Origin: an uncultured Spartobacteria bacterium
GTDB taxonomy: Bacteria > Verrucomicrobiota > Verrucomicrobiia > Chthoniobacterales > Chthoniobacteraceae
DNA length: 59,821 nucleotides
Reading direction: 5' to 3'
Assembly: GCA_903919125.1 (NCBI GenBank)
Contig: CAIXGS010000067.1
Coordinates: forward strand, 1-59,821
Shown: in pieces, positions 1 through 59,821 of the stretch
How the letters are laid out: every line of letters starts with the position of its first letter
How positions within the stretch are numbered: position 1 is the first letter of the stretch
Notes under the pieces: model-generated
Databases searched by the model: none
Told to the model about the DNA's origin: nothing
The model's input: the letters and a program-made list of their open reading frames with translations, nothing else
Program-made: the position numbers and the translations under genes

Positions 1-10
1 CTTCTCTCCC

Positions 11-88
11 GGGAACGCGGAGCCCTAGCTCCGCTTTGACGCCCCAAAAGCTCGGACAGGCATTGCGGAGCTGGGGCTCCGCGCTCCC
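11..88. repeat. REP-like foldback element
   Basis: Two 24-nt arms (11-34 and 65-88) are near-perfect reverse complements, with about 22 of 24 positions pairing and a 30-nt spacer. The arms are GC-rich and built around the alternating word GCGGAGC/GCTCCGC. A 10-bp direct repeat, CTTGAATCAT, follows at 103-112 and 156-165, and the second copy overlaps the end of the next gene. The structure resembles the dispersed palindromic repeats common between genes in Verrucomicrobia. It could act as a transcript-end structure for the leftward gene at 162-728. Confidence 0.6.
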
Positions 89-161
89 AGGTGCTGAGGT
101 CTCTTGAATCATCCAGAAAACTTAAATAGGTGGTATAACTCTTAAACACGGATGACTTGAA

Positions 162-728
162 TCATTTGCCGAGGGAGGCTTCCAGCATCTTGATCCAAGG
201 GCCAACAAAGTGGCCGTTGTCATGAAAAGTCCGGCCACTCACCATGTGCCGATCAATGACGCAGGGCTCGTTGACGTAAATCCCACCACACACTTCCAAG
301 TCAAACTTGCACTTCGCAACCGTCGCCATACGAAGTCCTTTGACGATCCCCGCACGGGCGGGAATCTCGACACCGTGGCAAACACTTGCCATGGGCTTCC
401 CGTTTTCCCAGTACCAGCGTGTGATCCGGAGCAGGTCCTCGTCTTCGCGAATGTATTCTGGGGCGCGTCCGCCGCTAAAAAAGATGCCGACATAGTCCTC
501 CGGGATGATGTCTTTAAAGGCGACGTCAGCATCGATGGAATAGCCTTCCCACTCCTTGGTGATGGTCCAACCGGGTTTCACCTCGTGGAGCACCATCTGG
601 TATTTGCGCTTCTCAGGTGCGGCGACCACGGGTTCGAAGCCGCCCTCAATGAGGCGATAGAACGGGTAAAGGGTATCAACGGTTTCGGTGGCGTCGCCGA
701 CGATGACGAGGACTTTTGGTTTGGTCAT
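162..728 (-). CDS. DJ-1/PfpI family protein (class I glutamine amidotransferase-like)
   Basis: This is a complete 188-residue single-domain protein, the usual size for the DJ-1/PfpI family. The N-terminal strand KVLVIVGDATE opens a flavodoxin-like fold. The nucleophile elbow is ASVCHG, with Cys117 followed by His118, as in PfpI-type enzymes and glyoxalase III. GIFFSGGRAPE (residues 81-91) carries the conserved Gly-Gly before the acidic residue. No signal peptide is seen, so it is cytoplasmic. Family members act as glyoxalases, deglycases or stress-related hydrolases, and the sequence does not say which. The gene stands alone, with a 263-bp gap to the rightward dehydrogenase gene. Confidence 0.9.
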   Translation of the reverse strand: MTKPKVLVIVGDATETVDTLYPFYRLIEGGFEPVVAAPEKRKYQMVLHEVKPGWTITKEWEGYSIDADVAFKDIIPEDYVGIFFSGGRAPEYIREDEDLLRITRWYWENGKPMASVCHGVEIPARAGIVKGLRMATVAKCKFDLEVCGGIYVNEPCVIDRHMVSGRTFHDNGHFVGPWIKMLEASLGK

Positions 729-991
729 AAGAAAGGATGAATATGAAAGTGAAGCTGTAAACAGGGGGGAGAGTTACGGGCCTCTCCGCGCTCCTATTTT
801 CTATGTCACTGGAGACTCGAGTGCCAATGCTGTTATGTGCCAACGTATGTGAGCAAAGCTCAACCCAGCGCCCGCGCTCTGCCAAAGACCGCTCCACGTT
901 TCCCCAGCACTCCGCGCTTGGCCGTAGTAAAAACTTTAAAAAGGAATGCATTTGTCTGATTGGAGACGCTAATTAAGAGAGCGTAACCCCT

Positions 992-3900
992 ATGAAACTC
1001 CGTTCTCTCCGTTCTCTCTGTTCCCTTTGTTGGTTAATGATGCTTGGAAGCGCTGCTTTTGCGGGTGATGACAGGCAGGTGGAAGTCGCGAAACAGGGTG
1101 GATTTGTACCGAAAATTCAACCTGCCTCCGAGGAAGGGCTCAACGCGATCAAGCAATTTAAGCTGGCGGAGGGATTATCCATAGACCTCTGGGCTGCAGA
1201 GCCTCTGCTGGCAAATCCCGTCGCCATTGCCACTGATGAAAAAGGACGCTGGTTTGTGGCTGAAACCTTTCGCTTGCACGCAGGAGTCAGCGACATCAGG
1301 GCCCACATGAACTGGCTGGACGATGAGCTTGCGAGCACCAACCTCGATTCGTGGCTCTCAATTCTCAAGGCCGATCCAGGCGTCGCCTTTGAAAAAAATG
1401 CGCAGAATTCCGAGCGCGTTCAGTTAGTTTGGGACAGCAAAGGTTCCGGTAAGGCGGACAGCTCAAAGATTTTTGCGGAAGGTTTCAACGAGGCGCAGTC
1501 TGGAATTGCCTCTGGCGTTTTAAGCCGTAAGGGCTCGGTTTATTTGACCAATATTCCTGATTTGTGGCTCTTGAAGGACACCCAAAACACAGGAACTGCA
1601 GATGTGAAAAAGTCTTTGGCTCGCGGGTTCGGCGTTCGGACGGCATTCCTCGGACATGACTTGCACGGGTTGCGTATAGGGCCTGATGGTCGCCTGTACT
1701 TTTCCATCGGCGATCGAGGGGCGAACGCAACTGCCGTGGATGGAAGTCGCGTGGTGAATACCGAAACCGGCGCTGTCTATCGTTGTAACCTAGACGGCTC
1801 GGAGCTCGAGATCTTTGCGGTTGGATTGCGCAATCCCCAAGAGCTTGCTTTCGACAAATTTGGGAACCTCTTTACGGGGGACAATAATTCGGACGCTGGC
1901 GATCCGGCTCGTTGGGTTTATGTGATGCAAAACAGCGACAGCGGATGGCGCATCGGTTGGCAGTTTCTCACAAAGCCCGAGGCGCGCGGTCCGTGGTTGT
2001 CGGAGCGTTTGTGTTATCCGTCCTTCGTTGGGCAGGCGGCTTATCATCTTCCGCCCGTTGCAATTTTGGGGAATGGCCCAAGCGGTTTGACGTACCACCC
2101 AGGAACGGGGCTGACTCCTCAATGGAAGGATCATTTTTTTCTAGCGAACTTCAGCGGTAACCCAAACAACAGCGGGATTCTTTCGGTTACGGTTGCGCCC
2201 AAAGGTGCGGGGTTCGAGATGTCTACAATCGAAAAACCAATTTGGAATATTCTCGCTACGGATGTGGAGTTTGGAGTCGACGGAGGGCTTTATCTTTCAG
2301 ACTGGGTCAATGGTTGGGGGATGACTGGAAAGGGGCGCATTTACAAGATGTCCGTTGCCGGCGACCGAGCGGATCCTCTTTTGGGGGAGACGCAAAAGCT
2401 GATTGCTGAGGGAATGGAAAAGCGGACCCCGAAAGAGCTTTCAAAATTGTTGGCGCACGCTGATATGCGGATCCGGCAGGAGGCGCAGTTTGAGCTCGCC
2501 GGACGCGGGGACGCGGCAACGTTGAGAACCGTCGCTGCGGCCAATCCAGCGCAGCTCGCACGGTTGCACGCCATTTGGGGGTTGGGACAGATTTCGAGAA
2601 ACACAGCGCAGGAATCTATCGCGCTTGTCGCCTTGTTCAACGATGCCGATGCAGAGGTGCGGGCGCAGGCAGTCAAGACGCTTGGAGATTGTAAAGCTTT
2701 TAATACAAAGGCATTGGAGAGTGTGTTGCCGCTGCTCAAAGATGAAAGCGCGAGGGTGCGTTCATTCGCTGCGATTGCGCTTGGCAACGCGAAATCCAAA
2801 GCAGCCGTGCCCTCGCTTTTGGCGGCCATCGCCAGCAATCAAGATCGCGACGCGGCTCTGCGCCATGCGTTGTGCGCGGGTTTAGCAGGATCCGCGGATC
2901 CTGGGACGTTGGTTGGGTTGCGGGCGGATGCGTCGGTGTCCGTGCGCTTGGGGGCTGTGATTGCGCTCCGGCGTTTGAAGCACGAAGGACTCTCAAAATT
3001 TCTTGAGGATGTTGATCCGCTGGTGGTCGCTGAGGCTGCGCGTGCAATTCATGACGAGTCTGTGGAGCCTGCGATGTCGGCGCTGGCAGCTCTGATTTCC
3101 AAAACGTCGAGCATTGTGACTTTCCCAGAAGGCACCAAAGAGCAGCCCGGTCCAAGGGATGCGATTTTGCGGCGCGTGGTGAACGCGAATTATCGAATTG
3201 GGAATGAAGCATCCGCATTGGCGTTGGCTAAGTTTGGAGCCACGGCCGAAGTACCTGCAGCATTTCGAGTTCAGGCTTTGCAGCAGTTAGGCGCTTGGGA
3301 AAACCCTCCGCGCTTAGATCGTGTGATGGGTTTGCATCGCCCATTACCGAAGCGCGATCCGGGGGTTGTAGGAAATGCGGTGCGTCCTGTGTTGGCTCTT
3401 TTGTTGAATGATAAAAGTGCGGGGAACGCGTTCCGGTTGGAAGTGATGAATCTTTTGGAACGTTTCTCAAAGGGAACTCCGCTGGACTTGGCGGCTGTGG
3501 TCGCGGATGAAAAAGAAGACGCTGCAGTGCGAGCGAAGGCACTCGTTGCGATGGCCACGAGAGGCGACGCGGCGCTCGTGCAATACGTTGATTCCGCTGC
3601 GACATCCCATGTGGAGGCACTTCGCAAGGAGGCGACAAGATTGCGCGTCGAATTGCATCTTCCGGGAGGCGGCGTAGAGGCGCTTGCGAAGGTTTTGCAA
3701 ATTGGTTCCACGGGTGAAAAACAAAATATTCTCACGACACTCGGTACGATGCCGGAAGCCTCGGCCGCAGCGGTGCTGGAGCAATATCTTGATCAGCTCC
3801 TCGCTGGAAAATGTCCGACCGAGTTGCAGCTCGAGTTGTTGGAGGCTGCGGCGAAGCGTTCCGAGGAAGGCGTGAAAGCGCGTCTCGCAAAAGTACAAGA

Positions 3901-4366
3901 GTCGTTTGCTCAGGCGGAACCGCTTTCCGCTTACAAGTTTGCTCTTGCGGGTGGGAACGCGACTGAGGGGCGCAGGGTTTTTATGGAAAAGCCTGAGGCC
4001 TCTTGTATTCGTTGCCACAAAGTAAACAACGACGGCGCGGAAGTGGGGCCGAATTTGACCGGCTTGGGAAAACGGCAGAACAGAGAGTATCTGCTCGAGT
4101 CCCTCGTCGATCCCAATGCGAAGATCGCTGCGGGGTTCGAGACAGTTCTTGTGACGCTCAAGGATGGATCGCTACACGCTGGAATTTTGAAGAGTGAAAC
4201 AGAAGCGGAGCTCTTGCTCATGCAGCCTACCGGCGTCCCTGAGAAGCTGCAAAAGGGCCAGATCAAGAGTCGCGAACGGGGACCTTCTGGAATGCCCGCG
4301 CTCGCGCCAATTCTGGCCAAAAAGGATCTTCGTGACTTGGTGGAGTATCTCTCCAGTTTTAAATAG
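992..4366 (+). CDS. Exported PVC-type dehydrogenase with HEAT repeats and C-terminal cytochrome c
   Basis: This 1124-residue protein has a signal peptide (residues 1-24, ending AAFA). Next comes a beta-propeller like glucose/sorbosone dehydrogenases (about 45-460; HDLHGLRIGPDGRLYFSIGD). A helical HEAT-repeat stretch follows (about 480-990), then a C-terminal haem-binding domain with CIRCH and a distal Met region. The order matches the 'membrane-bound dehydrogenase' (TIGR02604) plus 'CxxCH' (TIGR02603) proteins of Verrucomicrobia and Pirellula. It probably oxidises a sugar or polyol outside the cytoplasmic membrane and passes electrons to its own haem; the substrate cannot be read from sequence. 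The gene at 4441, 74 bp downstream, encodes another small cytochrome and could accept the electrons. Confidence 0.88.
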   Translation: MKLRSLRSLCSLCWLMMLGSAAFAGDDRQVEVAKQGGFVPKIQPASEEGLNAIKQFKLAEGLSIDLWAAEPLLANPVAIATDEKGRWFVAETFRLHAGVSDIRAHMNWLDDELASTNLDSWLSILKADPGVAFEKNAQNSERVQLVWDSKGSGKADSSKIFAEGFNEAQSGIASGVLSRKGSVYLTNIPDLWLLKDTQNTGTADVKKSLARGFGVRTAFLGHDLHGLRIGPDGRLYFSIGDRGANATAVDGSRVVNTETGAVYRCNLDGSELEIFAVGLRNPQELAFDKFGNLFTGDNNSDAGDPARWVYVMQNSDSGWRIGWQFLTKPEARGPWLSERLCYPSFVGQAAYHLPPVAILGNGPSGLTYHPGTGLTPQWKDHFFLANFSGNPNNSGILSVTVAPKGAGFEMSTIEKPIWNILATDVEFGVDGGLYLSDWVNGWGMTGKGRIYKMSVAGDRADPLLGETQKLIAEGMEKRTPKELSKLLAHADMRIRQEAQFELAGRGDAATLRTVAAANPAQLARLHAIWGLGQISRNTAQESIALVALFNDADAEVRAQAVKTLGDCKAFNTKALESVLPLLKDESARVRSFAAIALGNAKSKAAVPSLLAAIASNQDRDAALRHALCAGLAGSADPGTLVGLRADASVSVRLGAVIALRRLKHEGLSKFLEDVDPLVVAEAARAIHDESVEPAMSALAALISKTSSIVTFPEGTKEQPGPRDAILRRVVNANYRIGNEASALALAKFGATAEVPAAFRVQALQQLGAWENPPRLDRVMGLHRPLPKRDPGVVGNAVRPVLALLLNDKSAGNAFRLEVMNLLERFSKGTPLDLAAVVADEKEDAAVRAKALVAMATRGDAALVQYVDSAATSHVEALRKEATRLRVELHLPGGGVEALAKVLQIGSTGEKQNILTTLGTMPEASAAAVLEQYLDQLLAGKCPTELQLELLEAAAKRSEEGVKARLAKVQESFAQAEPLSAYKFALAGGNATEGRRVFMEKPEASCIRCHKVNNDGAEVGPNLTGLGKRQNREYLLESLVDPNAKIAAGFETVLVTLKDGSLHAGILKSETEAELLLMQPTGVPEKLQKGQIKSRERGPSGMPALAPILAKKDLRDLVEYLSSFK

Positions 4367-4440
4367 TCGGCCAACTCAGCGAATTCGCGCCTCTTAAATT
4401 CGGGCATGAGATTTTCCTAATCATAGGTTACATTCATAGA

Positions 4441-4872
4441 ATGAAAATCGCGCCTTGGGTTTTGGTCATTGTCCCCGTGGTGGCTCTCCTTGGTATTTTG
4501 GGCGCGGGTGGCTGCGTCCGAGCCTCAGGTAGGGCTGAGGGGACCTATTTTGTAGCGAAGGTCAAACCAACGCTCGAATACTATTGCATGGAGTGCCACA
4601 ACTCGAAGTCCGCGTCCAAGTTCAGCCACTTAAATTTGGAGACCGGCAAACTTGCGATGAGCACCGGCTTACACAAACCTGTCATTCTACCTAGAAAGCC
4701 GGACGATAGCCTTCTCTATGTCGTTTTACGGCTCGGGCACGCGGAGGCGCTCGCGATGCCGCCCGCCCCAGATAAAATATCTGGCGAACAGCTTGCCTCG
4801 GTTCGCCAATGGATTCTTGACGGTGCCTTTTGGCCCGAAGGTCCCGAAGGGCATCTCAAATCTCCGCGCTAG
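4441..4872 (+). CDS. Small anchored c-type cytochrome (PSCyt1-like)
   Basis: The protein has 143 residues. A hydrophobic N-terminal segment (residues 4-24) ends in LGAGGC, which could be either a membrane anchor or a weak lipobox at Cys25. One haem site, CMECH, lies near residue 52, followed by the planctomycete-cytochrome pattern in which LNLETG, LPRKPDDSLLY and MPPAP precede QWILDGA. This is the single-domain version of the PSCyt1 module that usually starts much larger PSD1 proteins. It follows the dehydrogenase gene on the same strand, so the two may form an electron-transfer pair. About 185 bp without a recognisable gene separate it from the next gene. Confidence 0.8.
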   Translation: MKIAPWVLVIVPVVALLGILGAGGCVRASGRAEGTYFVAKVKPTLEYYCMECHNSKSASKFSHLNLETGKLAMSTGLHKPVILPRKPDDSLLYVVLRLGHAEALAMPPAPDKISGEQLASVRQWILDGAFWPEGPEGHLKSPR

Positions 4873-5057
4873 CGGGAGGCCACGCCGGCAAGCGCAGGCA
4901 AGTTTCGGTGAGTGCGGTATTCCATAAGTTAGGCGTGTTACTGGGCGTCGAGGGTAAAAGGTTTCCGGACAAAATCCGACGCAGCTTGAACCCGAGTATG
5001 AAAACGCCTGTCTTCGCTGGGGAAGCGTGGTACAGCCGACTGAGAAGGTGTAATTGA

Positions 5058-7175
5058 ATGACTCCCCCCACGATGAAGCTCTGCTCCTTATTTTTAATTG
5101 CCTCTATCCTCGTCACTCCGCTTGCCAAGGCGGCGGAATCCATAGGGCCTCTAGCTCCTGTACTTCAATCATTTATAGAAAAGCACATAGCCTCGGGTGT
5201 GGTTGGGCTTGTGGCAAATAAAGAGGGTGTGATGGTTGTTGAGACCGCCGGTTTCGCGAGTCTCGCTGATAAGACGCCGATCCGTGAAGATGCCGTTTTC
5301 TGGATCGCCTCGATGAGTAAAACCCTCACGGGGGTCGCTCTCATGATGCTCGTGGATGAGGGAAAGGTGAACCTGGATGATCCAGTGGAAAAGTACCTTC
5401 CAGAATTCAAAGGACAAATGGTCGAGGCCTCAGATGGATCAGGAACAACGCATCCGCCCAAGCATCCGATCACTGTGCGCGAGATTATGAGTCACACCAG
5501 CGGACTGGTACTTGCAAGCGAGAAGGCACTGAAACGTACTCAGGTGTTGAAGGACGATGTCGCGGAGTACGCCGCTCGTCCGCTGCGACAGGAGCCCAGC
5601 ACCAAGTACGAATACAACAACTGCGGCATTAATACGGGCGGACGCATCATCGAAGTCGTGAGTGGTTTAGCCTACGCGGATTTCATGCAAACGCGGCTCT
5701 TCATTCCCCTAGGGATGACGGACACAACGTGCTGGCCAAACGCGGAACAGGCCGCGCGTCTGGTGCACTCTGCGCGCTTCACTGAGGACAAGCGCGATCT
5801 CGTGGAGGTTAAATTGGACGCGAACGTCTCGTCGCAAACCATCGAGAAGTTGAGTGCAGGGGTGCATGTGCCCCCAGCGATCATCGCTGATATGGGCTTC
5901 GGTATTTCCGCGGACTACGGCAAACATTACGCGATGCCGGCGGGCGGTTATTTTTCGACGGCGCGCGATCTGAGCCAGTTATGTCGGATGCTTTTGCGCG
6001 GAGGCGAACTTAGCGGCAAGCGCTACCTTTCCGAGAAGGCAGTGAACGTTATGAGCGCTTCGCAAGTCGGCGAAGTAAAAGTGAGTCCTCAGGAAAGTTA
6101 TGGAATAGGATGTTCCATAAAACTCAGTGACGAGGAGGGCCCGAGCGTCGGAAGTTTTGGTCATCGGGGGGCGCGTCGTACTGCGATGTGGATTGATCCG
6201 AAAAACAAGCTGGCGATGGTGCTTCTCGTGGAGCGCTTTGACATGCCCGGCGATCAGCAGAAAGTCATGTACGGAGATTTTATGAAAGCGGCCGTGGCGA
6301 AATATGGAAGCCCGCCGCCGCCGCCACCTGCGCCGACCTTTGCGGATGTGTCCTTCGGCCCGCACCCTCATCAACTTATCGATATTTATCTTCCTAAAAA
6401 AGGGGAGGGGCCGTTTCCCTCAATACTCTGGTTTGGAGGGATTTGGAAAGCTGCGAAACATCCGGCAAACTTAGGTTTCTTCGACTCTAAAGGCATTGCG
6501 GTAATTGCGGTTGAGACCCGCACGATGGAAGACGCGACTGCTGCTAAAGAGAAGGAGCCAATCTCTTATGTGCAGAGCGACGCGATACGCGCTGTCCAAT
6601 TCGTTCGCCACAATGCGGCGAAGTGGAATCTCGATCCGAGTCGTATCGCGACGGGTGGAGGTTCGCAGGGGGCGCAACCCGCGCTCTTTGTGGGATGTTC
6701 GCTTGATCAGGCGAACAGCTCTTCGGAGGATCCAGTGGAGCGGGAGTCGTCGTTGGTTCGCTGCGTTGCGGCGTACCGTTGTCAGCCGACGCTTGATCCA
6801 AAGCGCATGCAAGAATGGGTCCCGGGTGTGCAGTGGGGGGCGCCCGCCCTTGGATGCTCGTTTGAGGAATCCCTCAAGCGTCGAGATGAATTGCTGCCCA
6901 TTATCAAAAAATGGTCCCCAGATTATTTGCTGCACAAGGGTGCCTCGCCGATGTTCTTCGAAAATGAGTGGGGGCTGACCCTTCCGAAAGAGATCACTCA
7001 AGCGAACTACGACGTGCATTGTCCGAGTTGGGCACTGGGCTTTCAGAAGCTTGCAACCGACGTGGGGGCCGCGTGTTTTGTGAAGTTTCCTGAACACCCA
7101 GTGGAAGGTTATTCGGACATCTGGAATTTCGTTGCCCAAGAGCTTCAAAAAACTGCCATCACTCAACGTCCATAG
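5058..7175 (+). CDS. Exported beta-lactamase-like serine hydrolase fused to an alpha/beta hydrolase
   Basis: This 705-residue protein has two hydrolase modules. After a signal peptide (ending about AKAA), residues 30-420 form a class C beta-lactamase/esterase domain with SMSK (Ser85, Lys88), Y186-N-N188 as the Y-x-N motif, and HRG as the third motif. A run of prolines (around 421-427) is the linker. Residues 430-705 look like an alpha/beta hydrolase with a WFGG oxyanion-loop region and GGGSQGAQ as nucleophile elbow. AAGG at 5045-5048 lies nine bases before ATG 5058 and supports this start; ATG 5073 is an alternative. The first module probably cleaves esters or D-amino peptides, the second a polysaccharide ester, but neither substrate is visible. 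Confidence 0.85.
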   Translation: MTPPTMKLCSLFLIASILVTPLAKAAESIGPLAPVLQSFIEKHIASGVVGLVANKEGVMVVETAGFASLADKTPIREDAVFWIASMSKTLTGVALMMLVDEGKVNLDDPVEKYLPEFKGQMVEASDGSGTTHPPKHPITVREIMSHTSGLVLASEKALKRTQVLKDDVAEYAARPLRQEPSTKYEYNNCGINTGGRIIEVVSGLAYADFMQTRLFIPLGMTDTTCWPNAEQAARLVHSARFTEDKRDLVEVKLDANVSSQTIEKLSAGVHVPPAIIADMGFGISADYGKHYAMPAGGYFSTARDLSQLCRMLLRGGELSGKRYLSEKAVNVMSASQVGEVKVSPQESYGIGCSIKLSDEEGPSVGSFGHRGARRTAMWIDPKNKLAMVLLVERFDMPGDQQKVMYGDFMKAAVAKYGSPPPPPPAPTFADVSFGPHPHQLIDIYLPKKGEGPFPSILWFGGIWKAAKHPANLGFFDSKGIAVIAVETRTMEDATAAKEKEPISYVQSDAIRAVQFVRHNAAKWNLDPSRIATGGGSQGAQPALFVGCSLDQANSSSEDPVERESSLVRCVAAYRCQPTLDPKRMQEWVPGVQWGAPALGCSFEESLKRRDELLPIIKKWSPDYLLHKGASPMFFENEWGLTLPKEITQANYDVHCPSWALGFQKLATDVGAACFVKFPEHPVEGYSDIWNFVAQELQKTAITQRP

Positions 7176-7190
7176 ACCACGAAAAACCAA

Positions 7191-7210
7191 TGGACACCAA
7201 TGGACACCAA
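7191..7210. repeat. Tandem 10-bp direct repeat
   Basis: TGGACACCAA occurs twice in a row (7191-7200 and 7201-7210), with a partial copy on the left. It lies between the end of the hydrolase gene and the tRNA-Pro 3' end. It is probably slippage without function. Confidence 0.7.
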
Positions 7211-7226
7211 TGAACTAACGATAAAG

Positions 7227-7303
7227 TGGTCGGGCCGGCGAGATTCGAACTCGCGACCTCTTGAACCCCATTCAAGCGCACTACCAAGCTGTGCTACGGC
7301 CCG
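7227..7303 (-). tRNA. tRNA-Pro (anticodon GGG)
   Basis: The reverse strand folds as a 77-nt tRNA with a 7-bp acceptor stem (7297-7303 with 7231-7237), discriminator A and an encoded CCA (7227-7229). The T arm contains GTTCGAATC. The anticodon arm is CTTGA/TCAAG around the loop ATGGGGT, which places GGG at positions 34-36 and reads CCC and CCU. Confidence 0.95.
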
Positions 7304-7593
7304 ACAAAGAGGGCGCACAGAATCAGCGGCTCGAAACCTTTTGGCAAGCGTCTTTTGTGAAAAAGGGAGGGCGAGCGACTGGCTTGGCTTTCGCCAACAA
7401 TCCTAGCCTTCATTGAGGTGCGGGTTCTGATATGCCAAAGTGTCGGTTCCCTTCGGGTCGCGGTTCGCCCGAGTTCGTGACTTACAAACGCCAGAACCGG
7501 CGCCTCAATCTAAAGTTCGGCGTATCCAGACTCATTTTCAGGAAATAACCGAAGTGGTTGATCTCGTAAAAACTCGTCCCGCGCGCTGCGTTG
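7304..7593. other. Intergenic region without a recognised feature
   Basis: This 290-bp stretch between the tRNA-Pro 5' end and the stop of the leftward glycosidase gene shows no convincing reading frame. It should contain the tRNA promoter, but no clear -35/-10 pair could be assigned. Short GGTTC/GAACC-like words occur without a stable terminator shape. Confidence 0.5.
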
Positions 7594-9024
7594 TCATTCG
7601 AAAATGACCAGTGCCGCGCTTGCTGGGGACAGCGTGACCGTTGCTTTTCCACCCGTTACAACAATCGCCTCCGTCGTCTTGGGCGCCCAAGTTCCGTCGA
7701 GCTCAACGGCACTTCCACCGAATGTTACGCCGCTCGTGGCTGCTGCGTCGGGCGCGCTCAAACGTAGGACCTCACCCTTTTTCGCCTTTGTTCCACCCTC
7801 CAGTTGGACATTCACGCCCTGCGTGAAATCCTTGTTCACAAGTGACACTCGCAGCCTGCCATCGTTCCCCATCACCGCATGGGCAACAAGATTTGTTGAT
7901 GCCTTGCATTCGGAAGTAATCATCCGGCCCTGCGCGGCTCGGGAAAAAAAGAGGAGCCCGTAGTAGAGCGGTGCAGGCGCGTAAGTCTCCGTCTGCTTGT
8001 CATAGACGATCGAGGAGTAATTGTGCGGAGTGAAACTGCCGTGAAGGTTGACCCCCGCGCCTCCGTGGCGTGCAACGTCGAACATAAAATCAATCGCCCA
8101 GAGTGCGGAGGCGAAGGCATCGCTCACCCCTCGTTTTCCTCCACTGGAGGCGGTGTTGCACTCACCAACGCGGTACGGAACGCCCGCGGCCTTGGCATTC
8201 TCAAGTTTTGGCAACCAGTCCTCGTCGTACTTCGCACTCAGCAGCTTTTCCACGGACGTAAAACGTTGCGATTGGGAGTCCGTTTCTTTGGCCGACAACG
8301 GGTAAACGTGCGAGGTCGCAAGCACGATCCGGTCTTTGAAGTCATTCATAAAAAGAGGCATCCATTGCGTGCTCTTCGTCAGCGCGGGACCGGTGATGGG
8401 TGCTTTCGGGTTCCTTTGAAGGATCGCCTCTATGTTAGTTTCAAACTCAGCTTTGTACTGAGGATAACCCCAGTTTCCAGGCCTGATTCCAGCGCGGTTT
8501 GGACCTTGTGGATAAAGGTTCGGTTCGTTGCCGATCTCAATCGCAAGAACCTCCCTGCCCCCGACATTCAAAGCGTAGTCCGATTCCTCCGCAGCCATCG
8601 CCGGGTCATTGGCGCCCATGTTGACTCCGTAAATGACCCTCCATCCGGCGGCGCGCGCAAACCCGAAAAAAGCATCAATGGTAGCGGGGCCGATAGTCCG
8701 TGGCTCGATGACGTAGCGATTGTCCTTCATGGACTCAAGGACGGGGGTTGCCTCCCGTTGAAAAAATGTTGAATCAACTCCATTGGCTCCGATTCGAAGC
8801 ACTCCAGATCCAAGCGTCCGGCAGAGGTTAATGAGAGTCGTGTTTTTCGGACTGAAACAGTCACGCGTGAGAATTTTCTTCTCCGTGCTGAGTCCGACAA
8901 AGTCGCTTGAGATGACTGCGCCGGGTTCCTCTGGATGAATGAGTACCGTGGCGGTGGGCAGAGCGGTCTCGCTAGCCATGGCAGGGGAAAGTGCGAGTAA
9001 GAGGAGGGCGGATATGAGTTTCAC
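7594..9024 (-). CDS. Exported glycoside hydrolase, GH79-like (beta-glucuronidase/heparanase type)
   Basis: The reading frame stays open upstream to 9150, but GTG at 9024 begins directly at a signal peptide (MKLISALLLLALSPAMA), giving 476 residues. The fold reads as a clan GH-A TIM barrel. The acid/base candidate is Glu167 in EIGNEPNL and the nucleophile Glu288 in YRVGECNT; both contexts match GH79 enzymes. A C-terminal beta-sandwich (about 380-476) follows. The protein probably cleaves uronic-acid-containing glycans in the periplasm or outside. There is no clear Shine-Dalgarno sequence before the GTG. Neighbouring leftward genes encode exported esterases (9232, 10147), consistent with a loose polysaccharide-degradation group. 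Confidence 0.78.
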   Translation of the reverse strand: MKLISALLLLALSPAMASETALPTATVLIHPEEPGAVISSDFVGLSTEKKILTRDCFSPKNTTLINLCRTLGSGVLRIGANGVDSTFFQREATPVLESMKDNRYVIEPRTIGPATIDAFFGFARAAGWRVIYGVNMGANDPAMAAEESDYALNVGGREVLAIEIGNEPNLYPQGPNRAGIRPGNWGYPQYKAEFETNIEAILQRNPKAPITGPALTKSTQWMPLFMNDFKDRIVLATSHVYPLSAKETDSQSQRFTSVEKLLSAKYDEDWLPKLENAKAAGVPYRVGECNTASSGGKRGVSDAFASALWAIDFMFDVARHGGAGVNLHGSFTPHNYSSIVYDKQTETYAPAPLYYGLLFFSRAAQGRMITSECKASTNLVAHAVMGNDGRLRVSLVNKDFTQGVNVQLEGGTKAKKGEVLRLSAPDAAATSGVTFGGSAVELDGTWAPKTTEAIVVTGGKATVTLSPASAALVIFE

Positions 9025-9231
9025 GGGAGGGGAATGGGGGAGGTAAAGGTTTGAGCAAAACTGAGAAAGAGTCACACGGCAAACACTACGAACACAAGAT
9101 GCTGCAGTGTTGGCGCACAGGTGCTTGCCACGTTCAGCTTGGCCGCTCACCTTGATGGTGCCCGCATCCAGAGACGCGAGCTCTTGTGCGCGGGTGTGGG
9201 AATTTCGCTGGATCAGGCTTGAATCGGCGGC

Positions 9232-9924
9232 CTATGGAACTGGCAATTCCTTGTCCAAAAAAGCCCGGACTTTCTCTGCAAGCCGTTTGTAGCCCTCGGC
9301 ATTGAGGTGCAGTTTGTCCTCAACAAACAAGTCCTCTTGGGGAAGTCCGTCGGCGCCCAGCGAGATTTTCGAGGCATCGAGGTATTTCACATGAGAGGCC
9401 GATTTCGCGTAGTCGCGGATGAGCTCGTTGAGTTGGTCGCCCGCTTGCGTCTCCGTGATGCGGGCGACGCTGGGGCAAGCGGCGAGGTACACGACTTCCG
9501 TCGTCGGTAATTTTGTTTGAATGGTCGCTACGAACGCTTTGAAGTCCTCAAAAACTTGCGCCGGTGACTTCCCCGCATGGAGATCGTTTCCGCCCGCCCT
9601 GAGCACAATCATCCTTGGTGCGTGCGGAAAAATAATTCTGTCGGCAAAGTGAGTGGCATCGCAAATTTGTGAACCACCGAATCCACGATTGAGCACCACC
9701 CGACCGAGAAGATTTTGTGCAAGCGTCTTCCACCGTTTGATAGTTGAGGAGCCTGTGAAAAGGATAGCGTTTTTGGTGATGCCCTGAACCTGGTCGACGT
9801 GTTCCAGTTCGGAGATTTCTTTTTCCCATTTCGCAAAAGGGTCGCTTGGTTCAGCGCCGCTGAAGATGGGGAAGGCGAGGGTGAACAGAAGTCCGAGGAT
9901 TGGGAGGAGAAATCGGTTTTTCAT
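9232..9924 (-). CDS. Exported SGNH/GDSL-type esterase
   Basis: A signal peptide (1-24, ending SGAEP) precedes a 200-residue SGNH hydrolase domain. Block I is FTGSSTIK, with the serine in the GSS context rather than GDS. Block II is NRGFGGSQ, block III is RAGGNDLH, and block V is VEDKLHLNAEGY, carrying the catalytic Asp and His. These blocks match the acylhydrolases that deacylate polysaccharides or phospholipids. The gene is leftward, about 200 bp before the GH79-like gene, and may remove acyl decorations from the same glycan; that pairing is inferred from context only. Confidence 0.87.
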   Translation of the reverse strand: MKNRFLLPILGLLFTLAFPIFSGAEPSDPFAKWEKEISELEHVDQVQGITKNAILFTGSSTIKRWKTLAQNLLGRVVLNRGFGGSQICDATHFADRIIFPHAPRMIVLRAGGNDLHAGKSPAQVFEDFKAFVATIQTKLPTTEVVYLAACPSVARITETQAGDQLNELIRDYAKSASHVKYLDASKISLGADGLPQEDLFVEDKLHLNAEGYKRLAEKVRAFLDKELPVP

Positions 9925-10146
9925 TTTGGGGTGCTAATCTGTGACGCGCTGCTTGGAAACATTCGCGAGTTTAGTGAGTGTCTTTGCCCACCCGTAGCGG
10001 GCGTGAATGTGAATTGTAATGGACTCCTTTTAATGGACTCGCTTTGCACGACCATGTCCGCAAACCCGATGGCGACTGTGGCGGGGTGAAACACGCCAGT
10101 CTGTCAGGTAACTTCGGGATGGAAGGGCGACCTCAATGTCTCACGT

Positions 10147-11460
10147 CTATTTGGCGCCAAGAGTGATCATGTCGCTGGAGACCGACACGGGACGGTCATC
10201 GGAGACGAGGACGAACCATTGGGCGGCTTCGGCGGGGATGCGGGCCTCGAAAACTTCACCGCGTTTCTCGGCTAACACCGCGTTCCATTTGCGCTCGACG
10301 ACGGCCTTTGCAAGCAGGGTCGGGTCTTGGAGCGTCTCGCCTGGGAAGGGTGCTGCCCAGTAGATCTCCGTCTTGGTGAGGGCGTGCGGTGCATCGACCT
10401 TGAAGCGGGCGAGGGAGGCGTCGTCGGTCTTTTCGAGGGTCACTTTTGGCAGGGGTTTCCCGATGCCCTTGAGATGATATTCGAAATAGGGGACTTCCAT
10501 TTCGAGCCAATTGGCGCGATTGCCGATGAGCTGCGGGTGTTTCGGGTCGATCTTGACGCCTTCGAAGCCGGTGCCGCCGGGGATGAGCGCCTTGTGGTTA
10601 CTGTTGGGAGAGTAGAAATGGTTTTTCTCACTTGGGATGGCCTCGAGCGTGGTCTGCACCGCGTCGGGCCAGCCGAAGAAGTCGTTGGCCGCCCCAGCGA
10701 GGAAGAACGCGGCTTTCATGTTTGGGACGCGTCGACCGGGGTCGAGGTCGCGGAGCCAGCGGTCGCGTTCTTCGGCAGTCATGTTGGCGTAGAGCGCACC
10801 GGGTTTGGCGTTCGGACTGGGTTTGCCGCCGCGCCAATTGCCGACGTCAAAGAAACCGCAGCCCCAGATTGCGAAGCCGGCCTTCACCTTGTCGCCGGCG
10901 AGGCCGCAGACCATCGTGGTCATCGTGCCACCCCACGAGACGCCGACGACGCCGATATTCGCGATGTCGGTCTCTGGCAGCGAGCGCAGGAGGTCGAGAG
11001 CTTTCATGGCCGCGAGCATCCCGTCGAAGATCACGCTCTTTGTCGTATCGGGCTGCATCGAGTAGCGTCCGTCGGCGTAGCCTTTGGACATCGGCAGGTC
11101 GCCGCGGGTGAGGGGGCTGTAAAGGCCGGGCATGTCAGGGGCGATGGCGACGTAGCCGCGCTGGGCCCATGCCATCGCCTTTTCTTCCTCAGCATTTCCG
11201 CCAGAGCCGTGCAGTACAAGGATGCCGGGGTGCTTGCCTGAAGTATTCGGAATGGCGATGAGCGCGTAAGCCTCGTTCTTGTCTCGGATACGGTAGAGCA
11301 CGCGTCGCACCGTGATTCCGGGAGGCGGGGTGAGGAATTCCTTGGTGATAACCGGCGTCTTGCCGTCGAGGACTTGAGCAAATGGATCGCCAGCATCGGC
11401 GGCGTGGAGAACGGCGATCGGTGCTAGCAGGAGGGTGGCGAGAAGGGGTAGTAACTTCAT
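10147..11460 (-). CDS. Exported alpha/beta hydrolase (dienelactone hydrolase/acetyl xylan esterase-like)
   Basis: The protein has 437 residues and a clear signal peptide (1-20, ending VLHA). The core is an alpha/beta hydrolase with LVLHGSGGNAEEEKA as the oxyanion region (83-95), APDMPGLY after strand 5, and the nucleophile elbow GVSWGG (Ser175). A likely catalytic His lies near HYSPNSNHK in the second half. A C-terminal extension of about 100 residues after FEYHLKGIGKP resembles the extra domain of acetyl xylan esterase/cocaine-esterase-like proteins. It probably deacetylates carbohydrate. It is divergent from the alcohol dehydrogenase across about 320 bp. Confidence 0.85.
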   Translation of the reverse strand: MKLLPLLATLLLAPIAVLHAADAGDPFAQVLDGKTPVITKEFLTPPPGITVRRVLYRIRDKNEAYALIAIPNTSGKHPGILVLHGSGGNAEEEKAMAWAQRGYVAIAPDMPGLYSPLTRGDLPMSKGYADGRYSMQPDTTKSVIFDGMLAAMKALDLLRSLPETDIANIGVVGVSWGGTMTTMVCGLAGDKVKAGFAIWGCGFFDVGNWRGGKPSPNAKPGALYANMTAEERDRWLRDLDPGRRVPNMKAAFFLAGAANDFFGWPDAVQTTLEAIPSEKNHFYSPNSNHKALIPGGTGFEGVKIDPKHPQLIGNRANWLEMEVPYFEYHLKGIGKPLPKVTLEKTDDASLARFKVDAPHALTKTEIYWAAPFPGETLQDPTLLAKAVVERKWNAVLAEKRGEVFEARIPAEAAQWFVLVSDDRPVSVSSDMITLGAK

Positions 11461-11782
11461 TGTGGTCAGGGGTTGGACTTCGGGTGAGCGCGCCGAGTTG
11501 GTTCGAGGAGTTGAGCGGCGAGGCGTCGGCTTGGGCCTTGAAGGCGGGAGAATAGAGGGGCGGTGTCCTCGAGTGGTTTAGGGGAAAAGCGAGGCGGCTT
11601 GTTCTGTAAGAGAGGAAAGGGGTTGGTCTTAATGTCGCCGCATCGTTGTCCGTGATCTATCCGTAACATGAAATCTTCGCGACCCCCAAACCACAAGATC
11701 CTCATTCTAATTGTCGTTCATCCCTTGGAGGCGTAAACGGAGTGAGACCTTTCCGCTCCACTCAACGATTGATTTACTAGCC
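11461..11782. other. Divergent intergenic region
   Basis: About 320 bp separate the leftward esterase start and the rightward alcohol dehydrogenase start. A leftward frame (11466-11705) and in-frame codons upstream of the dehydrogenase (11711-11782) are open but show no recognisable protein. Promoters for both flanking genes must lie here; none was identified with confidence. Confidence 0.5.
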
Positions 11783-12838
11783 ATGTACCAAACCAAAGCT
11801 TACTCCGCTGCCAGTGCCACTTCACCTTTGGCGTCTACGCTTATCCCTCGACGCGAACCGACTGCGCGTGACGTGCAGATAGAGATTCTCTTTTGCGGCA
11901 TCTGTCACTCAGACCTGCATACTGCGCGCAATGAGTGGAGTAGCGTAATGCAAACCACTTATCCGTGCGTTCCGGGTCACGAAATCGTCGGTCGCGTGGT
12001 CAAGGTCGGCTCCGAGGTCACCAAGTATAAAGCGGGTGACACCGTCGGCGTCGGTTGTCTCGTAGACTCCGATCAAAGCTGCCCTTGCTGCCAGGAAAAC
12101 TTGGAAAACCTCTGCGCAAATGGCATTTTCACGTACAACTCTCCCGACAAGCACGGCACCGCTCCAGTGACCTACGGGGGGTATTCCAGCAGCATCGTGG
12201 TGGACGAGCACTTCGTTCTGCGTATCCCAGCCAACCTCGACCTCGCTGGGGCCGCTCCATTGCTGTGCGCTGGAATCACAACTTACTCGCCCATGATGCG
12301 CGCCAAAGTCGGTCCCGGAAAGAAGGTGGGAATTGTCGGTCTTGGTGGTTTGGGACACATGGGCGTGAAACTTGCAGATGCTTTCGGTGCCCATGTTGTC
12401 GTCTTTACGACCTCGCCTCACAAGCAGGACGATGCCTTACGTTTGGGCGCAGATGAGGTCGTGCTTTCTGATCATCCCGACCAAATGCAGAAGCACGCTG
12501 GAAGTTTCGACTTCATCCTCGATTGCGTCTCCGCTGAGCACGACATTAATGCCTACCTCAGCCTACTGAAGCACGACGGCAACATGACCCTGGTTGGCGC
12601 TCCCGAGAAGCCGCTCACCCTTTCCGCCTTCTCGTTGATCTTCGGGCGGCGTACCCTATCAGGCTCCCTGATTGGTGGTATTGCCGAGACTCAGGAAATG
12701 CTCGATTTTTGTGGGCAGCACAACATCACTTCCGATGTTGAAGTCATTCCGATTCAAAGCCTCAATGAAGCTTACGAGCGAATGAGCAAGTCGGATGTTA
12801 AGTATCGCTTTTCTATCGATATGGCCTCGTTGAAATAG
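11783..12838 (+). CDS. Zinc-dependent NAD(P) alcohol dehydrogenase (YahK/cinnamyl alcohol dehydrogenase type)
   Basis: From ATG 11783 the protein has 351 residues, the size of YahK-type aldehyde reductases; the frame is open further upstream, but that part matches nothing. Catalytic-zinc ligands appear in FCGICHSDLH and PGHEIVG. The structural-zinc cysteines are in the segment with CPCC and NLC. The nucleotide-binding motif is GLGGLGHMG. The conserved stretch CHSDLHTARNEW marks the cinnamyl alcohol dehydrogenase subgroup, which usually reduces aldehydes with NADPH. It is cytoplasmic and stands alone. Confidence 0.93.
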   Translation: MYQTKAYSAASATSPLASTLIPRREPTARDVQIEILFCGICHSDLHTARNEWSSVMQTTYPCVPGHEIVGRVVKVGSEVTKYKAGDTVGVGCLVDSDQSCPCCQENLENLCANGIFTYNSPDKHGTAPVTYGGYSSSIVVDEHFVLRIPANLDLAGAAPLLCAGITTYSPMMRAKVGPGKKVGIVGLGGLGHMGVKLADAFGAHVVVFTTSPHKQDDALRLGADEVVLSDHPDQMQKHAGSFDFILDCVSAEHDINAYLSLLKHDGNMTLVGAPEKPLTLSAFSLIFGRRTLSGSLIGGIAETQEMLDFCGQHNITSDVEVIPIQSLNEAYERMSKSDVKYRFSIDMASLK

Positions 12839-12923
12839 GCGTGGCAGCGCGTGCGCCTCTCGACAAATCCGATTAGAACTTTACGTCGGGGGCGCTGCTG
12901 TTTGGTGGAAAGGTTTGAATTAC

Positions 12924-13289
12924 TTAAATATTCACTTTTTCCCAATACCCGTCGCTATTCAGTTTTGTAACGCCGATGCATTCTTTTCTGAATTCAGTCG
13001 GACTTAAGATCGAAAGGAATTTCGTGCTCGCCTCGTATAAATAATAGGTTTTTCCGACAACTGGCTCGAATCCTATTTTAAAAGAGTCAACGAATTCATT
13101 CCACTCCCACAAGGCAATGGTCTCTTCATATTGCCTCTTAATGTCATCCATTTTAGCGGAGGCGTAGTTGTATAATTTACTCTTCCGATTGCTATCGATA
13201 ACGGAAAGGTCAATTTGTGCAATCACTTGACCACCTCTACTGGTGTCGTAAGGGAGTAAGGATTTGATCTGGCCTTCTTTTTCGGGCAT
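12924..13289 (-). CDS. DUF2452-like small protein
   Basis: This 121-residue protein has a long helix (about 37-67, KLYNYASAKMDDIKRQYEE) followed by the signature FEPVVGKTYYLYE, FLSILSPTEF and DGYWEKV. That pattern is the core of DUF2452 proteins, described mostly from Bacteroidetes and Proteobacteria, whose function is unknown. The coding region is visibly richer in A and T than its neighbours, which suggests separate ancestry. No signal peptide or membrane segment is present. It lies 85 bp beyond the alcohol dehydrogenase stop, on the opposite strand. Confidence 0.7.
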   Translation of the reverse strand: MPEKEGQIKSLLPYDTSRGGQVIAQIDLSVIDSNRKSKLYNYASAKMDDIKRQYEETIALWEWNEFVDSFKIGFEPVVGKTYYLYEASTKFLSILSPTEFRKECIGVTKLNSDGYWEKVNI

Positions 13290-13442
13290 AAGGAAAAAAC
13301 TTAAGGAATTCGATTTTGGACTGCGCGTGGCGTTCTGCAGGCTACAACTCTTGGAAGGTAATTTTAGGGCAATATCAGGTCTTGCGCGGGGGCGGAATCT
13401 TTTAGTGCGAAGTGGAATCGAGCGGTCGGCTCCGAGTACCGC

Positions 13443-15041
13443 CTAATGAGCGGGTCCGGGCCGTTGCTCCACCTTCGCGCGCTGACAGCACCAAATCGTG
13501 GCGCAACTCAGAACCAATACGGAGCCAAGAATCAAAAAGCAGTCGTCAAAAGCCATCACGTAGGCCTCGCGACGAATCGTTGCCTGCAAGGCGAATAACG
13601 CTCGATGCATCGCAGTGCTGGCATCGCTGCCTGTCTGCATGAAAGCGGCGCTCAGCTCGGCGAGCCGCATCTGGGTGGCGGGCGCGTATCCTTGAACGGC
13701 CTCCCCAAGTTGCGCACTGTGGAAACGTTCGCGCATACTCACCAACGTGCCCCCTAGGGCGATGCCGACCGAACCGCCTAAGTTTCGCATCATATTAAAA
13801 AGTGCGGAGGCATTGCCCGCTTGGGACATCTCGATTCCCGCAGTGGCAATTGAGGTGAGCGGCACCATAATAAGGGGCTGCCCGATGGCCCGCATGACTT
13901 GCGAAACAATGAGCTGATCGTGCCCAGTGTCGTGCGACATCCATCCGTTGAGAAGGGCGCTTCCCCCGAAGAAGGCCATCCCGATTGTCACCAAAACTCT
14001 GGGGTCGTAGCGTGGCATTAGGGCGCGGGCGACGAAGGGCATGAGCACGAGTTGGGGCCAGCCCATCCACATGATAGTTTCGCCGATCTGAGTGGAGTTG
14101 TAATGTTGTACCTGAGCGAGATACACCGGAAGAATGTACGACAATCCGTACAGCCCGACGCCTAACGCGATGTTGGTCAGTCCTGCGAACCCAAAGTTGC
14201 GTCTGCCGAACAGCCGCAGGTTGACTAGGGGCCGCGGATGCAGCCATTCAATAAGGACAAAACTTCCCAAACAGACAAACGCCACAATCGCAAGCTGCGC
14301 GATCATGTCGGACTCAAACCAATCGTTGCGGTTTCCTTCCTCGAGAAAAATGGTGAGTGCGGCTAGTCCCACAGCCATCGTGGAGATGCCGGCCCAATCT
14401 CCATTTCTTAAGCGCTTTAATTCCATGGGTTCATCATCGAGACCCCAGTAAATTGCTGCGCACAATAGAAGCCCGGGAAGTACGTTGAGATAAAAAATAG
14501 AAGGCCAGCCGAACGCCTCAGTCAGCCAGCCTCCGATGGTCGGTCCCACACTTGGGGCGAAGGTTGCGGTGATCCCAAAAAGAGCAAATCCAGTCGCTCT
14601 TTGAGATGGGGGAAGCGTGCGCAGGATAATAGTGAAGGCCATGGGGATCAGCACGCCACCCGCGAACCCCTGCAGCACGCGACAAAAAATCATCGAGCCG
14701 AGGCTGTTGGCGAAGCCGCATGCGACGCTTGCCACCAAAAAAAACACGGCATTCCCCATGACGTAACGGCGGGTTCCAAAGGCGCCGGCCATCCATGCGG
14801 TGAGGGGAATGACGATAATTTCCGCAACCAAATACGCTGTGGAAATCCACGCGCCCTCGTCCAGCGTCGCGGCGATGGAGCCCGTAATTTCCGCAAGCGA
14901 GGCGTTCGTAATTTGGATGTCCAGCACGGCCATGAACGCGCCCAACACCGCGCCAAACACCGCCACCCATTGGCGGAGCGTCACTTTTTCGCCCACTGCG
15001 CTTCCCGAATGAGCGCTGGGGTGAGGCACGCTCTTACTCAT
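13443..15041 (-). CDS. emrB: EmrB/QacA-type drug efflux permease (DHA2, 14 TM)
   Basis: The 532-residue membrane protein fits the DHA2 family of the major facilitator superfamily. Hallmarks are LDIQITNASLAEI in TM1, the cytoplasmic loop GAFGTRRYVMG (motif A), RVLQGFAGG in TM4 (motif B), and APSVGPTIGGW in TM5 (motif C, antiporter signature). It uses the proton gradient to expel lipophilic compounds, normally with an EmrA-type adaptor and an outer-membrane channel; no TolC-like gene is in the window. Its start overlaps the end of the emrA-like gene by 8 nt (15034-15041), indicating translational coupling. Confidence 0.92.
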   Translation of the reverse strand: MSKSVPHPSAHSGSAVGEKVTLRQWVAVFGAVLGAFMAVLDIQITNASLAEITGSIAATLDEGAWISTAYLVAEIIVIPLTAWMAGAFGTRRYVMGNAVFFLVASVACGFANSLGSMIFCRVLQGFAGGVLIPMAFTIILRTLPPSQRATGFALFGITATFAPSVGPTIGGWLTEAFGWPSIFYLNVLPGLLLCAAIYWGLDDEPMELKRLRNGDWAGISTMAVGLAALTIFLEEGNRNDWFESDMIAQLAIVAFVCLGSFVLIEWLHPRPLVNLRLFGRRNFGFAGLTNIALGVGLYGLSYILPVYLAQVQHYNSTQIGETIMWMGWPQLVLMPFVARALMPRYDPRVLVTIGMAFFGGSALLNGWMSHDTGHDQLIVSQVMRAIGQPLIMVPLTSIATAGIEMSQAGNASALFNMMRNLGGSVGIALGGTLVSMRERFHSAQLGEAVQGYAPATQMRLAELSAAFMQTGSDASTAMHRALFALQATIRREAYVMAFDDCFLILGSVLVLSCATIWCCQRAKVEQRPGPAH

Positions 15042-16059
15042 GCGCGCGGGTGGCGGAGAGGGCTCCCAGAACGTGGACGGGTTCCCTAACGTTCACGCTG
15101 ACAATCACGGAGAAACCCGGCAACAAACGGCCATTGAATTCACGAGCGTCTGCTTCATCAAAGTAAATTTTGACCGGCACGCGTTGCACCACTTTCGTAA
15201 AGTTGCCCGTCGCGTTGTCTGGCGGGAGCAGCGCGAAAGTGGCTCCACTGGCGGGGGAAACACTTTCGACGCTGGCTGGGAATATTCGGTCGGGGAAGGC
15301 GTCGATGCGAACTTCTACGCGCTGCCCGTGTTGCATTTTCGAGACCTGTGTCTCCTTGAAATTAGCAACGATCCACGAAAAGTCTTCGACCACGGCCATG
15401 AGCGGCTGTCCAGGAAAGACACGGTTACCGGTCTGAACGGCTTTGGCACCGATGTGCCCGTCGCTTGGCGCTTTTATCACGGTGTATGAAAGTTGGAGTT
15501 CCGCTTCGTGCAAGGCGGCGAGCGAGACGTCTTTTCCCGCTTCAGCCAGAGCGAGTGCGGCGGCTGCGGCGTCCTTTGCGGCGCGGGCGGTATCGATGTC
15601 GGCTATGGAAAAAACGCGGCTCTTAATCAGTTCGGAGGCGCGCTCGAAGTCGGCCTTGGCTTTACTGGAATTCGCCTGAGCCAGAGCGATTTGAGCATCA
15701 GCTTGAAGGAGCGTGGCGCGCGCGCGACTCAGTGCGGCTTGTTCATCGCCATCGTCCATCTTTATCAGGATTTGACCCGCTTTTACAGGCTGGTGGTCGA
15801 GAACCAAGACCTCTGAAATAGAGCCTGAAGTCCGAGACGAAATCTGATGGGCCGTCCCTACAATCGTGGCGTTGTCGGTTTTCTCCCAAGTGCGCGCCTG
15901 ATTCCACCAATGGTGTATCGCAAGCAACAAAACGGTTGCCACGACGGTGAGCAGGATCGCTTTGAGCGCGGGGAAACTTCGCGAATCACTCCCAATTTGA
16001 CCGCGATTTTGGGGGTTGAGCTGATCGGGAGGTTTGAGCGCAGCGGGCGGAGTGTCCAC
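15034..16059 (-). CDS. emrA: EmrA/HlyD-type membrane fusion protein
   Basis: The gene starts with GTG at 16059 and encodes 341 residues. One N-terminal transmembrane segment (about 33-48) is followed by a biotinyl-lipoyl-like half (SRTSGSISEVLVLDHQPVKAGQ). A long coiled-coil hairpin comes next (about 105-185, rich in Ala, Lys and Glu), then the second lipoyl half (APSDGHIGAKAVQTGNRV). The C-terminal beta-barrel ends with GRLLPGFSVIVSV. It bridges the EmrB permease to an outer-membrane channel. The preceding 90 bp carry a promoter-operator candidate (16088-16128). Confidence 0.92.
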   Translation of the reverse strand: MDTPPAALKPPDQLNPQNRGQIGSDSRSFPALKAILLTVVATVLLLAIHHWWNQARTWEKTDNATIVGTAHQISSRTSGSISEVLVLDHQPVKAGQILIKMDDGDEQAALSRARATLLQADAQIALAQANSSKAKADFERASELIKSRVFSIADIDTARAAKDAAAAALALAEAGKDVSLAALHEAELQLSYTVIKAPSDGHIGAKAVQTGNRVFPGQPLMAVVEDFSWIVANFKETQVSKMQHGQRVEVRIDAFPDRIFPASVESVSPASGATFALLPPDNATGNFTKVVQRVPVKIYFDEADAREFNGRLLPGFSVIVSVNVREPVHVLGALSATRAHE

Positions 16060-16087
16060 CGCTCAAGTATCTCATCAAAGCGGTTTG

Positions 16088-16128
16088 ATAACAAAGTTTC
16101 CTGTTAAAAATGCCAAAACTTTAACAGG
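16088..16128 (-). promoter_or_regulatory. Candidate promoter and operator for emrAB
   Basis: A perfect 9-bp inverted repeat, CCTGTTAAA (16100-16108) and TTTAACAGG (16120-16128), is separated by 11 bp. On the minus strand the spacer contains TTGGCA (16111-16116) as a possible -35. Seventeen bases later TGTTAT (16088-16093) could be the -10, about 29 bp before the GTG start. A dimeric repressor bound to the palindrome would cover the -35. No regulator gene is adjacent. The repeat is seen directly; the promoter assignment is inference. Confidence 0.5.
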
Positions 16129-16371
16129 AGTGCGACTTTCGCGAACTCGAATTGGCGCTGATTGTGATCGTTTGAGCTGTTCAGGCTAATACTAGATAAA
16201 TTATTAATTTGGAGGCTTCTAGATATAAAACTGTGCTTGGGTGGCGTTCTTCTCCCGCGCTCTGCGCACAGAGCGTCACATAAACGTATAACGGTAATGC
16301 TTCCTTTTGAGGGAAAAACGATTACTCAAAAGTCATAACTAAGATCCACGCACTTTTTTCTCCGTCTAATT

Positions 16372-17055
16372 ATGTTCAAAAACCTTTCCGTCCGAAGCCG
16401 CTTGGTACTTTGTTTTTCCATTCAAACAGTCCTGAGTTTGGCGGGTTTATTCTACGAGCATAGAATCACTGAGGCTCAGATGAATGCTCTCGGGAGGCTG
16501 AACCGTGATTTTCTCGAACATTCCGTAAACGTCCAAGGGGCGCTTTTTAGGATTCAGTCACTTCCCGCCGAACAGATTTTGGCTCTGCTGCAGGGATCTA
16601 TTGTCATGTATTCTGATCCTGAGGCACTTCCTTCGGCTTTCATTCGTCTGAAAGCCATCAGGGATGAGTTTACTGACGCGATAGAGGCTTTAAAATTTGC
16701 AATTCACTCAGCGAAGGTGACCGATGCTCTTGAGGCTACCTTGGATTATTCGCAGCGATTTAATGAAGCTTTGGATAAAGCGGCGCGTCTTTTGGAGAAA
16801 GGCGAGAAGCAGGAAGCGACCGATGTGTTGATGAATCGGGGCAGCCAACTACAGGCGTCTTTTGTGGCAAGCGTGGCGAATTTACAATCCGCTTGTGCTG
16901 GGGAACAATCCGAGAAAATGGAAGAGACGCAAATCCTTGATTCGAAACGTGTTTTAGTAGAGCGTCGATCGCTTTTTTGGATAGTGACAGGGATAGTAGG
17001 AGCCGGATTGGGCTTTATCTTTTTGATCAGGCACGCCGTTTGGGCCCGTGGTTAA
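16372..17055 (+). CDS. Orphan sensor-like membrane protein (four-helix-bundle MCP-like ligand domain)
   Basis: This 227-residue protein begins LSVRSRLVLCFSIQTVLSLA, a start typical of chemoreceptors and sensor kinases. TM1 is about residues 9-27 and TM2 about 200-222. The extracytoplasmic part between them is all helical, as in 4HB_MCP domains. The protein ends seven residues after TM2 with no HAMP, methyl-accepting or kinase domain. It is either a truncated receptor that ended in a natural stop or a stand-alone sensor that signals through partners. A gap of about 300 bp without features separates it from the SAM/FGE-like gene. Confidence 0.6.
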   Translation: MFKNLSVRSRLVLCFSIQTVLSLAGLFYEHRITEAQMNALGRLNRDFLEHSVNVQGALFRIQSLPAEQILALLQGSIVMYSDPEALPSAFIRLKAIRDEFTDAIEALKFAIHSAKVTDALEATLDYSQRFNEALDKAARLLEKGEKQEATDVLMNRGSQLQASFVASVANLQSACAGEQSEKMEETQILDSKRVLVERRSLFWIVTGIVGAGLGFIFLIRHAVWARG

Positions 17056-17352
17056 CCAGCGATTTTCTCGGTTGTTTGCCTTACCGATTTGCAATTGCGT
17101 TTGAGTGGGCGTAAGCAAGCGATGCCGCACGCTTATTTGCGCGAGTTGCAGAGAACGCCGTGGGTTGAGCGGGTAAGGGGTGGGTGGTGAAGTGTTTTGA
17201 TGGATGCGTGAGTCGCTCGAGGGCGTTTAAGCAAAGTAGATTCATGCATCGTGATGCGGGTGTGCGCTTGGATTCACCCAATTTTCACAAGAAAAGGACT
17301 CATTCGTCTTCATGGCCTGTTGAGATGAGTATCTCGGATAGAGATAAAGCGC

Positions 17353-18366
17353 ATGTCTACGCAACTTCTTGCGATTTTAACTGGGCTGGGATTGGCCGAC
17401 TTAATGCCACGTTTTTACGCAGAGGGCATCGATGACGATTTGCTGCGTGAACTTACTGACATAGATCTGCAACTCATCGGCGTCAGCCGGTTAGGGGATC
17501 GCAAGCGCCTCCTCAAGCAACTCGCAGGCGCCCAAACCTCAGCTGAACTTGCGCTGGCGGGTGCCATTGTTCCCGAGATCGGCGTCGAGGATGTGGGGGT
17601 TCACGATCCTCACGATGCCGCAGGTGAAACGCTCGAATTGAAACTGCCGGGCGGCGAGCCAATCAGGTTTTCGTTCTGCCCTCCAGGGATTTTTCATATG
17701 GGCAGTCCGAATGAAGAACCGAAGCGTTGCGAGGATGAAGTGCCAGTGCGTGTGCAATTTAAGACAGGCTTTTGGATCGCACAGACGCCGGTGACTCAAT
17801 CGCAGTTCGGAGCGGTGGTTCGAGAAAATCCCAGCCATTTTCGCGGAGAAACGCTTCCTGTGGACAGTGTTTCGTGGGGAGATTCGCAAAACTTCGTCAA
17901 CATGTTGAGTGATTCGGCTGAGATTCCCAAAGGGTTCCATCTAGAACTCCCGACCGAGGCGCAATGGGAGTACGCTTGCCGTGCTGGGACTCAATCGGTG
18001 TTCGGCTTTGGCGACAGCCTTACGAGCGTCGAGGCGAATTTTGACGGCAATCATCACTATCCCAGTAATTCAAAGAAAGGGCCCTATCTTGGGAAAACCA
18101 CGCCGGTGTGCAAATACCGACCGAATGCTTGGGGTATTTTTGATATGCACGGAAATGTCTGGGAGTGGTGCAAGGACTGGTATGGCGATACGCGGTTAGG
18201 TGGCGTGGATCCTCAGGGCCCGAGTTTCGGTGTCAATCGGGTTCGACGCGGTGGCGCATGGAATGGCGGCGCGGCCTTCTGTCGGGCTGCCTTCCGTTAC
18301 TATAGGAGCCCAGAATACCGCAGTAATCATTTCGGGTTTAGGGTCGCGCTGGTGGCACGGAAATGA
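17353..18366 (+). CDS. SAM-domain protein fused to a formylglycine-generating-enzyme-like (SUMF1) domain
   Basis: Residues 1-60 look like a sterile alpha motif: LTGLGLADLMPRFYAEGI, then LTDIDLQLIGVSRLGDRKRLL. This interaction domain is common in eukaryotes and sporadic in bacteria. Residues 95-337 form an FGE-sulfatase fold with MGSP near 116, TPVTQSQFG, LPTEAQWEYACRAGT, MHGNVWEW and RRGGAW. True FGE uses two cysteines five residues apart. Here Cys310 matches the second, but position 305 is Gly, so oxidation of sulfatases is unlikely. It could be a ligand-binding or protein-modifying relative. No signal peptide is seen, so it is probably cytoplasmic. ATG 17353 directly opens the SAM domain. 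Confidence 0.82.
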   Translation: MSTQLLAILTGLGLADLMPRFYAEGIDDDLLRELTDIDLQLIGVSRLGDRKRLLKQLAGAQTSAELALAGAIVPEIGVEDVGVHDPHDAAGETLELKLPGGEPIRFSFCPPGIFHMGSPNEEPKRCEDEVPVRVQFKTGFWIAQTPVTQSQFGAVVRENPSHFRGETLPVDSVSWGDSQNFVNMLSDSAEIPKGFHLELPTEAQWEYACRAGTQSVFGFGDSLTSVEANFDGNHHYPSNSKKGPYLGKTTPVCKYRPNAWGIFDMHGNVWEWCKDWYGDTRLGGVDPQGPSFGVNRVRRGGAWNGGAAFCRAAFRYYRSPEYRSNHFGFRVALVARK

Positions 18367-18410
18367 CTTTTGGCGCTTTGAAGCAGAGACCTAGAGGCAA
18401 AACGCTTGGA

Positions 18411-18577
18411 CTAAACGTGGTGGTTGCCGATTCGTTCCCAAAACTCATAGCCAACGCGGTCCTTGGCCCCGCCTTTGAAATATCCTATGCCGTCCATGCC
18501 GTTTTTCGGGAGGGTAAATTGACGATCTCCTCGCACAGCTCTCCGCCCACAAGCTGTACCTCGTACTCGCAGACGAA
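18411..18577 (-). pseudogene. Decayed gene fragment of unknown family
   Basis: Between the SAM/FGE-like gene and the DUF1501 gene, the minus strand holds a protein-like fragment split over two frames. One frame reads YEVQLVGGELCEEIV (about 18515-18577). After a shift, the other frame reads MDGIGYFKGGAKDRVGYEFW and ends at a TAG stop (18411-18413). Reading across the shift gives a continuous, plausible C-terminus. No start codon and no complete frame exist. The family was not recognised. The fragment is best explained as the tail of a gene lost by deletion and frameshift. Confidence 0.4.
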
Positions 18578-18645
18578 TCAGCGCCGAGCAACACGAGGCG
18601 CGGGAACGCTCCCCAATCGGAGCTCAAAATGGAAACTGCTGCGTT

Positions 18646-20094
18646 TCAGCTCAGCAGCTCGCTGACCACCCGCGCGCTTTGACCGTCGGTGAGGGTCAGG
18701 TTCGCGGCGTTGCGGATGAAGCCGAGTTTGGTGTGATCAAAGCCAAAGCAGTGCAGCAAGGTGGCATGCCAATCGTAGTGGTTGACCACATCCTTGACCG
18801 CCTCGTGGCCCCACTCATCAGTTTCTCCGTAAACCAGGCCGCCCTTGAACCCGCCGCCCGCAATCCACTGGCTGAAACCGTGCGTGTTGTGGTCGCGGCC
18901 CCATTTTGCGCGGCCGGCGTCGTTTTGAAGCACGGGGAGGCGTCCCATTTCCCCGCCCCAATGCACGATGGTGCTTTCCAGAAGACCACGCTGTTTGAGG
19001 TCGAGCACGAGCGCCGCACTGGGCCGGTCGGTTTCCGCGCACCGCTCCGGCAGCGCTTTGATGAGCCCTCCGTGATGGTCCCAGCTTTGTCCATTGTTGA
19101 GCACCTGCACGTAGCGGACCCCGCGTTCAATCAAGCGCCGTGCGACGAGGCAGCGGCGGCCGTAGTCGGCGGTGAGCGGGTTGTCGACTCCGTAGAGGCT
19201 GAGGACGTGTTTGGGTTCGCTCGAAATGTCGAGAGCCTCCTTGGCCGCCAACTGCATGCGCCCGGCCAGTTCGTAGCTCGCAATCCGTGCGCGCAAATCA
19301 TGTTCTCCGGGATGCTCTGCCGCGTGTTTCTCGTTGAGCGCGTGAAGGAGATCCATCTGCCGGATTTGGGGCGGGCCCGCGAGCGCGCCGGGGGGATCTA
19401 GGTTCAGAATGTAGGGCTCCTTGGCGCGCACTAAAGTTCCCTGGTAGGCAGAGGGCAGCCAGCCGTTGGTCCAGTGCTGTTGCTGGAAAGTGGGCAGCCC
19501 CGAGGGATGCGCAAGCACCACGTAGGCTGGAAGATCCCGCGTCTCGCTTCCAAGAGCGTACGCCACCCAGGCGCCTACCGTCGGCCGGCCCACGGTGCCT
19601 TTGCCCGTCTGCATCGCCAGCATTCCTTGCAGATGATTGCTGACGCCCGACTTCATCGAGCGGATCAGCGTGATGTCGTCCGCCACCTCCTGGAGTCCGG
19701 GTAAAAGTTCGCTCAGTTCCATGCCGCATTTGCCGGACCTGACGAAATTCCACGGGCTTCCGAACACCGTCGAAGAGGCCTCCGCGACGTTGTCGTATTT
19801 CACCTCGCCCGGAAATTTTTTGCCGTCGTATTGGGTCAACATCGGCTTGGGATCGAAGAGATCCATTTGCGAGGGACCGCCCATCATAAAGAGCGAGATC
19901 ATCGCCTTCGCCTTCCCGGCCGCCGGCGGGACTTTGGGTTTGAGGTCGAAGCTTTCACCGCCAAGCAGCGGTTTGATGGGCGCGGCCAGTAGCTGGTCGT
20001 CGCGCAGGAGCGAGGCAAGGGCGAGGCCGCCGAGCCCGAAACTGCCGGTGTGCAAAAAGTGGCGGCGCGAGCAGAGAGTGGAAGGGGAGTGCAT
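18646..20094 (-). CDS. DUF1501 protein (Tat-exported, sulfatase-like fold)
   Basis: The 482-residue protein starts with a twin-arginine signal, SRRHFLHTGSFGLGGLALA, placing it in the periplasm after folding. Family markers follow: FMMGGPSQMDLFDPKP, MELSELLPGLQEVADDI, VNHYDWHATLLHCFG and GGGFKGGLVYG near the end. DUF1501 proteins belong to the alkaline-phosphatase/sulfatase-like group and accompany PSD1 cytochromes in PVC bacteria; their reaction is unknown. Here the PSD1 gene lies upstream on the same strand. The usual tight spacing is broken by a 428-bp gap holding a foldback element. Confidence 0.92.
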   Translation of the reverse strand: MHSPSTLCSRRHFLHTGSFGLGGLALASLLRDDQLLAAPIKPLLGGESFDLKPKVPPAAGKAKAMISLFMMGGPSQMDLFDPKPMLTQYDGKKFPGEVKYDNVAEASSTVFGSPWNFVRSGKCGMELSELLPGLQEVADDITLIRSMKSGVSNHLQGMLAMQTGKGTVGRPTVGAWVAYALGSETRDLPAYVVLAHPSGLPTFQQQHWTNGWLPSAYQGTLVRAKEPYILNLDPPGALAGPPQIRQMDLLHALNEKHAAEHPGEHDLRARIASYELAGRMQLAAKEALDISSEPKHVLSLYGVDNPLTADYGRRCLVARRLIERGVRYVQVLNNGQSWDHHGGLIKALPERCAETDRPSAALVLDLKQRGLLESTIVHWGGEMGRLPVLQNDAGRAKWGRDHNTHGFSQWIAGGGFKGGLVYGETDEWGHEAVKDVVNHYDWHATLLHCFGFDHTKLGFIRNAANLTLTDGQSARVVSELLS

Positions 20095-20150
20095 GGCAGG
20101 AAAAAGGAAGCGCGCCTCTACGAGGCTGTAACGGGTGAAATGAAAGTTCC

Positions 20151-20392
20151 GATGCCGGAGGCATCAAAGCCATTAGCTGGTGGTTGAGCAATAGCGACAC
20201 CACCGGACCCTACCCCCATGAGGATCGCATCCCGGAGGGATGCCAGAAAACGACCTACCCTGACGAGGGACAAGCCGCACCGCCTAGCAATCACTGGCAT
20301 CCCCTTTGGGATGCATGCAGAGGGGACGCAATCCGGTGGTGTCGCGCCTGCGGCGCTCAAACACCGGCTAATGGCTTTCATGCCTTCAGCAT
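20151..20392. repeat. Large foldback (palindromic) repeat element
   Basis: The left arm (20151-20206) and right arm (20332-20392) are imperfect reverse complements about 57-61 nt long. They share exact blocks such as TCCGGTGGTGTCGC and AGCCATTAGC-like words. Two smaller palindromes sit inside in mirrored positions: GGCATCCCGGAGGGATGCC-like at 20227-20243 and GGCATCCC/GGGATGC at 20297-20314. The whole element of about 240 bp could fold into a cruciform or a long branched hairpin. It encodes no protein. It resembles dispersed repeats seen in Verrucomicrobia and Planctomycetes. It separates PSD1 from DUF1501. Confidence 0.8.
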
Positions 20393-20522
20393 GACAGAAA
20401 GCGGTGTACTCCTTCAGCCGCTCAAGGGCTCGTTCAAGGTAATTCATTGGTGAAATCACGGATCGGTTTCATTGAACAATGCGACGCCCGATCTGATATT
20501 TTGAGTCTTACAGGGTACTACG

Positions 20523-23165
20523 TTATTCGAGGTAGAGAAAGCGGTTGGAGGAAAGGAGCGCTTGGCAAAGGGAGCCGAAGGCCTCCCGTTGCGTATCGGG
20601 GGCGGGGGAATCCTTGGGCAGCGGGTGTTTTTCGGCGTAATCGCGAAGGTGTTCGGCCTGTTCGGAAAGCATCACTAGAAAACGGTCTTCCTCGGCCGGC
20701 AACGGCGCGCGGCCTTGCGTGAGAAGCCAGGCCCGCCGGACCTGCTCGCGCGCGTTCCCCGGCTTTTCCTTGCGAACGCGGTCTGCGAGGGCCCTGCCGT
20801 TTTGGACCACAAAGTCGTCGTTCAAAAGAAACAACGCCTGAGGCGCTACCGTCGATGAGGTGCGGCTTTCGCAGTTGGGATCCATGATCGGCGAATCAAA
20901 AGTATCGAGCATCGTCATCGGCATTTTACGCCGCATTTGGAGATACACCGACCGCCTGTTGACCGCTGGAGCCGTTGTATCGACTTTCACGACGTCCCCG
21001 TTCGCGTTGAGTTGCTCCACGCCCGCCACGATCCGGCCTTCTGGCGTACGCCCCGCCGTGACCGGTGGGCCGAACATCTCTCGGTTCAACACCCCGGTGG
21101 TCGTCAGCATCGCGTCGCGCACCGTCTCCGCGTCCAGACGCCGGATCCGGTAGCGCCCGTACCACTGGTTGTCGGGATCCTTTGCAACAGAAGCCTCGCT
21201 GTGCGCGGACTGGCGGTAGGTCTGGCTCAGGACCATTTCGCGGTGCATGGCCTTGAGGCTCCAGCCCGAGGAAACAAATTTCGCCGCCAGATAATCCAGC
21301 AGTTCCGGATGTGTCGGTAATTCGCCAAGCCGCCCGAAATCCCCGGCCGAGCTGACAATCCCGCGGCCGAAGTGATGGAGCCAGACGCGGTTCATGAGTA
21401 CGCGCGCGACCAGCGGGTGTTTGCCAGACGTCAGCCATTTCGCGTAGGCAAGCCGGCGCCCGGTCGTTGCAAGCGCGGGGTCTGGCTTTTGAAGTTCGGG
21501 TCCGCTCAGTACGGAGAGTTCGCCGGGAGTGACTTCCTCCTTCAACTGTTCGTGATCGCCACGGTGGTGGATCTGGCTTTTGGGAACGTCACCAGCCACT
21601 TCGGTGAGGACGGAGAGCATTCCCTCGGCCGGTTTGGTGGCGCGCAGTTTGGTGGCTTCGGTACGTTTTTCGAGGACCTGTTTGTCGGCCTTCGGGTCGT
21701 AAAGGTTCAGGTTGAAGAGGGTCAGAGCGGAGGGGTATTTTTTTAAAAGCGCCTCTTGCTCCGGCTTGCGAGCGGCCTTCTCGGTGGCGCGTGCGGCGCG
21801 GTAGGGCTCGCGGTCCGCCTCGGGTAAGTCCAAGATCTTCTTTTCAAAAATGCCGTCCAGAAACGCCCGCTCCATACGCTTTGCTTCCGCGTCGATCGCC
21901 ACCGCTTGTTTCTCGATCTCAGCCGCCTTCTCCTTGTCCTGCGGCGTGTAAAGAGACACTAAACGTTGGGGCGGCGTGCGCCACTTGCGCCAGTCCAGCG
22001 CGGGCTCGAAGATGGCGCGGAACCGGTAGTAGTCGACCTGCGTGATCGGATCGTAGCGATGATCGTGGCACTGGGCGCACGCCACCGTCAGCCCGAGCAG
22101 GGACGTGGAAACGATGCGCACGGTGTCGGCGATGTTTTGGTTCTTGGCCAGGTTCGCATCGGGCACGGCGTCGCCGGAGCCATCGGGGGCCTGCCTGAGA
22201 AAACCGGTGGCGGCGAGGGCGTCAAACTTTTCCGGGGTTTGCACAGCCTCCGCCAGTTTTCCGTGGGACACGCCTACCAGCTCGTCCCCCGCGAGTTGTT
22301 CTTGGATGAAACGATCCCACGGCTTGTCTGCGTTGAGTGAGCGGATCACGTAGTCTCGGTAGCGCCATGCGTGCGGGCGGAGGGAGTCAGCGTCCGCGTA
22401 GCCGTTGCTGTCTGAATACCCGGCGATGTCGAGCCAGTGCCGCGCCCAGCGTTCACCGTAGGCTTTGGAGGCGAGGAGTCGCTCGACTTGGTCCGCGTAG
22501 GCGACGGGGTTTGGATCGGCCACAAAAGCTGCGATCTCCTCGGGCGAGGGCGGCAATCCGGTCAGGTCCAGACTGAGCCGGCGCAGAAGCTCGGCGCGGC
22601 TGGCTTCCGGGGCAAAAGCAAGGCCCTGCTTTTGCAGCTTTTCACGTACAAACGCGTCTAGGATCCCTAGGTTCGGCGCGTCTGGAAACTGGGGTACGGC
22701 ATACGCCTGCACCGGTTGGTACGCCCAGAATTTACGGTCTTGTTCGGTGATGAAGGGTCCGGGGGGCAGTGTTTCCGGCTCCACCTCGCTGCTTTTGGCA
22801 CCCGCGCGGATCCAGTTTTCTAGGACGGTCAGTTCTTCGGGTGAAATCTTTTTCCCCTTTTTTGGCATTTCACCGTCCCGGATTACCCGCACAATTTCGC
22901 TGGCATTAGGCTCGCCCGGCACCAGAAGCGGCGCGCCGTCCTTGGTGTGGCCATCCAAAAACCTGCGCAGCCTCAGATCCACGCCGCCACCGGGTTTGGC
23001 CTCCTCCCCGTGACAATGCGTGCAATGCGTCTTTAGAATAGGCCGCACCTGGGTTTCGTACACGGGCGTCTGGACCACTGTGGCGCCGGCGGCCGGCGGT
23101 GCGGCACAGCCAAACAGCCCCGCCGTGACTAGAAACGTTCGCAGGATGGGGGAGAGGGGACTCAT
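20523..23165 (-). CDS. PSCyt1-PSCyt2-PSD1 exported cytochrome protein
   Basis: From ATG 23165 the protein has 880 residues; the frame is open to 23261, but that part lacks a signal. The signal region contains LVTAGLFGC, so it may be a lipoprotein. The haem domain carries CTHCHGEE and RDGEMPKKGKKI. The PSCyt2 (DUF1549) domain has RLSLDLTGLPPSPEEI and ERWARHWLDIAGYSDSNGY, with another haem-like CAQCHDHRYDPI. The PSD1 (DUF1553) domain has HPLVARVLMNRVWLHHFGRG and CESRTSSTVAPQALFLLND. It is thought to do extracytoplasmic redox chemistry in PVC bacteria, substrate unknown. It is transcribed toward the DUF1501 gene. Confidence 0.93.
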   Translation of the reverse strand: MSPLSPILRTFLVTAGLFGCAAPPAAGATVVQTPVYETQVRPILKTHCTHCHGEEAKPGGGVDLRLRRFLDGHTKDGAPLLVPGEPNASEIVRVIRDGEMPKKGKKISPEELTVLENWIRAGAKSSEVEPETLPPGPFITEQDRKFWAYQPVQAYAVPQFPDAPNLGILDAFVREKLQKQGLAFAPEASRAELLRRLSLDLTGLPPSPEEIAAFVADPNPVAYADQVERLLASKAYGERWARHWLDIAGYSDSNGYADADSLRPHAWRYRDYVIRSLNADKPWDRFIQEQLAGDELVGVSHGKLAEAVQTPEKFDALAATGFLRQAPDGSGDAVPDANLAKNQNIADTVRIVSTSLLGLTVACAQCHDHRYDPITQVDYYRFRAIFEPALDWRKWRTPPQRLVSLYTPQDKEKAAEIEKQAVAIDAEAKRMERAFLDGIFEKKILDLPEADREPYRAARATEKAARKPEQEALLKKYPSALTLFNLNLYDPKADKQVLEKRTEATKLRATKPAEGMLSVLTEVAGDVPKSQIHHRGDHEQLKEEVTPGELSVLSGPELQKPDPALATTGRRLAYAKWLTSGKHPLVARVLMNRVWLHHFGRGIVSSAGDFGRLGELPTHPELLDYLAAKFVSSGWSLKAMHREMVLSQTYRQSAHSEASVAKDPDNQWYGRYRIRRLDAETVRDAMLTTTGVLNREMFGPPVTAGRTPEGRIVAGVEQLNANGDVVKVDTTAPAVNRRSVYLQMRRKMPMTMLDTFDSPIMDPNCESRTSSTVAPQALFLLNDDFVVQNGRALADRVRKEKPGNAREQVRRAWLLTQGRAPLPAEEDRFLVMLSEQAEHLRDYAEKHPLPKDSPAPDTQREAFGSLCQALLSSNRFLYLE

Positions 23166-23317
23166 TTGAGGCGGTAGAGAAGACTTTGTTGACGTCGGTT
23201 TGTTAGATAACTCCGCGTCGCCTCTCTGAAATTTGGAAACAGTGGGGCACGCAAGCAGCAATAAAAAGGCAGCAGCGTATTTTCAGCTGAGTCGTCGAGG
23301 TGACTCTTCCCAAAAGG

Positions 23318-23944
23318 TTACACCACGAAACTTGGGCGGTTGAACTTCTGTTTCAAGAATTGGCCGTTAGCCATTAGCGCTTGCGCGTCGCTTGCAGACA
23401 CGTTGGCGACGATTTCGCGCATTTTGGCCTCGAGCAATGTCAATTGTTCACCCATCAGTTGACGGGCTGTTTTACCCTCGCTCAAAGGGTGTGTAGTACG
23501 AAAAGCAGGTGGAAGTGCTGCGTAATTGGAAAGCGTCTCCGGCAGATAACTCAGCACCGTTTCGCGCACAAGAAATAGGTCTTCACCGCCAGGTGCTTGC
23601 CCAAGCAGTCTCGGAAGGACCTCGGCCACCGAGTCTCGAATGCTTTGTAAATTGGCGCGCATTTCTGGAGTAAGATGAGGCGCCGCACCAGTGGCGAGCT
23701 CGTCCAAGTGACGCAGCGTTTCTTCGACGCCAAGGCTGTTGGCGATTTCACGTTCCAGGTCAGGCGGACGGCGTCCCAAGAGCAAACCGAGTGCGTATAG
23801 TGCCAGCGTGATCAGAAGCCACCCGCGTGAAATCAGTCCTGCGAAAAGCAGCCCAGGGCCAATTAGCGCGAGCGTACAGCCGAGCAAATTTGCGGTGCTG
23901 TAAAAAAACAAAAGGGCGCGCGTCCGAAAAGCTAGCCGCAACAT
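23318..23944 (-). CDS. Small membrane protein of the TelA cluster (XpaC-like?)
   Basis: The 208-residue protein has two closely spaced hydrophobic segments (about 10-35 and 37-56) and a helical cytoplasmic part. The C-terminal half runs VLSYLPETLSNYAALP, then GKTARQLMGEQLTLLEAKM, ending FLKQKF. Size, topology and the 3-bp spacing after the SBP-vWA gene recall XpaC-type partners of TelA, but the match is not certain. It is the last gene of the cluster. It probably anchors or regulates a complex with TelA at the membrane; the function is unknown. Confidence 0.65.
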   Translation of the reverse strand: MLRLAFRTRALLFFYSTANLLGCTLALIGPGLLFAGLISRGWLLITLALYALGLLLGRRPPDLEREIANSLGVEETLRHLDELATGAAPHLTPEMRANLQSIRDSVAEVLPRLLGQAPGGEDLFLVRETVLSYLPETLSNYAALPPAFRTTHPLSEGKTARQLMGEQLTLLEAKMREIVANVSASDAQALMANGQFLKQKFNRPSFVV

Positions 23945-23947
23945 ACT

Positions 23948-25561
23948 TTACTGGTATCCCCGAATTTCCTTAAAAACCAGTGCCAGACGAGACTTGCGTC
24001 CATCGAACACGCGTCCACCGGCTAACTGCGCAAGCGCTTGCATCTCCGCAACGTTACCTTCTCCAAAAAGAATCGGAAAAATACGCGCTGCCGTGCCGCT
24101 TCGATGAGAATCTTTGAACTGGTCAAACGTGACGCCTTCGTTGTTTAAGCCATCGGTAAGCAGCACGATGCTGACGAGCCGTCCCGGATCTCGCTGGATT
24201 TCCTCTTTAGCAACGAGTTCAGCGGCCGTAAGTGCCGAGTAAATTGCGGTACCACCATCAGCAATCAGCCCATCGGCTTGCTTGCGCACCGCTTCCTGAA
24301 CGCTTTGGATATCACTCTCTTCAAATTGAAAGGAAACTGGTGCACCCACTTTGTTGGAAAACTGTATGAGTACGACCCGTTCCCGGGTTTGAAACGCTGC
24401 GTACCGCGAACTCGCAGTCGCAACGCCTGCGCCTGCAAGCACCTTCAATGCCTCGCGCATACCGTCCAACCGTGGTCCGCGCATGGAACCGCTGACATCC
24501 AAAACGAAGATCGAAGTCGCGGGTTTGCGCCACTGAGCTTGGAACGCGCCTAGAATCGCGTCGATTACCTCCAAACGATTGGGAAACGAGAGTTCGGCAA
24601 CCACCGCCGTTGGGAGAGTGGGCGCTGTGGCGGCTTCTGGGTTGGATGGGCGCAAATAGGCGGCGGCGAGCGGACCTCTCTGAAAAGGCGTCGCTTTCAG
24701 GCAAGCGACGATTCTCTTGAAAAGTTCCTGCTTCTGAGGGTTGAGCAACAACAGCGGGTAATCAGCGGAAATCATTCCGTCGCGTGGGTAGATCAGAGTC
24801 AACTGATCGGAGGACGGTAGCTTTTCATTTGCACGCAATAGCACGGCCTCGTAATTGATCAGCGCATCGACAGAGGAGGGATCGCGCAAAAACGCTTCTG
24901 CGAGCCACCCAGAACTGCCTGCCGTTAATTGTTGTCCTGAGAGGAAGGCCTTAAGTTTTTGGACATCGACATCCTGCACCGAGAGATCCTCGCTTTTGCC
25001 CGCCAACGCTGAGGCCACAGCGAAAAGAGCACTCATGCCGGTGTTGGAACTGGTTGGGTTCGTCATCCCGTAGCGCAGTCGCCCCGATCCTGCGGCTGCT
25101 GCAATATCGGCCCAAGTGGGTGCTGCTTTATCCCATCCAAGGGAAGCCGCCTTCGTGCGTTTTATCCCAAGTGCGATCCGCGAATAAAACAATTTTTCGC
25201 GCGCAATGGGTTTGGTTTGCAACGCAAGTGCCGGATACGCGCCATTCGGAGGCAAGATGGCATCAAAGCTTTCGCCCGCGTTGATTCGTTCGACGATGTC
25301 CAGTGTGCCTGCATAAGAAAATACAAGGTTGATCCCCACCGCGCGGGTCGCGTTTTGGATGGCTGGTTCAAGCTCCTTCAGTTCTGAGCCCGCAAGCACA
25401 CTGAAAGATTCCGCGCTGGACGGAATCGCCACCAAAGACGCTTCGTCCGACTGCTTACCGCAGCCAAAGATGGCCGAGCACAGAGTTGCCAGCGCAAGAA
25501 GCGGGAGAAGTTTCGCTTTAAGTCGGTGCAGAAGTCGGAGAACCAACTTGAAGCGGTTCAT
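23948..25561 (-). CDS. Lipoprotein with solute-binding domain fused to a von Willebrand A domain
   Basis: The protein has 537 residues. A basic N-terminus and hydrophobic stretch end at SAIFGC, a lipobox with Cys34. Residues 50-305 form a periplasmic solute-binding fold like molybdate/anion-binding proteins (SVLAGSELKELEPAI, FSYAGTLDIVERI, YGMTNPTSSNTGMSALF). Residues 345-537 form a vWA domain with an intact MIDAS: DVSGSM (Asp355), Thr438 in DGGTAIYSAL and Asp470 in LLTDGLNNEG. Metal binding is therefore expected. Its ATG overlaps the TelA stop as ATGA, so the two are translationally coupled. SBP-vWA proteins are known, mostly as uncharacterised neighbours of stress genes. No ABC permease is nearby, so it probably senses rather than imports. 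Confidence 0.85.
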   Translation of the reverse strand: MNRFKLVLRLLHRLKAKLLPLLALATLCSAIFGCGKQSDEASLVAIPSSAESFSVLAGSELKELEPAIQNATRAVGINLVFSYAGTLDIVERINAGESFDAILPPNGAYPALALQTKPIAREKLFYSRIALGIKRTKAASLGWDKAAPTWADIAAAAGSGRLRYGMTNPTSSNTGMSALFAVASALAGKSEDLSVQDVDVQKLKAFLSGQQLTAGSSGWLAEAFLRDPSSVDALINYEAVLLRANEKLPSSDQLTLIYPRDGMISADYPLLLLNPQKQELFKRIVACLKATPFQRGPLAAAYLRPSNPEAATAPTLPTAVVAELSFPNRLEVIDAILGAFQAQWRKPATSIFVLDVSGSMRGPRLDGMREALKVLAGAGVATASSRYAAFQTRERVVLIQFSNKVGAPVSFQFEESDIQSVQEAVRKQADGLIADGGTAIYSALTAAELVAKEEIQRDPGRLVSIVLLTDGLNNEGVTFDQFKDSHRSGTAARIFPILFGEGNVAEMQALAQLAGGRVFDGRKSRLALVFKEIRGYQ

Positions 25562-26784
25562 AACTTCACCTCACCCTTCTCCTCTAATGCGCCTAGCGAC
25601 TCCTCTTGGCGTACTCTGTCGAGGTACGTCTTGCTCTTGGCGACTTCCTCGGAAAGGACGTTGACGGTAGTCTGCATCGAAGTCAGCGCCTTGCTCTTGA
25701 AGTCGGCAATTGCGTCCATTGTCTGGTAAATGTTCTGAAACGCCTGCTGGAGTTTCGCGATCTCAATAGTCCCAGACGCTGCCTGTTGGTGAATAGCCGC
25801 GCTTTGATCACGTAACATTTCACTGGTGGCGGCGATCATATTCCCCGTCGTCGTATTCAACGCCGTGATTTGGTCGAGCACCAATTTCTGGTTACCCAAA
25901 GCCTGCGCCACTATCACCGCCGTGCGCAGCGCCGCCACAGTCGTCGTCGTTGCTCGATCCACGCCCTTCATCAGCTCAAGATTGTTTTTGCGAATCAAAT
26001 CCAGAGCCAGGTAGCCCTGCACGTTAACCGCAAGTTGCGTCAGTAAATCCGTCACCTTCTGGCGCGCGTAAAACAGAATTTCCTCCCGCACCACCCGCGC
26101 CTTTTCAGGATCGTGAACTTCAATCTCGCCCACTTTTTTAGCAAGCTGCGCATCCAGCGACTTACCGATGTGAACAAACTTTTCCAGCCGCTCCATCAAC
26201 CCCCATAGGTTCGTCTTCTCCAACTCAATATCCACATTGTCTCTCAACAACTCGTCCTTCCCTCGTTTCAACGATTCAATCACCGCGCTCAAATGCGTCT
26301 GCGAGGATTGGTAACGGTCAAAATAGTCTGTCAGCCGATTACCCATCGGAATTAACCCCAATAACTTCCGCGCGGAAAACAAATCTCCTTGCCGCGATGG
26401 ATCCAGCGCTTCCACTTGACGCCGCAAATCCACCAGCGATTGCCCAATCTTCGCTCCCTGCGAAAGCGCGCCCTCTTTGAGGCTGCCCACGGGACGTTCG
26501 AGCATTCGGTTCGAAACGGAAGCGGAAGCGACAATATCTTTGTTGCCCATGGAGTGAATGCGCTCCACCGCTTCTTTAAACTTAGGATGTTGCGAATCGT
26601 GCGCGGTCACCTCATCGATAAACTGCCGAACCTGTTCTTCCAACGAGACAAGGTCCTCAGGTTTCAAACGAACCTTGCCACTCGCGGATTCTGGGGGAAT
26701 CACTGGCACAGGCTGGGGCGGTTCCAGAGTAAACGTTTGAGGCGATTGAAGTTCAGGCGACTGAGTGGGTGTTGGGGATTCCAT
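25558..26784 (-). CDS. telA: TelA family protein (toxic anion resistance)
   Basis: The 408-residue protein lacks signal and membrane segments. It starts with a Pro/Gln-rich tail (1-35) and continues as a long helical bundle. Family hallmarks are LEKFVHIGKSLDAQL, DLLTQLAVNVQGYLALDLI, KNNLELMKGVDRATTTTV and LQQAFQNIYQTMDAI. TelA proteins are linked to tellurite and other anion stress and occur with Ter and XpaC proteins; the mechanism is unresolved. Here TelA is encoded between an anchored solute-binding-like protein and the SBP-vWA lipoprotein, which suggests a cytoplasmic partner of an envelope sensing complex. Confidence 0.93.
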   Translation of the reverse strand: MESPTPTQSPELQSPQTFTLEPPQPVPVIPPESASGKVRLKPEDLVSLEEQVRQFIDEVTAHDSQHPKFKEAVERIHSMGNKDIVASASVSNRMLERPVGSLKEGALSQGAKIGQSLVDLRRQVEALDPSRQGDLFSARKLLGLIPMGNRLTDYFDRYQSSQTHLSAVIESLKRGKDELLRDNVDIELEKTNLWGLMERLEKFVHIGKSLDAQLAKKVGEIEVHDPEKARVVREEILFYARQKVTDLLTQLAVNVQGYLALDLIRKNNLELMKGVDRATTTTVAALRTAVIVAQALGNQKLVLDQITALNTTTGNMIAATSEMLRDQSAAIHQQAASGTIEIAKLQQAFQNIYQTMDAIADFKSKALTSMQTTVNVLSEEVAKSKTYLDRVRQEESLGALEEKGEVKL

Positions 26785-26909
26785 GGGGAGTCTTGTGATG
26801 TTGCGGTTTTTTAATTGAGAGGTTATTAAATTTGCGCGATCTGAAAGTCAGTTTGCTTGAGCGCGTAACTTAGTGAACTTAGACGCAAGTCTTCTCGGAA
26901 TATGTTGCG

Positions 26910-28028
26910 TTACTTGAACTTTGCTTCAATCCCAATAATCATTTGTTCGAGCCACTCGTAACTGGGTGGGTCAATCACATCGACAAGAATTTCGGGCACG
27001 TGCACGCCTCGTTTCGCCCAAGTCTCAGGGCCCTTGAGGTCGCCTCCCGTGCGGAAACCGTATTCATGGGCGAGTTCCCGAAGCGCAGGATTGTTCTCCA
27101 ACGCATCACCCAAACGCGCGCCCGATGAGGTGAACGGCACGAGCACGTGCTTAGAGAAAACAGTGGGTTTTGGGTACATTAATACCATCTCGCCCTTGAG
27201 TCGCTCTGGATTTTTCAACCAAAACTCGACCAGTTGTGACTCGTAAACAACCAAAAGGGGCGCCTTTCCCATGCCGAGTGCTAGATAATCCTCAAAGGGA
27301 CCAGCGGAGGACTGCTCCTGAAAACCTTGCTTGAGGAAAAGTGGGGCAACCTTCGAGATTGCTCGCGTCGCCTCCTCTGCACTTTGCACGATTTGCTGCT
27401 GATTTGCGACGTAACTGGCCAGCGCGAGGTACATCGCTGCGGAATTGGATGTGCGCACATCTGTGGAATTCACCAGCACCGCTTTGTTCGTCGGAAAAGC
27501 CTCGCTGGAGGGTAGTTCTTTCCAGCGCACCCCCTTTTCGACTAAAGCCAGCAGAGCGGGAAGGTCGACCACGTAGTAAAAGTCACCCTCTTTCGTAGCG
27601 ATTTTGTTGGCTACGAGGATCTCGGCGATCGGGCGCCAACTGGCAAAAACAATGGGTGTGTAGAACGGTCGATAGACGTTCGAGGCCTTCGCTTGAGCTT
27701 GCAATTGGAATGCTGCGGGGGCGCCAGAGGGGAAGCCAAAATCGTACTTCTCTGGATCAAACCGCTTGGCGATTGCGCGGGAACCGGCTTTCTCAACGGT
27801 TACCGTAAGGCCCAGTCCAGCAAGAACTTTTTGAACGCGGACATCGGCAAAAAAGGCTTCTTTTTCCGAGCCGATCAAGCCCTTGAGGGTCGCCTGTTTT
27901 TGGCGCTCCGACAGCGCAAGTGCATCGGTTGCCCGTTCTAATTGAAGTTGCGAATGGGAATACCAGACACCCGATATGATGGCTCCCAGCAACGCCACAG
28001 CAATGAGAGGGGCTATGATTTTGCGCAT
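26910..28028 (-). CDS. Membrane-anchored solute-binding-like protein of the TelA cluster
   Basis: ATG 28028 is chosen because it opens directly on MRKIIAPLIAVALLGAI, an uncleaved anchor (residues 4-21); the frame extends to 28076. Residues 20-45 are a coiled coil (LQLERATDALALSERQ). The rest resembles a type II periplasmic binding fold: YDFGFPSGAPAAF, VLVNSTDVRTSNSAAMYLAL, LLVVYESQLVEFW and MYPKPTVFSKHVLVPF. The spacing of these blocks parallels the solute-binding half of the downstream vWA lipoprotein, so both may bind related ligands. It is the first gene of the cluster, 125 bp before TelA. The ligand is unknown. Confidence 0.75.
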   Translation of the reverse strand: MRKIIAPLIAVALLGAIISGVWYSHSQLQLERATDALALSERQKQATLKGLIGSEKEAFFADVRVQKVLAGLGLTVTVEKAGSRAIAKRFDPEKYDFGFPSGAPAAFQLQAQAKASNVYRPFYTPIVFASWRPIAEILVANKIATKEGDFYYVVDLPALLALVEKGVRWKELPSSEAFPTNKAVLVNSTDVRTSNSAAMYLALASYVANQQQIVQSAEEATRAISKVAPLFLKQGFQEQSSAGPFEDYLALGMGKAPLLVVYESQLVEFWLKNPERLKGEMVLMYPKPTVFSKHVLVPFTSSGARLGDALENNPALRELAHEYGFRTGGDLKGPETWAKRGVHVPEILVDVIDPPSYEWLEQMIIGIEAKFK

Positions 28029-28093
28029 TCTGATGAAATTAGGGTGCTTCCCGACGAGTAGGAAATTTCTTTTCACCCCCCGGCACGATTTCC

Positions 28094-28330
28094 TCAGTCT
28101 GGACGCGGGAGCGTGAAGGAGACTTGCTTCTGCCCGATTTCAGGTGTGGCGTACAGCGAAATCCAGCCATTATGTGGCGCGGCGGCTTTGATTTCCGTTG
28201 CCAATCCAAACACCTTCGCAAGTTCCGTATTTGGACATCCAAACGTGCTCGGACGGCCCCGATCAAAGGCGTACAGAATCTTAGACGGGGGCTTTGTTTG
28301 GGTCAGCGCCTTTTGTAACTGCCTGATAAT
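28094..28330 (-). pseudogene. Remnant of a sensor histidine kinase ATPase domain
   Basis: The minus strand reads VFGLATEIKAAAPHNGWISL, then ATPEIGQKQVSFTLPRPD, before a TGA at 28094-28096. The G-L-A-T, N-G-W-I and F-T-L-P pattern matches the C-terminal end of HATPase_c domains of histidine kinases. The frame is open upstream for about 50 more residues but has no ATG and runs into the tRNA-Ser 3' end. No N-terminal part of a kinase exists nearby. It is probably the tail of a kinase gene truncated at the tRNA. Confidence 0.4.
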
Positions 28331-28336
28331 GAAAGT

Positions 28337-28427
28337 GGCGGAAGGGGGGGGATTCGAACCCCCGGTCAGATTTCTCCAACGTTCGATTTCGAGTCGAGTG
28401 CTTTAAACCGGGCTCAGCCACCCTTCC
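28337..28427 (-). tRNA. tRNA-Ser (anticodon CGA)
   Basis: The 91-nt minus-strand gene has a 7-bp acceptor stem (28421-28427 with 28341-28347), discriminator G and encoded CCA (28337-28339). The T arm contains GGTTCGAATCC. The long variable arm (TTGGAGAAATCTGACC region) is that of a class II tRNA. The anticodon loop is CTCGAAA, so the anticodon is CGA, reading UCG. The pair at the outer end of the anticodon stem is a C-A mismatch. Confidence 0.93.
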
Positions 28428-28565
28428 GTTACATTTCCAAATGTAGAAGCCCGCGCGGGGAGCGCAAACTTAAATTGCGTCGTTGCGTGTGCGTGACGGC
28501 TTTCTCAAGCGAAGACGCGTGATTTTGACGAAGGCCGCTCTATCCCAACGCGAGGGCTCTCGGCT

Positions 28566-29540
28566 CTACTTCGCAACCTTGGGATCAAGGTTCGCTGCGA
28601 GTTCGTCTTCGGTAACTTTTGAGTTCACCCCGTCGACGGGCACCTCTGCTTTGGCCGTCCATAGAATGGCGTTAAGGACAAGCTTGCGCTGGTCTTCGTT
28701 GGCCCATCCCTTGTGGAAGTGTCCTCCAGTGAATCCGAAGCCGCGACCGCCACCCTCACGCTGAACGGCCCATGCTGTGTGTTGCGGTTTCTTTTCTTCG
28801 AGGACTTCGCGTTTTTGTTCGGGGTTACCGCTGTGGGAGCCCTCGCCGCGTTGCGTCGTAGACTCGGGTGCCAATGCGCTAAGAATAGGCGTGACGCCGC
28901 TCATTCCTGCGCGGAAGCGCATGTGGTAGTACCATTCATCGGTAGTGCTGAACGGTTTGACACCATTGCTGATAGGGTGCTTTGGGAAAGCTGTGTAATT
29001 GGCTTCCCAGTGCGGATTCACCGACCAGAACTGTTCAAAGTAGCCACCCAACCAATTTAAAAACTCCTTGGATCCTGGGCCGTCAGAGGAGCGTTCTGGC
29101 GGGGGAACCTGCTTGAGGGGCTTGCCGTCAGGACCGATCTCGGGCTGGGGCCAGCCCACTTTATTGAAGGCGGGTTCAACAGCGTAATGAAGGCAGACAA
29201 GGCCGCAGCCGCGCTTCATCTGCGCGTCGAGTTGCTCGAGATGGGGAATCGCGGGATGTTTGGCGCCACCATCGGAGTAGATCACAATGGTGTCGGCTTT
29301 GTTAATGGCGGCGTCATCGGGCCAGTTTCCGTTTAGGGAGAACTCAGCGACGACAAGGTTAGAGGCGTTATCGTTGAGGCATTTTGCGAGGAGTTGAACC
29401 CCGGCGTTGTGCTCGTGCTGACCGGGGCCGTGGCTGGGTTTTCCGGCAATGAACAGGACGTTGCGTTTGGCGTCAGCGGCGTTGGTGTGGGGAAGGAAGG
29501 CGGCGAGGCAAAGGAGAGTTAGGGAGGAGAATTTGAACAT
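28566..29540 (-). CDS. Exported ThuA-domain protein
   Basis: The 324-residue protein has a signal peptide (1-21, ending HTNA). The ThuA fold, a class I glutamine-amidotransferase-like relative, shows in KRNVLFIAGKPSHGPGQHEH, IVIYSDGGAKHPAIPH, RGCGLVCLHYAVE and RGFGFTGGHFHKGWANE. ThuA of rhizobia is involved in converting trehalose toward 3-keto forms. Exported versions are abundant in PVC bacteria and are linked with keto-sugar processing. The neighbours DUF1080 and a sugar epimerase fit that theme. A strong terminator just upstream separates its transcription from theirs. Confidence 0.9.
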   Translation of the reverse strand: MFKFSSLTLLCLAAFLPHTNAADAKRNVLFIAGKPSHGPGQHEHNAGVQLLAKCLNDNASNLVVAEFSLNGNWPDDAAINKADTIVIYSDGGAKHPAIPHLEQLDAQMKRGCGLVCLHYAVEPAFNKVGWPQPEIGPDGKPLKQVPPPERSSDGPGSKEFLNWLGGYFEQFWSVNPHWEANYTAFPKHPISNGVKPFSTTDEWYYHMRFRAGMSGVTPILSALAPESTTQRGEGSHSGNPEQKREVLEEKKPQHTAWAVQREGGGRGFGFTGGHFHKGWANEDQRKLVLNAILWTAKAEVPVDGVNSKVTEDELAANLDPKVAK

Positions 29541-29605
29541 AGTCTGAGTTATTAAAGTTAGGGCGGGCTAAAAATAATTGGTCTACGGAGAAAAGTTATA
29601 TCTGC

Positions 29606-29645
29606 AAAAAGGGTCACGAAAGCAAAAAGCGCCTTCGTGACCCTT
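29606..29645 (-). terminator. Rho-independent terminator after the DUF1080 gene
   Basis: Perfect 12-bp arms, AAGGGTCACGAA (29609-29620) and TTCGTGACCCTT (29634-29645), enclose a 13-nt loop. On the minus strand the hairpin is followed by a run of five T (complement of 29606-29610). It lies 22 bp past the DUF1080 stop and should end the epimerase-DUF1080 transcript. Confidence 0.88.
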
Positions 29646-29667
29646 GATGTAAAGCTCTAGAAGTAAA

Positions 29668-30414
29668 CTACTTCACAGACTTAAGTTTGATATCTTTAAA
29701 CTCAACGATCATCGGAGCGCCGGCGTGCATTTGAAGCGCTAGAACGCCTTCCTTTGCGCCCTTTTCATCTTGGTCCGTTACATCGACGGTTTTTTTCCCG
29801 TTAATGAAATGCTCCAAGTGGTTTCCCTTGGCTATGATCACGTAGTCATTCCATTCTGCGATGTGGATGGAGTCTTGGATTTCTTGGGAAACTCCGACCG
29901 AGCCAGTCACCTCAACGACGTGCTTTCCAGAATCGTTGGGGTTAGCTTTGATTACAGTTTGCTCACCCCGTTTTGCTAAAATCCCGCGCCCTTTTTCCTC
30001 GTAAAGGATGCCGGAATAAGTTTTCCCAGTTTCCATGTCGGCCTGATACCCGCCGACAATCGGTCCGTCTGGGCCAGCACTTTTTACTTCACTACGATAC
30101 TGGATTCCTGAGTTGCCCCAATCGCTGGGCATACGGAACTTGGCGTGGAGCTCAAAGTCACCGACTTTACCGCCCGTCCAAACCAGGAAGGTGTTGTGCC
30201 GAAGCGTGCTTTTTTTAGCATTCGCGGGATCCACCGTGGTTTCACCGTGGATGACTCCGTCCTTCACGGACCAGAGGGCGGTGTTGCCCTCCCAGCCTGA
30301 CAGATCCTTGCCGTTAAAGAGCGATTGTTCTTCAGCGGATGCGGACGCCGAGAGTATTGCACTCGAGAGCGTTACACAACAAGCGAAGGCGAGCAGGCTG
30401 GGAGGCAATTTCAT
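29668..30414 (-). CDS. Exported DUF1080 protein (3-keto-disaccharide hydrolase family)
   Basis: The 248-residue protein has a signal peptide (1-27, ending ASASA). The DUF1080 jelly-roll begins SLFNGKDLSGWEG. It continues with WSVKDGVIHGETTV, DFELHAKFRMPSDWGNSGIQYRS, GYQADMETGKTYSGILY and HFINGKKTVDVTD, ending IVEFKDIKLK. Family members hydrolyse 3-keto-glycosides, but for most PVC paralogues the substrate is not known. It follows the epimerase gene by 18 bp and is closed by the terminator at 29606-29645, so the two form an operon. Confidence 0.92.
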   Translation of the reverse strand: MKLPPSLLAFACCVTLSSAILSASASAEEQSLFNGKDLSGWEGNTALWSVKDGVIHGETTVDPANAKKSTLRHNTFLVWTGGKVGDFELHAKFRMPSDWGNSGIQYRSEVKSAGPDGPIVGGYQADMETGKTYSGILYEEKGRGILAKRGEQTVIKANPNDSGKHVVEVTGSVGVSQEIQDSIHIAEWNDYVIIAKGNHLEHFINGKKTVDVTDQDEKGAKEGVLALQMHAGAPMIVEFKDIKLKSVK

Positions 30415-30432
30415 AACCTTATTTTGTATCGA

Positions 30433-31638
30433 CTACTTCTTGGACTTGGTGGAGGGTGCTTTTTTGGGAGCAGTTTTGGCGGGAGCCTTCGCAGCAGCTT
30501 TGGCGGGAGCCTTCACAGCGGCTTTGGCAGGAGCCTTCACAGCGGCTTTGGCAGGAGCCTTCACAGCGGCTTTGGCAGGAGCCTTCACAGCGGCTTTGGC
30601 AGGAGCCTTCACAGCGGCCTTCACAGCGGCTTTGGCGGGAGCCTTCACAGCGGCTTTGGCGGGAGCCTTCACAGCGGTTTTAGCAGCAGGTTTGGTGGTA
30701 GGTGCGTTTTTTTTATGTGGTTTCGCGCTCATGTGTAGGGTGTTGGGGGTGGTTTTGGTTTCAACAGTGAGTGTTTTCTTACCTTTCGTCTTGCTTGAAA
30801 AGAGTCGTTTCAGATTCGCCAGACCTTTCACGGCGATGTCGTCGCGTTTGGGTTCCATCTTGCGCCAGATTGCTGCAGCGGCGGCGATGACCTTCACGTC
30901 TTGAGTGAAGGATTCGATAACCACATCACCGTGGTAACCGATGTCTTGCAGAGCCTCTACGATCGGCCCCCAGTTGAGTGAGTCGTTGCCGGGGGTTCCC
31001 CGATCCGTGCCACAAGCGTGGAAGTGCGTCAGGCGTGCGCCAGCCCTGCGGATGGCATCAGCTTGATTCTTCTCTTCGATGTTCATGTGGAACGTGTCCA
31101 AGTGCAGATTCACATTCTTGGCCCCTACCGCTTTGACTAACTTCAGCCCCTGCTCGCAGGTGTTGAGGAAGTCGGTTTCAAAACGGTTCAAAGGTTCGAC
31201 CACTAATTCGACGCCGGCTTGCTGCGCGAGTTTGGCAAGTTCCTTGAGGTTTTTCACGACAGCCGCGAACTCGGTTTTTTGATCCGCAGGGGAGACCGGG
31301 CCTTTCTTTCCGACTACGGAATACAACGGACCAATAATTTTTGGGCAGCCCATTTCAGCCGCCTGTTTGATAAGCGCGGCGATGTAATTGAAGCCTTCTT
31401 TTTGTTCTGCAGCGGAGCCACGCAAATCGCGTCCGGGGCCCATACAGGCGCAAATGGAGCCGATGGCTATGCCTGCCTTTGCTGCTGCCGCTTTGAGCGC
31501 AGCGGGGTCGATGTGCTCGGGCGCTTCCACTGGAATCTCGACGGTATCGAAGCCCCAAGATTTAAATTTTTTGAACAACTGGACGCTTTCCGTTTTGAAG
31601 GGGGAGACGAAGAGGAAAGAGTTAATTCCGAAACGCAT
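30433..31638 (-). CDS. Sugar 3-epimerase-like TIM barrel with a Lys/Ala/Pro-rich H1-like tail
   Basis: ATG 31638 opens on MRFGINSFLFVSPF; upstream codons to 31743 do not fit. Residues 1-285 are a D-tagatose/D-psicose 3-epimerase-type barrel with a complete metal site: Glu148 in VVEPLNRFETDF, Asp181 in LHLDTFHMN, His207 in THFHACG and Glu242 in VVIESF. Residues 303-401 are a basic tail of KAPAKAAV repeats ending KKAPSTKSKK, like histone H1 or bacterial Hc1/AlgP tails. The tail has its own Met303 (MSAKPHKK), so a separate short product by internal initiation is possible. The gene pairs with DUF1080 downstream. Confidence 0.85.
   Translation of the reverse strand: MRFGINSFLFVSPFKTESVQLFKKFKSWGFDTVEIPVEAPEHIDPAALKAAAAKAGIAIGSICACMGPGRDLRGSAAEQKEGFNYIAALIKQAAEMGCPKIIGPLYSVVGKKGPVSPADQKTEFAAVVKNLKELAKLAQQAGVELVVEPLNRFETDFLNTCEQGLKLVKAVGAKNVNLHLDTFHMNIEEKNQADAIRRAGARLTHFHACGTDRGTPGNDSLNWGPIVEALQDIGYHGDVVIESFTQDVKVIAAAAAIWRKMEPKRDDIAVKGLANLKRLFSSKTKGKKTLTVETKTTPNTLHMSAKPHKKNAPTTKPAAKTAVKAPAKAAVKAPAKAAVKAAVKAPAKAAVKAPAKAAVKAPAKAAVKAPAKAAVKAPAKAAAKAPAKTAPKKAPSTKSKK
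30478..30678. repeat. 24-bp coding minisatellite
   Basis: About eight near-identical 24-bp units lie in tandem, encoding KAPAKAAV on the minus strand, with one unit shortened to KAAV. Adjacent units are identical or differ by one or two bases, so the array is young or homogenised. It encodes the basic tail of the epimerase-like protein. Copy number is likely variable between strains. Confidence 0.85.
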
Positions 31639-31797
31639 GGTAGTGAATGAGTAAGTTCCCGAGTAGTTGGGGCGCGGTGATCGAATAGCAAAAGCTATAC
31701 GCTGCTTTTGTTTTGGGCATAGCTCAATGCGGCGGTCAAGCACGCGAAGTAATTTTGAATCGTTGAACGCAAAATAATTTAAAAAAGCTGAGATTTT

Positions 31798-33639
31798 TCA
31801 ACTTTGCGCTCGGATAAATTGCGTAAGTTCGACAGTCGTTTCGTAACGTAAAAAAGGAGTTATGAGGTAGATAGAGCGAAAATGCTCCAGAGATCGCAGG
31901 CACATCTCCCGGGATAAGGCAACGCCAAGTGCCTGCCCTTCAGCTCCTTCCTTTCCCCTGAGCGCCTCTCGTACAGGGTCTGGAATCAGTATTCCTGGGA
32001 CCTCATTGTGCAGAAATTCAGCCTGCCGCCCGCTAAGCAGAGGCCAGATCCCAGGGAACACAGGGACCCCAAATTGCTTTGTGCAGCGAGCCAGAAGTTC
32101 AAGCCTCTCATGGTCGAAAACTGGTTGAGTCAGAACGTATTGTGCACCGGCAGCTAGCTTTCTTTCCAGGCGGTTTAATTGAGCGTCAATGTTGCGGACG
32201 TTCGGGTTGAAAGTGCAACCGGAGACGAAGCGGGTTGCCTGTTTAATGGACTTCCCATTTGCATTTACGCCAGTGTTGAATTGACTCACGATGCGAAGAA
32301 GTTCGATGGAAGTAACGTCGTAAACGGAAGTTGCGCCGGGATGATCGCCGACCTTTGCGGGGTCGCCTGTGAGCGGTAGCACGTGGTCGATTCCCAATGC
32401 AGCCATACCGAGCAGCTCGCTCTGTAGCCCAAGTAAGTTCTTATCCCTACAGGCTATATGCAGCAATGGAGTGATGCCCATGTGCTGTAGAACCGCTCCT
32501 ATGGCGAGGTTGCTTACGCGCAGAATTGCGAGAGAATTGTCTGCAAGCGTGATGGCGTCGGAACCCGCCTCGGTGAGGGCTCGGGCACCGGTGTAGTAGG
32601 CTTCTAGATCGAGTGTTTTGGGAGGATCTAACTCGGTGACAATGACCGTTTTACCTGATGCCAGTTTTTCCAATAGAGTCTTCTTCTCTTCTGTAGCAGG
32701 CTTGGATGTAGCGGGTTGTGGTTCACTTGAAATTCGAATGGAATGCGTTTTTAACGGAGCGGCTTTGCTCGAAACTGGTGCTTGATCGGCCAGCGCGTTT
32801 GCCAGTGCTGCGATGTGTTCGGGGCGTGTGCCGCAGCAGCCGCCTATGAGCTTCGCGCCCTGCTGAGCCATTTCTACCGCGACGCTCGCAAAGTATTCGG
32901 GCGAAGTATCATACTGAAAGTGACCTTCGCTGAAGCGGGGGTAGCCCGCGTTGGGAAATACAGCCAGAGGAAGATCCGCAGGCAGCTGCTCCACCAGACG
33001 TAACATCGCCTGTGGACCATGTGCGCAGTTGAGCCCTACTATGTCGACGCCCTCTGCGAGCAATGTGCGGAAGGCGTCCAGTATGGGTTGTCCGTCGCTC
33101 AGTCGCCCTTCTGCGGTACAGGAAAAGGAGCAAAGCGTTTCGCATGGCCGTAGTCCTTCTCGAGCGGCGAGTGCCTCGCGCATGGATTCAAGGTCGGGAA
33201 AAGTCTCAAAAAAAAGGAGATCCACGCCGCCATCGAGTAGGGCAGCGATTTGCTCGCGGAAAACTTCGCGCCGCGAAATATGCCGTTCAAGTGCTTGCTC
33301 CGCGTTAATACCCAAGGGTCCGATGCTTCCCGCAACGGTGACATGAAAGGAAGCCGCCGCTTCTTTTGCGATTCGAGCAGCAGCCAAGTTAATGTCGCGA
33401 GTTCTTTCTTGGAGGCCGTATTTTGAAAGGCGCAATTGATTTGCAGCAAAAGAGTTAGTCTCGATAAGTTGCGCTCCTGCCTGAAGGTAAGCGAGATGAA
33501 TCTCGCGCACAGCGTCATGTTGGGTGAGGCAGAGTTCTTCGAAACAGCGTGCCCAAGCCACTCCCCGTTCCATAAGCAGAGTACCCATGGCTCCGTCTGC
33601 GGGAAGAACGCGTTGTTGCAGCTTTTGAAGTAGGTTCAT
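31798..33639 (-). CDS. Bifunctional homocysteine S-methyltransferase/methylenetetrahydrofolate reductase
   Basis: From ATG 33639 the protein has 613 residues, the length of B. subtilis YitJ. Residues 1-285 are a Pfam S-methyl_trans domain: ADGAMGTLL, LIETNSF, with zinc ligands Cys205 (GLNCAHGP) and Cys268-Cys269 (GGCCGTRPEHI). After a Ser/Pro/Lys linker (286-320), residues 322-613 are a MTHFR barrel (VTELDPPK, LPLTGDPAKVGDHPG, QPVFD, FPGIWPL). Together they reduce methylene-THF and methylate homocysteine to methionine. The methyl donor of the first domain is not certain. It is divergent from hemL across 124 bp. Confidence 0.93.
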   Translation of the reverse strand: MNLLQKLQQRVLPADGAMGTLLMERGVAWARCFEELCLTQHDAVREIHLAYLQAGAQLIETNSFAANQLRLSKYGLQERTRDINLAAARIAKEAAASFHVTVAGSIGPLGINAEQALERHISRREVFREQIAALLDGGVDLLFFETFPDLESMREALAAREGLRPCETLCSFSCTAEGRLSDGQPILDAFRTLLAEGVDIVGLNCAHGPQAMLRLVEQLPADLPLAVFPNAGYPRFSEGHFQYDTSPEYFASVAVEMAQQGAKLIGGCCGTRPEHIAALANALADQAPVSSKAAPLKTHSIRISSEPQPATSKPATEEKKTLLEKLASGKTVIVTELDPPKTLDLEAYYTGARALTEAGSDAITLADNSLAILRVSNLAIGAVLQHMGITPLLHIACRDKNLLGLQSELLGMAALGIDHVLPLTGDPAKVGDHPGATSVYDVTSIELLRIVSQFNTGVNANGKSIKQATRFVSGCTFNPNVRNIDAQLNRLERKLAAGAQYVLTQPVFDHERLELLARCTKQFGVPVFPGIWPLLSGRQAEFLHNEVPGILIPDPVREALRGKEGAEGQALGVALSREMCLRSLEHFRSIYLITPFLRYETTVELTQFIRAQS

Positions 33640-33763
33640 GGAGTTTGGATAAAGTGCCGTGTTATTGGTGAAGCACGAAAGCGGGAAAATCAATGCGGCC
33701 AAGTTTCAAAGTGTGCTCTTGGGTTGCTGCGGCGTGATTTTGGGGGCTAATGTTTGGATATCC

Positions 33764-35050
33764 ATGGATACCCACGATCGTTCCTCAGCCCTCTTTGCCG
33801 CAGCCTGCAAGCTCATCCCCGGCGGAGTGAATTCTCCTGTACGCGCCTTTCGCGGTGTGGGAGGGGAGCCCTTCTTTGTGGACCGTGCAAAGGGTGCACA
33901 CATCTGGGATGTTGATGGCAATCGGTACGTTGATTTTGTGGGGACATGGGGCCCTGCGATTCTAGGGCATGCACCCAAGGTAGTTATCGATGCAATAAGC
34001 AACGCGGCCCAGAACGGGGTGAGTTTCGGAATACCTAATCCGTTCGAAGTGGAAATGGCGCAACTGATCGTGGACTGGGTGCCTTCGGTTGAAAAAGTGC
34101 GGATGGTTAGCAGTGGCACCGAGGCGACGATGTCGTGTATTCGTTTGGCGCGTGGCGCGACGGGACGGGACAAGATTTTGAAGTTTGAGGGGTGCTACCA
34201 TGGGCACGTGGATTCTCTCTTGGTAAAAGCGGGTAGCGGGGCGCTCACGCACGGACAGCCGGATAGCGCGGGTGTTCCAGCGGCGCTCGCGGCGCTTACC
34301 CTCACCATTCCATTTAATGATCTCGAGGCGTTACATGCGGTCTTTGCGGCGCACGGTCGGGAAATTGCGGCGGTCATCATCGAGCCAGTTCCTGCCAACG
34401 CGGGGCTGTACTTACCAAAGCCGGGTTTTCACGAGGCGTTGCGTAAGCTTTGCACCGATCATGAAACGGTGCTGATTTTTGATGAGGTGATGACCGGATT
34501 TCGTCTCGCAAAAGGCGGATATCAAGAGCTTTGCGGCATCGTGCCAGACCTCACTGCATTGGGTAAGGTCATCGGTGGTGGACTACCAGTGGGGGCTTTC
34601 GGCGGACGGACGGATTTAATGGACCATCTTTCTCCCCTTGGGCCTGTGTATCAAGCAGGCACGCTCTCCGGCAGCCCGCTTGCGATGGCGGCTGGCTTAG
34701 CGCAATTGCGGGAAATGGAGCGCATCGGGGGCTGGAAGCTACTGGAAGAGTTGGGCGCTGAATTTGAGCAGGGAGTGCGTCGGACGCTCTCACGCCTTAA
34801 GCTTCCTTATATTTTTCAGCGTATTGGTTCGATGTTTTGCCTCTATTTTACCGAGGGCGAAGTGCATGATCTCGCCTCCGCACAGCGCAGCGATAAGGCG
34901 GCGTTTGCCAAGTTTTTCCACGGCTGCCGCGAGAAAGGCGTGTATTTCGCACCGTCTCAGTTTGAGGCTGGATTTCTTTGCACCGGCCACACTGGGCTTG
35001 ATTTGAGTGAGACTGAGAGGATCACATCCTCGGTCCTCGAATCGCTTTAG
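33764..35050 (+). CDS. hemL: Glutamate-1-semialdehyde 2,1-aminomutase
   Basis: ATG 33764 gives 428 residues, the usual length; upstream in-frame codons do not align with the family. Fold type I PLP enzyme: VSSGTEATMSCIRLARG (phosphate-binding), YHGHVDSLL, IIEPVPANAG, FDEVMTGFR, and the Schiff-base lysine Lys268 in LGKVIGGG. It converts glutamate-1-semialdehyde to 5-aminolevulinate, the last C5-pathway step before the tetrapyrrole ring. Haem from this route would serve the many c-type cytochromes encoded here. The glycosidase-glycosyltransferase gene starts 53 bp downstream. Confidence 0.96.
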   Translation: MDTHDRSSALFAAACKLIPGGVNSPVRAFRGVGGEPFFVDRAKGAHIWDVDGNRYVDFVGTWGPAILGHAPKVVIDAISNAAQNGVSFGIPNPFEVEMAQLIVDWVPSVEKVRMVSSGTEATMSCIRLARGATGRDKILKFEGCYHGHVDSLLVKAGSGALTHGQPDSAGVPAALAALTLTIPFNDLEALHAVFAAHGREIAAVIIEPVPANAGLYLPKPGFHEALRKLCTDHETVLIFDEVMTGFRLAKGGYQELCGIVPDLTALGKVIGGGLPVGAFGGRTDLMDHLSPLGPVYQAGTLSGSPLAMAAGLAQLREMERIGGWKLLEELGAEFEQGVRRTLSRLKLPYIFQRIGSMFCLYFTEGEVHDLASAQRSDKAAFAKFFHGCREKGVYFAPSQFEAGFLCTGHTGLDLSETERITSSVLESL

Positions 35051-35103
35051 AGTGTGGCGGCTTGCCGCAATTGCTTTCTCCGATTACACCTCCGAATTGA
35101 TTC

Positions 35104-37728
35104 ATGTCTGAGCCTCTACCACAAAACTCCCCGGATAGTTCGACACTTGTCGTTTCGCCGCAACATCTTGCACCTGTGCAGGTGCGTGCGAAGTTTTTGT
35201 TTGATGGAAAGCATAAGTTTTTTATCAAGGGCGTTACGTACGGTCCTTTTGCGCCCGACGCGGACGGCTTTTTTGTAGGAACCCCAGCGCGTGCACGACT
35301 GGATTTCGCGCTGATGCAGGAAATGGGGGCGAACCTGCTTCGCATTTATCATGTGCCGCCGCGTTGGTTTTTGGATCTTGCCCAAGAGTTTCGGTTGCGA
35401 GTTTTAATTTCTATTCCATGGGCTGAGCACGTCGAATTTCTGAATCACTCGGGAATGCGCAGCAAAATTATCGACACGATCCGAGCCGCCGTGGCCACCC
35501 ATAAGGGGCACGAAGCGATTTTCGGGTACCTTGTGGGGAATGAGATTCCGAGTTCGATGGTTCGCTGGCTTGGCGCACGGCGCGTGACGGAGTTTGTGGA
35601 GCATCTCATTGCGGTGGCCCGTGCGACGGATCCGCGCCCGCTGTACTCTTATGCGAGTTACCCGCCCACGGAGTATCTCCTTCCGCAAAATGTTGATTTT
35701 TATACATTTAACGTTTACTTGGAACGGCAAAGAGATTTTGAAAAGTACCTCGCGCGGCTCCAAAATCTAGCGGGAGACAAGCCTCTCGTTTTCGGCGAGT
35801 TTGGGCTCGATACCCTTCGCAAGAGCGAGGAGATGCAGGAGGAGGTATTGCGCTGGCACCTTGAATCAGTGGTGCGCGGTGGAGCCGCTGGGACCGTGTT
35901 TTTCTCTTGGACCGATGAATGGTTCACGGGTGGGCAGGAGATTTTAGATTGGGAATTCGGTCTGGTGACACGCGATCGCAAACCGAAAAAGGCTTTTGCG
36001 ATGCTCAAAGAAATGCTCGGAGGCGGCGTCTCTGTGCAGGACAATGTTCGCTTGCCGCATTACCCGAAGGTGTCGGTGATTGTGTGCTCTTATAACGGCG
36101 GCAAAACGTTAGCGGCGTGCTTGGAGTCCCTTGATCAAGTCAATTATCCGGATTTTGAAATCATCCTCGTCGACGACGGTTCCAAGGACAACTCCCAGGA
36201 GTTGGTGCAGTTTTTTGAAGCGAACCGAAATCAACGTGCCGCGAGTACGGGCGAAAAACTTCCGGAGTTTGTGAACATTCGTCAGCGCAACATGGGGTTG
36301 AGCTATGCCCGTAATGAGGGCGCGCGGAATGCCAAGGGCGAGATTTTTGCGTACACGGATTCCGACTGCATGGCGGACCCCGATTGGTTGTACTATCTCG
36401 TGGGCACGCTGCTGAGCGGGGATTTTGTGGGCGTGGGTGGTCCAAATATTTCACCTCCTGCGGTGGACTGGATACAGGCAGCGGTATCCGGAGCTCCTGG
36501 AGGCCCGAGTCACGTGTTGTTGACGGATGTCGTCGCGGAGCACATTCCTGGGTGCAACATGGCATTTTACCGTTCGGCTTTTGAAAGTATCGGAGGGTTT
36601 GATGTTGAGTATCGGAAGGCGGGTGACGACGTGGATTTCTGTTGGAGGCTACAGACCAACGGCGGGGTTATCGCGTTCTCTCCTAGTGCGATTGTCTGGC
36701 ATTACCGGCGTTTTACGTTGCAGGCTTTTCGTAAGCAACAGGAGGGTTACGGAGAGGCGGAGTCGATGCTGCGTTTTAAGCACCTCGTATTTTTCGGCCC
36801 CACGGGCACAGCTAAATGGAAGGGACAAATTTACGGGGCGCCTCGGTTCACTTGGCTTTTCAACAGTCCGATTATTTACCACGGCGTATTTGGGGAAGGC
36901 CTCTTTCAGTCGATATATCCTACGCCACAATCGGAAGTTGCGGCGTATGTTAGCAGTATTGAATGGGTTGTATTGACACTCTTTATGGCCGTTCTTGGCG
37001 TGCCTTTGGAGAAGCTGCGCATGGTTCCGCTCTTCATGCTGGGCGCGACTTTTCTCGTGGCACTTTCCTTTATGATTCACGCACGGATCGAGCCCGCTTT
37101 TGATACGGTGCGCGCCCGTTTGTTAGTCGGTTTTCTGGCGTTCTTTCAACCGTTGGTTCGCGGGTGGGCGCGTTATTTCACTTGGATGAAATACAAGCAC
37201 ACGCCACCGGAAGTGATCTCACTCAAAGAAGAGGGCCTCACGCGAGCGAGCAAGCGGGGAGGGAGTTCGCGGTTGAACTTCTGGAACGAAACTGGTCAGG
37301 GCCGGGAGCGTCTACGCTCGGAGATTTTTTCACTTCTTGAGCGTGAAGGTTGGCGTTACTCCGCTGATACTGGCTGGAAGACTTGGGATCTTCAGATTTA
37401 CGGGAACCGGTTTTGGAGTGTTCAAGCGGCCTTAGTGACGGAGTATCACGGTGGGCCGAAGTGCCTCACTAGGGTTGATTTATCTTGTCATCCAGTGGTC
37501 ACAACTGTGTTGGTCAACGCAGTCCCTCTATGTGGGCTGCTGTATCGAAGGATCTTTATGGATCGTAATGATCCGTGGTTGTGGGCCTTGTTCGGACTTC
37601 TCGCGCTTTGGATATTGCTGCGCGGTTGGCGCTTGAAGCGACGTGTCGCGGAATTGGTCATTGCGGCTGCTAACCGGTGTGAGTTGCAGCGAGTGTCCGG
37701 TAAGGCAAGCCGACCAGTTCCCGAGTAA
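35104..37728 (+). CDS. Glycosidase-like TIM barrel fused to a family 2 glycosyltransferase, membrane-bound
   Basis: The 874-residue protein joins two opposite activities. Residues 28-305 form a GH2/GH5-like (clan GH-A) barrel, with FIKGVTYGPF, acid/base Glu147 in LVGNEI and nucleophile Glu232 in FGEFGLD. Residues 320-560 form a GT2 domain with SVIVCSYN, DDG (357-359), DSD (419-421), GCNMAFYRSAF and GDDVDFCWRLQ; the classical Q-x-x-R-W is not evident. Hydrophobic segments at about 617-635, 640-658, 672-685 and 828-847 anchor it, with a soluble domain between (about 700-790). No signal peptide is present, so the barrel is likely cytoplasmic with GT2. It probably makes or trims a surface glycan. 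Confidence 0.85.
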   Translation: MSEPLPQNSPDSSTLVVSPQHLAPVQVRAKFLFDGKHKFFIKGVTYGPFAPDADGFFVGTPARARLDFALMQEMGANLLRIYHVPPRWFLDLAQEFRLRVLISIPWAEHVEFLNHSGMRSKIIDTIRAAVATHKGHEAIFGYLVGNEIPSSMVRWLGARRVTEFVEHLIAVARATDPRPLYSYASYPPTEYLLPQNVDFYTFNVYLERQRDFEKYLARLQNLAGDKPLVFGEFGLDTLRKSEEMQEEVLRWHLESVVRGGAAGTVFFSWTDEWFTGGQEILDWEFGLVTRDRKPKKAFAMLKEMLGGGVSVQDNVRLPHYPKVSVIVCSYNGGKTLAACLESLDQVNYPDFEIILVDDGSKDNSQELVQFFEANRNQRAASTGEKLPEFVNIRQRNMGLSYARNEGARNAKGEIFAYTDSDCMADPDWLYYLVGTLLSGDFVGVGGPNISPPAVDWIQAAVSGAPGGPSHVLLTDVVAEHIPGCNMAFYRSAFESIGGFDVEYRKAGDDVDFCWRLQTNGGVIAFSPSAIVWHYRRFTLQAFRKQQEGYGEAESMLRFKHLVFFGPTGTAKWKGQIYGAPRFTWLFNSPIIYHGVFGEGLFQSIYPTPQSEVAAYVSSIEWVVLTLFMAVLGVPLEKLRMVPLFMLGATFLVALSFMIHARIEPAFDTVRARLLVGFLAFFQPLVRGWARYFTWMKYKHTPPEVISLKEEGLTRASKRGGSSRLNFWNETGQGRERLRSEIFSLLEREGWRYSADTGWKTWDLQIYGNRFWSVQAALVTEYHGGPKCLTRVDLSCHPVVTTVLVNAVPLCGLLYRRIFMDRNDPWLWALFGLLALWILLRGWRLKRRVAELVIAAANRCELQRVSGKASRPVPE

Positions 37729-37852
37729 AGGATGCGTTTTGAATGCTTGCGGAGCCGAGAAGAAAGGGTGAGATTTCGGAGCGGCACCCAGACTTTCAAT
37801 TGGGCCGTTTTCTCGAACTCGAATTAAAAAACCTGCATTGAATACAATCGAT

Positions 37853-38110
37853 ATGAAACTGAATCTGACTTGTTTGACGATCTTTTGCTGCGTGGCTTTT
37901 TTAGGAATTGCTTCGGCTGCCGATGCCCCAGTTTATCCGCTTAAAACTTGCGTAGTTTCGGGCGAAAAGCTCGGGACTATGGGAAAGCCCGCTGTCCTGA
38001 ACTATGAGGGCAGAGAGGTGCAGTTCTGCTGCAAAGCGTGCATTAAGGATTTCAACAAAGATCCGAAAAAGTATATGGCGCTGTTGGATGCAGCCAAGAA
38101 GGCGAACTAG
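37853..38110 (+). CDS. Small exported YHS-like metal-binding protein
   Basis: ATG 37853 opens on a signal peptide (MKLNLTCLTIFCCVAFLG, cleaved after SAAD or nearby); ATG 37838 is in frame just upstream. The mature 65 residues contain YPLKTCVVSGEKLG and VQFCCKACIKDFNKDPKKYM. This is the pattern of YHS-type domains in exported verrucomicrobial proteins, with three or four cysteines likely to bind a metal. The role may be metal handling for periplasmic redox proteins. It stands alone and converges with the DMT transporter gene. Confidence 0.8.
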   Translation: MKLNLTCLTIFCCVAFLGIASAADAPVYPLKTCVVSGEKLGTMGKPAVLNYEGREVQFCCKACIKDFNKDPKKYMALLDAAKKAN

Positions 38111-38163
38111 GTCCGTCCTCTTTTCCCTACTTCGTTTCTTGGGGCAAGGTGGCAGTCCGAGGA

Positions 38164-39051
38164 TTAGTGTCGCAGCCCCAGAAAGACAGCGAGCAGCATG
38201 ATCGCAGCGCCTAGAAGGCGCCGCCCCATGATTGTATTTCCCACGGCACTCTCAGTGTTGGAAAACCAAGTCCCAGCTGCCCACACCAGAATCACGCTCC
38301 AGATACCGCGTGTGTTGTATAAGATGTTCGTGAGAGTAACCTCTTTGTAACTCACTATACTGAAGGCAATTCCTGTTGCCTGTAGCGAAAGTAAAACGCC
38401 GCCGGCTAAAGCCCACGCAACAGAGCGTCGTGGCATTTCAGTCAGAGGTGCCGAGAAAAAGGGGATGAGTCCTAGCGAGAGCAGTCCCACGGTGGCGAAC
38501 ATGACTGGCACGAAATGGCCGAAACCCCAGGCTGGCGCGTATTTGAGTTGTTGAACATCGGCCGCCGCGTAGGTAAGCGCCGCGCTGAACCCGAAGATAA
38601 GGCTCGGAAGAACACGTGAGCGATTGGTTCGGATTTCACCCCCGAGTAGAGCGGTTGCAGCGGTGGTGAGCAAAGCGGCGCCCCAGAGCTCAGGGGTGAG
38701 TTTGTCTCCCGCGAAAAGGACGGCCATGAAGGCTACGAGAATCACTTTGGTTCCAAGCACGGGCGTAGTGATGGATACGTCGCCTTTGTTAAGCGCAAGA
38801 AAAGTAAGGATTTGGCCGATGAAGAAAGTAGCGCCGCACAAGACTGCATGCCAGAAAGAGTGCCAGTTAAACGGTGCACCTCCCGTCAACCACCACGGCG
38901 CAAAGACTACAGCCGCTGCGCAGTTGACAATAAAAGTGACGCGCCAGGGACCGACACCCTGCTGGGTTGCACGTTTGAGCATGAGCGCCGCAAAGGTGTA
39001 ACCCACAGCGGAGCAGAGCGGCAGTATCGTCGCAAGAATCGGACGTGTCAC
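38164..39051 (-). CDS. EamA/DMT family transporter (10 TM)
   Basis: The 295-residue hydrophobic protein has ten predicted transmembrane helices in two EamA halves. TM1 begins TILPLCSAVGYTFAALML, and the second half ends SAVGNTIMGRRLLGAAIMLLAVFLG. GTKVILVAFMAVLFAGDKL matches the loop before TM5 typical of this superfamily. Substrates range over metabolites and nucleotide sugars and cannot be told here. Its ATG overlaps the stop of the DegT aminotransferase gene (ATGA, 39048-39051), so the pair is co-translated. Export or flipping of an amino-sugar product is possible. Confidence 0.88.
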   Translation of the reverse strand: MTRPILATILPLCSAVGYTFAALMLKRATQQGVGPWRVTFIVNCAAAVVFAPWWLTGGAPFNWHSFWHAVLCGATFFIGQILTFLALNKGDVSITTPVLGTKVILVAFMAVLFAGDKLTPELWGAALLTTAATALLGGEIRTNRSRVLPSLIFGFSAALTYAAADVQQLKYAPAWGFGHFVPVMFATVGLLSLGLIPFFSAPLTEMPRRSVAWALAGGVLLSLQATGIAFSIVSYKEVTLTNILYNTRGIWSVILVWAAGTWFSNTESAVGNTIMGRRLLGAAIMLLAVFLGLRH

Positions 39052-40214
39052 TGGGCGCGGTTCTTCCCGGCTAGGCCGCCGATTTTGTAAAACTCGCTAA
39101 TCCGATTCACGACATACTCCACCTGATGCTCTTTGAGTTCTGGAAAAATGGGAAGTGCCAAGGTCTTTTGAGCCGCGAGTTCCGCCTCTGGGAAATCCCC
39201 GGCTCGGTAGCCGAGATGTTTAAAGCATTCTTGTAAATGCAAGGGGAGGGGATAGTAGATTTCAGAGCCAATATCCGCCTGAGTGAGGAAAGATCTAAGC
39301 GCGTCGCGGTGAGGGGCACGTATGATGAACTGGTTGTAAATGTGATGGTTGGGAACGCCACTCTGTGCCCATGGTTCTGTTGGAAGTCCGAGAATCCCAT
39401 CCAACCCTTCGGAAACAAAGCCGTCGCGATACTGTGCGGCTCGCTCCCGCCGTCCTTGGCCCCAAGAGTCCAAGTGCGGCAGTTTGAGGTTCAGCACCGC
39501 TGCTTGAATTGCATCTAGGCGAAAGTTACCCCCAACGACGTTGTGGTAGTAGCGCGGCTCCATGCCGTGATTGCGCAATTGACGGATCTTCGCAGCAAGG
39601 TCCGCATCCCTGCAGGTGACCATGCCGGCGTCGCCAAAAGCGCCGAGATTTTTGGTAGGATAAAACGAATACCAACCGGCTTGAGCAATGGCGCCCGCAG
39701 AGCCGAGGGGATGAGCGCAGCCTAGGGCCTGAGCGGCGTCTTCTAGAACAGGGACGCCGTATTGGGTCGCGAGGACTTGGATGGCTTCCATGTCAGCGCA
39801 GCAGCCGAACAAGTGGACCGGAATAATTGCTTTAACGTTAGGGGTTTGAGATAAGGCGTTTTTAAGTGCTGTAGGGCAGATATTGAAAGTCAGTGGATCA
39901 ATATCAGCAAAAACGATCCGTGCACCCAACCTCTGGACGCATCCTGCGGTGGCGAAAAACGTGTAGGGCGAGGTGATGACCGCATCTCCTGGCCCGATAC
40001 CAAGTGCCATGAGTAGAACTAATTGCGCATCAGTTCCGGAGGATACTCCGATGGCGTGGCCTGCCCCGGTATACGCCTCAATGGCGGCTTCCAAAGCGTC
40101 GACTTGGGGGCCTAGCACTAATTGTTGAGAGTCAGTGACTTGCTCTATGGCCGCGAGAATTTCGGCTTTAAGAGGGGCGTACTGTAATTTTAGATCCAAG
40201 AGGGGCACTCGCAT
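39048..40214 (-). CDS. DegT/DnrJ/EryC1/StrS aminotransferase
   Basis: ATG 40214 opens on MRVPLLDLKLQY, the family's usual N-terminus, giving 388 residues. Conserved parts are GVSSGTDAQLVLLMALG, ITSPYTFFATAG, FADIDPLTFNI, LEDAAQALG and the PLP lysine Lys188 in FYPTKNLGAFGDAGMV. RNHGMEPRYYHNVVGGNFRLD and IYYPLPLHLQECF complete the signature. These enzymes aminate NDP-linked keto sugars used in surface polysaccharides. The downstream, overlapping DMT transporter may handle the product. No other NDP-sugar genes are next to it. Confidence 0.93.
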   Translation of the reverse strand: MRVPLLDLKLQYAPLKAEILAAIEQVTDSQQLVLGPQVDALEAAIEAYTGAGHAIGVSSGTDAQLVLLMALGIGPGDAVITSPYTFFATAGCVQRLGARIVFADIDPLTFNICPTALKNALSQTPNVKAIIPVHLFGCCADMEAIQVLATQYGVPVLEDAAQALGCAHPLGSAGAIAQAGWYSFYPTKNLGAFGDAGMVTCRDADLAAKIRQLRNHGMEPRYYHNVVGGNFRLDAIQAAVLNLKLPHLDSWGQGRRERAAQYRDGFVSEGLDGILGLPTEPWAQSGVPNHHIYNQFIIRAPHRDALRSFLTQADIGSEIYYPLPLHLQECFKHLGYRAGDFPEAELAAQKTLALPIFPELKEHQVEYVVNRISEFYKIGGLAGKNRAQ

Positions 40215-40274
40215 GTTTCCTCTTTGAATGGCAGCGTGAGGGACATTGAGCAACCGCAGATGCTGGGTGCTGGG

Positions 40275-40327
40275 AAAAAAATAAAAAAAAGAGCGCGGGG
40301 AAGGAATAACCTTCAGCCCGCGCTCTT
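40275..40327 (-). terminator. Rho-independent terminator after the esterase pseudogene
   Basis: Arms AAGAGCGCGGG (40289-40299) and CCCGCGCTCTT (40317-40327) form an 11-bp perfect stem, with an inner GAAGG/CCTTC extension. On the minus strand it runs into a T-rich tract (complement of 40275-40290). It closes the transcript of the sialate O-acetylesterase region, 31 bp past its stop. Confidence 0.9.
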
Positions 40328-40358
40328 GATTTGAGGCTCTGAATCGTGGCGAGCTGTC

Positions 40359-41939
40359 TTACTTTTTGGCTGCAGGCGGCTCTACTGGCTTAGGCTTTGT
40401 GGAGAGCTCGAAGTCATCCGTACGGAAGGGAGTGACCGGTAGTCCATCCTTGCTGAAGAGATTGCAGATAGGGTTGTTGGCCCAAGCGTAGCGGACTGCG
40501 AGTGGTTTAGGAACGTTCGCGCAGGTGAGCTCGACTTTATCATTGCCCAAAACTTTACCTTTTGCGAAGTGCCAGACCTTGTCTTCTCCGCAAACCGTGA
40601 AGCCGATGGCCTCATCAACGTCGAAGGCGCGCAGACCGCTGCCGAAACATTCGAAAGTTACCACGGCTTTGTTATCCTTGATCTCAAGCGTTTTAAGTTC
40701 CGGGCTACGAAAGGGAACCTTGATGCCGTAGTCGTTTGCCAGTGCCCAACGGACTAGGCGGGCGGCGACGTCGTGTTTGTTTTTTGGGTGAATGTCTTTA
40801 CCTTCCCCGAGGTCCGTAATGACCGCCTGGCCGGTGTTTGGCAGCGCCATAGTCTTTGTCTGCGCCTCGCGGAGTTCTGCCCAATCGCTTTCGGTTGGCG
40901 TCTGCACCTCAGGTTTGAAGTCCGCTAACTGCACCCAATAGAACGGGAAGTCGCCCTGATTCCATTCCTTGCGCCATTGCTGAATCATGAATGGGAAGAG
41001 TTGGGAATATTCCCACGCGCGACTCGAATTGCTTTCGCCTTGGTACCAGATAACTCCCTTCATGCATTACCCAAGTGTTGGGTTGACGACGCCTGCGAAG
41101 ATGTTGCCGGGGCGGGCATTTCCAGAGAGCCACGACTCAGGAGATTGAGGCGCTCGAGGTGCCGGCTTGTTTTCCAACTTGGCCTTTTCTGCGATTTCCT
41201 TGTGCTTGATCATGTCGGCCTCGAAACGGGCTTTGGCTTCGGGCGACGCTTTTTCAACTTCGCTCTTCACCGTATTTTGCATCAGGAGCTCAAAGCGCGG
41301 ATCTTTTTCAAGCGATTCTCGTCTTACCCAAGCTTCTGCGGCTGAACCACCCCAAGCGTTGTTAATGAGACCCACTGGAACACCGACGATCTGGTGGATG
41401 TAACGCCCGAACAGGAAACCGACTGCGCTGAAAGGTAGTGCCGAATTTTGATCAGCGCTGACCCACTCTCCCTTGAAGTCGTTTTGGAGTTCTTGCGTGC
41501 CGACACGCGGAACGGTGATGAGGCGGAGGTTTGGCAGATGTGTGGCGAGGGCTTCGAGGTCACCGTTCCAATCGCCTTGTAGCGTGAAGCCCATGTTGGA
41601 CTGGCCTGAGCACATCCAGACTTCTCCGACGAGTACGTCTGAAAGCGTGCGTTCGCTTTTGCCGTCGGAAATTTTCAGAGTCTGCGGTGTGGCGTTTGCT
41701 GGAAGGGGATCCAGTTTCACCGTCCACTTGCCGTCCGCTCCGGTGGTGGCGGATTTTTTTTGCTCGCCGAACGTTACAGTGATGGAGCTACCCGGAGTAT
41801 CCCAGCCCCAGATGGGGTTCGCCTGTTTTTGTTGCAACACCATGTGGTCGCTGATGATGGCGGGTAGCTTGATTTCGGCGTGCGAAATTGCGGGAAGCAG
41901 TAGGCAGCCAATGAAGAGTAGGGGACGCATTTTGTTCAT
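40359..41939 (-). pseudogene. Sialate O-acetylesterase interrupted by an in-frame TAA
   Basis: The gene starts at ATG 41939 with a signal peptide (LLFIGCLLLPAISHA). It continues through the SASA-type SGNH domain with WMCSGQSNMGF (catalytic Ser). A TAA at 41067-41069 stops translation after VVNPTLG. The same frame resumes one codon later at [12 protein letters not shown], a hallmark of this family, and continues to 40359 with the Asp-x-x-His block [11 protein letters not shown]. No frameshift is needed. The catalytic Ser and the His are therefore on opposite sides of the stop. The intact enzyme would have about 524 residues and remove acetyl groups from sialic acids or xylans. Confidence 0.85.
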
Positions 41940-42008
41940 GGGTAGTGAGGGAGGTTGAAGAGTTCGTACGCGCGCAACAAGTCGCAATGTCCGACGAGTT
42001 GGCTGCGA

Positions 42009-42821
42009 TTATCCGAGCCCAAAAATGGAGATGCGATGCTGCGTGGCCAGGGCGCAGAGTTTTTCCTTTTCCAAGAGCAGCGTCTGGTTCGCTTCCACTC
42101 CAATAGCGGCAAGACCGGCTTCTGCGGCTGTTTGTAAGGTTACTGGACCGATTACGGGCACGTCGAATCGTAGGTCCTGTCCCGGCTTGGAAACCTTTAC
42201 CATGACCGCTCCTTTTTTCCCCAGATTGCCACCTCGTAAAATGGCGGCGTTGGTTCCTTCGAAGGCTTCCACGGCCAGGACGGTTCCATTTTTAACGACA
42301 ACCGTTTGTCCGATGTCCAGACGACTGGATTCCTTTGCGATACGAAAACCGTAGTCGAGGTCGGCGCGCTCTTTGCGGCTGGGTTGAGGGCCGGCTAGCA
42401 GGCCAGTGGGCGCGAGGCACTCCTCCATAAAAGACGTTGCAGGGAGGAGTTCAACGCCGGCATCTGCCATTGCGGAGGCGATTGCTCCGAATATGGACTC
42501 CGCATTGCGCTCTGCCAGACGAGCCAGAAGCATGAGTGCTTTTATGTCGGGGCGGAGATCGAAGAGATTTTTTGGCGCTATCTGGCCGCTCATTACGGCG
42601 TGTCGCGTTCCTGAGTTTTTGAGGAAGGAAAGCATTTTTCCCAACTGACCGACGCGCATCCACTCGATGTTGTCTACTAATTCAGCGAGGGCGGGATCCG
42701 TCTCGTTTTGAAATGCGGCTACCACAATCCTCTGCACACCCGCCAAGCGCGCGCCTCGTACCATGGCGTGTGGATAGACCCCGTTGCCGGCGATGATGGC
42801 GAGGCTCTCTGGAATTTCCAC
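42009..42821 (-). CDS. lpxI: UDP-2,3-diacylglucosamine pyrophosphatase LpxI
   Basis: The 270-residue protein matches LpxI (DUF1009) throughout: LAIIAGNGVYPHAMVRGA, VMSGQIAPKNLFDLRPD, EECLAPTGLLAG, DYGFRIAKESSRLDIGQTVVVK, and VKVSKPGQDLRFDVPVIG near the end. It hydrolyses UDP-2,3-diacylglucosamine to lipid X in lipid A synthesis, in place of LpxH. It implies a lipopolysaccharide-bearing outer membrane. It is the third gene of a leftward operon, 24 bp after folE2. Confidence 0.95.
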   Translation of the reverse strand: MEIPESLAIIAGNGVYPHAMVRGARLAGVQRIVVAAFQNETDPALAELVDNIEWMRVGQLGKMLSFLKNSGTRHAVMSGQIAPKNLFDLRPDIKALMLLARLAERNAESIFGAIASAMADAGVELLPATSFMEECLAPTGLLAGPQPSRKERADLDYGFRIAKESSRLDIGQTVVVKNGTVLAVEAFEGTNAAILRGGNLGKKGAVMVKVSKPGQDLRFDVPVIGPVTLQTAAEAGLAAIGVEANQTLLLEKEKLCALATQHRISIFGLG

Positions 42822-42845
42822 GGGTGGATCGCTTTGAGTGTGTCG

Positions 42846-43667
42846 TTAAACTGCCGAGGAATTTGCGTCCGTCGGTTTGGTGTGCTCAACCAGCGCGTAG
42901 GCGTTGTGGTTGTGAATGGATTCAAAGTTCTCTGCCTCTACCCGGTACCAGAGAATGGCATCCTCCAAATTGGCGCGAGTGGCCACATTGCGAACCAAGT
43001 CCTCGACGAAAACGGGATTGTCGTAGGCGCGCTCGGTGACTGCCTTTTCGTCCGGACGTTTCAAAACGCTAAACAATTCGCAGGAAGCGGATTGTTCGAC
43101 GAGTTGAATAAGATCCTCTACCCAAACTGGTTGAGAGGAGCGTACAGCGAAGGTGACTTCACCCCGCTGGTTGTGTGCTCCGCGTTCGCTAATCGATTTT
43201 GAGCATGGGCAAAGAGTCGCCACCGGAACGATGACCGTGGTCACGAAGTCGAATGCGCCTCGCTGGAGTGTGGCGTTAAAATTCACGTTGTAATCCAGCA
43301 GACCTTTTTTGCCGGAAACCGGCGCGGTCTTTTCGATGAAAAATGGGAACGCGAAATCCACGTGGGCGCATTGGGCTTGAAGCCTTTCGGTTAGCATTCG
43401 CAACAGGTCATGGACGCGGTCTATGTGCAATTCGGCACCACAGTCGTTGAGGGCCTCAACAAAGCGGCTCATGTGCGTACCTTTAAACTGCTCCGGCAGG
43501 TCGACGGTCAACGACACCGAGGCGATGGTGTGCTGTTCTAGGTGCGCCTTGTCTCGGATGCGCATCGGGTAACGCAGGCTCCTGACCCCGACGCGGTCGA
43601 TAGGAATGTTGCGGTGATCCGGCTCGTTTTGAGTGTCTTTGAGGTGGGTAAGTTCCGTCGGTAACAT
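42846..43667 (-). CDS. folE2: GTP cyclohydrolase I type IB
   Basis: The 273-residue protein carries the FolE2 signature: VGVRSLRYPM, LPEQFKGTHMSRFVE, and the metal-binding LCPCSKSISERGAHNQR (Cys153, Cys155). RDNPVFVEDLVRN-like and HNHNAYA motifs occur near the C-terminus. It makes 7,8-dihydroneopterin triphosphate for folate and queuosine and, unlike FolE, works with metals other than zinc. The gene lies between nadB (9 bp upstream) and lpxI, in one apparent operon. No FolE of the zinc type is in the window. Confidence 0.95.
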   Translation of the reverse strand: MLPTELTHLKDTQNEPDHRNIPIDRVGVRSLRYPMRIRDKAHLEQHTIASVSLTVDLPEQFKGTHMSRFVEALNDCGAELHIDRVHDLLRMLTERLQAQCAHVDFAFPFFIEKTAPVSGKKGLLDYNVNFNATLQRGAFDFVTTVIVPVATLCPCSKSISERGAHNQRGEVTFAVRSSQPVWVEDLIQLVEQSASCELFSVLKRPDEKAVTERAYDNPVFVEDLVRNVATRANLEDAILWYRVEAENFESIHNHNAYALVEHTKPTDANSSAV

Positions 43668-43676
43668 CGGGATGGA

Positions 43677-45296
43677 CTAAAGGCGGCGTAGCAAAGTGGG
43701 ATGCTGGAGTGAATCGGAGGGTTCTGGAAAGTCGAGTGTGTAGTGGAGGCCTCGGCTCTCCTGACGCTGGAGTGCGGAATCCACGATCAGTGCAGCCACG
43801 GTGCAAAGGTTTCGGAGTTCGAGCAGGTCGGTTGTGATTTTAAAATTCCAGTAAAACTCTTGGATCTCGCGGTCGAGGTTACGCAGGCGGGTCGCGGCGC
43901 GTTGCAACCGTTTGGTAGTCCGCACAATGCCCACATAGTCCCACATCAGTCGCCGGATTTCGTCCCAGTTGTGATAGATGACGACCATTTCGTCCAGGTT
44001 TTGAGCGTCACCGCTGACCCATTCCCGAAGGGGGAAGTGGACGCGCTCCGAGGGCAACGTGTGAGGAAAGGCGCGCAGAAGCGCTTCGTTGCAGCGGTGC
44101 GCCGTGACGACAGCCTCGAGCAGCGAATTGCTAGCGAGACGGTTGGCACCGTGGAGTCCTGTGCAGGCAACTTCACCAATCGCGTAAAGACCTCTAAGTG
44201 AGGTGGCTCCATCAACGTCAGTTTGCACTCCGCCACACTGGTAATGCGCGGCCGGAACCACTGGGATCTTCTGTTTGGTAATATCGATCCCGTAGCTCAA
44301 ACAGGTGCTGGCGATGTTCGGAAAGCGTTCGCGAACAAATTCCGGCGGCTTGTGAGTGATGTCCAAGTAAACGCAGCGCGCTCCAGTGCGCTTCATTTCA
44401 GCGTCGATGGCGCGGGCAACAATATCGCGGGGAGCGAGTTCGCCGCGGACATCGTAGCGGTCCATAAAGCGGTTGCCCTTTTTGTCTACGAGGATCGCGC
44501 CCTCGCCTCGAACTGCCTCCGAAATCAGGAAGGAACCCGCTTCGGGATGGTACAGGCAGGTGGGATGAAACTGGATGAATTCCATGTTGGCGATGCGCGC
44601 GCCAGCTCTCCATGCCATAGCAAGTCCGTCTCCTGTGGCAATCGGCGGATTCGTCGTGTAGAGGTAAACTTTACCGCAGCCGCCGGTTGCTAGCACAATG
44701 CGGTCGCTGCGCAAAGTGATGACCTCGCCGCTCGCCTCGTTGAGCACGTACACGCCAAGTGCACGGTCTTCGCTGGCAAAACCCAGTTTGCTCAACGTGA
44801 TGAGATCCACCGCGATGTGATGTTCCAGTACGTGGACCCGGGGATGCTTTTCAAGGGCAGCGACCAGTGCGCGCTCGATTTCCTTTCCGGTAATATCGCG
44901 CGAGTGAAGAATACGGCGCTTGGAGTGCCCGCCTTCCTTGGTGAGGTCCAATTCGGAGGTGCCGTTCATTTCGCTATCCGGGTCTCCTTCACGGGCGTCG
45001 AATTGAACACCCAGTTCGATGAGCTCGCGGATACGTGCAGGTCCTTCCGTAACAATAATGCGTGTGACCGCCTCGTCGCACAAACCTGCGCCAGCACTGA
45101 GAGTGTCTCGCACGTGTAGTTCAAAAGAATCCTCAGTGCTCGTCACGCAGGCGATCCCACCCTGCGCGTACACGGTGTTGGATTCCGCCTTGTTGGCTTT
45201 GGTGACCACGGCGACCTCACCGTGCGCAGCGGCTTTTAGGGCAAAGGATAAACCTGCAATCCCGCTGCCTATAACCACGTAATCGTATTGAATCAT
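43677..45296 (-). CDS. nadB: L-aspartate oxidase
   Basis: The 539-residue flavoprotein is the length of E. coli NadB. The FAD-binding motif is VIGSGIAGLSFAL (residues 8-20), followed by TKANKAESNTVYAQGGIA. The fumarate-reductase-like core shows HSKRRILHSRD, LATGGCGKVY, FIQFHPTCLY, ISEAVRGEGA and the active-site DRYDVRGELAPRDIVAR. GEVACTGLHGANRLASNSLLE follows. It oxidises aspartate to iminoaspartate, the first step of de novo NAD synthesis. It is the first gene of the nadB-folE2-lpxI operon and is divergent from pdxH. Confidence 0.96.
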   Translation of the reverse strand: MIQYDYVVIGSGIAGLSFALKAAAHGEVAVVTKANKAESNTVYAQGGIACVTSTEDSFELHVRDTLSAGAGLCDEAVTRIIVTEGPARIRELIELGVQFDAREGDPDSEMNGTSELDLTKEGGHSKRRILHSRDITGKEIERALVAALEKHPRVHVLEHHIAVDLITLSKLGFASEDRALGVYVLNEASGEVITLRSDRIVLATGGCGKVYLYTTNPPIATGDGLAMAWRAGARIANMEFIQFHPTCLYHPEAGSFLISEAVRGEGAILVDKKGNRFMDRYDVRGELAPRDIVARAIDAEMKRTGARCVYLDITHKPPEFVRERFPNIASTCLSYGIDITKQKIPVVPAAHYQCGGVQTDVDGATSLRGLYAIGEVACTGLHGANRLASNSLLEAVVTAHRCNEALLRAFPHTLPSERVHFPLREWVSGDAQNLDEMVVIYHNWDEIRRLMWDYVGIVRTTKRLQRAATRLRNLDREIQEFYWNFKITTDLLELRNLCTVAALIVDSALQRQESRGLHYTLDFPEPSDSLQHPTLLRRL

Positions 45297-45546
45297 TCGT
45301 CGTGTGAAAAAACCAAAATTCCTCTGAGTCGCATCCCGACGTCTGTTCGAAAGTCGTGGGGGAAACCTGAGGCCGTCATTGCAAGAGCCGCACTGGTGTT
45401 CTCTGCCAGTATACTGACCAATCCGTTTATATGACCCCTAATGTGATGTGCGTTGAGGTTAAAGCGCAAGCGTGCTTTTCCCTGTTCGACCGCCTTTGTG
45501 GCGAATTTTATGCGGCAAAGTCGCCTAGATCGATTAGGTAAGTTCT

Positions 45547-46200
45547 ATGAACCTTTCTCCCGAATCTTTGGCGGCGTTACGTCTCGATTACGCGCAGCGC
45601 GGATTGGACTTGAACGAGCTGGACGCAGATCCCCTAGTCCAATTTCGTGCTTGGCTCGCCGAGGCGCATTCCCAAAAAGTCATCGAACCCAATGCGATGA
45701 TCCTGTCGACGGTTTCCTCCGACGGTCAACCTTGGAGCCGCACTGTGTTGTTAAAGGCGTGTGATGAGCGAGGCTTTGTGTTTTTTACAAATTACGCGGG
45801 ATTTAAGGCGCAACACCTTAGCCGAGAGCCCCGCGCGGCGCTGACATTTTGGTGGGGAGCCTTGGAGCGGCAGGTGAACATCACGGGGCGCATCAGCCAA
45901 ACGGCTCGCGACGAAAGTGAGTCTTATTTTAGGGTGCGCCCGTTAGCCAGTCAGCTAGGGGCGTGGGCTTCTCCGCAGAGCGCGGTGCTGGAAAGCAGGG
46001 AGGCGTTGGAGCAACTTTTCGCCGAAACAAAGGCGCGTTTTGAGGGGCAAGAGGTTCCTTGTCCCTCGGATTGGGGCGGTTATGTGCTCGAACCGGAAAC
46101 CATCGAGTTCTGGCAGGGGCGTCGCAGCCGGCTCCATGACCGCTTCCGTTTCACACGAAGCGAGGAAGGCGATTGGAAGATCCAGCGGCTGGCACCTTAG
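45547..46200 (+). CDS. pdxH: Pyridoxamine 5'-phosphate oxidase
   Basis: The 217-residue FMN enzyme shows the family's features: NAMILSTVSSDGQPWSRTVLLK, FFTNYAGFKAQHL, FWWGALERQVNITG, and the C-terminal FWQGRRSRLHDRFRF with ending RLAP. It forms pyridoxal 5'-phosphate, needed by HemL and the DegT aminotransferase encoded nearby. It is transcribed away from nadB across 250 bp and converges on the HupE-like gene at 46284. Confidence 0.96.
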   Translation: MNLSPESLAALRLDYAQRGLDLNELDADPLVQFRAWLAEAHSQKVIEPNAMILSTVSSDGQPWSRTVLLKACDERGFVFFTNYAGFKAQHLSREPRAALTFWWGALERQVNITGRISQTARDESESYFRVRPLASQLGAWASPQSAVLESREALEQLFAETKARFEGQEVPCPSDWGGYVLEPETIEFWQGRRSRLHDRFRFTRSEEGDWKIQRLAP

Positions 46201-46283
46201 CGGAATTACACGGATTTTTATTGGATCGTGAAGGAGAGGGGATCGATTCATTCCGGTAAGATCCAAACATCTTTCGCGAAGAA

Positions 46284-46889
46284 TTAACCCTTCTGCTCGG
46301 GCGCGGTTTGCGGAGGAGAGTTACTCGAATGGGTGGCCCTTAGCGTGAAGGCAAGAAACAAAATAGAACTCGCGACGACCCAGGAACCGAGGACGCGGAA
46401 GCCGATTTTGATCCATGGCCGTTTAGGACAGATTGCCGCATAATTGGCGAAGTTCAAAAGCGCTACCGCCAATCCGATCCACGCGCCTAGCAGAAGCTTG
46501 AACATCACCCAAGGCGCTACTGGATCCTGCCCCGAATCCCACCCCAACACGAAACCGCTTGCCGCAAAAAGACTCAAAAGCGCGCCACGTTTTAACGGAA
46601 TTCGCGCAGCAACCATCACGCCCGTCAAGCCTGCCAGAACGCAGGGAATAAGGGGCGGCGCTTCGGACAATCCGAGTCGCGGGCCCAGCAGGCTGAACCC
46701 AATTCCCCCGACGCTCGCCAATAAAAAAGCAATCAGAGGGGCGGCGATTTTAGTGCGCTGCCCTGCGACTAATGCCAAGGCGCAAAGCTCCATGAGTTGC
46801 ACCGGAGAGCGGAGAGGATGTAAAACGCCGTTCCATAAGTCACCAATGCCCTCGATGGTACCGTGTGCGAGCGTAAGGGGCGGTATCAC
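46284..46889 (-). CDS. HupE/UreJ-like membrane protein, second copy
   Basis: The 201-residue protein has six to seven hydrophobic helices and no signal peptide. The N-terminus GIGDLWNGVLHPLRSPVQLMEL recalls the HupE/UreJ HPL motif, though the metal-binding Asp-His of classical HupE is replaced (SPVQ for the usual ADH). It is 92 bp downstream of a clearer HupE gene on the same strand. It may be a diverged nickel or cobalt permease or a partner subunit. No urease or hydrogenase gene is in the window. Confidence 0.7.
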   Translation of the reverse strand: MIPPLTLAHGTIEGIGDLWNGVLHPLRSPVQLMELCALALVAGQRTKIAAPLIAFLLASVGGIGFSLLGPRLGLSEAPPLIPCVLAGLTGVMVAARIPLKRGALLSLFAASGFVLGWDSGQDPVAPWVMFKLLLGAWIGLAVALLNFANYAAICPKRPWIKIGFRVLGSWVVASSILFLAFTLRATHSSNSPPQTAPEQKG

Positions 46890-46981
46890 GTAATTTTGCG
46901 GGAATCAGCGGGGACTGGTAGTTTTCGGGAGGCGTGCCGATGAAGGCGTGAGGGAAGCAGCAACTCGGTCTTGGAGAAATC

Positions 46982-47644
46982 CTAAAACCAGTGCAGCAAA
47001 AACCCAAGCCCCACGCAAGCGATGACGCCTCCGCACCCTCTCACTAATGGAATTCCCCAAGGAAAGCGTGTGAGTAACCCGAGCGCAATACCGCTCAGAT
47101 GCAGCAAACCGGTGGAAATCACGAATCCAATCGAATAAGGCATTGGATTTGCGGAGGTGGGCAATTCGGTGCCGTGCGCGTGGCCGTGAAAGATCGCGAA
47201 GATCCCGACCAAAACTGCCGCCACCCAAATCGGCGGTTTGGTGGCCAGAAGAACCATCAATCCTAGAACGATACCAGAGAGGGCGATACCAGTTTCGATG
47301 GCGGGCAATGGCACGCCCATCACCCCCAGAGCGCCGCCGAAAGCCATCACGGTGGGGAATATGACTGGGAGTAGCCATACCGCTGGTGCCCCCAAAAACG
47401 CACCCCAAAGTCCAACGGCAACCATCGCCACGATATGGTCCGCCCCGAACAGGGGATGCGTGAACCCACTGATTAAACCACCCGCTTCTCCACCTTCAGA
47501 ATGCGCCTGAGCAGAAGCCGTGGCGACGAGAAAGAGAACGCCCAAGGTCAATTCGAACCGGTTGGACTTGCCCGTTAAGTTTTTGGGAAAAATGCAGACC
47601 ACCGCTCCGCTGGAATTAGAAAGCGTCTGCTTAATGTGGGCCAT
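46982..47644 (-). CDS. HupE/UreJ family metal permease
   Basis: ATG 47644 is preferred, giving 220 residues; the frame extends to 47683. The protein has an N-terminal hydrophobic signal (about 25-40), then the diagnostic GFTHPLFGADHIVAMVAVG near 50-68. IFAIFHGHAHGTEL carries a second His cluster, followed by five more transmembrane helices. HupE and UreJ are predicted nickel/cobalt permeases attached to hydrogenase or urease operons. Here there is no such operon, so the supply may serve another nickel or cobalt enzyme or cobalamin. The divergent homologue at 46284 follows. Confidence 0.9.
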   Translation of the reverse strand: MAHIKQTLSNSSGAVVCIFPKNLTGKSNRFELTLGVLFLVATASAQAHSEGGEAGGLISGFTHPLFGADHIVAMVAVGLWGAFLGAPAVWLLPVIFPTVMAFGGALGVMGVPLPAIETGIALSGIVLGLMVLLATKPPIWVAAVLVGIFAIFHGHAHGTELPTSANPMPYSIGFVISTGLLHLSGIALGLLTRFPWGIPLVRGCGGVIACVGLGFLLHWF

Positions 47645-47752
47645 AGCCTTTTGGGTAAGTCGGCAAACTGCTTTTTCGCACAAAGGACGCAGCCACTGAA
47701 GTGCGGGCCGTGCGGTGTATAGTCACCTGACGGCAAGGGTCAGGCGGATTGC

Positions 47753-48316
47753 TCAATTCGCGTCACCGCCCAAGTAGGGCATCGGCATGTCAGCGAAATT
47801 AACGGCGCCGGTGGGCAGAAGTACCCGAGAAGGAAATTCCTCCAGTCCAGAGGAAAGTGAGTTAGTGTCCGGATTTTCGACCTTGGCAACTGGGAAAGCT
47901 GCTGGATCTTCCTCGCCGAGTACGAAGTCCGTAGAGGAAGACTGTCGTGCAGCCTGCGCCTTGCTCGAATCTGCGCGGAACGCGAGCTTGGTGATTACTG
48001 GCGCGGCGACTGCGAATGCCACACACGCGGCCAAAGCGGCAGCGGTGGCTGCGACCCTCCAAACGCCTTCCCAGACCTGGCCCGGTTGCTGCAGGAAAAT
48101 CTGCGATCTGCGTTCAGCGTCGAGTCGTAAGTCCAGTCCATGCAACTCCGCCTCCATGCCTTCTTCCAACATCAGAGCCGTTTCCATCATCTGCTCGACG
48201 TCCTCTCGAGAGGCCTCGCTGCCCTGCATCATCGACTCCACATAGAGACGCTCTTGCGGTTCTAGCTCGTTCAGCACGTAATGAGTGATATCTTCGTCGC
48301 GGAGGCGGGATTGCAT
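47753..48316 (-). CDS. Anti-sigma-factor-like membrane protein
   Basis: The 187-residue protein starts DEDITHYVLNELEPQERLYVE, typical of anti-sigma N-terminal domains that begin like RskA/zinc-finger-less regulators in PVC bacteria. One membrane segment lies at about 88-108 (VAATAAALAACVAFAVAA). The C-terminal part, outside, is low in complexity (Ser, Pro, Glu). No Cys/His zinc site is present. It follows the ECF sigma gene by 71 bp and is probably its anti-sigma factor. Confidence 0.75.
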   Translation of the reverse strand: MQSRLRDEDITHYVLNELEPQERLYVESMMQGSEASREDVEQMMETALMLEEGMEAELHGLDLRLDAERRSQIFLQQPGQVWEGVWRVAATAAALAACVAFAVAAPVITKLAFRADSSKAQAARQSSSTDFVLGEEDPAAFPVAKVENPDTNSLSSGLEEFPSRVLLPTGAVNFADMPMPYLGGDAN

Positions 48317-48387
48317 ATAAAGTTGAGAGGGATGCCTGAATTTAAAAATTCAAATTAAAATCAGGCGTTGTCTTCAGTTGGTTAAAC

Positions 48388-48942
48388 TCAAGCGGTCTTG
48401 GTAAGATAAATGATCTTTTCTTCCCTGTCGTCTCGTTCCATTTTTTCACGTAGACTACGCATTGCTGCGTTCAGAATAAAGCCCACATTACCAACGCTTA
48501 AGCCGGTAATGGTGCTGATCTCTTGATAGGAATGAAAGTTTTGAAACCTTAGGCGAACCACTTCCTTTTGGTTGGAGGTAAGCTCTTCAACCAACTCCAT
48601 GAGTCGGTGAATACGCTCTTTGCGCTCCATTTCAAATGAAGGAGAGGGATCATTAGAACTACGGGACTCGAATTCAGTGGAATCCACATGAACGTAGCGC
48701 TCCTGACTGCGCAGGACTTTCAGAGAACAGTTACGACACACAGTGAAAAGCCACTGCGAGAGGTGGCCCTCAATGGCCTCTTGTTCTTGCTTAAATAGGC
48801 GCATGAACGTGTCCTGAACAACGTCTCTGGCACGCTCGAGATCTCTGACAATACTATAGGAGTACTGTAGCAAAGGCTTCTCGTATCGCACCATGGCGGA
48901 TTTGACCCATTCGGTTTTCTTTTGAGCTTTTGATCCAAACAT
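48388..48942 (-). CDS. ECF-type RNA polymerase sigma factor
   Basis: The 184-residue protein has region 2 at about 15-85 (QYSYSIVRDLERARDVVQDTFMRLF, HLSQWLFTVCRNCSLKVLR) and region 4 at about 115-170 (LTSNQKEVVRLRF, SYQEISTITGLSVGNVGFIL). This is a two-domain sigma-70 factor of the extracytoplasmic-function type. The anti-sigma-like gene follows directly. The target regulon cannot be read; many PVC ECF factors control surface glycan or stress genes. Confidence 0.92.
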   Translation of the reverse strand: MFGSKAQKKTEWVKSAMVRYEKPLLQYSYSIVRDLERARDVVQDTFMRLFKQEQEAIEGHLSQWLFTVCRNCSLKVLRSQERYVHVDSTEFESRSSNDPSPSFEMERKERIHRLMELVEELTSNQKEVVRLRFQNFHSYQEISTITGLSVGNVGFILNAAMRSLREKMERDDREEKIIYLTKTA

Positions 48943-49086
48943 ATTCTGGGGAGTTTGTGGGGAAGTCGAATGGGGGAATTTCTATCAGAGACAACCCTGC
49001 GCGTCAGCATTTCTTGGAAAAAAAGCAAAGTTTAAGCTGCGGGACTCATTTTTATCTCGGATTCTTCTCCGAGAGGTGGAGCAGCC

Positions 49087-50007
49087 TCATTTTTCTATCC
49101 CGCAGTGATGCAGCCGGTACTCGGTTGGGTTGCAGCTCATTTCGCGGCGAAAGAGGCGATTAAAAAAGGAAACCTGTGAAAAACCGCTCTCCAGCGAGAT
49201 TTCCAAAACAGAGCGTTGGTTGGCCCGTAATTCCTGGCACGCGGCTTGAAGCCTTAACCCATTGAGGAATTCACCAAAACTACGTCCGCAGTGTTGTTTA
49301 AACTGTCGGGCAAAGGTGGGACGACTCATGCCCGTTATGCGCAGTAAATCCTCCATGCGAACCGGTTCCCGGAAGTGCGACACCAAGTGCCGAACTGCCT
49401 CAGAAATAGCGTGTTGATGTCGCAACTCGGCAGGTTCAACAAACGAGCGTTGCGACAGTTGCACGCTTTCCTCCTCACTGCCCCCAGCCAAGCGACCCAA
49501 CAAATCCAGTAGAAGAGCGAGGCGAGTTAAAGGGGCTTGGCCCGCGCCGACGTCGGCAAGCCGATGGAGTGAATCCTTCGCAGCGATCGCCATTTTCCCT
49601 GAAAGATGCAACCCTCGGTTCGCGCGTTGAAAAAGTCGGCTCACTCTCAAACTCTCTGGAAATGCCCAAAAGGGATGGCTTAGCGGAAAATGCCATTGGA
49701 GAGAAATGCCACTGGAGCGTCCCGCCGTGTGCCAATAATGCGGTAACTTTTCTCCCAACAATACGAGGTCGCCGGTTCCAAACGCAGCGATGTGATCCCC
49801 AACAAAACGCGTTCCCTGGCCCGCCGTAAACAGGGTCAGCTCCATTTCCGTGTGAAAGTGCCAGTGCGTACCTTCTCCAGGTACCGCCTGGGCAGTGCCA
49901 GAAGCGGTGACGCATTCTACCTCAGTCAGGGAGCGGCTCCAGCGCAGCACGCGAAAGGACTCGCCCTCGGGTAAAACGATCTGTTCTCTAGCGGCCTCCA
50001 TGTGCAC
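49087..50007 (-). CDS. AraC family transcription regulator with cupin sensor domain
   Basis: The 306-residue protein has an N-terminal cupin-like sensor (HWHFHTEMELTLFTAGQGTRFVGDH, about 45-75). The C-terminal AraC DNA-binding domain (about 205-300) has two helix-turn-helix units: MEDLLRITGMSRPTFARQFKQ and VLEISLESGFSQVSFFNRLF. The ending NPTEYR is standard. Sensors of this type bind sugars. It is divergent from the xylose-isomerase-like gene across 111 bp (50008-50118), so it most likely controls that pair. Confidence 0.93.
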   Translation of the reverse strand: MHMEAAREQIVLPEGESFRVLRWSRSLTEVECVTASGTAQAVPGEGTHWHFHTEMELTLFTAGQGTRFVGDHIAAFGTGDLVLLGEKLPHYWHTAGRSSGISLQWHFPLSHPFWAFPESLRVSRLFQRANRGLHLSGKMAIAAKDSLHRLADVGAGQAPLTRLALLLDLLGRLAGGSEEESVQLSQRSFVEPAELRHQHAISEAVRHLVSHFREPVRMEDLLRITGMSRPTFARQFKQHCGRSFGEFLNGLRLQAACQELRANQRSVLEISLESGFSQVSFFNRLFRREMSCNPTEYRLHHCGIEK

Positions 50008-50118
50008 TTTTGTAGCGTTGAATGCTCCAAAGTGGAAGCCCTGCTGAGATAATTAACGCAGCGCGGATGCGTTCAGACGTAGAAGCCACCGCCAAAATGC
50101 GCTTACCTCAGTTTCCCG

Positions 50119-51162
50119 ATGAATCAGCTTACTCAATACCGCTTTTCCTTTGGCCCATGGAATATCAGTGAAGGCGCGGATCCCTTTGGCGGCGAGGTCC
50201 GGCCGGTGTTTCCACACGAAGATAAATTTGCGCTCTATCGCCCGTTGGGGTTTGAGGGCGTGCAGTTTCACGACGACGATGTGGTGCCTGGAATGGACGA
50301 ATTGTCGGCCGCTCAGATTGAGAGTAAAGCGTCAGAGGTCAGGAAGATGCTTCATAACCAAGGGTTGACGCCGGAGTTTGTTGCGCCGCGCCTTTGGTTT
50401 GCCAAGCAGACAACCGACGGCGCTTACACTTCAAACTGCGCCTCTGAGCGAGCCTACGCTTGGGAGCGCACCAAAAAGTGCATTGATATCGCGCGCGCCC
50501 TTGATTGTAAGGGAATTGTGCTATGGCTGGCGAGGGAGGGAACCTACATTCGTGAGGCTAAGGATGCGCGGCTCGCCTACCAGCGGTTGTTGGAAACGGT
50601 CAATGCCATTCTGGATTATGACAAAAACGTGGAAGTTTGGATTGAGCCCAAGCCCAACGAGCCCACCGACCAAGCTTACGTACCGACTATTGGTCACGCC
50701 ATCGCGCTAGCTTACGCATCCCACGCGCCTACACGCGTCAAAGGGCTGATCGAAAGCGCCCACGCCCTACTCGCCGGACTGGATCCCAGCGACGAAATGG
50801 CCTTCGCGCTGGCGCATGACAAACTCGCAAGCGTGCATCTCAACGATCAAAATGGACTTAAGTACGATCAGGACAAAAATTTCGGCGCGGTAAATTTGCG
50901 CGCCGCGTTTAATCAAGTGCGCGTACTGGAAGAAGCTGGTTATGGAAAAAGGGGCGAATTTATCGGCCTCGACGTGAAGGCGTTTCGTACGCAGCGCGGT
51001 TACCCAGTCACGGATCATCTTCGCAACAGCAGGGCTTTGTTTTTGATGTTGGTGGAAAAGGTGCGATCCCTCGACCAAACCATCGTGGAGCAATGCCGCG
51101 AATCGCGCGACTATGAGGCGTTGGAGCTCTATCTGCTCAAGCATCTTATGGGACTTCAATAA
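50119..51162 (+). CDS. Xylose-isomerase-family sugar isomerase with altered metal site
   Basis: The 347-residue protein aligns with Streptomyces/Actinoplanes-type xylose isomerases across its length. FHDDDV supplies the ring-opening His-Asp pair, WIEPKPNEP the Glu and Lys, and ESAH the Glu and His of the shared metal ligands. YDQD carries the two Asp of site 2, and LDVK the last Asp. In LNDQNG the preceding residue is His, where the classical enzyme has Asp (HIDLNGQNG), so one site-1 ligand is changed. The substrate may differ from xylose. The Gfo/Idh/MocA gene follows by 30 bp and the AraC regulator is divergent. Confidence 0.85.
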   Translation: MNQLTQYRFSFGPWNISEGADPFGGEVRPVFPHEDKFALYRPLGFEGVQFHDDDVVPGMDELSAAQIESKASEVRKMLHNQGLTPEFVAPRLWFAKQTTDGAYTSNCASERAYAWERTKKCIDIARALDCKGIVLWLAREGTYIREAKDARLAYQRLLETVNAILDYDKNVEVWIEPKPNEPTDQAYVPTIGHAIALAYASHAPTRVKGLIESAHALLAGLDPSDEMAFALAHDKLASVHLNDQNGLKYDQDKNFGAVNLRAAFNQVRVLEEAGYGKRGEFIGLDVKAFRTQRGYPVTDHLRNSRALFLMLVEKVRSLDQTIVEQCRESRDYEALELYLLKHLMGLQ

Positions 51163-51192
51163 CTTTACGGAGTCCTTTCAAACCTCATTTCT

Positions 51193-52314
51193 ATGAAACC
51201 TGTTTCCATTGGAATTATTGGTGGCGGCTTGATGGGGCGCGAAATCGCCAGCGCCTTCGCACGTTGGTGCGCGCTGACGGAAATAAACGTCGTCCCAAAG
51301 CTCGTCGCGGTGGCCGATCTAAATCCGGCAGCTTTGGAGTGGTTTAAACATATCCCGTCTTGCACGCAGCGTACGGCGGATTATCGCGAGCTTCTTGCCA
51401 ATCCGGCCATCGACGTGGTGTATGTCGCAGTTCCGCACGACCAACACGAAAAACTCTATAAAGACGTTCTCTTAGCGGGCAAAGATCTCCTTGCGGAGAA
51501 GCCATTTGGAATCGATTTGGATTCCGCCAGACGGATCAACGCGGCGGTGGAACAAAGCGGAAGGTTCGTGCGCTGCAGTTCTGAAATGCCGTTTTTTCCG
51601 GGGGCGCAGCGAGCTTTTCGCTATGCAACAAGTGGTGCGCTGGGCCGTGTGCTCGAGGTGGTCAGTGGCTTCCATCACAGTAGCGATCTGGATCCCAACA
51701 AGCCTGCCAACTGGAAGCGTTGGAGTGCCCAATGCGGTGAGGGCGGTGCGCTCAATGATCTCGGTATGCATGCTTGTCACATTCCGCTGCGCCTCGGTTG
51801 GAAGCCGCACCGTCTCTTTGCTCAATTACAAAAAGGCTACGCGACCCGTCCCGATGGCAAAGGGGGAACCGTCGCTTGCGACACGTGGGACAACGCTCAG
51901 TTGCACACATGGACGAGGATTCAGGGACAGGATGTTCCCATGCGACTCGAGATGAAACGGCTCGCGCCTGGGGCAACCAACACGTGGTTTTTAGAGCTGC
52001 GTGGAACCGACGGCGGAGTTCGCTTCAGTACGGCGGAACCCAAGACGCTTTGGCAGTTTGAACGAGGGGAAGAACAGTGGTGGAAGCGCACCGAGTTGGG
52101 CTTTGGCACTGCGTTCAAGACGGTCACAGGCGGAATTTTCGAGCCGGGCTTTCCCGATGTTATCCAGCAAATGTGGGCGGCCTACCTTCTGGAAAGAGAA
52201 GGCCTCCTTGATGGGCGCTTCGGTTGCGCTACCCCGCAGGAGGCAGTTGCGTCGCATGAGATTTTCGCCGCAGCTTTGCTGTCCGAAAAAGAAGGGCGCG
52301 TGGTCACCTTATAG
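51193..52314 (+). CDS. Gfo/Idh/MocA family oxidoreductase
   Basis: The 373-residue protein starts with a Rossmann motif IGIIGGGLMGREIASA and follows with LLAEKPFGIDLDSA, the EKP motif that binds cofactor and substrate. SEMPFFPGAQRAFRYA is the substrate region, and GEGGALNDLGMHACHIPL holds the catalytic Asp/His region. These enzymes oxidise or reduce sugars with NAD(P), sometimes making 3-keto sugars. It follows the isomerase gene by 30 bp, suggesting a two-step pathway under the AraC regulator. Confidence 0.92.
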   Translation: MKPVSIGIIGGGLMGREIASAFARWCALTEINVVPKLVAVADLNPAALEWFKHIPSCTQRTADYRELLANPAIDVVYVAVPHDQHEKLYKDVLLAGKDLLAEKPFGIDLDSARRINAAVEQSGRFVRCSSEMPFFPGAQRAFRYATSGALGRVLEVVSGFHHSSDLDPNKPANWKRWSAQCGEGGALNDLGMHACHIPLRLGWKPHRLFAQLQKGYATRPDGKGGTVACDTWDNAQLHTWTRIQGQDVPMRLEMKRLAPGATNTWFLELRGTDGGVRFSTAEPKTLWQFERGEEQWWKRTELGFGTAFKTVTGGIFEPGFPDVIQQMWAAYLLEREGLLDGRFGCATPQEAVASHEIFAAALLSEKEGRVVTL

Positions 52315-52432
52315 CGGGGCCTCCAGTTTTACCCAGTTCGTGGGCAGCAGAGTTTTGAATTCTAAATGAGCTTTGTATGTGTTAGTGAAGAGCATCTTTA
52401 ATCGCTCTACGGTCTCTTCTGCTGCCCCTCTG

Positions 52433-53254
52433 ATGAAAAAGCTCCTGAAATTCGCTTGCGTACCGCTCTTGGCATTCCTTGCTGTCTTCTTGGTACCCAA
52501 CGCTTCTGCGGCAGAGGAAAAATCGTCGCTTGTGCGGCACAAAACGCTTTGGGAACAAATTTACGAGGGCGGCTGGGTGATGATCCCAATAGGAGCCTGC
52601 TCGGTGCTCACTTTTTTCCTTTGCGGTGACGGTTGGATGCGGACATCAAAGGCGCGCACAGCTCCGCAACGCTTGGAAATCGAGGTGAAGAAGTTATTTA
52701 GGAAAGGGGATTACGTTGGCGCGTACAACTTCTGTAAGACTCACAACACCGTCTTGACTAATGTTTTGAAAGCGGGAATCGGAATGTTGGGGGATGGAAA
52801 AACAGTGGTGGAGGAATCCATGAGCGGGGCAATGCATCAGGAAAGCTCACGGCTCAATAATTACCTCAGTTACTTGTCTGTGATCGGGGTTTGTACGCCG
52901 ATGATTGGGTTGTTAGGGACGGTGACCGGCATGATCAAGGCGTTCGCTAATTTGGGAACTGCGGGCATCGGGGATCCCTCGGGCCTTTCCTCCGCCATCG
53001 GCGAAGTGCTTGTTGCCACTGCCAGTGGCCTGCTGATCGCCATTCCAGCGTTCGGAATGTTCTATTTCCTGCGTAGTCGCTCCAATAATGCGATGCATCA
53101 CGTGCAGGACATTGTGAAGGATCTGTTTCGCAAAATGCCGTACGAGCACATGGCGGGTTTGCATATCAGCGGTGAGGAGCTTTTCGCTGCCACACCCAAC
53201 TGGATCTCCCAATCAGGGAGTGCTGAATCCTTCGAGCAGAGCGCTTCTAATTGA
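52433..53254 (+). CDS. exbB: MotA/TolQ/ExbB proton channel protein
   Basis: ATG 52433 opens on a signal-like MKKLLKFACVPLLAFLAVFLVPNASA, giving 273 residues. Three transmembrane helices follow (about 45-65, 137-162 and 180-204). The family core is YLSVIGVCTPMIGLLGTVTGMI and EVLVATASGLLIAIPAF, containing the conserved Thr/Pro positions of the proton path. It forms a ring around an ExbD/TolR dimer and converts proton motive force to work at the outer membrane. An extra N-terminal periplasmic segment is common in PVC versions. Confidence 0.93.
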   Translation: MKKLLKFACVPLLAFLAVFLVPNASAAEEKSSLVRHKTLWEQIYEGGWVMIPIGACSVLTFFLCGDGWMRTSKARTAPQRLEIEVKKLFRKGDYVGAYNFCKTHNTVLTNVLKAGIGMLGDGKTVVEESMSGAMHQESSRLNNYLSYLSVIGVCTPMIGLLGTVTGMIKAFANLGTAGIGDPSGLSSAIGEVLVATASGLLIAIPAFGMFYFLRSRSNNAMHHVQDIVKDLFRKMPYEHMAGLHISGEELFAATPNWISQSGSAESFEQSASN

Positions 53255-53296
53255 TACGTTTGAATTCGCTGAACCATTTAAGGAAAGAACTCTGAT

Positions 53297-53758
53297 ATGG
53301 CTGGTGGTGGTGGAAATATGGAGTCAGGGGAACCTGACTTTCAAATCGCTCCGATGATCGATGTGCTGTTGGTAATGCTCATATTTTTTATGACCATCAC
53401 CTCCGCTCAGGTGTTGCGTGTCGACAAAAACATCAAATTGCCAATGGCTCCCGATGCGCAAAAAAAAGATAATAGCCGCGCCGAGGCGATTATTAATGTG
53501 CGCTGGGAAGCGGAGCGACGAGTGGCGATTTTTACTTTTGAGGATCGTCCTTACGATTCTGCGGCGCAATTCATTCCGTCCCTCGCGCAGGCCCGCGAAC
53601 TCGGCGAGCTTCAAGCAAGGGAAGGAAGTAATCCGCATTTCCGGGTGGTAATCCGCGCGGATCGCGAGGTTCCTGCGCAGTACGTTGCTCAGGCGATGAA
53701 CGCTGCGGGGCAAGCTGGTATTTCCGACGTTTCATTTTCTTCGGTTAATCACGAGTAA
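53297..53758 (+). CDS. ExbD/TolR biopolymer transport protein, first copy
   Basis: The 153-residue protein starts AGGGGNMESGEPDFQIAPMIDVLLVMLIFFM. The cytoplasmic tail, the conserved Asp in the membrane segment (IDVLLVMLIF) and the periplasmic domain (about 50-150) match ExbD. The Asp is the proton-carrying residue. It lies 42 bp after the ExbB gene and 2 bp before the second ExbD gene, forming the usual energiser operon. Confidence 0.92.
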   Translation: MAGGGGNMESGEPDFQIAPMIDVLLVMLIFFMTITSAQVLRVDKNIKLPMAPDAQKKDNSRAEAIINVRWEAERRVAIFTFEDRPYDSAAQFIPSLAQARELGELQAREGSNPHFRVVIRADREVPAQYVAQAMNAAGQAGISDVSFSSVNHE

Positions 53759-53760
53759 TT

Positions 53761-54201
53761 GTGAAAACTTTTATTCCTGAAGAAATGCCGGTGGGTGGCT
53801 TTCAAATCGCCCCGATGATCGATGTGGTATTCGTCATCATGTTGTTTTTTATGGTGATGGCCGGAGCAGTGAAGGTCGAGAACGAGCTGAATACCACCTT
53901 GCCGGGGAGCGCCGAATCATCCTCTGCGATGGATTTTGTGGATGAAATTATCATAAACGTTTCCGAGTCTGGCGAAATCTTCCTCAACGACGAGCCCTTC
54001 GACTCTCCCGAAAGCAAGGATTTGCCACGCTTAAAGGCAACTCTCATACGTCTTAAGCAAAACGCGGACAACGCGAAAACGCCTTCCCTTGTCACGATCA
54101 TTAGCGATCCAAACGCTAAGTACAGCCGTACGGTCGACGTTCTCGACGCGCTTTCCGTGGCCAAAATCGAAACCGTCACATTTACCGTAAGTGACGAGTA
54201 G
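53761..54201 (+). CDS. ExbD/TolR biopolymer transport protein, second copy
   Basis: The start codon is GTG (53761), two bases after the previous stop, so translation is coupled. The 146-residue protein has PVGGFQIAPMIDVVFVIMLFFM with the same membrane Asp, and a periplasmic domain ending SVAKIETVTFTVSDE. Two different ExbD subunits with one ExbB are common in PVC bacteria and probably form a heterodimer. No TonB or receptor gene is adjacent. Confidence 0.92.
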   Translation: MKTFIPEEMPVGGFQIAPMIDVVFVIMLFFMVMAGAVKVENELNTTLPGSAESSSAMDFVDEIIINVSESGEIFLNDEPFDSPESKDLPRLKATLIRLKQNADNAKTPSLVTIISDPNAKYSRTVDVLDALSVAKIETVTFTVSDE

Positions 54202-54304
54202 AACTTCGCCTCGTGAGTTGCGGATTTCCCCTGAGGCGAGCGAGGCGATTATCGGGGATAAGAAAGTTCGGTCAAAACGGGGGATGTTAGCGTAACGGAT
54301 TTCC

Positions 54305-56128
54305 TTAGCGCTTTTTCTCCAGCCCAGCCGCGCCAACCGGATTGATAGACTCGACGTAGCCGATCAACATTTCGTCATAGGTTTGCGGTCCCCATTTGAC
54401 TTCCTTATTCGGATCCGGATTCGCTTTATTGGCACTGCTATTATCGAATACGGCGGTCACGCGTATTTTGCTGCCGGCTGGTACACTTTTGGGCTGTTTG
54501 TAATGGTAGCCTAATTGCCAATTAAAGTCGTAATGCGGGATGTCCAATAGCACCTCTTGTTTGCCGTCCGCATAAGCGACTTCGTATTTGAACGCCTTTC
54601 CTCTAACGTGCATGTGCGCCATTAAGCTGGTGATATTGAGATCAAAAGGCACTCGAAGTTCCTTTGTCTCGGAGTGATTGGCCGTATTGGGGGGGATCTT
54701 TAAGTCGTGTTTGGCAATGCCGAACGTTTTCACCTCCATCTCAGGCGGACTTTTAGCGAATACTAAACCAATTTTCATCTGCTCCTGAACCGCTTTTCCA
54801 TTGGGCGTGTAATGAATTTGAAACTGGAGCGTTGCGCCCTTGCTCAAAAGCCTTGCCGTTCCCGCTGTGTAAGTACGTGCGCCGTTTCCTGGCACATACG
54901 CAGCCCAAAAACTGCCAGCGCCATCGGGAACCTTTTTGGCGTCCTCTCCTTCCTTGATCATCTGCACAATCACGTGATGCACCACGTCTCGGTGACTGGG
55001 GATAATCTCATACGCGCTCACCCAGCGGTCCTCTGTCAAATTTGTGGGCACCAATACAATCTGGTAGGGGAGAATGCCCTCTGCTTTGACGGAGACGGGT
55101 TTTGGTAGTTGCAAAACGACATCCGGTTTTGTGATAGACCAGCCCTCGGGAAACTGAAGCAGCTTGGGGCCTTGCGCCGAGTCTCCCAGAGGCCGGTCCG
55201 AGGAGTGCAGCCAGCTTAGCAAATCGACTCTGTCCCGCGCTGAAAGCGAGCAGTCATTGCTCCACGGATTTTCGCTTCCGAATGGCGCTGGAGCCGCGAA
55301 CCAAGGCGGCATGTGTTTCTGTTCGACCACGCGCTGAATGGCCTTGGCTCGGTCGAGCACTGCGGGAAGTTCATCCAAGGCGAACGGAGCGATTCCTCCG
55401 TCTCGATGACAGCGCAGACAGTTTTGTTGGAGAATCCTCGCCACGTCTCGGTAGTAGGTGACCGCTCCGTTTGATGGCGATCTCACACCGCCAAGGTCCA
55501 GTTCGCACCCCGGAGCCGCAGTCGCTTGCACTAACGCTTGCTGTCCACCGAGTAACGCCTCGACGGCGTCCTTCAAGTAGCAGGAGCGGGGCGCATCCAA
55601 ATGATAGCCGAGGCCGAATTGGTCGTCTATGGCCCCCCTGTATTGAAGTGTGAGCGAGGAATCTAGGAGGAGTACTTCGGTGGTCGTGCTGGCCTGCAGT
55701 GCTGTGGCGAGGGATTTATCCGTGTCGCTTACGTAGGGGACGCTGATGGAATTTTGCAGGATGAATTCCTCAATCTCGGAGGAGCGCTCGCTGGTGAAAG
55801 GGTTTAACAGTAGCAACCCTATCCCTTTAGATTGGAGGTCCAGTTGCAATCGACTGAGTGTGGCTGCGTATCGTTTGCTGACCGGGCAACTGGTACTTGT
55901 CATGGCGATTACAAGTCCTGTGCCTTGGATCAAGTCGCTGAGATGCTGCTTCACACCGGTTATCGAAGTAAATTCCAAATCCGGCAACTGCCTGCCGACG
56001 CCCACATCCCCCGCCCTAATCACCTCCGGCCCTTCAACACCAATGGTGGCCGCCTGAACGCTTTCAAGCGGCATCGCGCACCATGCGAACCCAGCGCACA
56101 GTAACGATAAAAGTGCTGTTTTAAACAT
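54305..56128 (-). CDS. Exported redoxin-cytochrome c-copper monooxygenase-like fusion
   Basis: From ATG 56128 the protein has 607 residues (ATG 56143 is an alternative) with a signal peptide (MFKTALLSLLCAGFAWCA). Residues about 40-195 are a redoxin fold with a single-cysteine TSTSCPVSKRYA. Residues about 220-310 hold a haem site NCLRCHRDGGIAPF and HMPPWFAAP. Residues about 360-600 resemble the copper-binding domains of PHM-type type II monooxygenases: DVVHHVIVQMI (His-His-x), FQIHYTPNG and LMAHMHVRGK. All three are plausible for electron transfer to oxygen or peroxide outside the cytoplasm. It is convergent with the ExbD genes. The substrate is unknown. Confidence 0.82.
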   Translation of the reverse strand: MFKTALLSLLCAGFAWCAMPLESVQAATIGVEGPEVIRAGDVGVGRQLPDLEFTSITGVKQHLSDLIQGTGLVIAMTSTSCPVSKRYAATLSRLQLDLQSKGIGLLLLNPFTSERSSEIEEFILQNSISVPYVSDTDKSLATALQASTTTEVLLLDSSLTLQYRGAIDDQFGLGYHLDAPRSCYLKDAVEALLGGQQALVQATAAPGCELDLGGVRSPSNGAVTYYRDVARILQQNCLRCHRDGGIAPFALDELPAVLDRAKAIQRVVEQKHMPPWFAAPAPFGSENPWSNDCSLSARDRVDLLSWLHSSDRPLGDSAQGPKLLQFPEGWSITKPDVVLQLPKPVSVKAEGILPYQIVLVPTNLTEDRWVSAYEIIPSHRDVVHHVIVQMIKEGEDAKKVPDGAGSFWAAYVPGNGARTYTAGTARLLSKGATLQFQIHYTPNGKAVQEQMKIGLVFAKSPPEMEVKTFGIAKHDLKIPPNTANHSETKELRVPFDLNITSLMAHMHVRGKAFKYEVAYADGKQEVLLDIPHYDFNWQLGYHYKQPKSVPAGSKIRVTAVFDNSSANKANPDPNKEVKWGPQTYDEMLIGYVESINPVGAAGLEKKR

Positions 56129-56143
56129 GGTTGAAGATAGCAT

Positions 56144-56521
56144 AAAGCAATCGAATTAAATGATTTAAAAGTTAATTAGACTGAATTGCATTTTCTTGGG
56201 CCGTAAAATTTAGTGCGAGGTATTCTTTGGGAGGCATCAGAGTGCGTAGCGGCGCAAATTTCGGATGTTAATCCATTTTTAATTGCTGGAAAGAGCGATG
56301 CTGGAACCTCCGCCTAGCTGTTGGATGAACGAGGGTATGACTTGCGGGCTGCGGGCTTTTGTGTGAGAAAGAAGAGCGTTCATTTGGCGATGAGGTTTGA
56401 GGCCCGACGCCAAACGAGATTTACAGTGAGCTTTTGAGGACATTATCGGCCTACAATGAGAGGCTTAGGTTCTTCTTCAGAAGGTTAGCTGTGACATGCT
56501 AGTGAAACGTGCCAGTGATTT
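56144..56521. other. Intergenic region before tRNA-Ser
   Basis: About 378 bp contain no recognisable gene. The left half is AT-rich and should hold the promoter of the leftward redoxin-cytochrome gene. The right half should hold the tRNA-Ser promoter, but no convincing -35/-10 pair was found. Confidence 0.5.
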
Positions 56522-56610
56522 GGAGGGATGGTAGAGCGGTTTATTGCACCGGTCTTGAAAACCGGAGAACTCACAAGGTTCCGCGGGTTCGAATCCCGCT
56601 CCCTCCGCCA
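56522..56610 (+). tRNA. tRNA-Ser (anticodon UGA)
   Basis: The 89-nt gene has acceptor stem GGAGGGA (56522-56528) with TCCCTCC (56600-56606), discriminator G and encoded CCA (56608-56610). The anticodon arm is CCGGT/ACCGG around loop CTTGAAA, so the anticodon is UGA. A long variable arm and GGGTTCGAATCCC confirm a class II serine tRNA. Its 3' end marks the border to accessory-type genes. Confidence 0.95.
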
Positions 56611-56830
56611 CTTGCTTGAAATCAGGCACTTAGAGCTTTTAAGCGCTTCAAATTCACCAAAGTCATAAGCGAAGTCATAAATCGGCGTCTTCGTCCGAGA
56701 TGTTCGCCGATGTCCATTTCGCTAATGGAGCCGTCAAAATTGGACTCACCCAGCGTCCCAAAACGTCCGTTCCACGGTCATAATATAGCCCCTTTTCACA
56801 ACTCAGAATCCAACTCATTCTGCTCGTGTT

Positions 56831-57700
56831 ATGCTCGCCGCATCGCCCCTCTCCGAAGACCAGTCTGAGACCGACGCCGATCCCATCAAGGCGCTCAAGT
56901 TGAAGGTCGATTATTTTCGAAAGCACCTGTTGTTGGGCCAAAATTATTCCCACCAATCTCTCCCGAGGTTGGTCTGGGACAAACGGGACTTGGACGGGCT
57001 CCGCACACTGGTCCATGAGGCCTACATGATCTCCCACAAACGCGCGGGTACCACGCAGGGCAAAGAGTTGCGCTGGGTCGATGATAAACACAAAAGCCTC
57101 CGCCTCATCATGACCCTCGAGCGGATGATAAAGAGTATTCCTCTGCGGCCGGTGGGCATCATTGAGAGGGAATTGTTTAAGATTAATGGATCATATAACC
57201 CTACGCTTCTTCTTCTTAAGCAAGATAAGGAAGCCATTGCCCAGCACAACGCCCTGAAAAAAACGAATCCGCGCTATAAAGCGCTCTTGAGCTTAAACGC
57301 TGCGCTGGGAGAACCCAAAGCCAGCATCACGCAGGTACAGGTAAAGGACTTCGACGTTGTGCTTCGTGAGCTTTGCCGAGAAACGGAAGCCCACATCGAA
57401 AGAGGTTGGGAGAAGCTTAGAGGAGACCGGGTTCAAAAGTTAATGGACCAAATACTCTTCCTGGATCTCCAGCGTCAGGAAATGGTTTGGCGCTTAGCGT
57501 ATTGGGATCAAGTAGAGGCGATTGCAGGATGGATTGTCGGGCTCCATGATACGGCGTTGACCGAATTGTTGTCCGATGTGGCTGTCTATTTGCCAGAAAC
57601 GCGAGAGGAGTTCCTCCGTCGCCGGGAACGCAAGGAGACTTTGGCAAGAGTTAAACGTCACCGGGGCAAGCGTAAAGGAGCTACAGACAAGCCGGAGTAG
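56831..57700 (+). CDS. Uncharacterised island protein
   Basis: The 289-residue protein was not recognised. It is mostly helical with a charged N-terminal part. It contains KVDYFRKHLLLGQNYSHQ and ELRWVDDKHKSLRLIMTLERM, and it ends in a strongly basic tail (RRRERKETLARVKRHRGKRK). The tail could bind nucleic acid. There is no signal peptide. It is the first gene after the tRNA-Ser, in a 220-bp-shifted position, on the same strand as the following accessory genes. A frame on the opposite strand (56675-57091) overlaps but shows no family features. Confidence 0.6.
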   Translation: MLAASPLSEDQSETDADPIKALKLKVDYFRKHLLLGQNYSHQSLPRLVWDKRDLDGLRTLVHEAYMISHKRAGTTQGKELRWVDDKHKSLRLIMTLERMIKSIPLRPVGIIERELFKINGSYNPTLLLLKQDKEAIAQHNALKKTNPRYKALLSLNAALGEPKASITQVQVKDFDVVLRELCRETEAHIERGWEKLRGDRVQKLMDQILFLDLQRQEMVWRLAYWDQVEAIAGWIVGLHDTALTELLSDVAVYLPETREEFLRRRERKETLARVKRHRGKRKGATDKPE

Positions 57701-58039
57701 AGCCCCCCAGAGCCACTGGGTAGGCCAAGCAACAAGCCACTCAAACTACTTGTTGCCAGCATTTTGACCCTTTCTTCGCCAGCGCTCGACGAGCGGTAAC
57801 CGGCCTTATTCCAGGACCATGAGGTTGCCGGCCTGTGTAGTGCACAGAGCCTCCTCAGCACCGCCGCAGACCCAAATCGAACGGATTTTGGGGCCGACCA
57901 CGAAAAAAACGCCCTCAAAAAGCGTTACACATTTACAGGGTGGCGGGAGCGCAGACTCGTATATTTTCGTTACATCCCTCCCCAACAGGTAGTTGCATGT
58001 CTATTTTTCCGTCAGAAACGGACTTAATCAGGTAGAGCA
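57701..58039. other. Intergenic region in the accessory segment
   Basis: This stretch of about 340 bp shows no supported gene. A leftward open frame (57658-57918) has no recognisable features. No repeat or clear promoter was identified. Confidence 0.5.
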
Positions 58040-58534
58040 ATGACTACCCACTACCGCACCTACCAAACCGCCACGCCGTCAGGCAAAGCCCCTACACCGC
58101 TTCTCCCCGAATGGATCCGACTACCACGCTCAGGAGAAAAGTGCCCCTACTCTAACCTGAGCCGGTCGACGCTTAACTCGCTCATCCTTCCGTGTAAGGC
58201 GAATAAAAATCGCCCGGTGGTGAAGAGTTCGGTCCTACGCCAACCGGGCGCCACAAGGGGCGTTCGCTTAATTCACAGGGCGAGCCTCATGGATTACATC
58301 GCTACCAACGAGGAGCCCACCGTTTTCGATTACGCTCGGCAAACCCCAAGCGCTTCGCCTGCCAGATTATCTCAACCCGTCTCAGGAATTCCACGGATCC
58401 AGACGTTCAGTATTTCCGGCAAGCGAGGAACAAGTGGCCGGGAATCTTTCGTGGGGACCGTAGAGACCCAACCAATTTTCGGAAAACCCGGAAAACTGCG
58501 TCCGCTGGCTCGAGGCGGAAGCAGGTTCAACTAA
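58040..58534 (+). CDS. PVC-type helix-turn-helix/excisionase-like protein
   Basis: Of 164 residues, about 22-88 form a compact winged-helix-like module: EWIRLPRSGEKCPYSNLSR, then STLNSLIL, and GATRGVRLIHRASLMDYI. The pattern 'RLP-x-G-x-x-CP-x-x-x-LSRS' followed by 'GAxRGxRLI' recurs in small DNA-binding proteins in verrucomicrobial genomic islands. The rest is disordered and basic. It may regulate or help excise the element. The DUF5131 gene starts 26 bp later. Confidence 0.65.
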   Translation: MTTHYRTYQTATPSGKAPTPLLPEWIRLPRSGEKCPYSNLSRSTLNSLILPCKANKNRPVVKSSVLRQPGATRGVRLIHRASLMDYIATNEEPTVFDYARQTPSASPARLSQPVSGIPRIQTFSISGKRGTSGRESFVGTVETQPIFGKPGKLRPLARGGSRFN

Positions 58535-58560
58535 GGAGCCTTGAGTGATGAAAAAATAAT

Positions 58561-59421
58561 ATGGCAAAAGAAACTAATATCAGCTGGTGCAACTGTACCT
58601 TCAACCCGTGGATCGGTTGTACCAAAGTCAGTGAAGAATGCCTTAACTGCTACGCGAAAGTACTCGCGGCCAAACCGAAGATCAACACGCCTTGGGGTCC
58701 AGGCAGTCCCAGACGTCCTGCGAGTGAAGAAAGCTGGGGGCATCCCGTAAAGTGGAACGCGGAGGCAGTTCGCTCTGGCGTGCGAAAGAAGGTGTTCTGC
58801 GCGTCCATGGCCGACGTATTTGACGACGAAGCCCCTGAGGGCAGCCGTGCCCGTCTCTTCGAGCTGATCCAAGCGACGCCCCAGCTCGACTGGCTCCTAC
58901 TCACGAAGCGGCCTGAGTTGATCGAAGGGCAACTTAAAGAAATTGGCGTTTGGGACCTTCTGCCCCTTCCCAACGTCTGGATCGGGTTCTCTGCGGGGAA
59001 TCAGGAGAATTTCGATAAGCGTTGGCCGATAGTCAGAGAGATTCCGGCGGTCGTTAGATTCTGTAGTTACGAGCCTGCCCTTGGGCCAATCACCCTGCCC
59101 GCCGACACTACCGGCGAACTCGACTGGCTCATCTGCGGCGGGGAGACCCATACTGAGAAGTACAATGGGCGTGCAATGGATCCAGCTTGGGCTCAGGGCA
59201 TTCGAAATCAGTGCTTAAGGAAGAAAATCTCCTTCTTCTTTAAGCAGTGGGGCAACTGGATCCCCGACGGTGGCAAGCACGACTGGTATGGCAAGACCTC
59301 GGAAGTCTTTAGCCAGAGGGTCGAGATCCTAGACGGCGTGGAATGGAAGCAATTCCCCACGCCAAAGCTCTTCCGGAAAGTAAACGGCGAAAATGCCTTA
59401 ACCGCTCAGCTGACCCACTAA
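58561..59421 (+). CDS. DUF5131 (phage Gp37/Gp68 family) protein
   Basis: The 286-residue protein carries the family signature near the N-terminus: FNPWIGCTKVSEECLNCYA, with Cys20, Cys27 and Cys30 (C-x6-C-x2-C), likely an iron-sulfur site related to radical-SAM enzymes. FCASMADVFDDEAP, WLLLTKRPE, WIGFSAGNQENFDKR, RFCSYEPALGPI and CGGETHTEKYNGRAMDPAWA follow in family order, ending FFKQWGNW. It is found in phages and mobile islands; the reaction is unknown. A three-codon reading frame (58548-58559) with better spaced AAGGAG (58533-58538) ends one base before the start, so reinitiation may control translation. Confidence 0.9.
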   Translation: MAKETNISWCNCTFNPWIGCTKVSEECLNCYAKVLAAKPKINTPWGPGSPRRPASEESWGHPVKWNAEAVRSGVRKKVFCASMADVFDDEAPEGSRARLFELIQATPQLDWLLLTKRPELIEGQLKEIGVWDLLPLPNVWIGFSAGNQENFDKRWPIVREIPAVVRFCSYEPALGPITLPADTTGELDWLICGGETHTEKYNGRAMDPAWAQGIRNQCLRKKISFFFKQWGNWIPDGGKHDWYGKTSEVFSQRVEILDGVEWKQFPTPKLFRKVNGENALTAQLTH

Positions 59422-59436
59422 ATCTGCTTAGTCCAG

Positions 59437-59472
59437 CTCCCACTCGAGGGTTAAGTGACCCTCGAGCGGGAG
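59437..59472. terminator. Strong hairpin after the DUF5131 gene
   Basis: Arms CTCCCACTCGAGGGT (59437-59451) and ACCCTCGAGCGGGAG (59458-59472) pair at 14 of 15 positions around a 6-nt loop. No T-run follows, so it is either a factor-assisted transcript end or an RNA structure before the next gene at 59501. Confidence 0.55.
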
Positions 59473-59500
59473 CCGTGGACGGCTAAACCCCTAAACCAAA

Positions 59501-59821
59501 ATGAGTAAGAACGAAAAAACCACAACCTGCGCGGATGCCCTTGCCGCTAACGGTCTGATCTACACGAGGGCGCTAAGTTTGGAAGTCTCTACGCTGCAGG
59601 AAGATTTTGAGGAAATAGCACCTGTCGGCTCAGCTCCCCTCTCTGAAGAAAATCCTGCTCTTGAAAACGGAACGGACGAAGGCGTATCTGAGCGCAGCCC
59701 TGCCAGCAACGCCTTGCTGTCGGAGGGCATGCACTGGCTCGAGCCGGACACGCTTCTGGCGAACCCGCTGAGCGAGTTGATTTACGGCAACGACATGACC
59801 GGCTGCCTGCTGGCCAGCGTC
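59501..59821 (+). CDS. ParB-like domain protein, cut by the window end
   Basis: The frame is open from ATG 59501 to the last base (107 codons, no stop). The first 90 residues are low in complexity (Ser, Glu, Ala). They are followed by LLANPLSELIYGND and LLASV, which match the start of ParB N-terminal nuclease/CTPase domains as found in chromosome-partition and DNA-modification proteins of mobile elements. The domain continues outside the window. The hairpin at 59437-59472 precedes it. The assignment depends on about 15 residues. Confidence 0.55.
   Translation, partial: MSKNEKTTTCADALAANGLIYTRALSLEVSTLQEDFEEIAPVGSAPLSEENPALENGTDEGVSERSPASNALLSEGMHWLEPDTLLANPLSELIYGNDMTGCLLASV

Follow-up and report, generated by a model that had tools for sequence, protein, structure and literature searches.

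A minus-strand operon of four genes in the order S-T-V-M was identified at positions 23318-28028 (ORF coordinates) of the window, i.e., the whole stretch of 59,821 nucleotides from an uncultured Spartobacteria bacterium analysed here. It is a real, widespread and laterally transferred operon that has apparently been uncharacterised so far. It is best read as a new form of the known TelA-XpaC modules, in which that core is joined to two anchored binding domains. TelA and XpaC have long been linked to tellurite, nisin, and cell-envelope stress, with the mechanism missing. A fixed operon that, in several phyla, unites TelA with a relative of XpaC and with two binding domains anchored in the membrane, mostly in genomes with no other TelA and no TerD, offers a small system whose input (i.e., the ligand) and coupling become directly testable. 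It also shows binding-protein folds in use outside transport, here as a pair linked with a vWA domain. The literature searched contained no description of this gene set or its function; a 2012 comparative study of Ter/TelA (Mol Biosyst) lay outside that literature, and an earlier mention is thus possible.

Gene layout and domain architecture

The first gene, S (26910-28028, minus strand), encodes a membrane-anchored, solute-binding-protein-like product of 372 aa with one N-terminal transmembrane (TM) helix and no lipobox; its PBP type-II domain begins near residue 45. After a gap of 125 bp follows T (25558-26784, minus), encoding a TelA protein (PF05816) of 408 aa that is predicted to be cytoplasmic. 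The third gene, V (23948-25561, minus), encodes a predicted lipoprotein of 537 aa composed of a ModA-like solute-binding-protein (SBP) domain and a C-terminal vWA domain, and the last, M (23318-23944, minus), encodes a small membrane protein of 208 aa. The stop codon of T and the start codon of V share an ATGA overlap (25558-25561, minus), and V and M are separated by 3 bp. The initial annotation had described four leftward genes with these coordinates and junctions, and its observation that no transporter lies nearby was confirmed and extended: neither a permease nor an ATPase is encoded inside the cluster, so that the two genes expected of an ABC importer alongside a binding protein are lacking, and none recurs beside the cluster in other genomes.

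T matched the TelA family with 295.6 bits (cut-off 30; E 5.6e-88), in agreement with its earlier identification as TelA. Its profile reached the XpaC-linked TelA proteins just at E 1e-7 to 1e-14, indicating that T belongs to a distant TelA subfamily. For V, Pfam matches to SBP_bac_11 (2.5e-13) and VWA (2.8e-11) were obtained, and the MIDAS residues D355, S357, S359, T438, and D470, which make up the DxSxS, T, D pattern, were invariant in 44 of 44 aligned V proteins, so the description of V as an SBP-vWA protein with an intact MIDAS holds; the vWA domain is predicted to be metal-dependent (MIDAS). The candidate lipobox Cys34 was at least 90% conserved in the same alignment of 44 proteins. Moreover, the C-terminal residues IRGYQ (window 23951-23965) are kept right to the stop codon. 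Of 81 V proteins, 80 end in the form IR[GAT]YQ, which suggests a functional tail.

S had no Pfam or NCBIfam family match of its own. In its AlphaFold model (pLDDT 91.7, pTM 0.83), a single long helix at the N-terminus precedes a PBP type-II domain, and superposition on 1sbp (Z 23.2; 275 residues at 3.4 A) provided the confident structural match that assigns this predicted fold. The model also returned 698 Foldseek matches at E <=0.001, the best structural matches being sulfate-, thiamin-, and ferric-binding proteins, with a sulfate-binding protein nearest. In addition, S is homologous to the SBP domain of V (hhalign 96.7%, E 4e-10), and the pocket motifs GSE, G[ST], SN, and YE are common to both proteins and invariant or nearly so across phyla. 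Structure prediction thus upholds the earlier view of S as an anchored solute-binding-like protein. For the SBP profile of V, ModA chains were the nearest matches, although weak ones (E 0.02-0.1); S59 aligned with ModA S12 and T86 with ModA S39, the two serines that bind the oxyanion in ModA. The binding domains of S and V may accept an oxyanion- or phosphate-type ligand, and the nearest structures together with the conserved pocket residues lend modest support to the oxyanion idea raised in the initial annotation.

M likewise matched no Pfam or NCBIfam family and did not reach the gathering score of XpaC (PF10112), a family without any match in the window's own genome. Its model (pLDDT 90.9) comprises a TM hairpin (two TM helices) and a helical domain, for which Foldseek and VIA-align searches gave no informative solved relative; weak matches to influenza HA2, lying over the hydrophobic hairpin and a helix, were rejected as compositional chance. 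Profile comparison of M with XpaC by hhalign gave 81-82%, compared with <=1.5% for reversed, shuffled, or unrelated controls, and the two top-ranking hits of the XpaC HMM in a set of 7,409 ORFs were M proteins (E 1.5e-4 and 1.9e-4). Furthermore, XpaC itself is encoded next to TelA in 12 of 18 loci from Pseudomonadota. On the combined grounds of profile, TM hairpin, helical domain, and telA linkage, M is therefore a divergent XpaC homologue, with the caveat that the soluble parts alone gave only 5.5% in hhalign. It follows that the core of S-T-V-M corresponds to the known TelA-XpaC pair.

Conservation across bacteria

A genome scan with V as a single protein found no relative, whereas an alignment-based, profile-guided scan of species genomes recovered at least 583, of which the best 80 loci were retained, a sample that consequently leans to close relatives. 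Profile searches over the ORFs of these loci revealed the order S-T-V-M in 71 of the 80 (best 80 of at least 583), with hosts in Pseudomonadota, Actinomycetota, Deinococcota, and Acidobacteriota. The plain pattern accounted for 67 of the 71, and the other four (L041, L079, L086, and L089) depart from it only in that V is split, a further S is present, or ORFs were called too long. Among the nine non-conforming loci, six are cut by contig ends (L014, L033, L037, L053, L063, and L070) and three are without T (L052, L060, and L061); in these three and in L006, S and V are present without an intervening TelA. Protein searches of a plasmid collection uncovered the complete set of four in records from Sphaerotilus, Nonomuraea, and Variovorax, and three of the genes (S, V, and M) in a Deinococcus record. 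The recurrence of this order in 71 of 80 loci and in three plasmid-collection records argues that the arrangement is not due to chance. Neither of the two outcomes that the initial annotation had named as speaking against its reading was observed: the four genes are neighbours in related loci, and the SBP-like folds were upheld.

The junctions are conserved as well, with the 4-bp ATGA overlap between T and V in 43 of 71 loci measured and an overlap between V and M in 50 of 77. Pairwise protein identities correlated at 0.79-0.94 over 69 sets, a figure that includes shared descent; the values were highest for S-V (0.94), S-M (0.94), and V-M (0.93) and lowest for T against the others (0.79-0.82). 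Since TelA co-varies least and four loci lack it, T may be exchangeable in the module. No fifth partner recurs widely among the locus neighbours, and no ABC permease does so either, BPD_transp_1 being found in just 2 of 126 sampled neighbouring proteins. In seven loci, M is followed at a distance of 60-269 bp by a VapC-like PIN-domain gene (L013, L023, L024, L028, L036, L037, and L038).

With regard to the Ter system, neither TerD nor TerC was detected in the four-gene cluster or among the recurrent neighbour families listed, and membership in a Ter cluster is thus not indicated. The initial annotation had named XpaC as a known associate of TelA; here M itself proves XpaC-like. A single TelA in 20 of 22 genomes and no TerD in 19 of 22 indicate that the module operates independently of Ter. 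The window's own genome (G000) is one of the three TerD exceptions, with six TerD matches on contig C38 (20952-42692); its single TelA sits in S-T-V-M and the TerD genes on another contig, which makes the latter a Ter cluster without a linked TelA.

Origin in this genome

Gene-neighbourhood conservation across Verrucomicrobia, for which the initial annotation had suggested a check, was not borne out. TelA exceeded the cut-off in 1 of 288 sampled genomes of the phylum, namely this one, and was absent from the 146 other relatives searched, including all 11 congeners. In the concatenated tree, the window copy nests inside a Burkholderiales group, with identities to the nearest copies of 73-76% for S and 76-78% for T. 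Given its lack in congeners and its nesting among Burkholderiales copies, S-T-V-M was acquired laterally here and is a unit conserved in other phyla. Contamination or a chimeric assembly is unlikely, as the flanking genes have congeneric orthologues at 89-94% identity and the GC content of the cluster (0.53-0.55) fits the window (0.549) and not the Burkholderiales copies examined (0.64-0.71). A tRNA-Ser(cga) gene (28336-28427, minus), located some 307 bp upstream of S with its 3' end towards the cluster, is a plausible entry site; no duplicate of the tRNA end was found as an att repeat within the window, and no exact empty site was found in congeners, where the flanks are split between contigs.

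In two other Verrucomicrobia, a V-S pair was detected (L099, 7366-10889; L100, 7161-11236) in which a nearby coiled-coil membrane protein, 68% identical between the two, replaces TelA and M; this arrangement is possibly a sister system. Elsewhere in the window, a xylose-isomerase-like TIM-barrel protein (PF01261; 30433-31743, minus) carries a C-terminal tail of Ala/Lys/Pro repeats (AAVKAPAK) encoded by 12-bp-based repeats (30439-30726), which can be likened to a histone H1 tail.

Proposed working and alternative explanations

The best reading, which we regard as an even prospect, is that the laterally transferred S-T-V-M genes specify a self-contained envelope module founded on TelA-XpaC, whose paired receptor domains would be coupled via helices in the membrane to TelA beneath it when the envelope is under stress. 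According to the predicted topology, S (TM-anchored) and V (lipid-anchored) would each present a type-II binding domain with a conserved pocket outside the cytoplasm, and the vWA MIDAS domain of V would likely serve to dock a partner, for instance S. In response to a ligand or to stress, the putative S-V assembly could then change, and the TM helix of S and the TM hairpin of M might relay this change to the cytoplasmic helical domain of M and to TelA, which would protect the envelope at the inner membrane face. Signalling across the membrane to TelA, as the initial annotation had proposed, is a plausible hypothesis. In a narrower form, the binding domains would work as a pair, one of them carrying a fused, metal-dependent vWA domain, to sense an extracytoplasmic ligand and control TelA via an XpaC-like membrane adaptor with no transporter; this is put forward tentatively, and, if true, it would define a transporter-free receptor class and give TelA its first defined input. 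Several points stand against the envelope-module reading. PBP folds can be repurposed as enzymes or scaffolds, four loci are without T, TelA is the least co-varying member, the Verrucomicrobial V-S pairs occur without T and M, and M falls under the XpaC threshold.

An unlikely alternative is that the binding domains of S and V are scaffolds within a structural brace tying envelope components to a layer of TelA beneath the membrane, in which the metal site of the vWA domain would serve assembly and no signalling would take place. vWA domains are mainly protein-protein docking modules, the near-universal IR[GAT]YQ end of V (80 of 81) is what would be expected of a docking element, and the genes come without an accompanying regulator or transporter. 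However, the pocket-type motifs of both SBP domains are invariant or nearly so across phyla, a degree of constraint for which scaffolding alone gives no obvious reason.

It is improbable that the module provides defence against phages or bacteriocins at the membrane. Such a role would accord with the patchy distribution and lateral transfer of the operon, with the proposal that TelA and the TerF vWA protein build sub-membrane structures barring the entry of phages or xenobiotics (PMC7824862), and with one copy of the operon, on a Variovorax plasmid (L005), that has a Wadjet-type gene set (13544-19497) about 2.4 kb downstream of its M gene. However, the four proteins had no PADLOC match, none was found in viral contigs, and no defence family recurs, each PADLOC family listed having matched 1 of 126 neighbour proteins; the neighbour search therefore gave no support for a defence island. 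That S and V, whose folds resemble sulfate- and molybdate-binding proteins, are orphan binding proteins feeding an ABC permease encoded elsewhere, with TelA and M as bystanders, is very hard to reconcile with a four-gene order and overlaps kept across phyla, with the rarity of BPD_transp_1 (2 of 126 neighbouring proteins), and with the TM anchor of S and the vWA domain of V.

Comparison with known systems

The architecture of V is already known to NCBI as the "substrate-binding and VWA domain-containing protein", a name that the Variovorax copy carries; it is an architecture label, and the literature searched gave no description of a function or operon for it. Ter systems (TerD, TerC, TerF-vWA, and TelA) resemble S-T-V-M in placing TelA alongside a vWA protein at the membrane, whereas the vWA domain of S-T-V-M sits in a predicted exported lipoprotein, TerD is absent in 19 of 22 genomes, and TelA is single in 20 of 22. 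ModA and the sulfate-binding periplasmic proteins of ABC systems share the PBP type-II fold and the conserved Ser/Thr pocket positions, but S and V are without a permease or ATPase, anchored, and paired, one copy being fused to a vWA domain.

The closest likeness is to the TelA-XpaC pair, i.e., xpaC-yaaN in B. subtilis and lmo1966-lmo1967 in Listeria, where a TelA-family protein and a small helical protein with a TM hairpin are encoded together and linked to envelope stress (PMC3498285, PMC12791056). Both xpaC-yaaN and yceH belong to the sigma-W regulon of B. subtilis (PMC3498285), and a Listeria telA mutant showed raised sensitivity to nisin and tellurite, as cited in PMC12791056. In contrast to this pair, T represents a distant TelA subfamily, M lies under the XpaC Pfam threshold, and S-T-V-M adds two anchored PBP-fold proteins, one of them with a vWA domain.
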